Origin: Nostocales cyanobacterium Centralia_MAG_434
Lineage (GTDB): Bacteria > Cyanobacteriota > Cyanobacteriia > Cyanobacteriales > Nostocaceae
DNA length: 43,189 nucleotides
NCBI GenBank assembly: GCA_021324415.1
Contig: JAJPJF010000465.1
Coordinates: 1 to 43,189 of the forward strand
Reading direction: 5' to 3'
This document shows, in pieces, positions 1-43,189 of the stretch. The notes under the pieces were generated by a model, which saw only the letters and a list, made by a program, of their open reading frames with translations, was not told where the DNA came from and searched no databases. Position 1 is the stretch's first letter, and each line of letters begins with the position of its first letter. The translations under genes were made by a program, and so were the position numbers.

Positions 1-7
1 TAGGAGG

Positions 8-98
8 AGCCAGTGCGTTGCGGAGGACAGTCGCGTGGGCGGGTCTCCCGACTTGAGCGAACTGTCCGTTGGGGTTCCCCCCGTTGTAGCAACTGGCG
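8..98. repeat. compound palindromic repeat, outer arms GCCAGT/ACTGGC
   Basis: The outer arms GCCAGT (9-14) and ACTGGC (92-97) enclose a nested pair, GACAGT/ACTGTC, so this looks like one palindromic unit inserted into another. The GGTCTCCC core and the 'GAGCCAGTGCG...GCAACTGGCG' edges are shared with the two repeat units inside the LpxB-like gene at 2767-2895, so they belong to one family. Function unknown. Confidence 0.7.
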
Positions 99-163
99 TT
101 TAGGAGTATTATTTAGGTATTAATTACTAACAATTAATAACTAACAACTAAACAGCTAACTAC

Positions 164-248
164 TATAGCAATCCTAAATGATTCGTAAACACAGAGAAAC
201 CGGGTTTCTGAGGGCTAGCGAATTTGTAACTCAAATAGGATTGCTATA
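164..248. repeat. MITE-like element with 13-bp terminal inverted repeats
   Basis: Perfect inverted ends TATAGCAATCCTA (164-176) and TAGGATTGCTATA (236-248) bound an 85-bp segment. Inside is a near-palindrome, AGAAACCGGGTTTCT (195-209). Related elements occur at 1437-1537, 27594-27679, 29427-29511 and 38756-38834. There is no coding capacity, so any movement would need a transposase in trans (inference). Confidence 0.7.
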
Positions 249-266
249 ACTGTTAACCAATAATGT

Positions 267-968
267 TCAATCTCCGGAATCTCTGACGTTTTTTGATTCT
301 TCAATAGTGACTGCTGACTGTTTGGGGTTCGATGGAGAGGCTGCGCCTCTGGCAAGTTGTTGCTGGGAGAACATTGCTTGGAGAACGGCTGCTGGATCTA
401 TGTAGTTGTTACTGTACTTTAGTCCCCAATGCAGATGAGGTCCCGTTGTACGTCCAGTCATGCCTACTCGACCAATTCTGTAGCCACCTGGTATTTGCTG
501 ACCTTCTGCAATTTGAATCCCACCTGCGCGATCTACCAAATAGCGACGACCATATGCAGTTTCAACTTCTCCTTGCATGTGGCAGTAAGTATGTTGCCAT
601 TCGCCAGATTGAATGACAATATGAGTTCCACAAGCGTTGTGATCCCCAACTTTAATAACTGTACCTGTCCACCAACTGCGAATATAACTGCCTTCTGGAG
701 CAGCAATGTCTAAACCACTGTGAAATTCCCAATTGTTGCCACCAGTAGCAGAACGGCGGTAGCCAAAACCGGATGTGTAGGCTTGAAAATTTTCTACAGG
801 AAATGAGGCTGCTAACCAACTTTTACTAATTGCGGTCTGTTTTGTGTTAGCTTGTGTAGCCTTAACTTTTGCTGGCTTCGGCAGTAGAGTTATTAAACTT
901 ACAATGCTTAATCCTAATACGACTAAGCTACTACCATAAATTGCTACTCTTTGTCGCCGATGACTCAT
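267..968 (-). CDS. M23 family metallopeptidase (membrane-anchored peptidoglycan endopeptidase)
   Basis: This 233-residue protein has an N-terminal signal or anchor segment (about residues 9-30) and a C-terminal LytM/M23 domain (about 60-195). The zinc ligands are visible: the HSGLD motif gives H83 and D87, and GPHLHWG gives H178 and H180. M23 enzymes cut peptide cross-links in peptidoglycan, here in the periplasm. There is no LysM or other targeting domain, and the short tail after residue 200 is low in complexity. The ATG start gives a good positively charged signal region. It stands alone, with repeat elements downstream and a 667-bp gap upstream. The family call is secure, but the exact bond cleaved cannot be read from the sequence. 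Confidence 0.88.
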   Translation of the reverse strand: MSHRRQRVAIYGSSLVVLGLSIVSLITLLPKPAKVKATQANTKQTAISKSWLAASFPVENFQAYTSGFGYRRSATGGNNWEFHSGLDIAAPEGSYIRSWWTGTVIKVGDHNACGTHIVIQSGEWQHTYCHMQGEVETAYGRRYLVDRAGGIQIAEGQQIPGGYRIGRVGMTGRTTGPHLHWGLKYSNNYIDPAAVLQAMFSQQQLARGAASPSNPKQSAVTIEESKNVRDSGD

Positions 969-1104
969 TTTTCATCCCTTAAATTAATACAGTTGTGTTA
1001 TGACTTTTCTCACTTTTCATGTTCCTCTCGTAAGCCTTATGTATTATTTTTATCTTTTACATAGGTCTTACTTGAGGATATTTTGGTATTAAGTGATGGA
1101 GTGG

Positions 1105-1131
1105 AGACTATATATAGCGCGGATATAGTCT
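1105..1131. other. hairpin in the 969-1635 intergenic gap
   Basis: Perfect 9-bp arms AGACTATAT (1105-1113) and ATATAGTCT (1123-1131) surround a 9-nt loop. There is no T-tract, so it is not an obvious terminator. The rest of the 969-1635 gap is AT-rich and holds only the degenerate MITE-like element at 1437-1537. Confidence 0.4.
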
Positions 1132-1436
1132 GAAGGACTGTTAAATTTCAAGTCATCATCAATTGAATTTGAAGATACAGTTTAAAGTAAGTGTTTTAGC
1201 TAAATTGAATAGCCAAGAGTTAATGTTAGCATATTAGGTTACCGATAATGACCGTAGATTCAATTAATGGGAGTTTTACTTACAGATGAAATGTAAATTG
1301 TTTCTTATAATTGGTTACCAGAATTATTGAGTGATAGATTAGGCGATTTATAAACTTAATTTCAGAAAATCTTTTAATAAAGACAATACACGTACAATAT
1401 CGCATTGCCCCTGAGCTTTTATTTTTATAAAAGACC

Positions 1437-1537
1437 ATAGCAATCCGTGTCAGAATTGTAAAAATTAAAAATCTCAGAATCTCAGTTTCTTTAAAAACTG
1501 AGATTCTCGTCCCTCACGCTTAATTTAAGATTGCATA
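1437..1537. repeat. degenerate MITE-like element with internal 13-bp hairpin
   Basis: The left end ATAGCAATCC and right end AAGATTGCATA are degraded versions of the 164-248 element ends. Inside are perfect 13-bp arms, AGAATCTCAGTTT (1476-1488) and AAACTGAGATTCT (1495-1507). The stretch TTGTAAAAATTAAAA is shared with the copy at 29427-29511, which supports a common family. Confidence 0.55.
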
Positions 1538-1635
1538 GAAAAGAATCAGTCAATGGTATGTAGAAATGCTATAAAATCTATGATTAAAATGACCTTCAAA
1601 CGTTGCAGCAACCTTTCGGATGACTCTCATAAGCC

Positions 1636-2019
1636 ATGCTGACTGAAATATTGCCCTTCAGCTTTGAGTTAAGCACTACTGCGATCGCTGGCGCGAGTTT
1701 ATGGTCTCTAGCGCTATATCTAGCTTTCTCACCAGTGAGTGAATGGGTCACTCACCAACTAGACCGCTGGTTTAACTTCGCCGAGCGATCGCTCTACACC
1801 AGCAAAACAGAGTATGAACAGACTCGTAAAGCCAGAGAGTCTCAAAATGCTTTTTACGCTTCTCTACTGAGTATTGTGCCTTTTTTAGCATTTGGCTCTT
1901 TGTGTAACTGGGGCGTTGAACTCAGCTTAGGTCGTAGTTGGGCGATCAGCATTGGGATACTAGCCTGTATTGGTTGTGGTGTTTATGAACTGGGACGGCG
2001 TGATGGAACGTCGGATTGA
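1636..2019 (+). CDS. small membrane protein of unknown function
   Basis: This 127-residue protein has three likely membrane segments: about residues 12-32, 73-92 and 99-118. Between the first two is a charged stretch containing many Lys, Arg and Glu. No catalytic motif or known domain is recognised. The ORF starts at ATG and its last 37 bp overlap the 3' end of the convergent LpxB-like gene, so the two transcripts would be complementary at their ends. It has the look of a conserved cyanobacterial hypothetical, but that is an impression rather than a database result. Confidence 0.7.
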   Translation: MLTEILPFSFELSTTAIAGASLWSLALYLAFSPVSEWVTHQLDRWFNFAERSLYTSKTEYEQTRKARESQNAFYASLLSIVPFLAFGSLCNWGVELSLGRSWAISIGILACIGCGVYELGRRDGTSD

Positions 2020-3398
2020 GAGTTAGGACCTAACTCCTCTTCCACCAGCTGTGCTATCTTCTCAGCTGCTCCAGGTTCACCTCGGATGTTTCTAAGTTTT
2101 GTCTGTATTTCTGCCAATTTTTCTGGATGAGACAGAAAGTCTAGTGCCATTGATGCTACATCTTTTGGTTGGAGTTTTCCTACGAGTTCTGGCACGATCA
2201 TTTCTTTTGCCCAAATGTTAGGCCATGCTAATAAACTCTTACGTCTTAGAAATAGCCAGTTAATGAACTTGGCAAACAAGGAACCAACTAGAGGCAAATT
2301 GGCTAAAAGTCCTGGTAACCCATCCCAAGAGCGCATCGCGTCTAGTTGTTGTGTTGGGAGCAAAACAATCATCGGGACTGCTAAAGCACCTAGTTCAGCA
2401 GTGTTTGCTCCTACTGTAGTCAAGCAGAGGGTACACTGGGATAATAAGTCATAGGCAGGTGTTTGAGTCCACAAATCTACAGATAGGCCAGCAGCTGTTT
2501 GTAAAATAGGATGTTCAGACTCGACTAATTTAGCTGAAACTTTCCCAAAGGTTTCAACAAAAGGGTTTTTCTGGGGATCGGCAAAACTGGCTAAAGTTTG
2601 TAAATCCAAAGTTGGAGCAACAGGAATGACAAACCTAGTCTCTGGTCTTTTTGCATGAATATCCTGTGCGATCGCCAAAGTCAATGGCAAGCCTTGCATC
2701 AATTTTGCTGCTTTTGATCCAGGGAGTAAGCCAATGAGTTGGGAGGAGGACGAGGGGGAAGAGGGGGACAAGGGGAGCCAGTGCGGTCTTGGGGTCTCCC
2801 CAAGTGGAGCAACTGGCGTGGACAAGGGGGACAAGGGGGACAAGGGGAGCCAGTGCGGTCTTGGGGTCTCCCCAAGTGGAGCAACTGGCGTGGACGAGGG
2901 GGATATTCCTGTTTGAGCTTCTACCATCAAATCTCCGACAACTGTAAATTTATGGGCATATTTCTGAGGTACATGGTCCGAGACTTGGGGTTTCATGACT
3001 CCAAAACGGTCGATTAAGTTGTGCCAACGTGCTTCCCACTCAGCGTAAACAATAGTGCGATAACCAAGCCTTTTGCCAATCAAAACAGCAAAAAATTGAT
3101 CCCCTCCTAGAAAAACAACCACACCCCGATTTCGCCAGTCCCAATTTTCAATGGTTTTGCCCCAAAGCAAAAACTTCCAAAAATACTCTGGTGCTTGCAC
3201 TCGGTCTACTTCTGGAAAAGACTGAGCAATTGCAGCCTCTTTGCCACTCGCATTAGGGCAAGGTGACAAAACTACGGAAATCCTGACTTGGGAACGGTCA
3301 TTTCCCAGTTTTTGCCGCAATGCTTTTACTACTGGACGTACCCATGTTGTGACTTCTCCAGGACCATTGGAAAGAATCAAAATATCAGTATCTGTCAT
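1983..3398 (-). CDS. lipid-A-disaccharide synthase-related glycosyltransferase (LpxB-like) with repeat-derived insertion
   Basis: This 471-residue protein opens with an LpxB-like N-terminal Rossmann half (ILILSNGPGEV, GGDQFF) and has a nucleotide-sugar-binding half starting at QLIGLLPGSKAAKLM. The family resembles LpxB, which joins UDP-diacylglucosamine to lipid X, but this cyanobacterial branch is usually annotated only as LpxB-related, so its substrate is uncertain. About 50 residues between VVGDLMVEAQTG and QLIGLLPG are low-complexity Ser/Pro/Leu. They come from two identical 57-bp palindromic repeats plus GACAAGGGG tandem units, and the reading frame is intact. The insertion lies in the inter-domain linker, where it may be tolerated. 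The gene is convergent with 1636-2019. Confidence 0.85.
   Translation of the reverse strand: MTDTDILILSNGPGEVTTWVRPVVKALRQKLGNDRSQVRISVVLSPCPNASGKEAAIAQSFPEVDRVQAPEYFWKFLLWGKTIENWDWRNRGVVVFLGGDQFFAVLIGKRLGYRTIVYAEWEARWHNLIDRFGVMKPQVSDHVPQKYAHKFTVVGDLMVEAQTGISPSSTPVAPLGETPRPHWLPLSPLSPLSTPVAPLGETPRPHWLPLSPSSPSSSSQLIGLLPGSKAAKLMQGLPLTLAIAQDIHAKRPETRFVIPVAPTLDLQTLASFADPQKNPFVETFGKVSAKLVESEHPILQTAAGLSVDLWTQTPAYDLLSQCTLCLTTVGANTAELGALAVPMIVLLPTQQLDAMRSWDGLPGLLANLPLVGSLFAKFINWLFLRRKSLLAWPNIWAKEMIVPELVGKLQPKDVASMALDFLSHPEKLAEIQTKLRNIRGEPGAAEKIAQLVEEELGPNSQSDVPSRRPSS
2767..2895. repeat. two identical 57-bp palindromic repeats inside a coding sequence
   Basis: Units at 2767-2823 and 2839-2895 are identical and spaced by 72 bp, exactly 24 codons. 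Each contains nested palindromes: GCCAGT...ACTGGC outside, and CTTGGGG TCT CCCCAAG inside. The flanks and spacer are GACAAGGGGG-type short tandem repeats. Both lie in frame within the LpxB-like gene. The family matches the compound repeat at 8-98. Confidence 0.85.
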
Positions 3399-3549
3399 TT
3401 GTTATTTGCCGTTTTTTGAAAAAAGAGAGTGGGCGTAAGGGATTTGCATACACTCGAATGCATGAAAACAGTTCATGTTCCCTAAGGCTCATTAGGTCGT
3501 CCATTTTAAGAAGAAGGAGTATTGAAGGCCTAAAAGTAGGCTAATAAGC

Positions 3550-3597
3550 TGATTAATTGGTTTTCAAACATAGTGATTAATTGGTTTTCAAACATAG
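3550..3597. repeat. perfect 24-bp tandem duplication upstream of chlH
   Basis: The unit TGATTAATTGGTTTTCAAAC followed by ATAG occurs twice head to tail, at 3550-3573 and 3574-3597. It sits about 300 bp before chlH, in the 500-bp gap shared with the divergently transcribed LpxB-like gene. It could be a duplicated regulator site or a simple slippage product; the sequence does not decide. Confidence 0.7.
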
Positions 3598-3794
3598 ATT
3601 TGTCTTAAACACCACCTGAGGAAGGGTCCCACTTTTCAGGAGGTTCTATGGTTTGTTAATTTTTTGTTACATTTTTGTGAGTGAATACTCTTAAAATAAG
3701 TTAATATTTTTTAAAAAACATTTCTTTTTTTATATCGTTTTGTGTCAGATAGACGACAAAATGCCCACTGAACAAGCATTTTCTGATAAAAAAA

Positions 3795-3827
3795 ACTCAG
3801 ATTCCTTAATAGAGAGGAAGTCTGAGT
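3795..3827 (+). promoter_or_regulatory. chlH leader hairpin
   Basis: ACTCAGATTCCT (3795-3806) can pair with AGGAAGTCTGAGT (3815-3827), leaving one bulged base and an 8-nt loop. It ends 72 nt before the chlH ATG and is not followed by a T-tract, so it is more likely a 5'-UTR stability or regulatory hairpin than a terminator. No known riboswitch class is recognised. Confidence 0.45.
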
Positions 3828-3899
3828 GGCAGATGAATGCCAAACAGTACTTAACAATAGAGAACACCAGAGAACACGCATCAAAGGAGCCTCATAAGC

Positions 3900-6800
3900 A
3901 TGTTCACCCACGTCAAGTCCACCATTAGACATATGACGCCTGATAATTTGCGCGGACGGCGTTTAATTAAGGTGGTCTATGTCGTGTTAGAGTCCCAATA
4001 CCAGAGTGCCTTGTCACAAGCGGTTCGGGCGATTAACGAAAATAATCCTGACCTAGCGATAGAAATCAGTGGTTACTTAATTGAGGAACTCCGAGACCCA
4101 GAAAACTACGAGGAGTTTAAACGGGACATCGAGAGCGCCAATATTTTTATTGCCTCACTCATTTTTATCGAGGATTTAGCCCAGAAATTAGTAGCAGCAG
4201 TATCACCGCAGCGCGATCGCTTGGACGTTGCCGTAGTCTTTCCTTCTATGCCAGAAGTGATGCGCCTAAATAAAATGGGTAGCTTTTCTCTGGCACAGTT
4301 GGGTCAGTCTAAAAGCGTGATAGCACAGTTCATGCGAAAGCGCAAGGAAAAATCCGGCGCGGGTTTCCAAGATGGAATGCTGAAACTACTGAGAACACTG
4401 CCGCAAGTGCTAAAGTACCTCCCTATGGACAAAGCACAGGACGCACGACATTTCATGCTCAGCTTTCAGTATTGGCTAGGTGGTTCGCCAGAGAACCTGG
4501 AGAACTTCTTACTGATGCTAGCGGATAAATATGTATTGAAAGGTGTTCAGACGCGAAATTCTGCGTCCTTAGAATATAAAGAACCAGTTGTTTATCCTGA
4601 TATGGGGATTTGGCATCCTTTGGCACCCTCAATGTTTGAGGATGTTAGGGAATACCTCAACTGGTATATGAGCCGTAAGGATATAACTAGTGATTTAAAA
4701 GACCCATTAGCACCATGTATTGGGTTAGTACTACAACGTACGCACTTGGTGACAGGTGATGATGCTCACTATGTCGCAATAGTGCAAGAGCTTGAAGCCA
4801 GAGGTGCAAGGGTTATTCCTGTATTCGCTGGGGGGTTGGACTTCTCAAAACCCGTCGATGCGTACTTTTATGATCCAAGTCACCAAAAACAGGGAACAGC
4901 TTCTCACGCTCTTGTAGATGCAGTCGTCTCACTGACTGGTTTTGCATTGGTGGGTGGACCAGCACGTCAAGACCATCCCAAGGCGATTGAAGCTCTCAAG
5001 CGTTTGAATTGTCCTTATATGGTTGTGCTACCTCTGGTGTTCCAAACAACAGAGGAATGGATTAATAGTGATTTGGGTCTACACCCGATTCAAGTTGCTT
5101 TGCAAATTGCAATTCCTGAATTGGATGGTGCGATTGAACCAATTATTTTGTCGGGACGTGATGGAGCAACAGGAAAAGCGATCGCCCTACAAGATCGTGT
5201 CGAGTCCGTTGCCCAACGTGTTCTAAAATGGGCAAACCTACGGCGTAAGCCGAAGTTGGACAAGAAAGTTGCAATCACCGTGTTCAGCTTTCCACCAGAT
5301 AAAGGTAATGTAGGAACTGCTGCTTACTTGGATGTTTTTGGCTCTATTTACGAGGTGATGAAAGCCCTCAAGAATAATGGCTATGACGTGCAAGATTTGC
5401 CCGCAAGTACTCAAGAGTTGATGGAACAAGTCATCCATGACGCACAAGCGCAGTACAGCAGCCCTGAACTTAACATTGCCTACCGGATGTCAGTTCCTGA
5501 ATATGAAGAACTCACACCATACTCTCAAAGGTTAGAAGAGAACTGGGGACCACCACCAGGACATCTCAACAGCGATGGTCAAAACCTACTGATTTACGGT
5601 AAACACTTCGGTAATGTGTTTATTGGAGTGCAACCGACATTTGGTTACGAAGGTGACCCAATGCGGCTACTGTTTTCTCGTTCCGCAAGTCCGCACCACG
5701 GTTTCGCTGCTTACTACACCTACCTAGAAGAGATTTGGAAAGCTGACGCCGTATTGCACTTTGGCACTCATGGTTCTTTGGAATTCATGCCAGGCAAACA
5801 AATGGGGATGTCTGGGGAGTGTTATCCTGATAACCTGATTGGTTCGATCCCCAATCTCTACTACTACGCAGCAAATAATCCTAGTGAGGCGACAATTGCT
5901 AAGCGTCGTAGCTATGCAGAGACAATTTCCTATTTAACTCCTCCTGCAGAAAATGCCGGTTTATATAAAGGTTTGAAGGAACTTAGTGATTTGATTGGTT
6001 CCTACCAAACCCTGAAAGACTCTGGACGTGGCATTCCTATTGTTAATACCATCATGGATAAATGCCGGATGGTAAATTTGGACAAGGATATCGACATACC
6101 AGAGACTGACGCCAAAGATATGACCGTTGAAGAGCGGGATACTATTGTTGGCGTGGTATACCGCAAGTTGATGGAGATTGAATCCAGACTCTTACCATGT
6201 GGGTTACACGTCATTGGAAAACCCCCCAGTGCAGAGGAAGCAATTGCGACCTTAGTCAACATTGCCAGCTTGGATCGTTCTGAGGAAGAAATTCCCAGTT
6301 TGCCACGAATTATTGCTAGCAGTGTCGGGCGAGATATCGACGAAATTTACCAAAACAGCGACAAAGGCGTATTGGAAGATGTCCAGTTGCTGCAAGATAT
6401 CACAATGGCAACCCGCGCTGCAGTTTCTGCGCTTGTCCAAGAGCAAACCGATGCTGAAGGTAGGGTTTCCCTGGTTTCCAAGCTCAACTTTTTCAATATG
6501 GGTAAGAAAGAGCCTTGGATACAAGCGGTTGTGGATTTGGGATTCCCCATCTTAGACTCTAATTCCCAATTTTCCAATCCCAAATCTAAAATCCAAAGTC
6601 TATTTGAGTATTTGGAGTTTTGTCTACAACAAGTTTGTGCTGACAATGAATTAGGAGCATTGCTGAAAGGGTTAGAAGGTGAGTACATTCTACCTGGGCC
6701 TGGTGGTGATCCTATCCGTAACCCGGATGTTTTGCCCACAGGTAAAAATATCCACGCCCTTGATCCCCAAGCAATTCCTACCACTGCTGCTGTGCAATCA

Positions 6801-7928
6801 GCCAAAATTGTCGTAGACAGGCTCTTGGCACGTCAATCAGCAGACAACGGCGGTAAGTATCCAGAAACCATTGCCTGTGTTTTGTGGGGAACAGATAACA
6901 TCAAAACCTACGGGGAATCACTAGCACAAATTATGTGGATGATAGGTGTACGACCTGTTCCTGATGCTCTAGGAAGAGTCAATAAGTTAGAATTGATACC
7001 TCTAGAAGAGTTGGGACGTCCTCGCATTGATGTAGTGATCAACTGCTCTGGTGTATTTCGCGACCTATTTATCAATCAGATGAATCTGCTTGATCAAGGC
7101 GTGAAGATGGCAGCGGAAGCTGATGAGCCTCCTTCTATGAATTATGTCCGTAAACATGCCCTGCAGCAAGCAGAAGAAATGGGGATCAATTTGCGCCAAG
7201 CTGCAACTCGCGTCTTTTCCAATGCTTCTGGTTCATACTCGTCAAATATCAATTTAGCAGTAGAAAACAGCACTTGGGAGAGCGAAGCAGAATTGCAAGA
7301 AATGTATCTGAAGCGGAAGTCTTTTGCTTTCAGTGCTGATAACCCCGGTAGCATGGAACAATCTCGGCAGATTTTTGAAAGCACCTTGAAAACAGCTGAG
7401 GCGACTTTCCAAAATCTTGACTCTTCCGAGATCAGCTTGACAGATGTTTCTCACTACTTCGACTCTGATCCCACTAAGGTTGTTAGCAGCTTGCGGGGTG
7501 ATGGCAAAACACCAGCATCATACATTGCTGATACAACGACAGCTCATGCTCAAGTTCGTACTTTATCAGAGACCGTGCGTTTGGATGCCCGTACCAAGTT
7601 GTTGAATCCTAAGTGGTATGAGGGTATGCTGTCTCACGGTTATGAAGGTGTGCGGGAACTGTCAAAGCGGTTGGTCAATACAATGGGTTGGAGTGCAACT
7701 GCTGGTGCTGTTGATAACTGGATCTATGAGGATACCAATGCCACATTTATTCAGGATGAAGCAATGCGCAATCGCTTGATGAATCTCAATCCTCATTCTT
7801 TCCGAAAGGTTGTAAGCACTTTGTTGGAAGTGAATGGTCGTGGTTATTGGGAGACAAGTGAAAGCAATTTAGAATTGCTACGCGAGTTGTATCAGGAGGT
7901 TGAAGATCGAATAGAAGGGATTGAGTAG
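3900..7928 (+). CDS. chlH: magnesium chelatase subunit H (ChlH)
   Basis: This 1342-residue large subunit of Mg-chelatase binds protoporphyrin IX. With ChlI and ChlD (not in this window) it inserts Mg2+ in an ATP-dependent step, the first committed step to chlorophyll. The N-terminus [10 protein letters not shown] and the motifs [15 protein letters not shown] and [20 protein letters not shown] are hallmark CobN/ChlH sequence. The ATG start reproduces the usual family N-terminus. Residues 885-899 are a Ser/Asn/Lys-rich stretch encoded by a repeat-like sequence (6555-6599), which appears to be an in-frame insertion and may explain a length slightly above the roughly 1330 usual. A leader hairpin (3795-3827) and an intrinsic terminator (7956-7985) suggest a single-gene transcript. 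Confidence 0.97.
6555..6599. repeat. repeat-like insertion within chlH
   Basis: The sequence CCAATCCCAAATCTAAAATC followed by CAAA resembles the AATCC/AAATCTAAAATCC iterated spacer repeats common in filamentous cyanobacteria (recalled, not searched). It encodes the polar stretch around [15 protein letters not shown], between well-conserved ChlH blocks, and preserves the frame. Confidence 0.5.
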
Positions 7929-7955
7929 GTTCTAAATCTTTAGTAACTCCACAAG

Positions 7956-7985
7956 TAGAGACGTTGATATAACGTCTCTATTTTT
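7956..7985 (+). terminator. intrinsic terminator of chlH
   Basis: The stem TAGAGACGTT/AACGTCTCTA (10 bp, arms 7956-7965 and 7971-7980) has a GATAT loop and is followed by TTTTT. It begins 28 bp after the chlH stop and separates chlH from hicA. Confidence 0.85.
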
Positions 7986-8082
7986 GTGTCAATTTGTCTC
8001 AAGAATTCAACAAGTTGGTAGAAAGAGAAATTTCGACTTTGGTAGGATTAAATAGATAATCTAAGAGCTTTATTCAAATATC

Positions 8083-8349
8083 GTGAGTCAACAAGACCAA
8101 CTTTTATCTAAAATTCTCTTGGGAGTATCCGATGCAGACATTCCTTTTGTTCAATTGTGGCAACTATTGAACAAATTAGGCTTTGATGAACGTATTCGTG
8201 GTAGTCATTATATATTCACCAAAAAAGATGTTGAGGAAATCTTAAACCTACAACACAGCAAAGGAAAAGCCAAACCCTATCAAGTTAAAAAAGTTCGTGA
8301 GGTACTTCTTAAGTATCAGCTAGGAGGTCAAGATCATGCTCCGATATGA
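8083..8349 (+). CDS. hicA: HicA-family mRNA interferase toxin
   Basis: This 88-residue protein has the small dsRBD-like HicA fold. The region LLNKLGFDERIRGSHYIF carries the G-S-H motif whose His is catalytic in HicA toxins, which cleave mRNA when not held by HicB. The start is GTG at 8083, as no ATG is available in the right place. It overlaps hicB by 14 bp, so the pair is translationally coupled. The C-terminal extension after the fold contains a K-rich stretch. The pairing with a HicB-like protein makes the call firm, although toxicity is untested. Confidence 0.85.
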   Translation: MSQQDQLLSKILLGVSDADIPFVQLWQLLNKLGFDERIRGSHYIFTKKDVEEILNLQHSKGKAKPYQVKKVREVLLKYQLGGQDHAPI

Positions 8350-8611
8350 AATCGGAATCTACTGGAGTGAAGAAGACCAAGCATTTATTGCTGAAGTTCC
8401 AGAATTACCAGGTTGTGCTGCAGATGGTTCTACCTACCAAGAGGCATTACAAAATGTAGAAGTTGTTATGCAAGAGTGGATTAAGACAGCAAAAGAGTTG
8501 AAGCGTTCAATTCCTGAACCAAAGCATAACAAAATGTCTGTTGAATTGCTCGAGACTGAAGCACCACAAGCACTCCCTGAAGATTCAATAGTTAGTTTAA
8601 ATTTGTTATGA
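8336..8611 (+). CDS. hicB: HicB-family antitoxin
   Basis: This 91-residue protein has the RNase-H-like HicB N-domain, with the signature FIAEVPELPGCAADG and the following EALQNVEVVMQEW helix. HicB neutralises HicA and normally represses its own operon through a C-terminal DNA-binding domain. Here the C-terminus (about 65-91) is short and acidic with no clear helix-turn-helix or ribbon-helix-helix, so autoregulation by HicB is uncertain. The ATG lies inside the 3' end of hicA, and a purine-rich AGGAGG element (within 8321-8328) precedes it at good spacing. Confidence 0.87.
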   Translation: MLRYEIGIYWSEEDQAFIAEVPELPGCAADGSTYQEALQNVEVVMQEWIKTAKELKRSIPEPKHNKMSVELLETEAPQALPEDSIVSLNLL

Positions 8612-8618
8612 ATTTCTG

Positions 8619-9107
8619 TTAGAGCTTGAGACCCATGATGATCAAATCGCATTCAACACCATCAAGGTCTGCAACTTTGGGTAAATGTCCCCAACGTTGA
8701 AAGTTGAATTTTTGAAATAACTTCAAACTCGGGAGATTGTGGGCAAAAATTAAGCTTAATAAGGTCTTTATACCCAACCTAGGACTGCAGTGGATGGCTT
8801 GTGTTAAAAGTTGCTGTCCTAACCCACGTCGATGATATTGTGGTGCAATGTAAATACTAATCTCAGCAGTTGCATAGTAAGCTGGTCGCCCATAAAAGGA
8901 CTGAAAACTCAGCCATCCAGCAACCACATCCTCTACTTCAATGATCCAAAGGGGATGTTTTGAAGGGGATCGGTTATGAAACCAAGATAGACGGCTTTCG
9001 CACGACACTGGCTCTAAATCAGCAGTTGCTAGCCGATTAGGAATTGCAGAATTGTAAATAGCCACAATTGCTGGCAAATCAGCTTCAGTAGCATCACGAA
9101 TAGTCAT
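8619..9107 (-). CDS. GNAT N-acetyltransferase, phosphinothricin acetyltransferase-like
   Basis: This 162-residue protein is a complete GNAT domain. The acetyl-CoA pyrophosphate-binding loop is visible as YHRRGLGQQLL (R/Q-x-x-G-x-G), preceded by the beta-strand AEISIYIAPQ. The N-terminal MTIRDATEADLPAIVAIYN matches the PAT/MnaT subfamily, which acetylates amino groups of compounds such as phosphinothricin or methionine derivatives. The substrate here cannot be assigned. The sequence directly upstream of the ATG on its coding strand is a pyrimidine-rich tandem repeat (9109-9139) with no Shine-Dalgarno, which is unusual. It is convergent with hicB. Confidence 0.85.
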   Translation of the reverse strand: MTIRDATEADLPAIVAIYNSAIPNRLATADLEPVSCESRLSWFHNRSPSKHPLWIIEVEDVVAGWLSFQSFYGRPAYYATAEISIYIAPQYHRRGLGQQLLTQAIHCSPRLGIKTLLSLIFAHNLPSLKLFQKFNFQRWGHLPKVADLDGVECDLIIMGLKL

Positions 9108-9108
9108 T

Positions 9109-9139
9109 GGGGGAGTGGGGAGTTGGGGAGTTGGGGGGT
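9109..9139. repeat. GGGGAGT heptamer tandem repeat at a gene start
   Basis: G-rich units of the GGGGAGT type run from one base before the acetyltransferase ATG. They read as C-rich sequence on the coding strand. This is a typical cyanobacterial short tandemly repeated repetitive (STRR) sequence. Confidence 0.7.
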
Positions 9140-9159
9140 TAGGTCAATAATAATGCTGA

Positions 9160-9200
9160 TTGATAACTGATAACCGTTAACTGATAACTGTTAACTGTTT
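9160..9200. repeat. TGATAAC/TTAACTG heptamer repeat containing an ABC gene stop codon
   Basis: Tandem CTGATAA/CTGTTAA units run from 9160 to 9200. The stop codon and last two codons (Asn-Ser) of the ABC ATPase gene lie inside the repeat. Related arrays occur at 11616-11665, 33681-33703 and 33768-33801. Confidence 0.75.
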
Positions 9201-10852
9201 GCTAGTAAGGGAGCAGCAGCGAGTAGGGTTTTTGTATAAGGGTGTTGAGGATTGTTAAAAATCTGATTTTTAGAACCGATTTCTACAATTTTGCCACTGT
9301 TCATAACGGCGATGCGATCGCACAAAAAGCGAGCTAACCAGAGGTCATGAGTAATAAATAGATATGTTAAATCAAATTCTGCTTTTAAATGCAACATGAG
9401 ATCTAAAACTTGTGACTGCACACTAGCATCTAACATGCTCACTGGTTCATCGCAGATGATCAGTTTGGGACGAGTGATCAAAGCACGAGCAATGGCAACT
9501 CGTTGCTGCTGTCCACCAGACAGATCCGATGGATAACGATCTATATAAAGTTCTGGCGGGGTTAATCCCACTTTTTCCAACATCCAGACGACCTCTTGTT
9601 TTGCCTGATGTGGATCTGCTAGTTTGTGAATCAGCACAGGATCTGCAATACTTTGTCCAACTGTCATTGCTGGGTTCAAACAAGCGTGGGGATCTTGAAA
9701 AACCATTTGTATTTGTCGTCGCCACTGCCGTATTTCTTGACCCGATAGGGTTGTTAGATCCCGTCCCAAAAACTCGACTTTACCTGATGTTGGGCGGATA
9801 AGTTGCAATATCGTTCTTGATAGAGTACTTTTACCACAACCAGACTCCCCTACTAATCCTAAAATTTCCCCTGGATAAAGTTCCAGAGTAATATCATCCA
9901 CTGCTTTAATTGTCTGATTTTGGCTCTGAAACAGTCGCTCTACAAAGTTAGGTTCTAAGGTGTAGTACTGTTTTAAATTTGTGACACGCAAAATGGGGGA
10001 GACAGAGTTTAACGCCTCTCCCTTATTCCCGACTCCCGACTCCCCACTCCCCTGATCTGCCTGAATATGTAAAGCCGCTTGCAGGAGCGATCGCGTATAC
10101 TCATGTTGTGGATTTTGGAAAACATCTCGGGAAGACCCCATTTCTACCATTTTGCCCTTATACATGACCCCAATGCGATCACAATACTCGGCGACAACAG
10201 CCAGATCGTGAGAAATCAGCAGTAACGCCATGTTTTCTGCTGTACACAGTCGCGTTAATTCCTGCAAAATCTGAGCAGAGACTGTTACATCTAAGCTAGT
10301 TGTGGGTTCATCAGCAACAATTAATTTGGGGTTAAGGAGTAAAGCTAAGGCGATCGCCACCCTTTGGCGCATTCCTCCACTAAATTCGTGAGGATATTGA
10401 TTCCATCGACTAGCTGGAATCTTGACTTTTTCCAAGGTAGAGAGTGCTTTTGCCTTTGCCTCCCGTGTTGACAGTCCTGGTGAATGAGCCTTCAATGTTT
10501 CCAGACAATGATTGCCAATGGTCATCAACGGATCAAGGCGTGTCATGGGATCTTGAAATACCAACGCCACCACCTCTCCCCGAAATTGCCGTAATTCTGT
10601 TTGTGTGAGGTCAAACACCGAACGACCTTGAAACTTCACCATTCCCTCAATGCGACTAGAAGGTGGTAATAACCGCATTGCAGATCTGCCTAAGGTTGAT
10701 TTACCACAACCCGACTCTCCTACCAATCCCATTCTTTCACCAGGTTGTAAAGTGAAAGACACATCATCAACTGCCCAGATGGGCTGTTCATCATTATTAT
10801 GGGGATAAGCAATTCGTAAATTTTCTACACAAAATAAAGCTTCTCTCATCAA
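9191..10852 (-). CDS. oligopeptide/dipeptide-type ABC transporter, fused double ATP-binding protein
   Basis: This 553-residue protein has two complete ABC ATPase domains, equivalent to fused DppD and DppF (as in YejF or GsiA). Each has Walker A GESGCGKST (near residues 45 and 335), a signature (SGGMRQRVA near 158, SGGQQQRVA near 446), Walker B (LIVADEPTTSLD, LIICDEPVSMLD) and a switch His. C-terminal oligopeptide-transporter tails follow each domain. It should energise import of peptides or similar solutes, but its permeases and binding protein are not in the window. The inter-domain linker (about 267-276) is encoded by four heptamer repeats, and the stop codon lies in another tandem repeat. 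A second possible start is one codon in (MM). Confidence 0.93.
   Translation of the reverse strand: MMREALFCVENLRIAYPHNNDEQPIWAVDDVSFTLQPGERMGLVGESGCGKSTLGRSAMRLLPPSSRIEGMVKFQGRSVFDLTQTELRQFRGEVVALVFQDPMTRLDPLMTIGNHCLETLKAHSPGLSTREAKAKALSTLEKVKIPASRWNQYPHEFSGGMRQRVAIALALLLNPKLIVADEPTTSLDVTVSAQILQELTRLCTAENMALLLISHDLAVVAEYCDRIGVMYKGKMVEMGSSRDVFQNPQHEYTRSLLQAALHIQADQGSGESGVGNKGEALNSVSPILRVTNLKQYYTLEPNFVERLFQSQNQTIKAVDDITLELYPGEILGLVGESGCGKSTLSRTILQLIRPTSGKVEFLGRDLTTLSGQEIRQWRRQIQMVFQDPHACLNPAMTVGQSIADPVLIHKLADPHQAKQEVVWMLEKVGLTPPELYIDRYPSDLSGGQQQRVAIARALITRPKLIICDEPVSMLDASVQSQVLDLMLHLKAEFDLTYLFITHDLWLARFLCDRIAVMNSGKIVEIGSKNQIFNNPQHPYTKTLLAAAPLLANS
10025..10052. repeat. four heptamer repeats inside the ABC ATPase linker
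   Basis: ATTCCCG, ACTCCCG, ACTCCCC and ACTCCCC run in tandem (+ strand). They encode the Gly/Ser-rich linker GSGESGVGNK between the two ATPase domains, in frame. Confidence 0.75.
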
Positions 10853-10907
10853 AAAATAATCAATAATTAATGGTTAATAGTGAATAATCGATAGTCACTA
10901 CTGATTT

Positions 10908-11294
10908 TTATTTTGTATCCTCTGATTTTCCCTGATCCCCTTGGGGTTGCACAATAGCATTACAGTAATCGATGAGAATTCCTAAGCGATTAAGTAAGGC
11001 ATCGACTCTGACTTGCATAGTAGAAGCTTGCCGTGCCGCTTGAAAAAACATCACATCTATTTCCAGTAGTCGCATTTGCTTACTCATTTCTGTCTGATAA
11101 GACTGTACATGCCTTTGAGTAGCGCTATCTGTGACCTCTTCAGCTAAGGGAACAACCTGTTGCTGAAAAAATTGCTGCAATGATGTAGTATACTTCCGCA
11201 ATTGGGGTGTATCTAGTTGGTTCGCAATCAGCTCTGAGCGTAACTGCTCAAGCAAGGTTGTAAAGTCGTGATATTTTTGGTGGTTGAGAGACAT
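10908..11294 (-). CDS. patD: PatD-like heterocyst frequency control protein
   Basis: This 128-residue, largely helical protein has no membrane segment or catalytic motif. The pattern of an N-terminal YHDFTTLLEQLR, the central QSYQTEMSKQMRLLEIDVMF and the helix RVDALLNRLGILIDYC matches the PatD family as I remember it from heterocyst-forming cyanobacteria. There PatD tunes heterocyst frequency and is linked to FtsZ. The ATG start gives the expected length. It lies 55 bp upstream of the ABC gene on the same strand and is divergent from rel1 across 399 bp. The identification is by pattern memory, so moderate confidence; otherwise it would be a conserved helical protein. Confidence 0.72.
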   Translation of the reverse strand: MSLNHQKYHDFTTLLEQLRSELIANQLDTPQLRKYTTSLQQFFQQQVVPLAEEVTDSATQRHVQSYQTEMSKQMRLLEIDVMFFQAARQASTMQVRVDALLNRLGILIDYCNAIVQPQGDQGKSEDTK

Positions 11295-11615
11295 TCAGTG
11301 CTAGTTAAGATAGTATTAATGTTAAGAATTTTTTCTTCTACAATAAAAGTTTTTCAACTTTTTTGCTGCTCTCACATAGCAGATGCAATCGACAGGTTGT
11401 ATTTGCCACCCATCAATTTCCTGGATTATGATACTTGACACCCATACTAGAACTTGGCACTAGACTCTCAGGAAATTGACCACACACTGCACCAACTACT
11501 AACGAATCAGTGAAAAGTAAACAGTTATGGGTTATTAGACGCTTGTTGTAGGGGATTGGGTTCCGCCATCAACACCTGTCACCCACTGGTTTCCAAACTG
11601 TTCCCAAGTGGCAAA

Positions 11616-11665
11616 ACTGATAACTGAATAATTGATAACCGATAACTGATAACTGATAACTGTTA
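11616..11665. repeat. TGATAAC heptamer array upstream of rel1
   Basis: Tandem CTGATAA-type units end 28 bp before the rel1 ATG, so any rel1 promoter and leader must be upstream of or across the array. Apart from this array, the 11295-11693 gap shows no recognisable feature. Confidence 0.7.
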
Positions 11666-11693
11666 AAAACCAAGCACCTCTAGTTCCGATTGT

Positions 11694-13958
11694 ATGAGCG
11701 GTATAGTGTTAGATTCCTCGATTGATATTTCCCTTCCAGAATGGTTACAAAAGTGTTTTAACAGCCCATCTGCAGAAGGGGCTGAACCTAGAAACGACCA
11801 GAGGACTGCTGAGACAGTCTTGATTCGCCGAGCATTTCAATTTGCCTATCAACTACATAAAGGTCAATACCGCAAATCAGGAGAACCCTACATTTGTCAT
11901 CCAATAGCAGTAGCGGGATTGTTACGTGACTTAGGCGGAAGTGCTGCTATGATAGCAGCTGGATTCCTCCATGATGTAGTTGAAGATACGGATGTGACAA
12001 TTGAAGAGATCGAGCAGCACTTTGGTGTTGAAGTGCGACGATTGGTCGAAGGGGTCACTAAGTTATCAAAACTGAATTTCAAAACCAAAACCGAAAATCA
12101 GGCAGAGAACTTTCGCCGCATGTTCTTAGCAATGGCGCAAGACATTCGAGTGATTGTGGTTAAGTTGGCAGATCGATTGCATAATATGCGTACACTCGAA
12201 CATCTGCCGGATGAAAAACGCAGACGAATTGCTTTAGAGACTAGGGAAATCTTTGCACCGTTAGCCAACCGCTTGGGAATATGGTGGATGAAATCGGAAC
12301 TAGAAGACTTGGCATTTAAGTACCTCGAAGGCGAGGCTTACCAGCAAATTGTGCAGTATGTGTCTGAAACAAAGACCTCGCGTCAACAGAGATTAGCTCA
12401 ATCGACAGAAATATTAAGTCAGCGTTTGCAGCAAGCTAGCATTGCTTATCTTGATATTAGTGGACGTTCTAAACATCTTTATAGTATTTATCAGAAAATG
12501 CTGCTGTCCCACAAAGACTCACAAGAAGTCTATGATGTGGCAGCGCTACGAATTATTGTGAAAACCAATGAGGAATGCTATCGTGCTTTGGCGGTAGTGC
12601 ATGACGTTTTTCGTCCAATTCCTGGCAAATTCAAAGATTATATAGGTTTGCCAAAACCGAATCTTTACCAATCGCTACATACTTCTGTCATTGGTCCTGA
12701 TGGGCGTCCTTTGGAATTACAGATCCGCACTTTGGTCATGCACCATGTTTCTGAGTACGGAATTGCAGCTCACTGGAAGTACAAAGAAACTGGAGGGATC
12801 GCTAACACTAAGCCGAGTGCGGTGAATGAGAAGTTTACCTGGTTGCGGCAATTGCTAGAGTGGCAAAGCGACTTAAAGGATGCTCAGGAATATTTAGAAA
12901 GTATTAAAGATAACTTATTTGAAGATGATGTTTACGTCTTCACTCCTAAGGGGGATTTGGTTGCCTTAAATCCTGGTTCTACGACGGTGGACTTTGCCTA
13001 TCGCATTCACACAGAAGTCGGGAACCATTGTGCAAGAGCCAGAGTCAATGGACGGATAGTACCACTCTCTACCCGATTACAAAACGGCGATATTGTGGAG
13101 ATTATTACACAAAAGAATAGTCATCCCAGTTTGGATTGGTTAAACTTTGTCAGAACTTCGGCAGCAAAAAACCGGATTAAACAATGGTACAAGCAATCGC
13201 GCCGTGAAGAAAATGTTGCCCGTGGCCGAGAATTGTTAGAAAAAGAACTTGGGAAAACGGGTGTAGAAAGTTGGCTTCAGTCAGAACAAATGCAGACTGT
13301 AGTGCAGCAGTGTAATTACCAATCACTAGAAGATTTACTTGCAGCTTTGGGTTATGGTGAAATTACACTAAACCTCGTACTCAGTCGTTGGCGAGAAGTG
13401 GTGAAAGCGCAACAACCAATTGCCATTTTGCCTCCAACTCTATCAAAGAAAAACCCAACACCAAAAGCATTACCAGATGCAATTTCTGGATTTAGTGATT
13501 CCCCAATGGTTGGTGTAGAAGGGTTAGAGTATCATCTGGCTAAGTGTTGTCATCCCCTTCCTGGGGAGCCAATTATCGGTGTTGTCACTCGAAGTAAAGG
13601 CATTTCAATTCATCGCCAATGCTGTCATCATTTGGCAAATGTCAAGTGTACTCATTTAGTTCCGGTGAGTTGGAACACAACAGTAGTAGACGATAACACT
13701 CATATAGAGACTTACCCAGTAGACGTACAGATTGAAGCTTTAGATCGGGTAGGAGTCCTCAAAGATATTTTGTCACGCTTAAGTGACCAAGGAATAAATG
13801 TGCGCCATGCTAATGTTAAAACTGCTATTGGTCAGCCAGCCTTGATAGACTTAGGAATAGATATACGCGATCGCGCTCAACTTGAACAAATTTTTTCGAA
13901 AATTAAAAAACTGAGCGACATTATTAGTATTCGCCGCGTTGGTCAAACTGATGAGTAG
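11694..13958 (+). CDS. rel: Rel1: bifunctional (p)ppGpp synthetase/hydrolase (RelA/SpoT family)
   Basis: This 754-residue long RSH protein contains an HD hydrolase domain (about 45-200), synthetase (about 255-365), TGS (about 412-473), a helical and zinc-finger region (CCHPLPGEP near 614) and ACT (about 678-750). Hydrolase metal ligands H69, H93, D94 and D160 are present, and so are synthetase D281 and E341. The RxKD bifunctionality motif reads KFKD (312-315). The normally invariant Gly of PKxNGYQS is Leu324, which is odd. It makes and degrades (p)ppGpp in starvation signalling. An unusually short spacer separates it from its paralogue: 149 bp to rel2. Of the three, it is the only one with every domain intact. 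Confidence 0.95.
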   Translation: MSGIVLDSSIDISLPEWLQKCFNSPSAEGAEPRNDQRTAETVLIRRAFQFAYQLHKGQYRKSGEPYICHPIAVAGLLRDLGGSAAMIAAGFLHDVVEDTDVTIEEIEQHFGVEVRRLVEGVTKLSKLNFKTKTENQAENFRRMFLAMAQDIRVIVVKLADRLHNMRTLEHLPDEKRRRIALETREIFAPLANRLGIWWMKSELEDLAFKYLEGEAYQQIVQYVSETKTSRQQRLAQSTEILSQRLQQASIAYLDISGRSKHLYSIYQKMLLSHKDSQEVYDVAALRIIVKTNEECYRALAVVHDVFRPIPGKFKDYIGLPKPNLYQSLHTSVIGPDGRPLELQIRTLVMHHVSEYGIAAHWKYKETGGIANTKPSAVNEKFTWLRQLLEWQSDLKDAQEYLESIKDNLFEDDVYVFTPKGDLVALNPGSTTVDFAYRIHTEVGNHCARARVNGRIVPLSTRLQNGDIVEIITQKNSHPSLDWLNFVRTSAAKNRIKQWYKQSRREENVARGRELLEKELGKTGVESWLQSEQMQTVVQQCNYQSLEDLLAALGYGEITLNLVLSRWREVVKAQQPIAILPPTLSKKNPTPKALPDAISGFSDSPMVGVEGLEYHLAKCCHPLPGEPIIGVVTRSKGISIHRQCCHHLANVKCTHLVPVSWNTTVVDDNTHIETYPVDVQIEALDRVGVLKDILSRLSDQGINVRHANVKTAIGQPALIDLGIDIRDRAQLEQIFSKIKKLSDIISIRRVGQTDE

Positions 13959-14107
13959 TTAAAAGACCATCGCTATTAGAAAGCAAGCTTAAGCTATCTA
14001 GCAGCCTAACGCAAACAACAATAATCTGTTGACGCTAAAAAACCCAATTTTCGGGTAACTTTCTAACTTAAAAATCGAGTACCTTTTGTTTTGATTGGAT
14101 AAATTGT

Positions 14108-15934
14108 ATGAGCAGTATATTATTGGATTCCTCAATTGATATTACTCTTCCCGAATGGCTACAAAAATGTTTTCATAGCCCATCGCCAAAGGACCGTAAG
14201 CAAGGTGAAACAGACCTGATTTGTCAAGCATTTGAATTTGCTTATGACTTACACGAAGGTCAGTACCGCAAATCAGGAGAACCCTACATCTGTCATCCGA
14301 TGGCGGTGGCTGGACTATTGCGTGATTGGGGAGGTACTGCTCCTATGATAGCAGCTGGGTTCCTCCATGATGTAGTTGAAGATACAGATGTGACAATTGA
14401 TGAGATCGAACAGCGCTTCGGTGTTGAAGTGCGGCGATTGGTTGAAGGGGTCACTAAACTATCAAAGCTGAATTTCAAAAGCAAAACTGAAAATCAGGCA
14501 GAGAACTTTCGCCGCATGTTCTTGGCAATGGCGCAAGATATCCGGGTGATTGTCGTTAAGCTGGCTGACCGATTACATAATATGCGCACACTCGAACACC
14601 TTAAGGAAGAAAAACGTCGCCAAATAGCTTTAGAAACGAGGGAAATTTTTGCTCCTATCGCTCAGCGCTTAGGGATGTGGCGGGTAAAATCGGAACTAGA
14701 GGACTTGGCGTTCAAGTACATTGAAGGTGAGGCTTACCAGCAAATTGTGCAGTATGTAGAGGAAAACGAGACCTTACGCCAACAGAGGTTTGCTCAATCA
14801 ACAGCAATCTTACGCCAGCGTTTTCAGCAAACTGGAATCGAGTGTCTCGAAATTAGTGAGCGTTCTAAGCATCTTTATGGCATTTATCAGAAGATGCTCA
14901 TGTCACAAAAAGACTCACAGGAAATTTATGATTTTGCAGTGCTACGGATAATTGTCAAGACGAATGAGGAATGTTATCGTACCTTAGCTGTGGTGCATGA
15001 TATCTTCCGCCCGGTTCCTGGTCGTTTTAGTGATTATATTGGTCTGCCTAAGCCTAATAACTATCAATCGTTACATACAGTTGTTGTTGGCACTACAGGA
15101 AAACTGCTAGAGGTTCAAATCCGGACCCTAGAAATGGATTATTTGGCAGAGTATGGAATTACAGCATACTGGAGACTTGGCCACTTACTAGATTTCTCTC
15201 AGTTACCTCCTCAACAGCATCAGACAAGACAAAGTGAACTGGCTTGGATCTCTCAGTTATCAACTCAACATAACCAGCAAAAAATGAGTGAATTTGCGTG
15301 GTTAAATGATCTCGTTGCGTGTAACGACGATATTTGTGATGCAACTGAGTATATCCAAAGCATAAAAAATGATTTAACAATGGAGGAAATATATGTTTTT
15401 ACTCCAAAAGGAGATTTAATATCGTTACCCTCTAAATCAACACCTATAGATTTTGCTTATAAAATCCATACAAATGTCGGTAACCGATTGGTTAGCGTCA
15501 AAGTCAATGGCGAATTTGCTAGTGAAGTGGCTGTGTTAAGCACTGGTGACACAGTTGAGATCCTGACAGATGAGAATGCAGAACCTAAATTAGCTTGGAT
15601 CAAGCAAGTTGCTACAAATAAAGCCAAAAATGCAATTAGAAGATGGTACAAATATCAATACAAGAGTGAATTAAAAGCAAAGTTACTGCCGGAGTATCTA
15701 GTACCTGTTGTCACTTTTAAGTTTCTCTGTATCGATAGAATAGGAATATTGAAGGACATTATAGAAAGATTTTATAGATATAAAATTAATGTACAGGCTG
15801 TCCGTGTGGAAACAAATAGTAAGGGGATAGCTGATATCCATGTTTCCATTGAGTCCAAGGATGCAGAAAAATTGAATGAATGTGTTAGAGAAGTAGCAAA
15901 AATATCAGACATTTTGGATTTCAGGGTTGTGTAA
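14108..15934 (+). CDS. Rel2: RelA/SpoT paralogue with divergent short C-terminus
   Basis: This 608-residue protein is very similar to Rel1 from residue 1 to about 357, including matching first residues. Hydrolase ligands H63, H87, D88 and D154 and synthetase D275 and E335 are kept. The RxKD motif reads RFSD (306-309), the GRxK Gly is Glu251, and the PKxNGY Gly is Asn318, so synthetase efficiency is doubtful. After residue 360 the sequence changes: a Gln-rich insert, a diverged TGS (about 430-490) and a short ACT-like end. The helical and zinc-finger region of Rel1 is absent. The DNA of this second half is clearly more AT-rich. It is probably hydrolase-competent, with uncoupled ribosome sensing (inference). 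Confidence 0.9.
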   Translation: MSSILLDSSIDITLPEWLQKCFHSPSPKDRKQGETDLICQAFEFAYDLHEGQYRKSGEPYICHPMAVAGLLRDWGGTAPMIAAGFLHDVVEDTDVTIDEIEQRFGVEVRRLVEGVTKLSKLNFKSKTENQAENFRRMFLAMAQDIRVIVVKLADRLHNMRTLEHLKEEKRRQIALETREIFAPIAQRLGMWRVKSELEDLAFKYIEGEAYQQIVQYVEENETLRQQRFAQSTAILRQRFQQTGIECLEISERSKHLYGIYQKMLMSQKDSQEIYDFAVLRIIVKTNEECYRTLAVVHDIFRPVPGRFSDYIGLPKPNNYQSLHTVVVGTTGKLLEVQIRTLEMDYLAEYGITAYWRLGHLLDFSQLPPQQHQTRQSELAWISQLSTQHNQQKMSEFAWLNDLVACNDDICDATEYIQSIKNDLTMEEIYVFTPKGDLISLPSKSTPIDFAYKIHTNVGNRLVSVKVNGEFASEVAVLSTGDTVEILTDENAEPKLAWIKQVATNKAKNAIRRWYKYQYKSELKAKLLPEYLVPVVTFKFLCIDRIGILKDIIERFYRYKINVQAVRVETNSKGIADIHVSIESKDAEKLNECVREVAKISDILDFRVV

Positions 15935-16190
15935 TTAAAATACAGTCATCACCAAACATATTAGAAAGCATCTTCTAAACACTAAGAAACATTGTGAAGG
16001 AGGATTAAACAAATATTCTAGGGAAAAAATAGTAAGTGCACGAAAGAAAGTGCTGGAAGTCATGATTGATGAGCTTAACGCAACACGAAAGTTGTAATTG
16101 TTACACATTTTCCAGTATTACTCTGAAGATTCCTAGAATAAGAAACAAAAGAGTCGTGTAAAGATGTAGCGAAATTGACAAGGTGGTTAT

Positions 16191-18578
16191 ATGACCTTAA
16201 TTTCAGGAAAAACACATACTGATTTTAACCTTACTAATTTAATTAGAAGTGAGAAAAGAGATATTAATACAAGCATTAGTGATGATAAAATGCTTGATTT
16301 TTTGAGCAAGCTAGAAGAGGAAAATTTTTTCTCAACGCCTATTGGACAGATAGTAGAACTTGTTGCAAAAGAACTATATAACCTAACGTTAGATTTAAAT
16401 ATAGCTATTGCTGGACTGATTTACACATATTCATCAATAAATAAAGAGACTTCTCAGCAAGAGATAGAAAGTACAGTCAATTCTAATACAGACATTTCTA
16501 ATCTCTTGAAAAGTTTAAAAATACTATCTAAATGTATATCAAAATTTAAATTAACGCCTAATTCTAATATTAACTTCTTTGAAGGAGAAAATTTTAGAAG
16601 ACTAATAATTGTTGTGACTAGAGATATCAGAGCGCTAGTCATTGAACTTGTTTATAGACTTGTTATCCTGGAAAATATTAATCGAATTAGAGGCTTAAAA
16701 GCATTTTTAAAAGATAGCTTTACAATTGAAACATTTAAAATTTTTGTGCCAATTGCAAATAGATTAGGCCTTTGGAATATTAAATGGAAGTTAGAAGATT
16801 TTTCATTTAGAGAATTAGAACCAGAAATTTACTTTAAAATTGTCTCTCTACTTTCTGAAAACCGCTCAGAAAGAGAGAAGTATATGAATTACTGTATTGA
16901 TGAAATCCGTAATAAACTTATAGAAAACGGTTTCGTAGGTAATAAATTTGATGTTTCAGGAAGAACAAAAAACATATATAGTATATATGCAAAAATGAAG
17001 CAACTTTACTGCTATAGTAAAGGTTTAGTGCCTAGCAAATTGCCGTCGCATGAGTTTAACAAGTTTCTATCTAGTAACTTTAATTCTTGTTTTGAAGCTG
17101 TATACGACTTGTTCGGTATTAGAGTCATCTGCAGTTCAATCCCAGACTGTTATGCTGCTTTAGGACTCATACACAGTTTATTTCGGCCAGCACAAACTCC
17201 TAGAAGGAATAGTAGTCACTTCATTGATTACATCGCTGCACCAAAATCAAATGGCTATCGTTCCCTTCACACGGTTGTGATTGGACCAATGCACAAGAGG
17301 TTAGAAGTTCAGATCAGAACTTATGAAATGAATGCCCAAGCAGAATATGGTGTTGCTGCTCATTGGAAATATAAAGAGTTTGGTCATTCACAATCTACTA
17401 ACAAAGAAGAATATATATTTGCTGATATTAAAAAAGTCATCAACGAGCAGGGTCTGGCTGCTGTTCACAACTTTCTTGAAGGTTTGGATAGTGATATCTT
17501 TGGCGCAGAAATATATGTATTTACTCCCAGAGGAGACGTGATATCTCTGTCTCAAGCTTCAACTCCGGTTGATTTTGCTTACCGAGTTCATACAGAAGTG
17601 GGGAACCACTGTGCTGGGGCGCGGGTGAATGGACGGATGGTAACGCTAGATACACCATTGAAAAATGGTGACATAGTTGAGATCATTACCCAGAAAAATT
17701 CTCACCCTAGTTTGGATTGGCTAAACTTTGTCGCTACCTCAGGCGCGCGCAACCGTATTCGTCAATGGTACAAGCGATCGCACCGTACAGAACATATTGC
17801 TCGTGGTCGGGAGTTATTAGAAAAAGAACTGGGCAAACCTGGGTTTGAAAATGTGCTCAAATCAGAACAGATGCACGCAGCAGCCCAAAGGTGTAATTAC
17901 CATTCCACAGAGGATTTACTAGCAGCCTTGGGTTATGGTGAAATCACACTCACTCAAGTGGTAAATCGTTGGCGGGATGAGGTGAAAGCCCTACAACCCA
18001 TTGATCTCGCACCCCAAATTCCTGTAAAAGAGCCAACAACGACACCCAAAGTACCACGGGAGGTCTCTTCTACCACCACACGTCCAAACGACTCGCCCAT
18101 TATTGGGGTAGAAGGGTTGATGTATTATTTGGCTGGGTGTTGTCATCCCATTCCTGGAGAAGCGATTACTGGTGTGGTAACCAGAGGGAGGGGAATTTCA
18201 ATACATCGCCAAGGATGTCATAATTTGGAACGTGTGGAGAGCGATCGCTTCATCCCAGTCAAGTGGAACCAAGCTGCAGAAAACAATAGTCGCCAAGAGA
18301 CTTACCCAGTGAAAGTGCAAATTGAAGCCTTAGATCGGGTGGGAGTCCTCAAAGATATTTTGTCCCGCCTCAGCGACCAAGGAATAAACGTACGCCATGC
18401 TAGTGTCAAAACAGCTATTGGTCAATTGGCCTTAATCGACTTGGGAATAGATATACGTACTCGTGCTCAACTTGAGCAAGTCTTCACCCAAATTAAGAAA
18501 ATCAGTGATATTCGTACTATTCGGCGCGTTGGTGAGTATGCTTTTACCCAAAACTTGGACAAAAAGGACATGATATAG
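16191..18578 (+). CDS. Rel3: hydrolase-dead RelA/SpoT paralogue (predicted synthetase-only)
   Basis: This is a 795-residue protein. The N-terminal pseudo-HD region has lost every metal ligand. The His of CHP is replaced by Thr49, HD of FLHD by Y78-T79, and the Asp of KLADRL by Tyr155. The synthetase region (about 255-395) keeps D306 and E372 and the canonical PKSNGYRSLHT, but RxKD reads HFID (343-346), and an insertion of roughly 25 residues precedes YDLFGIR. From about residue 445 the TGS, helical, zinc-finger (CCHPIPGEA) and ACT regions closely follow Rel1. The first half is strikingly AT-rich and the second half is not. The ATG start follows GACAAGGTGG. It resembles E. coli RelA in logic: synthesis without hydrolysis. 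Confidence 0.92.
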   Translation: MTLISGKTHTDFNLTNLIRSEKRDINTSISDDKMLDFLSKLEEENFFSTPIGQIVELVAKELYNLTLDLNIAIAGLIYTYSSINKETSQQEIESTVNSNTDISNLLKSLKILSKCISKFKLTPNSNINFFEGENFRRLIIVVTRDIRALVIELVYRLVILENINRIRGLKAFLKDSFTIETFKIFVPIANRLGLWNIKWKLEDFSFRELEPEIYFKIVSLLSENRSEREKYMNYCIDEIRNKLIENGFVGNKFDVSGRTKNIYSIYAKMKQLYCYSKGLVPSKLPSHEFNKFLSSNFNSCFEAVYDLFGIRVICSSIPDCYAALGLIHSLFRPAQTPRRNSSHFIDYIAAPKSNGYRSLHTVVIGPMHKRLEVQIRTYEMNAQAEYGVAAHWKYKEFGHSQSTNKEEYIFADIKKVINEQGLAAVHNFLEGLDSDIFGAEIYVFTPRGDVISLSQASTPVDFAYRVHTEVGNHCAGARVNGRMVTLDTPLKNGDIVEIITQKNSHPSLDWLNFVATSGARNRIRQWYKRSHRTEHIARGRELLEKELGKPGFENVLKSEQMHAAAQRCNYHSTEDLLAALGYGEITLTQVVNRWRDEVKALQPIDLAPQIPVKEPTTTPKVPREVSSTTTRPNDSPIIGVEGLMYYLAGCCHPIPGEAITGVVTRGRGISIHRQGCHNLERVESDRFIPVKWNQAAENNSRQETYPVKVQIEALDRVGVLKDILSRLSDQGINVRHASVKTAIGQLALIDLGIDIRTRAQLEQVFTQIKKISDIRTIRRVGEYAFTQNLDKKDMI

Positions 18579-18744
18579 TTCGAATTTCTAATTCAAGTTG
18601 AAAAAACCTAAAACATAGCTACAGTTTGTAATTTGGCTCAAAAAGCTTCAAGAGAGCGAGCTTTCAAGGCGTGAAATATACGTGCCATGAGTGCGATCAC
18701 GTGAACTTTCGGCAAATGTTTTGTGGAATTTACAAATTGTATTC

Positions 18745-18775
18745 TTGACAAGATAATGCAAATGCATTATCTTGT
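18745..18775 (+). promoter_or_regulatory. prlF-yhaV promoter overlapped by a perfect palindromic operator
   Basis: TTGACA (18745-18750) and TATCTT (18768-18773) are spaced by 17 bp, a sigma70-like promoter. A perfect inverted repeat, ACAAGATAATGCA (18748-18760) and TGCATTATCTTGT (18763-18775), covers the spacer and -10 element. Its position fits autorepression by the AbrB-type antitoxin encoded next. Confidence 0.75.
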
Positions 18776-18808
18776 GATAAGTTGAACCAATAAATTTATA
18801 GAGTTTCT

Positions 18809-19141
18809 ATGGCAGTAACACAAATTACATGCGTAGAATCTAGCCTTACTGATCGTTATCAGACTACAATCCCTGATTCTGTTCGCAAAATTCTTGGCTT
18901 AAGTAAGCGCGATAAAATTTGCTACACCATTCAGTCCGATGGTAAAGTCGTCATTTCCCGCGCTAAGCAGACGGAGAGCGATCCTGTCCTGGGACAGTTT
19001 CTGAATTTTCTTGCACGAGATATTGAAAAAAATCCTCAGCATTTACAAGCGCTTAGCCCTGATTTAGTTAATCATGTTCAATCCTTGGTTGCTGAAGTTG
19101 ATTTCGATCTTGATGCCCCACTCTCTGATGAGGATGAATAG
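18809..19141 (+). CDS. prlF: PrlF-type (AbrB/SpoVT fold) antitoxin
   Basis: This 110-residue protein has an N-terminal swapped-hairpin DNA-binding domain: SSLTDRYQTTIPDSVRKILG, then DKICYTIQSDGKVVIS. The C-terminal half is acidic and helical, and would bind the toxin. PrlF (SohA) neutralises YhaV ribonuclease and represses the operon. Start ATG at 18809; the gene ends 2 bp before the toxin start, so the two are coupled. The palindrome at 18748-18775 is the expected operator. Confidence 0.88.
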   Translation: MAVTQITCVESSLTDRYQTTIPDSVRKILGLSKRDKICYTIQSDGKVVISRAKQTESDPVLGQFLNFLARDIEKNPQHLQALSPDLVNHVQSLVAEVDFDLDAPLSDEDE

Positions 19142-19143
19142 AT

Positions 19144-19641
19144 TTGTCTATAAATCAGATGCTAGTGATCAATGGGTGGAGCATATTTGCCCATCCTCTC
19201 TTTCTCAAGCAGTTTGATGAACTTTTGGCGCAAGTTGAGCGTTTGCGCCAGAAGTATCCTAAAGACTACAAGAGAAAAAACGCTACAAAGCGTCTAGCTG
19301 CCATAGCAAAGCTGGCATTTGAAATTATTCCTCAAGATCCAACACGTAGTGATTATCGCCAAGGCACAACGCTTGGTGATGACTATAAGCACTGGTTCAG
19401 AGCTACATTTTTTCAGCAGTACCGACTGTTTTTTCGATATCATCTAGAGAGCAAAATCATTGTTTACGTTTGGGTTAATGATGAGAACTCTAAGCGAGCT
19501 TACGAAAGTAGCACAGATGCTTATCGAGTTTTTAAGAAAATGCTTGAAAGTGGTCACCCTCCAGACGATTGGAACACCTTACTTGAAGAGGCAAAGGGTG
19601 AGATTAATCGTTTAGAGGAAATAGTCGAAGTAGAAATTTAA
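19144..19641 (+). CDS. yhaV: YhaV-family ribonuclease toxin
   Basis: This 165-residue protein matches the YhaV family through NGWSIFAHPLFL, the basic stretch KRKNATKRLAAI, QQYRLFFRYHLE, YVWVNDENSKRAYES and TDAYRVFKKMLESGHPPDDW. YhaV is a RelE-superfamily ribonuclease inhibited by PrlF. The start is chosen as TTG at 19144, because GAGGA (19130-19134) lies 9 nt upstream. ATG at 19159 is the alternative and would still give the complete conserved domain. No damage is visible, so the module is probably functional. Confidence 0.88.
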   Translation: MSINQMLVINGWSIFAHPLFLKQFDELLAQVERLRQKYPKDYKRKNATKRLAAIAKLAFEIIPQDPTRSDYRQGTTLGDDYKHWFRATFFQQYRLFFRYHLESKIIVYVWVNDENSKRAYESSTDAYRVFKKMLESGHPPDDWNTLLEEAKGEINRLEEIVEVEI

Positions 19642-19741
19642 CTTATACAGCAAGGTTTTGAACCATAATGTGACCGCAAGTTCAAATCACAGTGAGGTTC
19701 ATGAGTTTTAAACGTGAGCATTCATCAAAAAACACCCTTTT

Positions 19742-21784
19742 CTACTGTTGTAGGTTGAGTGTTGGTGATCCAAACAGTGGAGGTGTGGGCTTAGGCTTGA
19801 GAAGTTCTCGCCAAGCTCTAATTTGCTCTCGTGCTTCACTGTAAGCAGCAGTCCCTCGTGGAATCAGTTTGGCGGTCTCAATCCCTCTGTTAATATCAGA
19901 CTCACTTTGAGCACGAGCAATAGCAAGCAGTTGCTGACTCCATTGATCAAGGGCTACATTAACATCACTGCGTAATAGGCTACTACTAGGTATCTGATCG
20001 GCCAACCGAATTGCTTCTGCTAAAGCATCTGGAGTACCAGCAAGTGCTATTTCTCGTGCTTTCTTCCAGTTTTCTTTAGCACGAATTTGTCCTCGCCAGT
20101 CATCTATAGCAGCTTGTGCTTCACCAGAAAGTGAACGCCCCGGTCCAATGCGTTGAGCAGCACTAATAGCAGCAGGTAGATCACCACTTTGGGCAAGTGA
20201 TCGGGCTTGATCTAAATAAGGCTGGTCTTCAATTCGCTGGATTTTGCCAACCCAATTGGCTATTTTGCTTTGTGCTTCTCCATATAATGCACGACCTCGG
20301 CGGATTTGGCTTGCTTCTGCGATCGCTGCTTGCAAAGAGTTAGGATCTTCTGAAAATGCTAGTTGATCAGCACGGTCTAAATAAGGACGATCTTCAATTG
20401 TCTGGATTTGGGCAACCCAGTGACCAATGTCTTGCCTTGCTTCTTTCGCGCGAGGGTTAGTAGCAGGAATCACTTGAGCTTCATGGATGGCTGCTGTCAG
20501 ATCAGGAATTGCTCCGCCTGCAGAGAGCGATCGCGCTTTATCCAGGTGACCAACATCTTCAATTTCTAACTGCCAACGAGCAATTAATTGTTGTGCTTTG
20601 TCATAATTTGGTCTTGTGGAGTCAATTTGTTGAGCTTGAGAGATTGCTGACTCTAAACCTGGAACATTACCCAGCCACGCACTTCTTTGTGCTTCAGCAA
20701 GAGAAATAAAATCTTCTGCTTCCGACTGTAGACCAGCAATTGGAGGAATTTTTTGGACAATTGAGATTGCTGTATCTGCATCATGTTGGTCGATTTTTTT
20801 CTGTGCTAATTCCAGCATCTTCCGTCCAAAAGCTGGGATTGCGTCTTTAGCCTGCTGATAAAGATAACTATCTTGTCCGATTGAACCTGCCAATTCAATA
20901 GCCTGGAGTAAGTTATTGACTATCTCAGTTTTGGATAGACTTTCTGCTTTTGCCAACTTATCTCCATCTTCCTTGGTTCTGACAATCAGTTTATTCAGTT
21001 CATCGTACTTTGTATTCATCCAGTACTTATTATCTATACGCAGCAATTCAGCATCAAGCATAAACGCTTGATGCCAGTGCTGTTGACGTATTTCTTCTTC
21101 TGCTTGGTTATAAATGCTTTCTGCTTTTGACCAAATTGATCGCCATTTGGCAACTTTCTCATCTACCAATTTATAAGCAGGAGTATCTTCAGGAATCTTG
21201 TGAGCAGTATCAATTGCTTCTTCTAGTTTTCCATCTTGAAAGCTTTGATTGGCTAACTGTAAAATATCCTGTGACCATTCTTCTAGATAATGATCAATTT
21301 GTGCTCGTAGTGGGTGATCTTGTGGCAGTGCTTTTACCAAAGAGATTGCTTGTAGCAGGTCTTTAAGCGTTTGTTTAGAAGCTGCCAATTGTGCGCAATG
21401 CAAGCGCACTGAAGCACTGGCTAAAGGCCAAAAAATTGATGGGCAGTTTGGCGCTGATGGTAGCTTGAGGAGCATCGCCATCGACATAAATGCTATGCCA
21501 CCAGGAATTAAAGTCAACACGAACGCCCACAATACCCAACTTTTCAGCCAACGAGGTAGCGTTCCTAAATTTTTGCTACTTGGAGGAGTTCCTTGTAACT
21601 GACCGTTGAAAGTTTGTTTAGAAGTACTGTTTTTTGACGGTTTCACAGATTTGGAAGTAGAACCAGTAGCTGGGACACCAGATGGATGAGTTTCACTAAA
21701 TTGCTGACTTCGGGATAGGATTGTTTGCTCCGACTCTTGTGCCCTAGCTGGTGACCAGCCTTTTGGAATATCCCGCTCTGTCAT
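19742..21784 (-). CDS. membrane-anchored protein with tandem helical (TPR-like) repeats
   Basis: This 680-residue protein has a Ser/Thr/Pro-rich N-terminal tail (1-80), one membrane segment (about 85-110) and then at least eight degenerate helical repeats of 50 to 60 residues. Repeats have the pattern 'LDxARxLAxxGxLxxAIxxAxxIxxGxxxxxEAxxxIxxW'; the last five are most regular (YLDRADQLAFSEDP, YLDQARSLAQSGD and others). Such scaffolds usually bind proteins or peptides. Cyanobacterial homologues are often labelled 'chromosome segregation ATPase', but no Walker motif is visible, so I do not adopt that name. It lies 159 bp downstream of hslO on the same strand. Confidence 0.75.
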   Translation of the reverse strand: MTERDIPKGWSPARAQESEQTILSRSQQFSETHPSGVPATGSTSKSVKPSKNSTSKQTFNGQLQGTPPSSKNLGTLPRWLKSWVLWAFVLTLIPGGIAFMSMAMLLKLPSAPNCPSIFWPLASASVRLHCAQLAASKQTLKDLLQAISLVKALPQDHPLRAQIDHYLEEWSQDILQLANQSFQDGKLEEAIDTAHKIPEDTPAYKLVDEKVAKWRSIWSKAESIYNQAEEEIRQQHWHQAFMLDAELLRIDNKYWMNTKYDELNKLIVRTKEDGDKLAKAESLSKTEIVNNLLQAIELAGSIGQDSYLYQQAKDAIPAFGRKMLELAQKKIDQHDADTAISIVQKIPPIAGLQSEAEDFISLAEAQRSAWLGNVPGLESAISQAQQIDSTRPNYDKAQQLIARWQLEIEDVGHLDKARSLSAGGAIPDLTAAIHEAQVIPATNPRAKEARQDIGHWVAQIQTIEDRPYLDRADQLAFSEDPNSLQAAIAEASQIRRGRALYGEAQSKIANWVGKIQRIEDQPYLDQARSLAQSGDLPAAISAAQRIGPGRSLSGEAQAAIDDWRGQIRAKENWKKAREIALAGTPDALAEAIRLADQIPSSSLLRSDVNVALDQWSQQLLAIARAQSESDINRGIETAKLIPRGTAAYSEAREQIRAWRELLKPKPTPPLFGSPTLNLQQ

Positions 21785-21943
21785 CTCTCACACCAAAATA
21801 ATTTAATACTGATCTTTTCTAGCTCGGATCTTTTAGTTGGTTTTTGTCATAGTAACTTTCTCATGGTTGAAAAAGCTACCTTTTTACTTTTAAAATTCCA
21901 TAGCCATCTTTTATATCCCAGATCAAGCATTAGTTTATGATTT

Positions 21944-22849
21944 TTAAACGGAAGCTGAAGATTCTGTTTGTAAATCGGCAATTAGCTGTGTCAAGTGAGC
22001 ACTATTTGCCTGGTAAACATTTCTACAAAAGTCACAGGTTACCTCTGCACCATCGTCTTTGGCAATCATATCCTGCAGTTCTGCTTCTCCGAGCATTTTG
22101 AGTGCTCCTAGTACGCGATCAAAAGAGCAATTACAATTGAAGCGCAGCATTTGGGTGTCGGGAAATATCATCAGTCCCATGTCTCCTAGTAAATCTTGCA
22201 AGATTTCTGTCAAAGACAGTCCGGCTTGTAACAAAGGAGTGAATCCCGACAAAGCTGCTACTCGTGATTCCAAAGTTTCTACAAGATTTTCATCTCTGGC
22301 GGCTTTAGGCAAAACTTGGATCAATAACCCTCCAGCTGCTGTTACCCCACTAGCACCCACAAACACACCTAAAACAAGTGCCGAAGGAGTTTGTTCAGAA
22401 GTCACTAGATAATGAGCCACATCGTCTCCAATTTCACCAGAAACGAGTTCTACAGTGCTGGAGTAAGGGTATCCGTAACCGACATCACGAACGACGTAAA
22501 GATAGCCATTACCAACTGCACCACCAACGTCTAACTTACCCTGGTTGTTTGGAGGCAATTCTACAGCTGAGTTTTCAACGTAGCCGCGTACTGTTCCATC
22601 CAAGCCTGCATCTACTAATATACCACCTAAAGGTCCATCGCCTTTCACTCGGACATTTACTCTAGATTTAGCTCGCTTCATACTAGAGGCCATCAATAAG
22701 CCCGCTGTCATTGTCCGACCTAATGCAGCTGTCGCTACATACGAGAGCTGATGGCGCTGTCTTGCTTCTTCTGTTAAACGTGTGGTAATTGCACCAACTG
22801 CACGAATCCCGCCTTCTGCTGCTGTTGCACGAATTAACTGATCCGCCAT
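21944..22849 (-). CDS. hslO: redox-regulated chaperone Hsp33
   Basis: This 301-residue protein has the Hsp33 core (GGIRAVGAITTRLTEEARQRH, LMASSMKRAKSRVNVRVKGDGPLGG) and the C-terminal zinc-binding redox switch, CNC near 238 and CDFC near 272, all four Cys present. Under oxidative stress the cysteines form disulphides, release zinc and activate holdase function in the cytosol. Length is normal. Upstream (22850-23162) is a 313-bp divergent gap facing the 23163 gene. Besides the hairpin at 22983-23018 nothing else is recognised there. Confidence 0.96.
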   Translation of the reverse strand: MADQLIRATAAEGGIRAVGAITTRLTEEARQRHQLSYVATAALGRTMTAGLLMASSMKRAKSRVNVRVKGDGPLGGILVDAGLDGTVRGYVENSAVELPPNNQGKLDVGGAVGNGYLYVVRDVGYGYPYSSTVELVSGEIGDDVAHYLVTSEQTPSALVLGVFVGASGVTAAGGLLIQVLPKAARDENLVETLESRVAALSGFTPLLQAGLSLTEILQDLLGDMGLMIFPDTQMLRFNCNCSFDRVLGALKMLGEAELQDMIAKDDGAEVTCDFCRNVYQANSAHLTQLIADLQTESSASV

Positions 22850-22982
22850 GAAAACCCTACCAATAATCTTAAATATCTAATGAAAAACCCTAGCTTTTTA
22901 GCATGGGATCGATATTTATCTTAGTATAAATATACTTAACTTAAAAATGTTGAGATTAAGTGGTATAGAATGTAGTCATAGT

Positions 22983-23018
22983 AGTTAGGTGTTGGTTGTT
23001 GACCATTAATACCTAACT
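22983..23018. other. inverted repeat in the hslO upstream gap
   Basis: AGTTAGGT (22983-22990) and ACCTAACT (23011-23018) can pair around a 20-nt loop. There is no T-tract. It resembles the short TTAGT-type tandem/inverted spacer repeats seen elsewhere in the window. Confidence 0.4.
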
Positions 23019-23162
23019 GTTACTCATCTATTTAAGAGATTCAGTAAGCATCGAATTTAAGTCAAACACATTTCAACTATCGATTGACTGATAAAGCTTA
23101 GCCCATTTCTATATCAAAAGACGTAAACTAACCATTCAACATGCAATCTTTGCTAACAAAAA

Positions 23163-23552
23163 ATGCTGGGTAATTTTCAAAAAAGTCAACTAAGAATAGA
23201 AATTGAAGCATCAGCAACTGCAATTCGTGAAAGTTTGCTGCGTCCTGAAAAAATGGAAAAATGGCTCCTTGCAGGTGGTTTTGCTTCTAAGATGCCTGAA
23301 GAGTTGCAATCAGGATTTGAGTTCACTCGCAATATCGGACCTATTTCTATCCATCATCACGTAGATGTGGTGGGTCCTAACTGTCTACGCTTGTTACTAA
23401 GTCAAGGAATCGACGGCTTTCACGAATGGTATTGGGGAGAAGGTTGGGTACAGTCGCGTATAGAAGGATTGACAATTCTGCCACTTGCCTTGGGACAAAC
23501 CCTAAATTTGCTAAGTTTGCGTCAATTTTTGGAAAATCAAGCTCACAATTAG
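23163..23552 (+). CDS. small conserved protein, possible SRPBCC-like fold
   Basis: This 129-residue soluble protein has the N-terminal pattern LRIEIEASATAIRESLLRPEKMEKWL. This resembles the first strand and helix of the SRPBCC/START lipid-binding fold, where a 'rate/WL' motif follows the helix. The rest is strands with IGPISIHHHVDVVG and GFHEWYWGEGW. No catalytic residues can be proposed. ATG start. It is convergent with the HtrA gene, and a hairpin lies between the two stop codons. The fold suggestion is tentative. Confidence 0.65.
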   Translation: MLGNFQKSQLRIEIEASATAIRESLLRPEKMEKWLLAGGFASKMPEELQSGFEFTRNIGPISIHHHVDVVGPNCLRLLLSQGIDGFHEWYWGEGWVQSRIEGLTILPLALGQTLNLLSLRQFLENQAHN

Positions 23553-23587
23553 GTCCTTCTAGATAACTTATGAGGGTCTTTTTTAGC

Positions 23588-23615
23588 CATTTGTCACTTC
23601 ATATAGGGACAAATG
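23588..23615. terminator. hairpin between convergent genes
   Basis: CATTTGTC (23588-23595) pairs with GACAAATG (23608-23615) around a 12-nt loop, between the stops of the 23163 gene and the HtrA gene. T-tracts are weak on both sides, so it may be a bidirectional terminator or a remnant of the TTGTCAT heptamer repeat. Confidence 0.4.
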
Positions 23616-23638
23616 ACTAAAATCACAAGTATATAAAT

Positions 23639-24862
23639 CTAAGCGGCATCTTGCAGTTGAGCAGTGCGTATTGACACTTGCTGTGTGCTGTCTCCGCGTT
23701 GCACTCTGATCTGTAAGGTTTGACCAATACGACTGCTTTCTACAATGTTAAGTAAGTCTTCGCTTTTAGTGATTGGTTGACCATCAACCTGAAGAATCAC
23801 ATCTCCTGGACGTATACCCGCTGCTGCTGCTGGAGAGTTAGGTATAACTTGAGCTACTAAAACTCCATGAACTGATGGCAGTTGGATGGGGGAGTTAGGA
23901 TTAGCATTGATTTGCCTTGCAATTTCAGGAGTTAAATCTTCCATGCCAACTCCCAAAAAGGGATGAGCAACTTTCTCTCCACGTTCGAGTTGTTGTGCAA
24001 TCACTTTGGCTTTGTCAATAGGAATTGCAAACCCAATTCCCATCGCGTCCCCACGGATAGCAGTGTTGATGCCAATCACTTCACCTTGAGCATTGAGTAA
24101 TGGTCCACCCGAGTTACCAGGGTTAATGGCAGCATCTGTTTGAATGAAATCTAAACGTTTGTTAGCAATACCTACTTGAGCGCTAGAACGTCTAAGAGTG
24201 CTGACAATTCCCAAGGTCACAGTATTGTCTAATCCCAATGGATTACCCACTGCGATCGCCCAGTCTCCTACTTGGACATCGTGCGAAGAACCCAAAGGAG
24301 CAACAGGTAAATCACTACCAGCATTAATTTTGACGAGTGCCAAATCAGTCACTTCATCTGCACCTTGAACTTTACCTTCAAAAGTGCGACCGTCTTTAAG
24401 ACGAACTGTCACTTTATCAGCCTTATCAACTACATGAGCATTCGTCAGAACTAAGCCACTCTTGTCGATAATAAAACCTGACCCCAGACCGCGTAATTGC
24501 TCTGGTGGCAACTGTTGAGGAAATCCATCACCGAAAAACCGCCTAAAAAATGGGTCTTCCAAGAATGGATCGTAACTGCGATGAGTGATTGTGCGCTCTG
24601 TGTCAATCCGTACAACTGCTGAACCAACACGATTTACAGCTGCTGTTACAAAGCTACTACTACCAATAGCAGCAGAAGCAGCTGATGGCTTTTGAGTGAC
24701 AAGTTTTGACAAGTTAGCCCTTATACTGTCTGGAGCTGGTTCTGCTTGGGAAGGAGACACCTGCAGAGTGCCAACAGCTAGCACAGCTCCTAGAATTATG
24801 GCTAATACATAGGTACTTATTTGGCGTAAAGATAGAGATCGTTTGAGAAATTGCATAACCAC
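23639..24862 (-). CDS. HtrA/Deg-family trypsin-like serine protease with PDZ domain
   Basis: This 407-residue protein has a signal peptide (about 1-40), a protease domain with the triad H143 (LTNAHVVD), D173 (TDLALVKI) and S251 (INPGNSGGPL), and one PDZ domain (about 300-395, VLVAQVIPNSPAAAAGIRPGDVILQ). Cyanobacterial members are HhoA, HhoB and HtrA, which degrade or refold damaged periplasmic and thylakoid proteins. One PDZ and a proline/glutamine-rich loop near 105-125 fit this group, but I cannot choose among the three names. MVMQ leaves two possible ATGs two codons apart. Confidence 0.94.
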   Translation of the reverse strand: MVMQFLKRSLSLRQISTYVLAIILGAVLAVGTLQVSPSQAEPAPDSIRANLSKLVTQKPSAASAAIGSSSFVTAAVNRVGSAVVRIDTERTITHRSYDPFLEDPFFRRFFGDGFPQQLPPEQLRGLGSGFIIDKSGLVLTNAHVVDKADKVTVRLKDGRTFEGKVQGADEVTDLALVKINAGSDLPVAPLGSSHDVQVGDWAIAVGNPLGLDNTVTLGIVSTLRRSSAQVGIANKRLDFIQTDAAINPGNSGGPLLNAQGEVIGINTAIRGDAMGIGFAIPIDKAKVIAQQLERGEKVAHPFLGVGMEDLTPEIARQINANPNSPIQLPSVHGVLVAQVIPNSPAAAAGIRPGDVILQVDGQPITKSEDLLNIVESSRIGQTLQIRVQRGDSTQQVSIRTAQLQDAA

Positions 24863-25220
24863 AATTTAAATTTTTGAGCCTACTTGTTGTCTTACAATTT
24901 AAAATTGACTATTTCTTCTAAATACTATTTTTACAGACAGTTAAGTTACCAAGCTGCAAAAATGCTGCTTGATTTTTAAGTTCTTATTTTCTCCTGCATT
25001 GTTTAGTCTAAGATGTCACGCAAGCTACCCGTTCTCAAAATTTATTAAACATCAAGGCAAAAAGCTATACTGGACATCCACACTCAGAATAGTTCGGGTT
25101 TTTCCCACATTGAAATTGGTAATGAGTTCCTGTGCAAAAACCATTCTTCCGCCACTTTTGCACTTCCGCCCTTTCTTGTAGGCTAGGATCGTAAATATTG
25201 CGAGTCCTTGATGACAGCCT
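24863..25220. other. 358-bp divergent intergenic gap
   Basis: This region lies between the HtrA gene (-) and the InrS-like regulator (+). It is AT-rich near the HtrA gene and more mixed later. No repeat, hairpin or convincing CsoR/InrS-type G/C-tract inverted repeat was found by eye. Confidence 0.4.
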
Positions 25221-25607
25221 ATGAATGGATCGAATCGGTTAGCAAAAGAATCCTTGCCCACAAACTCTTGGCAGGATAACAATCTAGAGAGCGAATACAC
25301 AAATCATAACAGTCATGGACAAGCATCTCATCCTCATGTTCATAGTGAAGAGTCTTTACGGAGGCTTGTCAATCGCTTATCACGAATAGAAGGGCATATT
25401 CGCGGCATTAAGACAATGGTACAGCAAAGTAGCCCTTGTCCTGATGTTCTGTTGCAAATTGCTGCCGTTAGAGGCGCATTGGATCGAGTGGCGCGAATTG
25501 TGCTAGACGAACATTTAACCGAGTGTATTGGCAGAGCAGCTCAAGAAGGCAATATTGAAGTTGAAATTGAACAGTTGAAAGCTGCTTTAGATCGGTTTTT
25601 GCCTTAA
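25221..25607 (+). CDS. CsoR/FrmR-family metal sensor, InrS-like (Ni(II)) repressor
   Basis: This 128-residue protein has the all-helical DUF156 fold (LRRLVNRLSRIEGHIRGIKTM, then CPDVLLQIAAVRGALDRV and HLTEC). The candidate ligands H41, C73, H98 and C102 have spacings 32, 25 and 4. These equal the spacings I recall for the nickel ligands of Synechocystis InrS (H21, C53, H78, C82). The His/Asn-rich N-tail (HNSHGQASHPHVH) also fits InrS. InrS represses nickel export; no exporter is adjacent here, so the target is elsewhere or unknown. ATG start; a shorter start is not obvious. Metal choice is inferred. Confidence 0.85.
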   Translation: MNGSNRLAKESLPTNSWQDNNLESEYTNHNSHGQASHPHVHSEESLRRLVNRLSRIEGHIRGIKTMVQQSSPCPDVLLQIAAVRGALDRVARIVLDEHLTECIGRAAQEGNIEVEIEQLKAALDRFLP

Positions 25608-25815
25608 AGGAGGTCCATAAGCAACGCAACAACTGTTTCTACTGAACTCATGCACTATAAGCGAGTCCATAACCAAGTACGCCAGTGATGCTCGAAATCT
25701 ATTCATCAGAACCTATGAAATTGTGACATTATAATAAGATTTTTAATTCTTTGTAAGTATGATGTTATGATAAGAGGCGAGAGTTAATTCGGTGGTGAAG
25801 CGTTTGTTTTTAGTA

Positions 25816-25898
25816 TTGACAAGCTTTCAGTTTTTGGTAAATGCAGACCTCTCTCCGAAATCTAAATCTCTACACATCGATGATTTTGGAGACAATAT
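25816..25898 (+). promoter_or_regulatory. conserved 5' leader of the first RRM gene
   Basis: A TTGACA hexamer (25816-25821) is followed by a leader whose segment TGCAGACCTCTCTCCGAAAT and following bases to 25877 reappears almost unchanged upstream of the second RRM gene (27386-27419, opposite strand). Such boxes in cyanobacterial rbp leaders are linked to cold induction and autoregulation (family knowledge). The SD is TTGGAGA, just before ATG. Confidence 0.6.
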
Positions 25899-26198
25899 AT
25901 GTCAGTTTATGTAGGCAACCTCTCCTACGAAGTTACGGAAGAAGGTTTGACCTCCGTATTTGCAGAATATGGTTCTGTAAAGCGTGTTCAGCTACCTACT
26001 GACCGTGAAACAGGTCGCGTACGCGGCTTTGCTTTCGTGGAAATGAGTTCAGAAGCTGAAGAATTAGCTGCCATTGATGCACTAGATGGTGCTGAGTGGA
26101 TGGGTCGTGACATGAAAGTAAATAAGGCTAAGCCCAGAGAAGACAAAGGTTCCTTTGGTGGTAACCGAGGAAACAAAAGCTTCCGCAATCGCTACTAA
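25899..26198 (+). CDS. RRM-type RNA-binding protein (RbpA-like)
   Basis: This 99-residue protein is a single RRM with RNP2 VYVGNL (3-8) and RNP1 RGFAFVEM (about 43-50), followed by a short Gly/Arg/Asn-rich tail, GSFGGNRGNKSFRNRY. Cyanobacterial Rbp proteins bind RNA, are often cold-induced and help mRNA stability or localisation. A near-identical copy lies in inverted orientation at 27063-27362. A strong terminator follows at 26235-26266. Confidence 0.95.
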   Translation: MSVYVGNLSYEVTEEGLTSVFAEYGSVKRVQLPTDRETGRVRGFAFVEMSSEAEELAAIDALDGAEWMGRDMKVNKAKPREDKGSFGGNRGNKSFRNRY

Positions 26199-26234
26199 GT
26201 GAAATCAGCTTTAGTTTTTGTTTTCATGAAGCCT

Positions 26235-26266
26235 AAAGCTTAAGTATTTATTCTTAAGCTTTTTTT
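26235..26266 (+). terminator. intrinsic terminator of the first RRM gene
   Basis: Perfect 10-bp stem AAAGCTTAAG (26235-26244) and CTTAAGCTTT (26253-26262), 8-nt loop, then a run of seven T overlapping the stem end. Confidence 0.9.
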
Positions 26267-26405
26267 GTGAAAAAGTACTCCTAAGTAATAGACTCTGAGA
26301 TCTCAATTGGCAGACTTAGAGTCTATCTTTATTTAGATGTGGATGAATCTCTGCAAAGTTAGTAAGTGTTGTGCTAGCGTGGTAGTACTTTACCAAGAGG
26401 GAAAT

Positions 26406-26897
26406 ATTATCGTAGTCCATAAGCAACTCATTAACCATCAAATCAAGTCACCTCAGGTCTTGTTGATAGACCATGAAAATAACAATCGTGGTCTTACCGA
26501 CACCAAAGAAGCTCTTAGTTTAGCGGAGAGTCTAGATCTTGATCTGGTAGTCGTCTCCCAAGCTAAAGACGTTCCTGTGACTAAAATTCTGAATTATGGT
26601 AAACTTCAGTACCAACAAAAAAAGCGTCAGAATCAGAGTTCTAGACCAGTAGTCAAGGAAGTTAGATTTCGTCCAAACGTTGGAGTGTCTGATTACCAAA
26701 TACGTATTGATCAAGCTATTCAATGGTTGAGTAAAGGTGATTCAGTTAAGTTTTTAATTCGCTTACGAGGTCGAGAACATCAATATCGTGATCGTGCTGC
26801 AGAACTACTAGAGCGGATTGCCAACGATCTCAGTCAAGTTGGTAAAATTCAGTTACTTGATAAACGATCATTGATTGTTCAGATCATTCCTGCATAA
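26406..26897 (+). CDS. infC: divergent translation initiation factor IF-3 paralogue, possible AUU start
   Basis: The IF3 N-domain is seen in INHQIKSPQVLLID...TDTKEALSLAESLDLDLVVVS, VPVTKILNYGKLQYQQKK, and the C-domain in VVKEVRFRPNVGVSDYQIRI...VKFLIRLRGREHQYRDRAAELLERI. IF3 binds the 30S subunit and checks start codons. Sequence is clearly diverged from canonical cyanobacterial IF3 (for example PVTKILNYG for PVCRIMDYG), so a second housekeeping infC probably exists elsewhere. The start is chosen as ATT at 26406, because GAGG (26397-26400) lies 5 nt upstream and IF3 usually begins about 10 residues before INxQI. An in-frame ATG at 26337 would add 23 residues unlike IF3. Confidence 0.85.
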   Translation: MIVVHKQLINHQIKSPQVLLIDHENNNRGLTDTKEALSLAESLDLDLVVVSQAKDVPVTKILNYGKLQYQQKKRQNQSSRPVVKEVRFRPNVGVSDYQIRIDQAIQWLSKGDSVKFLIRLRGREHQYRDRAAELLERIANDLSQVGKIQLLDKRSLIVQIIPA

Positions 26898-26948
26898 ATT
26901 AGCCGTCTCCAACAAAAGTTTCTCGTCTACCCTCAATTAAGCTACAGA

Positions 26949-26981
26949 CAAAAAAGCCCCCCATAAAGAAGTTGGGGGGCT
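26949..26981 (-). terminator. intrinsic terminator of the second RRM gene
   Basis: The stem AGCCCCCCA (26955-26963) and TGGGGGGCT (26973-26981) is followed, on the minus strand, by TTTTTTG. It lies 82 bp past the stop of the 27063-27362 gene. Confidence 0.85.
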
Positions 26982-27062
26982 ACAAACAAAAAGTGATAGA
27001 GTGCTCTGAACACTTTTTTTGCTCTTGGATTCAGGAGCTACAGGAGATTATTTAATTTTTCA

Positions 27063-27362
27063 TTAATAGCGGTTACGAAAACCGCCATTGCTTCGGTTAC
27101 CACCAAAAGAACCTCTCTCTTCCCGTGGTCTTGCCTTATTCACTTTTAAGTCCCGACCCATCCACTCAGCACCATCTAGTGCATCAATAGCCGCCAATTC
27201 TTCAGCGTCTGAACTCATTTCCACGAAAGCAAAGCCGCGTACGCGACCTGTTTCACGGTCAGTAGGTAGCTGAACACGCTTTACAGAACCATATTCTGCA
27301 AACACAGAATTTATACTAGCTTCTGTAACTTCGTAAGAAAGGTTGCCTACATAAACAGACAT
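27063..27362 (-). CDS. RRM-type RNA-binding protein (RbpA-like), second copy
   Basis: This 99-residue protein differs from the 25899-26198 protein at only about a dozen positions. RNP2 VYVGNL and RNP1 RGFAFVEM are identical, and differences cluster at residues 15-18 and in the tail. It is transcribed toward infC from the opposite side, so the two rbp genes form a roughly 400-bp imperfect inverted repeat around the infC paralogue. The leader (27363-27480) is conserved with that of the first copy. The AGGAGAAAAT SD precedes ATG. Confidence 0.95.
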   Translation of the reverse strand: MSVYVGNLSYEVTEASINSVFAEYGSVKRVQLPTDRETGRVRGFAFVEMSSDAEELAAIDALDGAEWMGRDLKVNKARPREERGSFGGNRSNGGFRNRY

Positions 27363-27480
27363 AAATTTTCTCCTAAATCGTCAGTATGTGGAGATTTAGA
27401 TTTCGGAGAAAAGTCTGCAAATACCAAAGGGAAAATGCCAATTAATATAAAAAACAAACAGAATCACCGAATTAATTCTC
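27363..27480 (-). promoter_or_regulatory. conserved 5' leader of the second RRM gene
   Basis: Read on the minus strand, the region contains GAATTAATTCGGTG, GTTTGTTTTTTA and GCAGACTTTTCTCCGAAATC followed by TAAATCTCCACAT, which match the leader of the first RRM gene block for block. This points to shared regulation, probably by temperature or Rbp feedback (inference). Confidence 0.6.
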
Positions 27481-27593
27481 ATCTTCTTAAGATTAACACA
27501 TCTTATAAGCTTATGTGAGGGAAAGTTTCAAGATTGTTATATTTCGTCATAATGGCAATTGATAACGCAGCATGATAAAGAAATAAGTCTCTA

Positions 27594-27679
27594 CAGCAAT
27601 CCTAATTTGATCTCTAATAACTCTGGTAACTTTTACGGAACCGGAGTTACCGCTTCTGCTCTTGTATTGAGGATTGCCA
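27594..27679. repeat. degenerate MITE-like element
   Basis: The ends GCAATCCT (27596-27603) and AGGATTGC (27670-27677) match the terminal repeats of the 164-248 element. The inside has an AACTCTGGTAAC/ACCGGAGTT pairing. The surrounding 27363-27985 gap holds the rbp leader, this element and the purine-rich array at 27811-27866. Confidence 0.5.
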
Positions 27680-27810
27680 CATCAGCAAAATTGGTTAATT
27701 AGAATTAGAGTCACAAAAATATTCTCAACAGATTCTTAGCCTATTTTAAGTTTTCTACAAACTGAATGTTCTAAGGTTTAAGTATTACTCCTACGGCTTC
27801 CTCTCTTAGT

Positions 27811-27866
27811 AAGGAGGACAAGGGACAGGAAGGGAGACAAGGAAGACAAGAAGGACAAGGGGGAGA
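27811..27866. repeat. GACAAGG-type purine-rich tandem repeat
   Basis: Degenerate AAGGAGGACA/AGGGAGACAAGG/AAGACAAG units run for about 55 bp. The same GACAAGG motif forms the spacer between the repeats inside the LpxB-like gene. Confidence 0.6.
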
Positions 27867-27985
27867 ATTTGTATCAAGAATTTAGTGAAATGAGATTAGA
27901 ATAAATCTCAGGTTGATAATGTAATTTTCTTGACAGGATTTACCAGTAGAAAATCCCCAGCCACAATAGTGAGCTAGTTGATAAA

Positions 27986-29422
27986 GTGAGAATAATTAAA
28001 TCTTTCTGGAGCCAATTTGACCTAAACTCTTTACAGATGCGTTTAACAATTGGCATGATTACCATTTCTAGTTTAGGCTTAAGTAGCCTGACTATCTGGA
28101 CCATTGGGAAAATGCAACAAATTTTAGTTGATAGTCACAAGCATAATATTAAAGAGATTGCTGAGCGGTTTCTAGATGATTTCAGAATTTATAGTCAAAT
28201 GACGCCAAGAGAAATAGCCTTGCAAAAGGCTAGTGATAACTTAGCAACAACCGATACCTTTTTATGGGTTAAAAGTTCTGATAATAAAACTTTAATTACA
28301 TCTACTAATAAATTTAGTTCTTTATCTACTTCTCAGTTACCTGAGATAATTAATGGTGCGAATGTCTCAGTTAATAACAAAGTTTATAAGATTTATGATC
28401 ATTATTTTGTTTTTTTTAGGAAAAGCATAAAAATAAATAATAAAATATTAGTAACTTTGTTTGTCGCGCAAGATATGACTCGCGATCAAGCAATGTTTTT
28501 AATGATGGTAAAAAGTTTGAGCATTATCAATGTTTTAGCTGTTTTAGGGATCGTATTTATAGTCTTATTTTACATTAAGTATTCATTACAACCTTTACGT
28601 CAACTAAATAGGATGACCGAGGTTATCTCCATTAAAGATTTAGGACAAGCAAACTTGTCTATTCACAAAGCACCTAGTGAAGTTAAAGAGTTAGCTCAAA
28701 CTTTTAGTATGATGTTGTCTCGTCTGTCGCAATCTTGGGAACAAGAAAGGCAATTTGTGAGTAATGTCTCTCATGAATTACGGACTCCCTTGACAATCGT
28801 ACATGGTTATTTACAAAGTGTCTTGCGTAGACAGAGTAATTTGACAGATATGCAAAGAGAAGCTTTAGAAACAGCTGCCTCAGAAGCACAAAACACTATT
28901 AACCTTCTACAAGATTTACTTGATTTAGCACGAGCAGATAGTGGTTACTTACATCTTCATATAGAGATTTGCATTATTAATGACTTAGTTACTGAAGTTG
29001 TGGAGATGGCAAAAAACTATAGTCAAAGAGTGATAACAGTTGAAGAAACAAATTATCCTATTAAAGCAAAAGCAGATTATAGTCGCTTGAAGCAAGTATT
29101 ACTAAATTTAATTAATAATGCTGTTCAATATTCTGAAGCTAATACAACAATAACTATAAAATTAAGTCAGCAATTAGAACAAGCAACTATTCAAGTTTGT
29201 GACCAAGGCTATGGTATTGCTTTACAACACCAATCACGTATTTTTGAGAGATTTTACCGCGTTGATGAAACACGAAACCGTTCTACTGGTGGCGCTGGTT
29301 TAGGTTTATCAATTGTGAAAACATTAGTTGAAGGTATGCATGGCAGTGTGACAGTGCGATCGCGCTTGAGTGAAGGTAGTGTATTTACCATTAGTTTACC
29401 AGTACCTGGCTTGCGCTCCTAG
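27986..29422 (+). CDS. sensor histidine kinase (orphan in this window)
   Basis: This 478-residue protein has a first membrane segment (about 18-40), an extracytoplasmic sensor region (about 41-170), a second membrane segment (about 175-197), HAMP (about 198-250), HisKA with H263 in VSHELRTPLT, and HATPase_c with N (NLINNAVQYS), G1 (DQGYGIA), F (FERFYR) and G2 (GGAGLGLSI) boxes. The start is GTG at 27986. It autophosphorylates and passes phosphate to a response regulator, but none is adjacent. The sensor domain is not recognised, and its gene region is AT-rich with few HIP1 sites. The signal is unknown. Confidence 0.93.
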   Translation: MRIIKSFWSQFDLNSLQMRLTIGMITISSLGLSSLTIWTIGKMQQILVDSHKHNIKEIAERFLDDFRIYSQMTPREIALQKASDNLATTDTFLWVKSSDNKTLITSTNKFSSLSTSQLPEIINGANVSVNNKVYKIYDHYFVFFRKSIKINNKILVTLFVAQDMTRDQAMFLMMVKSLSIINVLAVLGIVFIVLFYIKYSLQPLRQLNRMTEVISIKDLGQANLSIHKAPSEVKELAQTFSMMLSRLSQSWEQERQFVSNVSHELRTPLTIVHGYLQSVLRRQSNLTDMQREALETAASEAQNTINLLQDLLDLARADSGYLHLHIEICIINDLVTEVVEMAKNYSQRVITVEETNYPIKAKADYSRLKQVLLNLINNAVQYSEANTTITIKLSQQLEQATIQVCDQGYGIALQHQSRIFERFYRVDETRNRSTGGAGLGLSIVKTLVEGMHGSVTVRSRLSEGSVFTISLPVPGLRS

Positions 29423-29426
29423 ATGA

Positions 29427-29511
29427 GTTGTAAAAATTAAAAGTCTGAGAAACCCGGTTTTTCCAAAAAACCGGGTTTGGTGTTTGTCACGAATGACTTA
29501 GGATTGCTATA
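29427..29511. repeat. MITE-like element with 13-bp hairpin after the kinase gene
   Basis: The right end TAGGATTGCTATA (29499-29511) is identical to that of the 164-248 element, and the left part shares TTGTAAAAATTAAAA with the 1437 copy. The internal stem AAACCCGGTTTTT (29450-29462) and AAAAACCGGGTTT (29466-29478) is perfect. It sits 5 bp past the kinase stop and could serve as its terminator. Confidence 0.65.
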
Positions 29512-29527
29512 GGATATTTAACTTATG

Positions 29528-29962
29528 TTACTTAACTTCACTGGGATTGAATGCAGTCACCCGACCTTGTTTAATTGCAACAACCACATCGTAAGTTGCA
29601 CAGTAGGCAAAGGTGACATCATGTGCTTTATTATATAAGTTGACAACCATACCAGCCCCACCAGGTTGAACTGAAATTGGTTCTAAATCTCCAAAGAAGT
29701 AACGACGAAGTTCATCACCGCTGCCAAATTGTCCTTTGTGTTTGGTTAATGTGGCAATTTTTTGAGAAGGTGTTAAACCAGTTGTATCCTTCATTTCTTG
29801 ACCAGCGGCAAGAAGCTGAGGTGTTTTTGTGGTCATAACTTGGACTTGTTTAGCTACAGCCTGAGTTGATTGTGCTTGTGGGTTAAGCAAACTAACTGAA
29901 TTGCCTCCAAGAGTTACTAAACCAGTTAAAGCCGCAGTGGTAACAATATTTTTGAGGTTCAT
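29528..29962 (-). CDS. secreted protein of unknown function
   Basis: About 144 residues. The start is chosen at ATG 29962, because it begins a clear signal peptide (MNLKNIVTTAALTGLVTLGG) with AAAGAAG upstream. An in-frame ATG at 30004 would add 14 residues ahead of it. The mature part contains a helical segment (TGLTPSQKIATLTKHKGQFG) and FGDLEPISVQPGGAGMVVNLYN and ends in strands. It is not a recognised domain; it probably acts in the periplasm. Confidence 0.7.
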   Translation of the reverse strand: MNLKNIVTTAALTGLVTLGGNSVSLLNPQAQSTQAVAKQVQVMTTKTPQLLAAGQEMKDTTGLTPSQKIATLTKHKGQFGSGDELRRYFFGDLEPISVQPGGAGMVVNLYNKAHDVTFAYCATYDVVVAIKQGRVTAFNPSEVK

Positions 29963-30074
29963 AATTTCGACTTCTTTAATTAAATAAGGTGAAAACGAAA
30001 ACAATGATTGTTTGTTGTCTTGTAGTATTGATCTGCAACCTGAATATTTGCTGAGAAAAAGCTGAATTAAGGTT

Positions 30075-30094
30075 AAAAGCTGAGAGCTTTTTTT
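30075..30094 (+). terminator. short hairpin plus T-tract upstream of menH
   Basis: AAAAGCT GAG AGCTTTT followed by TTT. Its orientation would end plus-strand transcription before menH; no plus-strand gene lies just upstream, so it may be an attenuator or incidental. Confidence 0.35.
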
Positions 30095-30190
30095 CTTATA
30101 TTTGAGTAATACAGCGGAATTCAGGAGTCAGGACTCTGAAACCTAAACAATGAATTCAAAGGGAGCATCCCAATTTGGCAGATTTATTTT

Positions 30191-30214
30191 GTAGTGCGTT
30201 CGCGAACGCACTAC
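30191..30214. repeat. perfect 24-bp palindrome GTAGTGCGTTCG/CGAACGCACTAC
   Basis: The 24 bases are an exact palindrome with no spacer, lying between the secreted-protein gene and menH. It could be a repeat unit or a protein-binding site; no second copy was seen in the window. Confidence 0.7.
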
Positions 30215-30272
30215 TTATTCCATTTAGGAGATGCTCACAATTTAAATAAAATAATTCTATAATTGCTTCAAA

Positions 30273-31136
30273 ATGACTATTGTAAATTGTTCTTTTCACT
30301 ATTCTTTAAATGGAAGTTTAGATAAACCATTGATTCTGTTTTTACACGGATTTATGGGGAATAGCTATGAATTTGATGAGACTTTAAAACTCCTATTTAA
30401 AGATTTTTCATACCTAACAATTGATTTGCCTGGACATGGTAAGACTCAGCACTTAGATAGTGATGAATACTATAAAATGGAAAATAGTGCCCATGTCATT
30501 ATCACCTTATTGAATGAATTAAAAATTTCTCAATGCTTTTTAGTTGGATATTCAATGGGTGGAAGATTAGCTTTATACCTGACTTTATATTTTCCCCAAT
30601 ATTTTTCTCAAGTTGTTCTTGAATCTGCTTCTCCTGGTTTGGAGACAGACGCTGAACAATTAGAAAGAGTAAAAAGTGATGAACAAATAGCCAGAAAGTT
30701 AGTCAGAATTGTGACGAAAAGTGATTTTGTAGCTTTTCTTTCCCATTGGTATGCTCAGGGGATTTTTGGTAATATCAAAAATCACCCAAGATTTCAGAGT
30801 TTAATAGAAAGTCGCTTACAAAATGAACCAACAGAATTGGCTAAATCACTGCGACTGATGGGTACTGGACGTCAGCCTTCTTTATGGGAAAAGCTGAAAG
30901 CAAACAAAATTCCTTTGCTTTTACTTGTTGGCGAATACGATCAAAAATTTATAGATATTAATACAAGAATGTCTAAAATCAGTGATTTATGTCGCTTGGA
31001 AGTCATTAGTCATTCTGGTCATAGTATTCACTTTGAAAACACTTTGGTATTTGCTGAGAAAATCAAACATTTTTTTACTGCAAAAACGGGTGTAGGTGGT
31101 AGGGTGTGGGGTGTAGGGGTAAAAAGAAATTCTTGA
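30273..31136 (+). CDS. menH: 2-succinyl-6-hydroxy-2,4-cyclohexadiene-1-carboxylate synthase (MenH), alpha/beta hydrolase
   Basis: This 287-residue protein has the oxyanion-hole motif LFLHGFMGNSYEFD, DLPGHGKT, the nucleophile elbow GYSMGG with S94, the acid in VGEYDQKF and the base in SGHSIHFEN. The MenH subfamily features MGGRLALYL and ESASPGL support SHCHC synthase of phylloquinone (photosystem I quinone) synthesis. No other men gene is nearby. The last 16 or so residues (TGVGGRVWGVGVKRN) are encoded by a GGGTGTA heptamer array, an added tail beyond the usual C-terminus. A generic alpha/beta hydrolase is the fallback. Confidence 0.85.
   Translation: MTIVNCSFHYSLNGSLDKPLILFLHGFMGNSYEFDETLKLLFKDFSYLTIDLPGHGKTQHLDSDEYYKMENSAHVIITLLNELKISQCFLVGYSMGGRLALYLTLYFPQYFSQVVLESASPGLETDAEQLERVKSDEQIARKLVRIVTKSDFVAFLSHWYAQGIFGNIKNHPRFQSLIESRLQNEPTELAKSLRLMGTGRQPSLWEKLKANKIPLLLLVGEYDQKFIDINTRMSKISDLCRLEVISHSGHSIHFENTLVFAEKIKHFFTAKTGVGGRVWGVGVKRNS
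31088..31120. repeat. GGGTGTA heptamer array forming the menH 3' end
   Basis: GGGTGTA/GGTGGTA/GGGTGTG/GGGTGTA units run in tandem and are translated into the MenH C-terminal tail. An inverted counterpart lies at 31252-31290, so the mRNA 3' region could fold into a long hairpin. Confidence 0.75.
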
Positions 31137-31251
31137 AGAAAATGAACACCCTACTCTACACCCAAGCTGGTTGAAATCCCCTGACTTTATTTATGGAGAA
31201 AACAAAAAATTTATTCATGAATGAAATCCCCTCAATTCATTGATGGGGATA

Positions 31252-31290
31252 CCCTACACCCTACACCCCACACCCCACACCCTACACCCT
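31252..31290. repeat. CCCTACA/CCCCACA heptamer array (inverted counterpart)
   Basis: This is a tandem of ACCCTAC, ACCCCAC and similar units, the reverse complement of the array at 31088-31120. Between the two lie two copies of TGAAATCCCCT (31172, 31222) and nothing gene-like. Confidence 0.7.
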
Positions 31291-31371
31291 TCTTAAAAAA
31301 CCCCTGCGAGTTAGCGAATGAGGAACGAGAAACAGAAGCTGAACACTTACGACTTTTAGTCAGGGGAGATG

Positions 31372-32037
31372 TTAAGTGGATTTTCCCGTAGCTTGCAGTT
31401 CTTCTTTTAAGACTTTCTGATAAATCTGAGGCAAAGAACGACTGACAGAATTAGTTTCAATGCCATATCCCAAACTTGTCCAAGTGGGTGAAAGTCGTTG
31501 CAAGACTTCATCTAACTTTCCCTGATGCAGTAATTGAGAAAGATCTGTTCCCCAGACTTTGGGATCGTTGAGCCAACGATAAACAACCGTATCTTGATAC
31601 TCTGGCTCAAAACTATAATCGACCCAAAACATAAAGTGGGTAGGATGTGGGTGATAACGAGGGGCGATCTGATACCAGGTACTATTTATTATTTGATATC
31701 TTCCAGCGGCAGTGGAACAATTTCCTTGATTGGGACCAGTCTCGATTAGGACGCAAATCTCAGGATGACGAGCGAGATTGCTGAAATGTTGTCCACCGTA
31801 TAAAAGCGAATAGGGTCGATTGCTATTAGCTTCACTTGCTGAGATTGTTCGCATTAAAGCACGAATGTAGGGATCACCTCCTTTCATAGCTAGAGGAGGC
31901 TGTCTGATATGAAAGACGGGATCAGTATGCGATCGCCAGTCACCGTAGACATACCACTGCAACAAACATACAAAACCGAGAAGCGCGGCTAGGGGTCCTA
32001 TGAGTTTTTCGACGCCTTTGAGTTCAAAGCCTTTCAG
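31372..32037 (-). CDS. GH104-like lysozyme/muramidase family protein, membrane anchored
   Basis: The domain core ALMRTISASEANSNRPYSLL, YGGQHFSNLARHP and TAAGRYQIINSTWYQIA matches phage-lysozyme-like glycoside hydrolases (GH104/GH24 type). The Glu of ISASEAN is the likely acid. It would cut peptidoglycan glycan strands. The first plain start codon (TTG, 31965) cuts through a hydrophobic segment. The same frame continues upstream with GVEKLIGPLAALLGFVCLLQ, a good membrane anchor, to a position where AAGGAG (32045-32050) precedes ATT (32040) and CTG (32037). I extend to CTG on that basis; no ATG or GTG exists before the in-frame stop. The start is uncertain; the domain is well supported. Confidence 0.75.
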   Translation of the reverse strand: MKGFELKGVEKLIGPLAALLGFVCLLQWYVYGDWRSHTDPVFHIRQPPLAMKGGDPYIRALMRTISASEANSNRPYSLLYGGQHFSNLARHPEICVLIETGPNQGNCSTAAGRYQIINSTWYQIAPRYHPHPTHFMFWVDYSFEPEYQDTVVYRWLNDPKVWGTDLSQLLHQGKLDEVLQRLSPTWTSLGYGIETNSVSRSLPQIYQKVLKEELQATGKST

Positions 32038-32156
32038 AATCTGACTCCTTAAAATCGTCTGCTAAGTACCTGGGTGCAAATAAACATAAGTTTGGCACAT
32101 TGGTCATTAGTCTTTTGTAACCAACGACCAATACCAATGCCAATGATCAAAAACCA

Positions 32157-32816
32157 CTAGGCGGCATTAGCAAATAGTTCGCTAAAGCTTTTCGAGGGTG
32201 CTTTCGCATTGGCAACAATCTCCACGATTTTATTCGTTGCTGCTTTTTCAAACAATGCCTCAACACACACTTGGGCAACTTTTTGCCGGGGAATGCTACC
32301 ATCAAACAATGTATCTGCACTCTGCATGACAATCGAGTCAGAGTTGTCTTCATTCTTTAACCCACCTGGTCGCACAATTGTGTAGGTGAGACCGCTTTTC
32401 TGGAGGTATTCTTCAGCTTGCTTTTTCCAAACCAGAATTAGCCAGAACAAGTTCAGGGGATGGAATAACTGAGAAACACAAAGAGAAGAAACAAAAACAA
32501 AATGCTCAATCTGTTTCTGGACAGAAACATCGACTAAATTTTTCGTTCCTTCGAAATCTACTTTATAAGGTCCAGTTGGATCAAAGCTTGGTTTTGCTCC
32601 AGTCGCGCATAGTACTACTGTGCTATCTCCCAAAGCAGCGCTTAGACTTTCTGGCTTCAACACGTCACCCTCTACCAACTCGACGTTAGCAGGTAAAATA
32701 CCCTTAGCTTTCTCAATATCCCGCACTAAGGCACGAACAGGAATATCTCTCGCTACGAGTTCTTGCACAATCCGGCGACCTGTTTCACCAGCAGCCCCTG
32801 CTACAAATGCTTTCAT
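32157..32816 (-). CDS. NAD(P)-binding Rossmann protein, atypical SDR (Tic62/NmrA-like)
   Basis: This 219-residue protein has the glycine-rich loop GAAGETGRR (7-15), a basic patch VRDIEKA favouring NADP, VELVEGDVLKPESL, VLCATGA and the TIVRPGGL region. The YxxxK catalytic motif of classical SDRs is absent, as in atypical SDRs of the Tic62/HCF173/YwnB group. Cyanobacterial relatives are linked to redox sensing or photosystem assembly, but this one cannot be assigned. ATG start, normal length. Confidence 0.85.
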   Translation of the reverse strand: MKAFVAGAAGETGRRIVQELVARDIPVRALVRDIEKAKGILPANVELVEGDVLKPESLSAALGDSTVVLCATGAKPSFDPTGPYKVDFEGTKNLVDVSVQKQIEHFVFVSSLCVSQLFHPLNLFWLILVWKKQAEEYLQKSGLTYTIVRPGGLKNEDNSDSIVMQSADTLFDGSIPRQKVAQVCVEALFEKAATNKIVEIVANAKAPSKSFSELFANAA

Positions 32817-32993
32817 AATAAACCCTATCTTAGGAAACTAATATCTTGGTTTTCAGCTCTCTATTGTAGAGATTAGATAAACTTTGTGACACAAGATTGA
32901 GGTTTAAGTGAAAATGGTGTTTTATTGCGAAAAGTTGCATCTAACATGGGAATAATTATCTAAAGCAACCGTTAAGCACTACAAAAATGCATT

Positions 32994-33673
32994 ATGTTTT
33001 CCAGACCCTCTGAGTATCAATCGTTGGAAACACCTTTGTCTGTGGCGTCAAATCCCGCAGAAGTTGAGGACGCATGCTTAGAAGCAACTGTAGGGACACC
33101 AACAAAGTTTCACGGTTGTTATAACGACTTTATGGAAATGTATGCTCCTGCTGCAAACGTTGCTGAGTATCAGACAATCACGGTTTATGGTTTTCTCGTT
33201 GTGCTGAACCCATGAAGGTAGAACCCTTGGGAAAAAATGGCTATACTCTGGTCATTGGTCGCTTTGGCGCTTTTGGTTATGAAGTAGAACCTAAAATCGG
33301 CTTGGAACTTTTACCACCAGAAGAAGGTGTGTATCGCATTCGTACCATACCTATTCCTGATTACCAAGCACCTGGCTATGATGTCGATTATCGCTCGGCA
33401 TTACGGCTCATAGAAAACTCAGCAAGTAATGATTTGACAAACCTAGGTGAGATTACCAGAGTAGAGTGGGAGTTAGATTTGACAGTGTACATTCACTTCC
33501 CCAGGTTTATTCAACGAATACCCAAATCTCTAATTCACTCTACAGGCGATCGCTTGCTTAACCAAATTGTCCGCCAAGTATCGCGACGCTTAACACATAA
33601 AGTCCAAGAAGATTTTCATCAATCTTTGGGTATACCAATTCCTGTCAAATCCAAAAAGAAGCAATCTCATTGA
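32994..33673 (+). pseudogene. DUF1997-like protein gene with a single-base frameshift
   Basis: An ORF from ATG 32994 runs to a stop at 33215, and a second frame continues from about 33171 to 33673. Reading across a shift at about 33168-33172 joins NVAEY to DNHGLWFSRCAEP and MKVEPLGKNGYTLVIGRFGA with no other break, giving roughly 225 residues. The joined protein looks like DUF1997, a cyanobacterial/plastid family of SRPBCC-like proteins (RIPIPDY, LDLTVYIHFPRFIQRIP, GDRLLNQIVRQVSRRLTHKVQEDFH). Both parts remain otherwise intact, so the shift is recent, programmed or a sequencing error. A 153-residue C-terminal product could start at ATG 33212. Confidence 0.75.
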
Positions 33674-33680
33674 TCACTCA

Positions 33681-33703
33681 ACAGTAAACAGTTATCAGTT
33701 ATC
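33681..33703. repeat. GTTATCA heptamer repeat
   Basis: ACAGTAAACAGTTATCAGTT and following ATC is the inverted counterpart of the array at 33768-33801; together they flank the DUF1997/DUF4079 convergent junction. Confidence 0.6.
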
Positions 33704-33767
33704 AAGCTTTTATACCTAAACTCTATTTTCGGACACCACAAAAAATAATCCCGCTCAACAATCCCTA

Positions 33768-33801
33768 CTGATAACTGATAACTGATAACTGATAACTGTT
33801 A
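33768..33801. repeat. ACTGATA heptamer array supplying a stop codon
   Basis: Four ACTGATA units followed by ACTGTTAA. The stop codon of the DUF4079 gene (TTA at 33799-33801 on this strand) is the last unit of the array. Confidence 0.75.
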
Positions 33802-34269
33802 AGCTTGGCTGAGAATTTTTTGGACAATCTGTACACCAGTGATTGCTTGCCAAGCAAAAAGTCCTAAAAGGAAAGAATTTGCTATGATATGAGTCACACG
33901 TGCCCAGTTTGCTCCTTTTTGCATAAAAGGAGAAAGTGAAGCGGACAAAGCAATTAACGCCGTCATTCCCAGTCCTGCTAGTAGGTGAGAGCCAACAAAT
34001 AACTTTCCATTATTAATGTAAGTAACGGCCATAGCACCAATAGAACCTAACACCATCAAAGCTAGAAGTATAGCTCCAATTTGATGATGTCTAATATTAT
34101 ACCTACCTTTAATCAGTTCTTTCTTTTCTTCGCCTTGGGCATTTCTGGTGCGTTGGATTTGCAGCCCTAAGTAACCTGCATATAAAGAGAGTAGCAATAG
34201 CGCCCACATAAGTGTAGGGTGTAAAAAGTTTAACCAGTATTTAACGGACGGCGAAAGTTCCAGATTCAT
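33799..34269 (-). CDS. DUF4079 membrane protein
   Basis: This 156-residue protein has four likely membrane segments (about 12-33, 65-83, 92-112, 123-145), and conserved His in LNFLHPTLMW, RHHQIGAILL, VGSHLLAG and VTHIIANS. The pattern of paired His in helices resembles a heme-b-binding cytochrome, and DUF4079 proteins are conserved in cyanobacteria and plants, with unknown function. The ATG is preceded by GGGAGGATAGCT. Its stop codon falls in a tandem repeat. Confidence 0.85.
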   Translation of the reverse strand: MNLELSPSVKYWLNFLHPTLMWALLLLSLYAGYLGLQIQRTRNAQGEEKKELIKGRYNIRHHQIGAILLALMVLGSIGAMAVTYINNGKLFVGSHLLAGLGMTALIALSASLSPFMQKGANWARVTHIIANSFLLGLFAWQAITGVQIVQKILSQA

Positions 34270-34432
34270 AGCTATCCTCCCTTGTACTTAAATCTTTATA
34301 AAAATTAGCATAACCTTAATTGGCGTAGGTAGATGGGAATATGGAAAGTAGCTAGTAATGAGTTAATGCTGGACTCACTAGACTGGCTCATAACTAATAA
34401 CTAATGGCTCGCCCCTATAAATAACTCTACAA

Positions 34433-35716
34433 ATGAATCAAAATAATGATCTCTTGCTGCTGTTAGCTGCGAAAAGTGGTGATCTTAAGCGGGTGCAAGC
34501 ACTGCTAGCTTTAGGTGCTAGGGTGGACGTAGGTGATCGCGATGGAACCACAGCGTTAATGTTTGCTAGCAGTTTCGGTTATACCGAAATAGTGCGATCG
34601 CTTATTGAAGCTGGAGCAAATGTCAACTTAAAAAGAAAACTCTATGGCTTGACAGCTTTGATGTTAGCTGCAAGCGCTAATCGGCTTGACACAGTAAAGC
34701 TGTTGGTCAGTCATAACGCGGATGTCAATGCCATCAATGAAGATGGTAGTACAGCGTTAATGGCAGCAGCAATGAAAGGTCATGTCGAGGTTGTACAAGT
34801 TTTACTGACTGCTGGTGCTCGAGTAAATATCAAAGATGAAGATGATGATACCGCTTTCAAATTGGCATTACGTTTTGGACACACAAACGTTGTCCAAGTT
34901 CTTCTACAGGCTGGTATAGATGTAAATGCCCAAGATGATGAAGATGAAACACCATTGATGATAGCATCTGACTTGGGACATCTAGAAATTTTACAAACAC
35001 TATTAACAGCCGGAGTTAATGTCAACCAACAAAATAGAGATGGTGGAACTGCACTCTCAGCAGCAGCCGCCGCCGGACATAGTGCGATCACATCAGTCCT
35101 ACTTGCTCATGGTGCTGATGTCAATCTTCAAGACCAAGAGGGTGAAACAGCTTTGCACCTTGCTGTTTTAGAAGGCTATGCTGATGTGGTAGAAGTTTTA
35201 ATTCGCCACGGTGCAAATGTAAACATAAAAAACAACTTAGGTGATACACCACTTCTGGTAGCAGCATTGCAGGGATACAGTCAAATTGTTGAGATTCTGC
35301 TACGTTGTGGTGGAAATATTCATGATAAAAATCTGGGTGAAGTTCCTTTGACACTAGCAGCAACACAAGGACATACCGAGACAGTCAAGGTTTTACTTGA
35401 CTATGGTGCTGATCCCAATACGAAAGGTGAAGATGGCAAAAGTGCCTTAATCAAAGCTACGGAACGTAAACGCACGGGTGTCATCCAGCAGCTAATAACC
35501 AAAGGAGCGGATGTAAACCTACTAGATTCAGCCGGAGCAACCGCACTGATGTGGGCAACTTCACGAGGTGATGGTGATGCGGTGCAATTGCTAATACGAG
35601 CAGGCGCAGATGTCAATTTAAAAAACCAGGGAGGTTATACAGCTTTGATGCTCGCAGAGTTTAATGGGTATCAAAATGTGATACGGATTTTAAAGGCGGC
35701 TGGAGCACAGGAGTAA
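34433..35716 (+). CDS. ankyrin-repeat protein
   Basis: This 427-residue protein is made almost entirely of about 12 ankyrin repeats of 33 residues, with the usual DGTTALMFASSFGYTEIVRS/LIEAGANVN pattern from the N-terminus to the C-terminus. There is no signal peptide, membrane segment or catalytic domain, so it is probably a cytosolic protein-binding scaffold. Repeats are regular, apart from one (around 300) where the loop NLGEV is shortened. ATG start. Partner unknown; it is not an effector with an added domain. Confidence 0.95.
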   Translation: MNQNNDLLLLLAAKSGDLKRVQALLALGARVDVGDRDGTTALMFASSFGYTEIVRSLIEAGANVNLKRKLYGLTALMLAASANRLDTVKLLVSHNADVNAINEDGSTALMAAAMKGHVEVVQVLLTAGARVNIKDEDDDTAFKLALRFGHTNVVQVLLQAGIDVNAQDDEDETPLMIASDLGHLEILQTLLTAGVNVNQQNRDGGTALSAAAAAGHSAITSVLLAHGADVNLQDQEGETALHLAVLEGYADVVEVLIRHGANVNIKNNLGDTPLLVAALQGYSQIVEILLRCGGNIHDKNLGEVPLTLAATQGHTETVKVLLDYGADPNTKGEDGKSALIKATERKRTGVIQQLITKGADVNLLDSAGATALMWATSRGDGDAVQLLIRAGADVNLKNQGGYTALMLAEFNGYQNVIRILKAAGAQE

Positions 35717-35835
35717 AGAAGAGTTGTCAGCACACATATAATCTATCTGCATTCATGAGATGGAAGCTCAAAAGAATAAAAACCTAGGCGCGCCTTTCAT
35801 CAAAGGTAAAAAGTGCTGCATCCCAAGAGGTCTTG

Positions 35836-36183
35836 CTACTTGACCTTTCTTAAAAAATAGCTAATTATACTAGAAACAATAGCTAGGACAATAGAACCAA
35901 ATAGCGCAGGTAGAAAGCCATCAATTCGAAAACCGGGAGTGAAGGTACTTGCTAGCCAAAGTGTGAAGGCATTCAGAACAAATGTAAATAATCCAAAGGT
36001 CATTAGGGTAATAGGAAACGTCACAAAGCTCAAAATAGGGCGAACAAAAGCGTTAATTAACCCAATAACAATGGTGGCGATGAGAGCGGTCGTGAAATTT
36101 CTGATTTGGAAGCCGTCAACAATATTAGCGGTAATGAGCAACGCTACGGCAGTGCTAACCCAGGTTAATAAAAAATGTATCAT
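35836..36183 (-). CDS. YvlD/phage-holin 4 superfamily membrane protein
   Basis: This 115-residue protein has four close membrane segments (about 3-22, 31-50, 55-77, 88-110) with the signatures GLINAFVRPIL and FPITLMTFGLFTFVLNAFTLWLAS of the YvlD family (Pfam phage_holin_4_2). Members are widespread small membrane proteins of unknown role, and the holin name reflects family naming only. ATG start; no lysis gene adjacent, so a phage origin is not implied. Confidence 0.9.
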   Translation of the reverse strand: MIHFLLTWVSTAVALLITANIVDGFQIRNFTTALIATIVIGLINAFVRPILSFVTFPITLMTFGLFTFVLNAFTLWLASTFTPGFRIDGFLPALFGSIVLAIVSSIISYFLRKVK

Positions 36184-36248
36184 AAGTTTGTTTACAAACT
36201 TTTGTTTTGTATCTTAATTGAACAACAACATATAAACTCATACTTGAC

Positions 36249-37244
36249 CTAGTTACGTCGCGTGAGAATTTCCCAAGTTTCTCCACCAGCCACACCGTCA
36301 GCCTCTAGACCATAGCGCTTTTGCAAAGCTTTCACCGCAGCCTCAGTTGTGGCACCAAAATGTCCGCTTATGGTTCCATCAAAAAAACCAAGTTTTTGCA
36401 GCCGTTGTTGTAGCTTAACCACCTCTGGACCAGACATTCCCACACGTAAAATAGGAAATCCTGCTGCGGTGTACTGAATATCACGGTTTTGCTGAGTGCG
36501 AGCAGTTGGCTGAGTATGAGTGGTTGATCCAGAACGAGTAGCAGATGATTGTCCTTGAGACGTCTTTGGTGTTGCAGGTTTTGGCTCGGGATTAGTAGAA
36601 GTATCGACTTTGGAAGTCGCACTATGAGATCGCGTTGCAGGTTTTGGACTATGACTAGGATTGACAACCTTAGTAGAATTAGCTGTCGTAGATGGAACAG
36701 GAGATTTGTTCGTTGAATTCGGTGAAGCCACTGTTGATTCTTTAGGAAAAAGTTGTTGCCAAGTATTTGCATCAACAATACCATCGGGATTCAAACCAAC
36801 TGATTGCTTAAACTTGGAAACAGCATTGGCAGTGACATCATTGTAGACTCCATCCACTGCGCCTGAATAAAAGCCCAAAAGTTTTAAAGCTGCCTGAAGT
36901 TCAGACACACGCTCTCCTTGGCTACCAAGTTTTAGAGTAGGTCGGTTGATATTCGTGCTTAAATTAGTTTGGGCAATTTGTGGCGTTGCTGCAACTGATA
37001 CTGCACTCCCAGAAGAAAGAAGGCAAAATACAGAAGGCACAAAGCACAACCAAACGCCATAAATGAATGTAGCAGAAAGTGTGTGTATTGGAATAGATGT
37101 GTGAACTTCTATCCTATTTCGTTTGGCAAAAAGATGAACTCCTTGTTTTGCCTTGTGCTTTATACTTTGTGCGTTCCAAGAAAGTTGCTTTGGGTTGGGT
37201 AACTTAGAGGATCTCAAAGGACTGACTTGAGTGGGATCTTTCAT
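36249..37244 (-). CDS. peptidoglycan-binding protein with two PG_binding_1 domains
   Basis: This 331-residue protein has a basic N-terminus with a membrane or late signal segment (about 58-85). PG_binding_1 domain 1 follows (about 100-165, LGSQGERVSELQAALKLLGF and FKQSVGLNPDGIVDANTWQ). Next comes a Ser/Thr/Pro/Gln-rich linker (about 168-260) and PG_binding_1 domain 2 (about 265-330, GMSGPEVVKLQQRLQKLGFF). It probably tethers to the cell wall in the periplasm. No catalytic domain follows, so it is a binding or structural protein. The signal lies unusually far from the ATG, and a later start is possible. Confidence 0.85.
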   Translation of the reverse strand: MKDPTQVSPLRSSKLPNPKQLSWNAQSIKHKAKQGVHLFAKRNRIEVHTSIPIHTLSATFIYGVWLCFVPSVFCLLSSGSAVSVAATPQIAQTNLSTNINRPTLKLGSQGERVSELQAALKLLGFYSGAVDGVYNDVTANAVSKFKQSVGLNPDGIVDANTWQQLFPKESTVASPNSTNKSPVPSTTANSTKVVNPSHSPKPATRSHSATSKVDTSTNPEPKPATPKTSQGQSSATRSGSTTHTQPTARTQQNRDIQYTAAGFPILRVGMSGPEVVKLQQRLQKLGFFDGTISGHFGATTEAAVKALQKRYGLEADGVAGGETWEILTRRN

Positions 37245-37385
37245 GGAAGTTGCTCTAGGAAAATGTCATGCTATATACTTAGCCATGAATTGATGTAAAA
37301 TGCAACTAAGTTCACACTCTCAATCCCTATTCCTAATCGGAACACATATCATAACGAACGCAACAGTTTTGCCTTCAATTAACTC

Positions 37386-38678
37386 CTAAGTGGGATTTAC
37401 CTCGGCGATCGCACTATTGACCACATCTTCTGGACCTACCAAAGACACATAGGGCTTCTGTAAATATCGGCTAGCGACTGCTACTGCATCCTCAGTACTG
37501 ACAGAAGCAATGATTTCTTGAAACTTTTGATCAAAATCGATTCCTAGCCCCAAAATTTCATACCAACCATAGATTTGAGCAATCTGAGCATTAGTCTGTT
37601 TACCCAGAGCGTACTGTCCTAGTATCTTGTTTTTAGCTGCTTGGAGTAGGTCCTCCTCAAGCTGATTGCTAGACAGTCGATCAACCTCTGCCCACAGTCT
37701 AGAAAGTGCTAGTTCCGTGTTCTCAGGAGCAGTTCCCATGTACACGACAAATGACGCCGGGAATAACCTTGTAGGATAAAACGCGGATACTTCGTAAGCT
37801 AAACCGAGCTTTTCCCGTAATTCTACAAACAAACGACTCGAGAGCCCATTCCCCAAATATGTAGATAGTAACTTTAATGCCGCATAATCAGATGAATGTA
37901 CTGATGCTCCCAAATAACCCAGCATGATGATTGATTGCTGTGTTGGTAAAGGTGTAATCTTAGAGTGTGGTTCAACCTTAACATCCGGCAAATTGAGTAT
38001 TGGTAGTGGTGGTTGGTTAGCAGGAACTTGCCAATCTCCCAAAACTTTTTCCACTAAAGCAATGACGTCTGCTGCTGCTATTCGACCAACAATACTAATT
38101 ACCACATTATCAGGACGAAAATAAGTCTGATGATACCTCACCAAATCAGCACGGCTTAAGCGACTCATCGTGGTTTCATCTCCTAATGCCGACATTGCAT
38201 AGGGATGATTGTTGTACATCACCAGCCGTAATTTGTCAAACGCAACTGAGAATGGCTGTTCTTGCTGTGAGCGAATATCTTGAAGGGTAATCCGCTGTTC
38301 CAGTTCTACTTCAGCTTTCGGAAAAGTGGGCGATCGCAAGATCTGCCCTGCCAATTTCAGAATTTCTGCAAAATCTGAGGTTACCGTTTTTAAAGACAGT
38401 AAAAAATAATCAGCAGATGTATCGGCGCTTAAACTTGCTCCTACGGACTCTATGCGTTCTGCAATTTCCAAACTAGAAAGTCCATCACATCCTTTGGTCA
38501 ACACTGCTGATAGCAAATGTGCTAACCCAGCTTGCTCCCGGCTTTCATAGCAGCTACCAGCACGAATAAAAATCCGCGCTGCTACAATATCTGCCGCTGG
38601 ATTCTCATTTACTAACAGCACAATGCCATTGTCTAAAACAGTGCGATGAATTGTTGATTTTGGCAGCGAGGTTGTCAT
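37386..38678 (-). CDS. M16 family protease-like protein, catalytically inactive subunit
   Basis: This 430-residue protein has the M16B fold in two halves, but HxxEH is degraded to HLLSA (H54, S57, A58), so zinc cannot bind. It keeps the late conserved R...Y motif, SSRLFVELREKLGLAYEVSAFY, typical of the inactive partner of heterodimeric M16B proteases. It is 139 bp downstream of the active paralogue on the same strand, so the two should form a peptidase complex, degrading small peptides or processing exported proteins. The start ATG lies in a TGACAAA heptamer array. Confidence 0.9.
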   Translation of the reverse strand: MTTSLPKSTIHRTVLDNGIVLLVNENPAADIVAARIFIRAGSCYESREQAGLAHLLSAVLTKGCDGLSSLEIAERIESVGASLSADTSADYFLLSLKTVTSDFAEILKLAGQILRSPTFPKAEVELEQRITLQDIRSQQEQPFSVAFDKLRLVMYNNHPYAMSALGDETTMSRLSRADLVRYHQTYFRPDNVVISIVGRIAAADVIALVEKVLGDWQVPANQPPLPILNLPDVKVEPHSKITPLPTQQSIIMLGYLGASVHSSDYAALKLLSTYLGNGLSSRLFVELREKLGLAYEVSAFYPTRLFPASFVVYMGTAPENTELALSRLWAEVDRLSSNQLEEDLLQAAKNKILGQYALGKQTNAQIAQIYGWYEILGLGIDFDQKFQEIIASVSTEDAVAVASRYLQKPYVSLVGPEDVVNSAIAEVNPT

Positions 38679-38745
38679 TAGTCATTTTTCCTTTGTCACT
38701 TGTCATTTGTCCTTGGTTGTTTGTCATTTGTCTTTTTTGAGAATA
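38675..38745. repeat. TTGTCAT/TTGTCAC heptamer array covering a start codon
   Basis: Imperfect TTGTCAT, TTGTCAC, TTGTCCT units run from the ATG of the inactive M16 gene upstream. The start codon itself (minus strand ATGACAA) reads as one repeat unit. Confidence 0.65.
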
Positions 38746-38755
38746 ACTAATGACC

Positions 38756-38834
38756 ATAGCAGTTCCAAATGATTCATGTATACAAGTGTTTCTTTTGTTG
38801 GCTTGCTTGGCGGTTCATTAAATAGAACTGCTAT
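38756..38834. repeat. MITE-like element overlapping the 3' end of an M16 gene
   Basis: Perfect 10-bp ends ATAGCAGTTC (38756-38765) and GAACTGCTAT (38825-38834). The left end CCAAATGATTC matches the interior of the 164-248 element (CTAAATGATTC). The right end encodes the last residues and stop of the M16 active subunit. Confidence 0.7.
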
Positions 38835-40098
38835 CAAAGGGTTTAAGTATGGTAACTGTATAATTATTCGGAGAGAGATATTCTATCGCTAATTGTTGCA
38901 GTTCTTGATGATCAAAAGACTGTATCTGTTGCGGGTACTTTACTGCTAATTCAGCTTGGGCGATCATATTATAGTAACCATAAAGCCCTGCGATTTGATT
39001 GGGCGTTTCAGTAGAAAAGGCATAGTCATTACACAGCAGCCGTTGACATCGGGCTAATTCCTGTTGGGTAATGCCAAAAGAATGCAGATCATTCAAGTGT
39101 AGACGAATCAGACTTTCAACATACTCTAATTGGTCAGGTTCCAACCAAGCTGTGATTGTAAATAGACTAGAATCTCGTTGTAGTGAAAAATTGCTGGAAA
39201 TTCCCTGTACTAATTGCTGTTCTTCTCGCAAATCGCGCACCAAACGAGACGTTCTTCCTTGCGCTAGTAACACTGAAAGCAAATCCAACCCATAGGAAGT
39301 GCGGAGTTGTTCCACACCTGGTCCAGTCCATGCCATAAGTAACCGTGCTTGTTCTAAGCGTGGCAAATAAATTTCTTGACGGTGAATTCCACGGATGACT
39401 GGTACTGATTCCGTCTTCGGCGAAGAATCACAGCAACACTCAGCAAAATCAACAAACGAGCGATTGACTAATTCCAACGCATACTCTTCAGCAATTCCAC
39501 CCACAATCACCACTGTCATATTTTGTGGTTGGTAGCGAGTACGATGAAAAGAACGCATTGCTTCTGGAGAATGCTGCATCAGTGTTTGTTCTGTACCTAG
39601 CACTGACCGTCCATAGGGGTGATTTTGATAAATGTTAGAAATAAGAGATTGAAATCCTATCCAATCAGGATTATCATGTGCTTGACGGATCTCGTCTAGC
39701 ACCACATCTCGTTCACGGATAAATTCGTTCTCTGGAATTTCTGCATTCAGCAGTAACTCGCTCAAGTGGGGCAGAGTATCTTCTAGATAAGGGGAAGCTG
39801 TCGTCAGAGAGTAATGGGCATAATCATAGCTTGTCGCTGCATTTGTGATTCCACCTTGGTTTTCAATCTTGTGATCAAATACCCCAGCGGCTAATTTTGC
39901 AGTCCCTTTAAAGATCATGTGCTCTAAAAAGTGCGCCATCCCAAACCATGGTTCTGGCTCAAGCTTTGCCCCTGCATTTACCCAAACATCAGCTACAACG
40001 ACAGGGGTGGTGGGAATTGGTTGATGAATCAGCGTTAAACCATTATCTAGTTTGAAAACCGAGGCTGGAAACACGATATCAATGTGTTCTTTTAACAA
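38818..40098 (-). CDS. M16 family zinc metallopeptidase, active subunit
   Basis: This 426-residue protein has an intact inverted zinc motif HFLEH (H56, E59, H60) and the downstream Glu in VVLDEIRQAHDNP that completes the site. The second half carries the GRTSRLVRDLREEQQLVQGIS motif. With the adjacent inactive paralogue it should form an M16B heterodimer, as in processing-peptidase-like bacterial enzymes. Its last codons (SSSI, stop) are made from a MITE-like element. The start at ATG 40098 gives MLKEHIDIVFPASVFKLDNGL, a typical N-terminus with no signal peptide, so the complex is probably cytosolic. Confidence 0.93.
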   Translation of the reverse strand: MLKEHIDIVFPASVFKLDNGLTLIHQPIPTTPVVVADVWVNAGAKLEPEPWFGMAHFLEHMIFKGTAKLAAGVFDHKIENQGGITNAATSYDYAHYSLTTASPYLEDTLPHLSELLLNAEIPENEFIRERDVVLDEIRQAHDNPDWIGFQSLISNIYQNHPYGRSVLGTEQTLMQHSPEAMRSFHRTRYQPQNMTVVIVGGIAEEYALELVNRSFVDFAECCCDSSPKTESVPVIRGIHRQEIYLPRLEQARLLMAWTGPGVEQLRTSYGLDLLSVLLAQGRTSRLVRDLREEQQLVQGISSNFSLQRDSSLFTITAWLEPDQLEYVESLIRLHLNDLHSFGITQQELARCQRLLCNDYAFSTETPNQIAGLYGYYNMIAQAELAVKYPQQIQSFDHQELQQLAIEYLSPNNYTVTILKPFDSSSI

Positions 40099-40173
40099 TT
40101 TTTTCCAATCTTAACCAGAATTTAACTCGATCGTAGAAATTCTAACTCTTAAACATATCTAAAATAGAATCAA

Positions 40174-40324
40174 TTGATACAGATTTTTTTGTATTTAGAT
40201 ACAATCTTTATTTTTCTAGACTCAATGTCTTATACTCCAATCTTTAATAAGTTCTGGTATGGATAACTCATCTCAATAGTTAAAGCTCCCAAGCCTTTAC
40301 TGACTTTGGGAGCTAATTTTTTTT
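40174..40324 (+). ncRNA. candidate small RNA with promoter-like start and intrinsic terminator
   Basis: TTGATA (40174-40179) and TAGATA (40196-40201), 16-bp spacer, look like a promoter. A strong terminator follows: AGCTCCCAA (40284-40292) and TTGGGAGCT (40306-40314), then eight T (40317-40324). No ORF lies between, and the neighbouring genes are on the other strand. The implied RNA would be about 110-120 nt. No known small RNA family is recognised. Confidence 0.5.
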
Positions 40325-40359
40325 AAGTTCACCACAACGCCGTTTTACCTAAGTTTATG

Positions 40360-40431
40360 ACCTGGTTAAACCAGGTGGGCACCGAAACTCCTCGTTTAAA
40401 GTTTCCGGGTACAAGCCCGGTCTACTGCCAC
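40360..40431. other. cluster of three hairpins downstream of purK
   Basis: Three adjacent inverted repeats: ACCTGGTT/AACCAGGT (40360-40376), GAAACT/AGTTTC (40384-40405) and CCGGG/CCCGG (40405-40420). A closing pairing GTGGGCA/TGCCAC (40375-40431) encloses the last two. The arrangement looks like a structured RNA or a compound repeat. Together with the candidate small RNA this fills the 40099-40567 gap. Confidence 0.5.
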
Positions 40432-40567
40432 GGGATTTTTTGGTTCCCTTATTCTTAAAGTCATAGATCAAAAAACTTGTTGGCAGTCACCAACGTCGCA
40501 GTGCAACAAACCCATTATAGCCTTCTCACGAGTTTTGTGTGCTGATAATTGAAAATTTCTTGCCACT

Positions 40568-41728
40568 TTAGCTGGAATACCAGATGGATTCTAGGGTGTG
40601 AGCGATCGCACTAGATGAATTTAGTTGCTGATTGTCTAGCAATACGGTGACATGCCCAAGTTTACGGCCAGGACGTGATTCGGTTTTACCATACCAGTGA
40701 ACATGAGCATGGGGAATTTTTGCTAATTGCTGACGTTTAGTCATGTAGTCACTGTGAGAATTCTCAAAGCCTAGGAGGTTAACCATAACAGCACCAGGAC
40801 AAATCAAAGCCGTTTTTCCCAAAGATAATCCACAAACGGCTCGTAGATGCTGCTCAAATTGAGAAGTCTCACAGGCGTCTAGGGAAAAGTGGCCAGAATT
40901 GTGAGTGCGGGGTGCAATTTCATTAACAAGCACCTTACCATCAGGTGTAAGAAATAGCTCAATTCCAAAAACTCCCACGACTTCTAGACTATTCAGTAAA
41001 GTGCAGGCAATATTTTGAATCTCTGCTGTAAGTTCTGGCGTAATGTTAGCTGGTGCAATGACTCGCCGACAGACCTGTTCTTCTTGTTGAGTTTCTACAA
41101 CTGGGTAGCTTACCACCTCACCACTCACTGAACGTGCGGCAATGATCGCCAGTTCTCTTTCAAAAGGGATAAATTCTTCTACTAAAAATAGATCTTGACT
41201 AGAAGGAGATTTTGTGTATGTATATTCTAGTTTTTCTTTTAAAGAATCCAGATTCTTCAATATAAAAGTACCCTGACCATCATAACCGTGACGACGAGCT
41301 TTTAAAACAATGGGAAAACTCATCTCCCTTTCAACTTTCCCCATATCCCCATCTTCCCCTAGGGCAAAAAACTCAGGGACAGGTAAACCTAAATCGCGTA
41401 AATAACAACGCTGATGATATTTGTCTAACAATGGAGTCAAGGCTTCTAGGCGAGGAAAGAAACAAACTCCTTGCCGTGCTAAGGCTGACAAAGCCTCTAT
41501 ATTGACAAACTCGTTTTCAAAAGTAATGACATCACATTTTGTTGCTAATACTGCTGTAGCCTTAGCATCATCTACGGCAGCAAAAACCGAGTCTTGAGCG
41601 ATCGCCACAGATGGATCATCTTTACTAGGAGTTTGTACTACCAACTCTACTCCTAACTTCTTAGCAGCACCACCCATCATTGCGGCTAATTGTCCGCCGC
41701 CTATTACACCAACACGCTTCATTAACAT
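40568..41728 (-). CDS. purK: N5-carboxyaminoimidazole ribonucleotide synthase (PurK)
   Basis: This 386-residue ATP-grasp enzyme converts AIR, ATP and bicarbonate to N5-CAIR in purine synthesis. Signatures: VGVIGGGQLAAMM, CDVITFENEFVN, FPIVLKARRHGYDGQGTF, LFLVEEFIPFERELAII, LVNEIAPRTHNSGHFSLDAC. Start: ATG 41728 overlaps the upstream gene. A second ATG at 41722 sits on its TAATG junction with GGGA 5 nt upstream and may be the true start (MKRVGVIGGG). A short acidic segment, LGEDGDMGKVE (near 128-138), is encoded by ATGGGGA-like repeats and may be an insertion. purE is not in the window. Confidence 0.95.
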   Translation of the reverse strand: MLMKRVGVIGGGQLAAMMGGAAKKLGVELVVQTPSKDDPSVAIAQDSVFAAVDDAKATAVLATKCDVITFENEFVNIEALSALARQGVCFFPRLEALTPLLDKYHQRCYLRDLGLPVPEFFALGEDGDMGKVEREMSFPIVLKARRHGYDGQGTFILKNLDSLKEKLEYTYTKSPSSQDLFLVEEFIPFERELAIIAARSVSGEVVSYPVVETQQEEQVCRRVIAPANITPELTAEIQNIACTLLNSLEVVGVFGIELFLTPDGKVLVNEIAPRTHNSGHFSLDACETSQFEQHLRAVCGLSLGKTALICPGAVMVNLLGFENSHSDYMTKRQQLAKIPHAHVHWYGKTESRPGRKLGHVTVLLDNQQLNSSSAIAHTLESIWYSS

Positions 41729-42207
41729 CCCAAAGAATAACGAGTTTCTACCCCAGTTTTAGAATTGAGGCCACTAGCTTTTTTACAAAGTTCTTTAATT
41801 TGTGCCCCATCTAAAATTGCATCAGTGAAATCTGCTCCAACAATATTAGTATCGGTAAAAATGGTACGCAATAAAAGAGCTTCTGTCAGAACAGCATCAC
41901 TCAAATCTGCCCCCGTCAAGTTTACCTGATCTACCATTGCATTGCTGAGATCTGCACCATGGAGATTTGCCTTTGTCATCACAGAAGCACTAAACACCGC
42001 TCCCCGCAAATCAGCACCTAGAAAGTTAGCTAGTTCCATATTCGCGTTAGAAAACTCAGAGGCTTGCAAGCTTTGACCAGAAAAATCGTGTCTTGACAAC
42101 TCTGCGTTACTAAATGACATAGGATGAGTCCAATCTGCTAAAGCTGGCGTTGCCCAGAAAAATAGAATAATGGCCAAAAATAACGTTGCTAGTGGTCGCC
42201 AAAACAT
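41722..42207 (-). CDS. secreted pentapeptide-repeat protein
   Basis: This 161-residue protein has a signal peptide (about 1-24, LFLAIILFFWATPALA then cleavage) and 14 or so pentapeptide repeats of the A(D/N)LXX type (about 40-135, for example ANFLGADLRGAVFSA, ANLHGADLSNAM). These fold as a right-handed beta-helix, and the tail has two Cys that could form a disulphide. The signal suggests the thylakoid lumen or periplasm. Function of such proteins is mostly unknown. It overlaps purK by 7 bp with TAATG coupling, so the two are co-transcribed despite unrelated roles. Confidence 0.9.
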   Translation of the reverse strand: MFWRPLATLFLAIILFFWATPALADWTHPMSFSNAELSRHDFSGQSLQASEFSNANMELANFLGADLRGAVFSASVMTKANLHGADLSNAMVDQVNLTGADLSDAVLTEALLLRTIFTDTNIVGADFTDAILDGAQIKELCKKASGLNSKTGVETRYSLGC

Positions 42208-42459
42208 ACTGGGTAGTTAATTATCACTACTCTCCAGCTTAACGCATCTCAACATATTAGCGTTCATCATGATGACAGGGAAAAACGAATCATACCTGCA
42301 TTCGGTTAAAAGAGCATTATCATAAGCAGATTTGATGAAAAGAAAAAGCGCAATGCTGGAGTGAGGGTTCAGGCTCGTCTCTTGTATAAGTGTTGATGAA
42401 TCCCCGTACGCTGCCAATTCAACACTGACAAAATTTCGATACTTTGATGGGTGTATTAC

Positions 42460-42812
42460 ACAAAAGCTTGTACATGGCAATGAGCCGAGGAAGCTAAAAT
42501 TTTAGCTCCCGATGGTAGTCGTTTGACTTGTTGACCATGCCACTGAAGCACTTTGAGTGTTTTGGGTAATCCTGAGGTCAACGGGTGATGGAGTCCTGCT
42601 TCGTTCAGAGCAATAGGTAGAACACCAACTTCAGGTGCTTACATAGGCTGAACTTCCCCACCCAAAGCATCAGCTAGCAGTTAAGGGCCTAAAGAAACGC
42701 CCATATAAGGCAAATGTAGGTACTCGACAGCCTCTCGGAGCAAAGTTTTCTCATCAATTAACCAGGGGAATTCTGCCTCATCAGAACTACTAAAAATTTC
42801 ATTGCCTTACAC
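42460..42812 (-). pseudogene. remnant of a class-I glutamine amidotransferase
   Basis: Minus-strand translation shows the family blocks in order: EAEFPWLIDEKTLLREAVEY, then YMGVSLGP-stop-LLADALGGEV, then VGVLPIALNEAG, then GLPKTLKVLQWHGQQVKRL and GAKILASSAHCHVQAF, then another stop. Two internal stops (about 42690 and 42640) and loss of the nucleophile (GVCLG to GVSLG) show decay. It once resembled GMP-synthase-like GATases of the YfeJ type. The surrounding sequence 42208-42460 shows nothing recognisable. Confidence 0.8.
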
Positions 42813-42851
42813 TCCGCTATGGTAATTAGTTAGGTTCTTCGGTGTCCCTGA

Positions 42852-42885
42852 AAAAGCCCTTCTCAGGTAAGTAGGAAGGGCTTTT
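42852..42885 (-). terminator. intrinsic terminator of the edge gene
   Basis: AAAAGCCCTTC (42852-42862) and GAAGGGCTTTT (42875-42885) form an 11-bp stem with a 12-nt loop. On the minus strand it ends in TTTTT, downstream of the 42953 gene. The plus strand also has TTTT, so it may act both ways. Confidence 0.85.
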
Positions 42886-42952
42886 GGTGTATTCGCCATT
42901 ACCTCAGAGTGATGAGGTTCTACAAAAATGGTGGCAATCGGCTGACAAATTT

Positions 42953-43189
42953 TTACCTCACTGCTTCTATAAAACGATAGTCACGCATCCAGTCTTCCCC
43001 TGACTGGTCGCTCAGTACAGCAATCCGCCCAGTCGTCATAAACGCTAGCTTAAAAATCTCCCACTGCTCGTCAGTGATGTCACCTTGCTGTGAACTAACA
43101 CCTCCCTCTTCCCAAATAATCGTCACTTCTCTACCTCCAGCAATCTCGAAGTGCCCCAAGCGAGTTACTCGACCAAGATGCCACTCGAA
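42953..43189 (-). CDS. partial hypothetical protein running off the window
   Basis: The reading frame is open from its stop at 42953 to the window edge (at least 78 residues), with only a TTG at 43159 as internal start, so the true start is probably outside. Visible sequence includes GRVTRLGHFEIAGGREVTII, then DEQWEIFKLAFMTTGRIAVL and MRDYRFIEAVR. No domain is recognised. A good terminator follows at 42852-42885, which supports a real gene. Confidence 0.6.
   Translation of the reverse strand, partial: FEWHLGRVTRLGHFEIAGGREVTIIWEEGGVSSQQGDITDEQWEIFKLAFMTTGRIAVLSDQSGEDWMRDYRFIEAVR

Follow-up and report, generated by a model that had tools for sequence, protein, structure and literature searches.

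The window analysed here comprises 43,189 nucleotides (contig JAJPJF010000465.1 of Nostocales cyanobacterium Centralia_MAG_434) and carries three consecutive rel genes, whose tandem order on the forward strand was confirmed by open reading frame calling (Table 1). All three proteins exceed the cut-offs of both the Pfam RelA_SpoT and the NCBIfam TIGR00691 profiles, such that the genes do not represent a chance pattern. With whole-protein scores of 870.7 (Rel1), 619.6 (Rel2) and 571.5 bits (Rel3) against the curated TIGR00691 cut-off of 499.2 bits, each of them belongs to the long RSHs (Rel/RelA/SpoT). The initial annotation had described three long rel genes in the same direction with short spacers, and this description is borne out by the reading frames and the profile scores.

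Table 1. Features of the rel locus (positions in the window)
Feature	Position	Strand	Description
patD	10908..11294	-	divergent neighbour of rel1; NF037954, 138.9 bits (cut-off 50)
Rel1	11694..13958	+	754 aa; HD-SYNTH-TGS-AH/RIS-ACT (Pfam/NCBIfam profiles)
Rel1 hydrolase residues	11898..11987	+	H69, H93, D94, E97, D98 kept (= SpoT H48, H72, D73, E76, D77)
Rel1 KFK of RFKD motif	12627..12635	+	R306K (E. coli RelA numbering); R in 30/30 canonical rows
rel1-rel2 spacer	13959..14107		149 bp
Rel2 leader	14060..14107	+	resembles Rel1 leader in both species
Rel2	14108..15934	+	608 aa; HD intact, SYNTH altered, TGS and ACT present, AH/RIS (zinc-finger) absent; predicted hydrolase-only
Rel2 hydrolase residues	14294..14383	+	H63, H87, D88, E91, D92 kept (5/5 tested)
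Rel2 E251 codon	14858..14860	+	E. coli RelA G251 position (G251E-type)
Rel2 S308 codon	15029..15031	+	replaces Lys of RFKD; K in 30/30 canonical rows
Rel2 Y354 codon	15167..15169	+	E. coli RelA H354 position (H354Y-type); H in 30/30 canonical rows
rel2-rel3 spacer	15935..16190	+	256 bp; partly conserved in G524, best beside rel3 start codon
Rel3	16191..18578	+	795 aa; degenerate pseudo-HD, SYNTH with insertions, TGS-AH/RIS-ACT complete; predicted synthetase-only
Rel3 hydrolase residues lost	16356..16439	+	E56, Y78, T79, S82, I83 (at SpoT H48, H72, D73, E76, D77)
Rel3 HFID	17217..17228	+	versus RFKD (bifunctional) or EXDD (monofunctional)
Rel3 Cys-Cys pair	18138..18143	+	RIS/zinc-finger domain (= RelA C612-C613); missing from Rel2

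A search for further rel genes found no RelA_SpoT domain beyond those of Rel1 to Rel3 in this genome (8.4 Mb, 551 contigs, 99.98% complete); one additional HD-only protein is encoded on another contig (C173). Promoter and terminator scans of the locus gave signals no better than those of shuffled sequence. An assembly artefact is considered an unlikely source of the triple, since an independent MAG possesses the Rel2-Rel3 tandem and the copies differ from each other.

Rel1 is 72-80% identical to the Rel of the nine other genomes fetched, in each of which patD is adjacent, and is the orthologue of the ordinary single cyanobacterial Rel, in its ancestral place beside patD. In all 14 loci examined, rel has a patD homologue as neighbour (the most distant, in L078, is 34.6% identical over 78 residues), and the adjacency was therefore rejected as special evidence for a functional partnership. 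As patD is the ancestral neighbour of canonical rel, outside the Rel2-Rel3 module, it does not tie the rel triplication to heterocyst control. Concerning catalytic residues, Rel1 had been credited with all sites, which is nearly right: the HD residues tested are all kept, but the synthetase carries P253S and R306K, with 18 of the 20 positions tested retained. R252, P253, R306, K308 and H354 are invariant in the 30 canonical rows of the alignment, which are those fetched (18 of them chosen as best matches to the N-terminal part of Rel3) and thus no random sample. The Rel1 of G524, a genome of a second genus, possesses R252H and H354Q, compared with which the changes in the present Rel1 are milder; with its 18 positions, the latter may be fully bifunctional.

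In Rel2, the changes concern the synthetase and the C-terminus. Both species possess E251, S253 and Y354 together with S or Q at position 308, while D275, E335 and most other synthetase positions are kept. In the available part of PMC4154780, G251E is described to abolish and H354Y to reduce synthesis by E. coli RelA. Weighing against this, S258G of the present Rel2 has no diagnostic value, as 13 of the 30 canonical rows possess G there; position 251 is A in two canonical rows, and position 253 is E in SpoT. The TGS His is kept. The regulatory end had been described as shortened, and AH/RIS is indeed absent; however, Rel2 is not merely shortened, its synthetase being changed as well, a point that the initial annotation did not mention. 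According to the portion of PMC7058999 at hand, recruitment to the ribosome depends on the ZFD, and hydrolysis persists in B. subtilis Rel lacking ZFD and RRM. The orthologue of Rel2 (L004:6513-8285) is 81% identical. The leader of Rel2 fits an origin of its N-terminal part by duplication of Rel1 together with its 5' leader.

Rel3 exhibits the converse pattern. Its HD profile match is weak (46.1 bits) and none of the five HD residues tested is retained, in agreement with the earlier statement that one copy has lost the hydrolase. On the other hand, 16 of the 20 synthetase positions and the full C-terminus are kept, including the residues by which TGS and RIS contact tRNA and ribosome. Its orthologue (L004:8526-10883) is 82% identical, and both Rel3 proteins keep G251, R252, K254, D275, E335, Q337, R339 and H354, the five HD residues being gone from both. 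HFID is found in Rel3 of both species and EXAD in distant Rel3-like proteins, with EXDD in none of them; owing to HFID and Q320R, the predicted activity of Rel3 and its nucleotide preference are uncertain. The AlphaFold models are middling (72.7 and 73.8, the latter the mean pLDDT of Rel3) and carry little weight. The degenerate HD of Rel3 is still predicted to be helical, and the best Foldseek match of its model is ribosome-bound RelA with a low TM-score of 0.36. These two features would suit a protein that mainly regulates Rel1, without catalysis or as part of a hetero-oligomer, and is not an independent enzyme, as would the purifying selection on several non-catalytic domains of both Rel2 and Rel3. 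Such a role for either protein is nevertheless improbable, as a purely regulatory protein would not need the HD residues kept in Rel2 or most of the synthetase positions kept in Rel3.

Among 217 genomes of the family, 211 possess exactly one long Rel, a count based on the best candidates, at most five per genome, such that divergent extra copies could escape it. The three-protein set exists in only two of them, the present genome and G524 (both drafts), and all three genes are in tandem in the present genome alone; tandem triples are thus rare among these genomes, and the initial annotation is not refuted on this point. In G524, Rel2-Rel3 form a tandem on another contig than Rel1, and the conserved module is accordingly taken to be the Rel2-Rel3 pair, which is retained at different sites in the two genera and had not been noticed as a separate unit in the initial annotation. 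Two further candidates were rejected: the second Rel of G440 lies on an apparently GC-rich contig whose genes, judged by eye, include relatives of gmk, ridA and recG, and which is probably a contaminant, and the three matches in G412 are one canonical Rel plus pieces of a single 980-aa gene. One search with a cut at E <= 1e-35 missed the Rel3-like gene of G413. Neither the Rel2 C-terminus nor Rel3 had a close relative on plasmids (all matches below 60% identity), and the viral contigs yielded no relative of the Rel2 C-terminus.

The distant Rel3-like genes of G413 and G352 adjoin a Trypco1 gene and a gene for a trypsin-NB-ARC-TPR protein, and trypsin-Trypco pairings occur in predicted conflict systems (PMC7159879, as far as available). 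Taken together with the adjacency of Rel2 and Rel3 at different sites in two genera and with weak PADLOC matches to PDC-S33 (47 bits for Rel3, 35.7 bits for Rel2), this neighbourhood suggests an alternative, in which Rel1 is the full housekeeping Rel and Rel2-Rel3 an accessory antagonistic pair of the toxin-antitoxin or defence type, i.e., a potentially toxic synthetase checked by the adjacent hydrolase. We regard this as unlikely: the PDC-S33 match falls on the synthetase part, no Trypco1 or trypsin genes were seen in the lists of open reading frames flanking the pair in the present genome and G524, and both proteins are long and multidomain, with regulatory C-termini and low dN/dS.

Between the present genome and G524, dN/dS is 0.123 for Rel1, 0.102 for Rel2 and 0.104 for Rel3, compared with 0.045 for the canonical pair, all values being rough because dS is near 1. 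Rel1, Rel2 and Rel3 are all under purifying selection. For the SYNTH domain, dN amounts to 0.147 (Rel1), 0.116 (Rel2) and 0.041 (Rel3; canonical pair 0.040), such that the best-conserved synthetase of the three is that of Rel3. That Rel2 and Rel3 are superfluous copies in the process of being lost is very improbable; the partial loss of catalytic residues, the elevated dN/dS (0.10-0.12 versus 0.045) and the occurrence in very few genomes would fit such a decay, but a dN/dS of about 0.10 at a dS of about 1 between two genera, the intact frames and the retention of the pair in both speak against it.

In G524, only 15 of 147 codons of shared residues differ between the HD of Rel1 and Rel2, compared with 50 of 136 between the Rel1 orthologues (p about 1e-7) and with 35 of 89 in the SYNTH domain of the same two proteins (p 3.5e-7). 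Recent gene conversion in G524 would thus have maintained the similarity of the two HD domains despite the divergence of the SYNTH domains. In the present genome, the corresponding contrast between HD and SYNTH is not significant (p 0.27).

For the proposed phylogeny of each domain, columns with more than half gaps were excluded; the trees built with the residue alignment also excluded rows less than half filled (39 to 41 of 41 rows kept). In the SYNTH tree, Rel3 groups with the Rel3-like proteins (support 100), and a grouping with the Nostocaceae-family Rel apart from these was rejected by the AU test (p 4.4e-6; E. coli rows omitted). The AH/RIS-ACT trees place Rel3 with the Nostocaceae-family Rel (support 1.0 and 100), and in the tree of the TGS-ACT half it lies just outside (family Rel and Rel1 without Rel3, 0.987); Rel2 and the E. 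coli rows were omitted from these C-terminal trees. For AH/RIS-ACT, a position of Rel3 with the Rel3-like proteins was not rejected by the AU test (p 0.476). In the SYNTH tree that includes E. coli, RelA of this species is the partner of the Rel3 group (94.7), but keeping both E. coli proteins together was not rejected (p 0.40). A Nostocaceae-family origin of the Rel3-group SYNTH was not rejected with E. coli included (p 0.088), and without E. coli this grouping is already present (support 89). The same origin was not rejected for Rel2 TGS (p 0.247) or Rel2 ACT (p 0.536). Seven canonical rows were omitted from the AU tests, and the Rel3-like row of G352 from that of Rel2 ACT. A foreign chimera is not claimed, as the AU tests leave family origins standing and a local duplication, followed by uneven acceleration of the copies and by conversion, could account for the pattern.

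The residue changes suggest that one copy chiefly makes the alarmone, one chiefly degrades it and one is near the ancestral form. We favour, with moderate confidence, a split resembling that of RelA and SpoT, in which an ancestral bifunctional Rel would have given rise to specialised long enzymes within one cyanobacterial lineage. Rel3, having lost the HD residues but kept 16 synthetase positions and the TGS/RIS contacts, would be a dedicated (p)ppGpp synthetase that, in the manner of E. coli RelA, produces the alarmone when bound to starved ribosomes. Rel2, with its intact HD, the G251E/H354Y-type changes and without the RFKD Lys and AH/RIS, would be a dedicated hydrolase, free of ribosome control, that sets the off-rate. 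Rel1 would represent the ancestral enzyme drifting towards hydrolysis, as suggested by the changes in G524 and, more mildly, in the present genome. Residues absent from all 30 canonical rows occupy, of the 20 synthetase positions, 4 in the present Rel2, 5 in that of G524, 4 in each Rel3, 2 in the present Rel1 and 4 in that of G524; as these counts are alike for Rel2 and Rel3, and Rel2 keeps D275 and E335, the case for the split rests on which positions changed. The separate sources of synthesis and hydrolysis proposed in the initial annotation fit these changes, but the conserved module is the pair and not the triple. More tentatively, Rel2-Rel3 might be a self-contained, adjacently inherited pair of hydrolase-only and synthetase-only long RSHs and a mirror-image mosaic (Rel2 with a canonical N- and a divergent C-terminal half, Rel3 the reverse), its synthetase stemming from a conflict-linked accessory enzyme tamed by a canonical ribosome-sensing tail; conversion with Rel1 would refresh the hydrolase and sensor halves while the specialisations persist.

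Among known systems, toxSAS with their antitoxins similarly combine a synthetase with an adjacently encoded protein potentially able to counteract it; however, toxSAS, in the material available, are small alarmone synthetases, whereas Rel2 and Rel3 both belong to the long RSHs and contain TGS and ACT, Rel3 being a multidomain protein. RshB of Bacteroidetes is likewise a second long RSH that is specific to one lineage and whose HD has diverged, but the available part of the account in PMC3153485 mentions neither a hydrolase-only partner nor a tandem pair. Rel2 resembles SpoT[Hs] of Moraxellaceae (A. baumannii SpoT, PDB 7qpr; PMC9974481, in the part available) in its intact HD, changed synthetase and retained TGS. 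In A. baumannii SpoT, however, HEL and ZFD are present and the TGS His is gone, whereas Rel2 lacks AH/RIS (HEL-ZFD), and with it a complete TGS-HEL-ZFD-RRM C-terminus, and keeps the His. According to the same source, loss of RRM-ZFD cut hydrolysis by A. baumannii SpoT fivefold, and further loss of TGS-HEL 42-fold; by analogy, Rel2 could be weakened as a hydrolase.

With the same two substitutions as E. coli RelA G251E/H354Y in Rel2, the proposed division, if true, would constitute a natural test of the residues and domains that set the balance of synthesis and hydrolysis, and if the organism forms heterocysts, the question arises whether different Rel proteins serve its different cell types. 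Separation of alarmone synthesis from hydrolysis is classically exemplified by RelA and SpoT of beta- and gamma-proteobacteria. As with RelA[hS]/SpoT[HS] of these groups, as described in the available part of PMC3153485, a duplicated bifunctional Rel would have yielded one synthetase-only long enzyme, the other keeping hydrolysis, and Rel3 shares with RelA the loss of the HD active site. The differences are the phylum, the third near-canonical Rel, the adjacent and conserved pair, HFID instead of EXDD in place of RFKD, and the lack of AH/RIS in Rel2. An analogous split in a cyanobacterium of a heterocyst-forming family would, if true, allow a comparative view of the reasons for which the two activities become separated in bacteria.

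The three consecutive long RelA/SpoT homologues Rel1, Rel2 and Rel3 of the initial annotation were borne out with their common direction, coordinates and spacers (149 and 256 bp); they lie head to tail on the plus strand. The window is the entire contig C448 of a genome of 8.4 Mb in 551 contigs (99.98% complete), in which a search for further rel genes (Pfam RelA_SpoT) gave these three as sole matches and no fourth one, and HD_4 found the three and one HD-only protein on contig C173. A prlF-yhaV pair lies directly 3' of Rel3; such a pair was not recognised by eye, without a profile, in the ORF list around Rel2-Rel3 of L004, the corresponding locus of a second genus.

Positions of the rel genes and of associated or related features
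Feature	Position	Strand	Description
Rel1	window 11694-13958	+	long RelA/SpoT homologue; HD, SYNTH, TGS, AH/RIS, ACT
Rel2	window 14108-15934	+	long RelA/SpoT homologue; HD, SYNTH, TGS, ACT; no AH/RIS
Rel3	window 16191-18578	+	long RelA/SpoT homologue; HD match weak; SYNTH, TGS, AH/RIS, ACT
prlF-yhaV	window 18809-19641		type II toxin-antitoxin pair (Pfam PF15937, PF11663)
HD-only protein	L082 (G000:C173:141-533)		PF13328, 94.3 bits; resembles small alarmone hydrolases
L004 Rel2	6513-8285		tandem with Rel3; 81% identical to window Rel2
L004 Rel3	8526-10883		tandem with Rel2; 82% identical to window Rel3
G352 Rel3-like gene with ACT-like ORF	L049:5568-8470		gene stops early, 862 aa; then 100-aa ACT-like ORF
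G352 neighbourhood	L049:2122-5212		beside Rel3-like gene
G413 neighbourhood	L073:10076-13063		beside Rel3-like gene
G412 frame	L079:6261-6941		226 aa; N-terminal TIGR00691 match

Rel1 is the ancestral gene of the three. A Rel 72-80% identical to it stands divergently beside a patD homologue in eight genomes (L041-L048) and in L040 of G388, the genome of L004; L040, L043, L045 and L046 share two further nearby genes with the window, its ABC-transporter gene and an ORF that by eye is acetyltransferase-like. In four loci (L075-L078), rel is likewise adjoined by a patD homologue, of 34.6-57.8% identity. For the function of PatD, mentioned in the initial annotation for its effect on heterocyst frequency, we follow PMC12288457; its gene adjoins rel in all 14 loci examined, window included, and is therefore a conserved rel neighbour, which gives no evidence of a special link between the triplication and heterocyst frequency.

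Rel2 and Rel3 are a conserved pair. The Rel3 scan of named genomes gave three loci, two from Marinoscillum with just 30-31% identity and L004, situated on contig CAIVAU010000107.1 of an uncultured-cyanobacterium MAG. This genome (G388; G524 with identical matches) represents another genus of the same family. The neighbourhood of its Rel2-Rel3 differs from that in the window, and its full-length Rel lies on a separate contig with patD beside it. The Rel2-Rel3 spacer is partly conserved between the two genomes, and in both the Rel1 leader resembles that of Rel2, which fits an origin of the N-terminal part of Rel2 from a duplicate of Rel1 in their common ancestor.

In the family survey (TIGR00691, E <= 1e-40, at most five candidates per genome scored), 216 of 217 genomes had a match, exactly one in 211 of them by our reading of the table, and more than one in five: the window's own genome, G524 and G412 (three each), G413 and G440 (two each). 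The sole genome without a match, G430, is listed as 99% complete. G412 and G413 each have a canonical Rel; the other matches of G412 all belong to a single Rel3-like gene of 980 aa, in pieces, and the second match of G413 is likewise a Rel3-like gene. The second Rel of G440 was rejected as a genuine extra copy, looking like a contaminant contig; L074 (G440:C46) reads GC-rich, with gmk-, long Rel-, ridA- and recG-like genes by eye, and is probably contamination. The N-terminal part of Rel3 was found in three of the 217 genomes (own, G524, G412) at E <= 1e-35, a cut that left out the copy of G413, and, among the 388 genomes of the class sample, in the own one alone; the C-terminal part of Rel2 was found at E <= 1e-38 in two of the 217 family genomes (own, G524). 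In the order sample, 378 of 388 genomes had a RelA_SpoT match and only the own one had three (table read by us; among genomes with two, long and short types are counted together), and the only other clear relative of the Rel3 N-terminal part at E <= 1e-8 was in G352 (51% over residues 169-298). G413 and G352 belong to two families of the order, and in both of them the distant Rel3-like gene has as neighbours a Trypco1 gene and a trypsin-NB-ARC-TPR protein, which takes up two ORFs in G352; such components have been described for predicted conflict systems. The G412 contig stops short of this position. The C-terminal part of the G352 gene may be broken or split.

Residues were numbered after E. 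coli RelA and SpoT by alignment with the fetched sequences, and 20 synthetase positions were tested. The hydrolase residues H48, H72, D73, E76 and D77 are all kept in Rel1 and Rel2 of both species; all five are lost in Rel3 of both species and in the three Rel3-like proteins. Concerning the synthetase, R252, P253, K254, R306, K308 and H354 are present in 30 of 30 canonical sequences. Rel2 of both species possesses E251, S253, Y354 and either S308 or Q308, retaining D275 and E335; according to PMC4154780, E. coli RelA no longer makes ppGpp with G251E and makes less of it with H354Y. Own Rel1 has S253 and K306 with R252, K308 and H354 kept, and in G524 the Rel1 synthetase (H252, S253, K306, Q354) is probably impaired. 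Rel3 keeps G251, R252, K254, S258, K262, D275, D309, K315, N317, Y319, S321, H323, E335, Q337, R339 and H354, with changes to T253, R320, H306 and I308 (motif HFID); the Rel3-like proteins exhibit E306-A308-D309 (EXAD), closer to the EXDD of RelA. Residues absent from all canonical sequences number four in own Rel2, five in G524 Rel2, four in each Rel3, two in own Rel1 and four in G524 Rel1, and such similar counts in Rel2 and Rel3 cannot alone separate synthetase from non-synthetase. Positions 258, 251 and 253 are not decisive alone: 13 of the 30 canonical sequences carry G at 258, two carry A at 251, and E253 occurs in SpoT. The case for Rel2 as a putative non-synthetase rests on which positions changed, the missing AH/RIS and the substitution rates.

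Between own genome and G524, dN/dS is 0.123 (Rel1), 0.102 (Rel2) and 0.104 (Rel3) at dS near 1, and 0.045 at dS 1.63 for the canonical pair G324-G321. SYNTH dN amounts to 0.147, 0.116 and 0.041 (canonical pair 0.040), thus the Rel3 synthetase is constrained about as strongly as an ordinary one, the Rel1 and Rel2 synthetases less so; HD dN is 0.061, 0.078 and 0.085 (canonical pair 0.031). In G524, 15 of 147 HD codons of shared residues differ between Rel1 and Rel2, versus 50 of 136 between Rel1 orthologues (Fisher p ~1e-7) and 35 of 89 in SYNTH (p 3.5e-7), suggesting that HD underwent gene conversion recently; the corresponding contrast of HD with SYNTH is not significant in the own genome (p 0.27). 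For ACT, 15 of 65 codons differ between G524 Rel1 and Rel3, versus 31 of 68 between Rel3 orthologues (p 0.01, uncorrected).

In 20-codon windows of the own genome, identity of Rel2 to Rel1 is 60-100% up to residue 360 (except 50% at 21-40), drops to 5% at 361-380 and is 20-60% onward; that of Rel3 stays within 10-60% as far as residue 440, then within 45-100% (except 21% at 581-600). By this pattern, Rel2 and Rel3 read as a mirror-image mosaic. In SYNTH trees Rel3 joins the Rel3-like proteins (support 1.0 and 100), and its placement with family Rel apart from them is rejected (AU test, p 4.4e-6), while SYNTH of the whole Rel3 group within the family is not (p 0.088). In AH/RIS-ACT trees Rel3 groups with family Rel (1.0 and 100), with grouping with Rel3-like proteins not rejected (p 0.476); in the tree of the whole TGS-ACT half it stands just outside family Rel. 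Placement within the family is not rejected for Rel2 TGS (p 0.247) or ACT (p 0.536). The mosaic would stem either from recombination with foreign genes or from lopsided acceleration plus conversion.

All three proteins retain the TGS His that reads the CCA end of the tRNA (H432 in RelA), and Rel1 and Rel3 the RIS Cys pair (C612, C613), which in Rel2 is gone with its domain; PMC7058999 describes the contacts of both. Rel3, not Rel2, should be able to sense starved ribosomes. In B. subtilis, Rel that lacks ZFD and RRM remains able to hydrolyse (PMC7058999), and hydrolysis by A. baumannii SpoT is fivefold lower without RRM and ZFD and 42-fold with further TGS-HEL loss (PMC9974481), so that by analogy Rel2 hydrolysis may be weakened without HEL-ZFD. 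The sequences directly show the gene order, the states of domains and residues, conservation, selection and the G524 conversion signal. As to activities, ribosome dependence and regulation, the mechanism we infer as the likeliest is that Rel3 would make (p)ppGpp on starved ribosomes, Rel2 would remove it without dependence on ribosomes, and Rel1 would provide background turnover biased to hydrolysis.

PMC3153485 treats the split into RelA and SpoT, which became complete in Moraxellaceae, and the RshB of Bacteroidetes; among the genomes it lists are three of Nostocales that carry one Rel[HS] and small hydrolases. PMC4284465 mentions two RelA/SpoT copies in three cyanobacteria, in a passage silent on whether both are long, as well as a single Anabaena RelA/SpoT gene that could not be deleted and conflicting heterocyst reports. 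Searches of the open literature, which leaves most subscription papers outside its cover, at the level of listings and the beginnings of abstracts, brought up no report of a split-function long Rel in a cyanobacterium. A. baumannii SpoT is hydrolase-only (PMC9974481). Rel3 is not classed as RelA, since it has no EXDD, nor Rel2 as SpoT[Hs], since it has no AH/RIS and keeps the TGS His; as a set, Rel1, Rel2 and Rel3 nevertheless likely work like RelA/SpoT.
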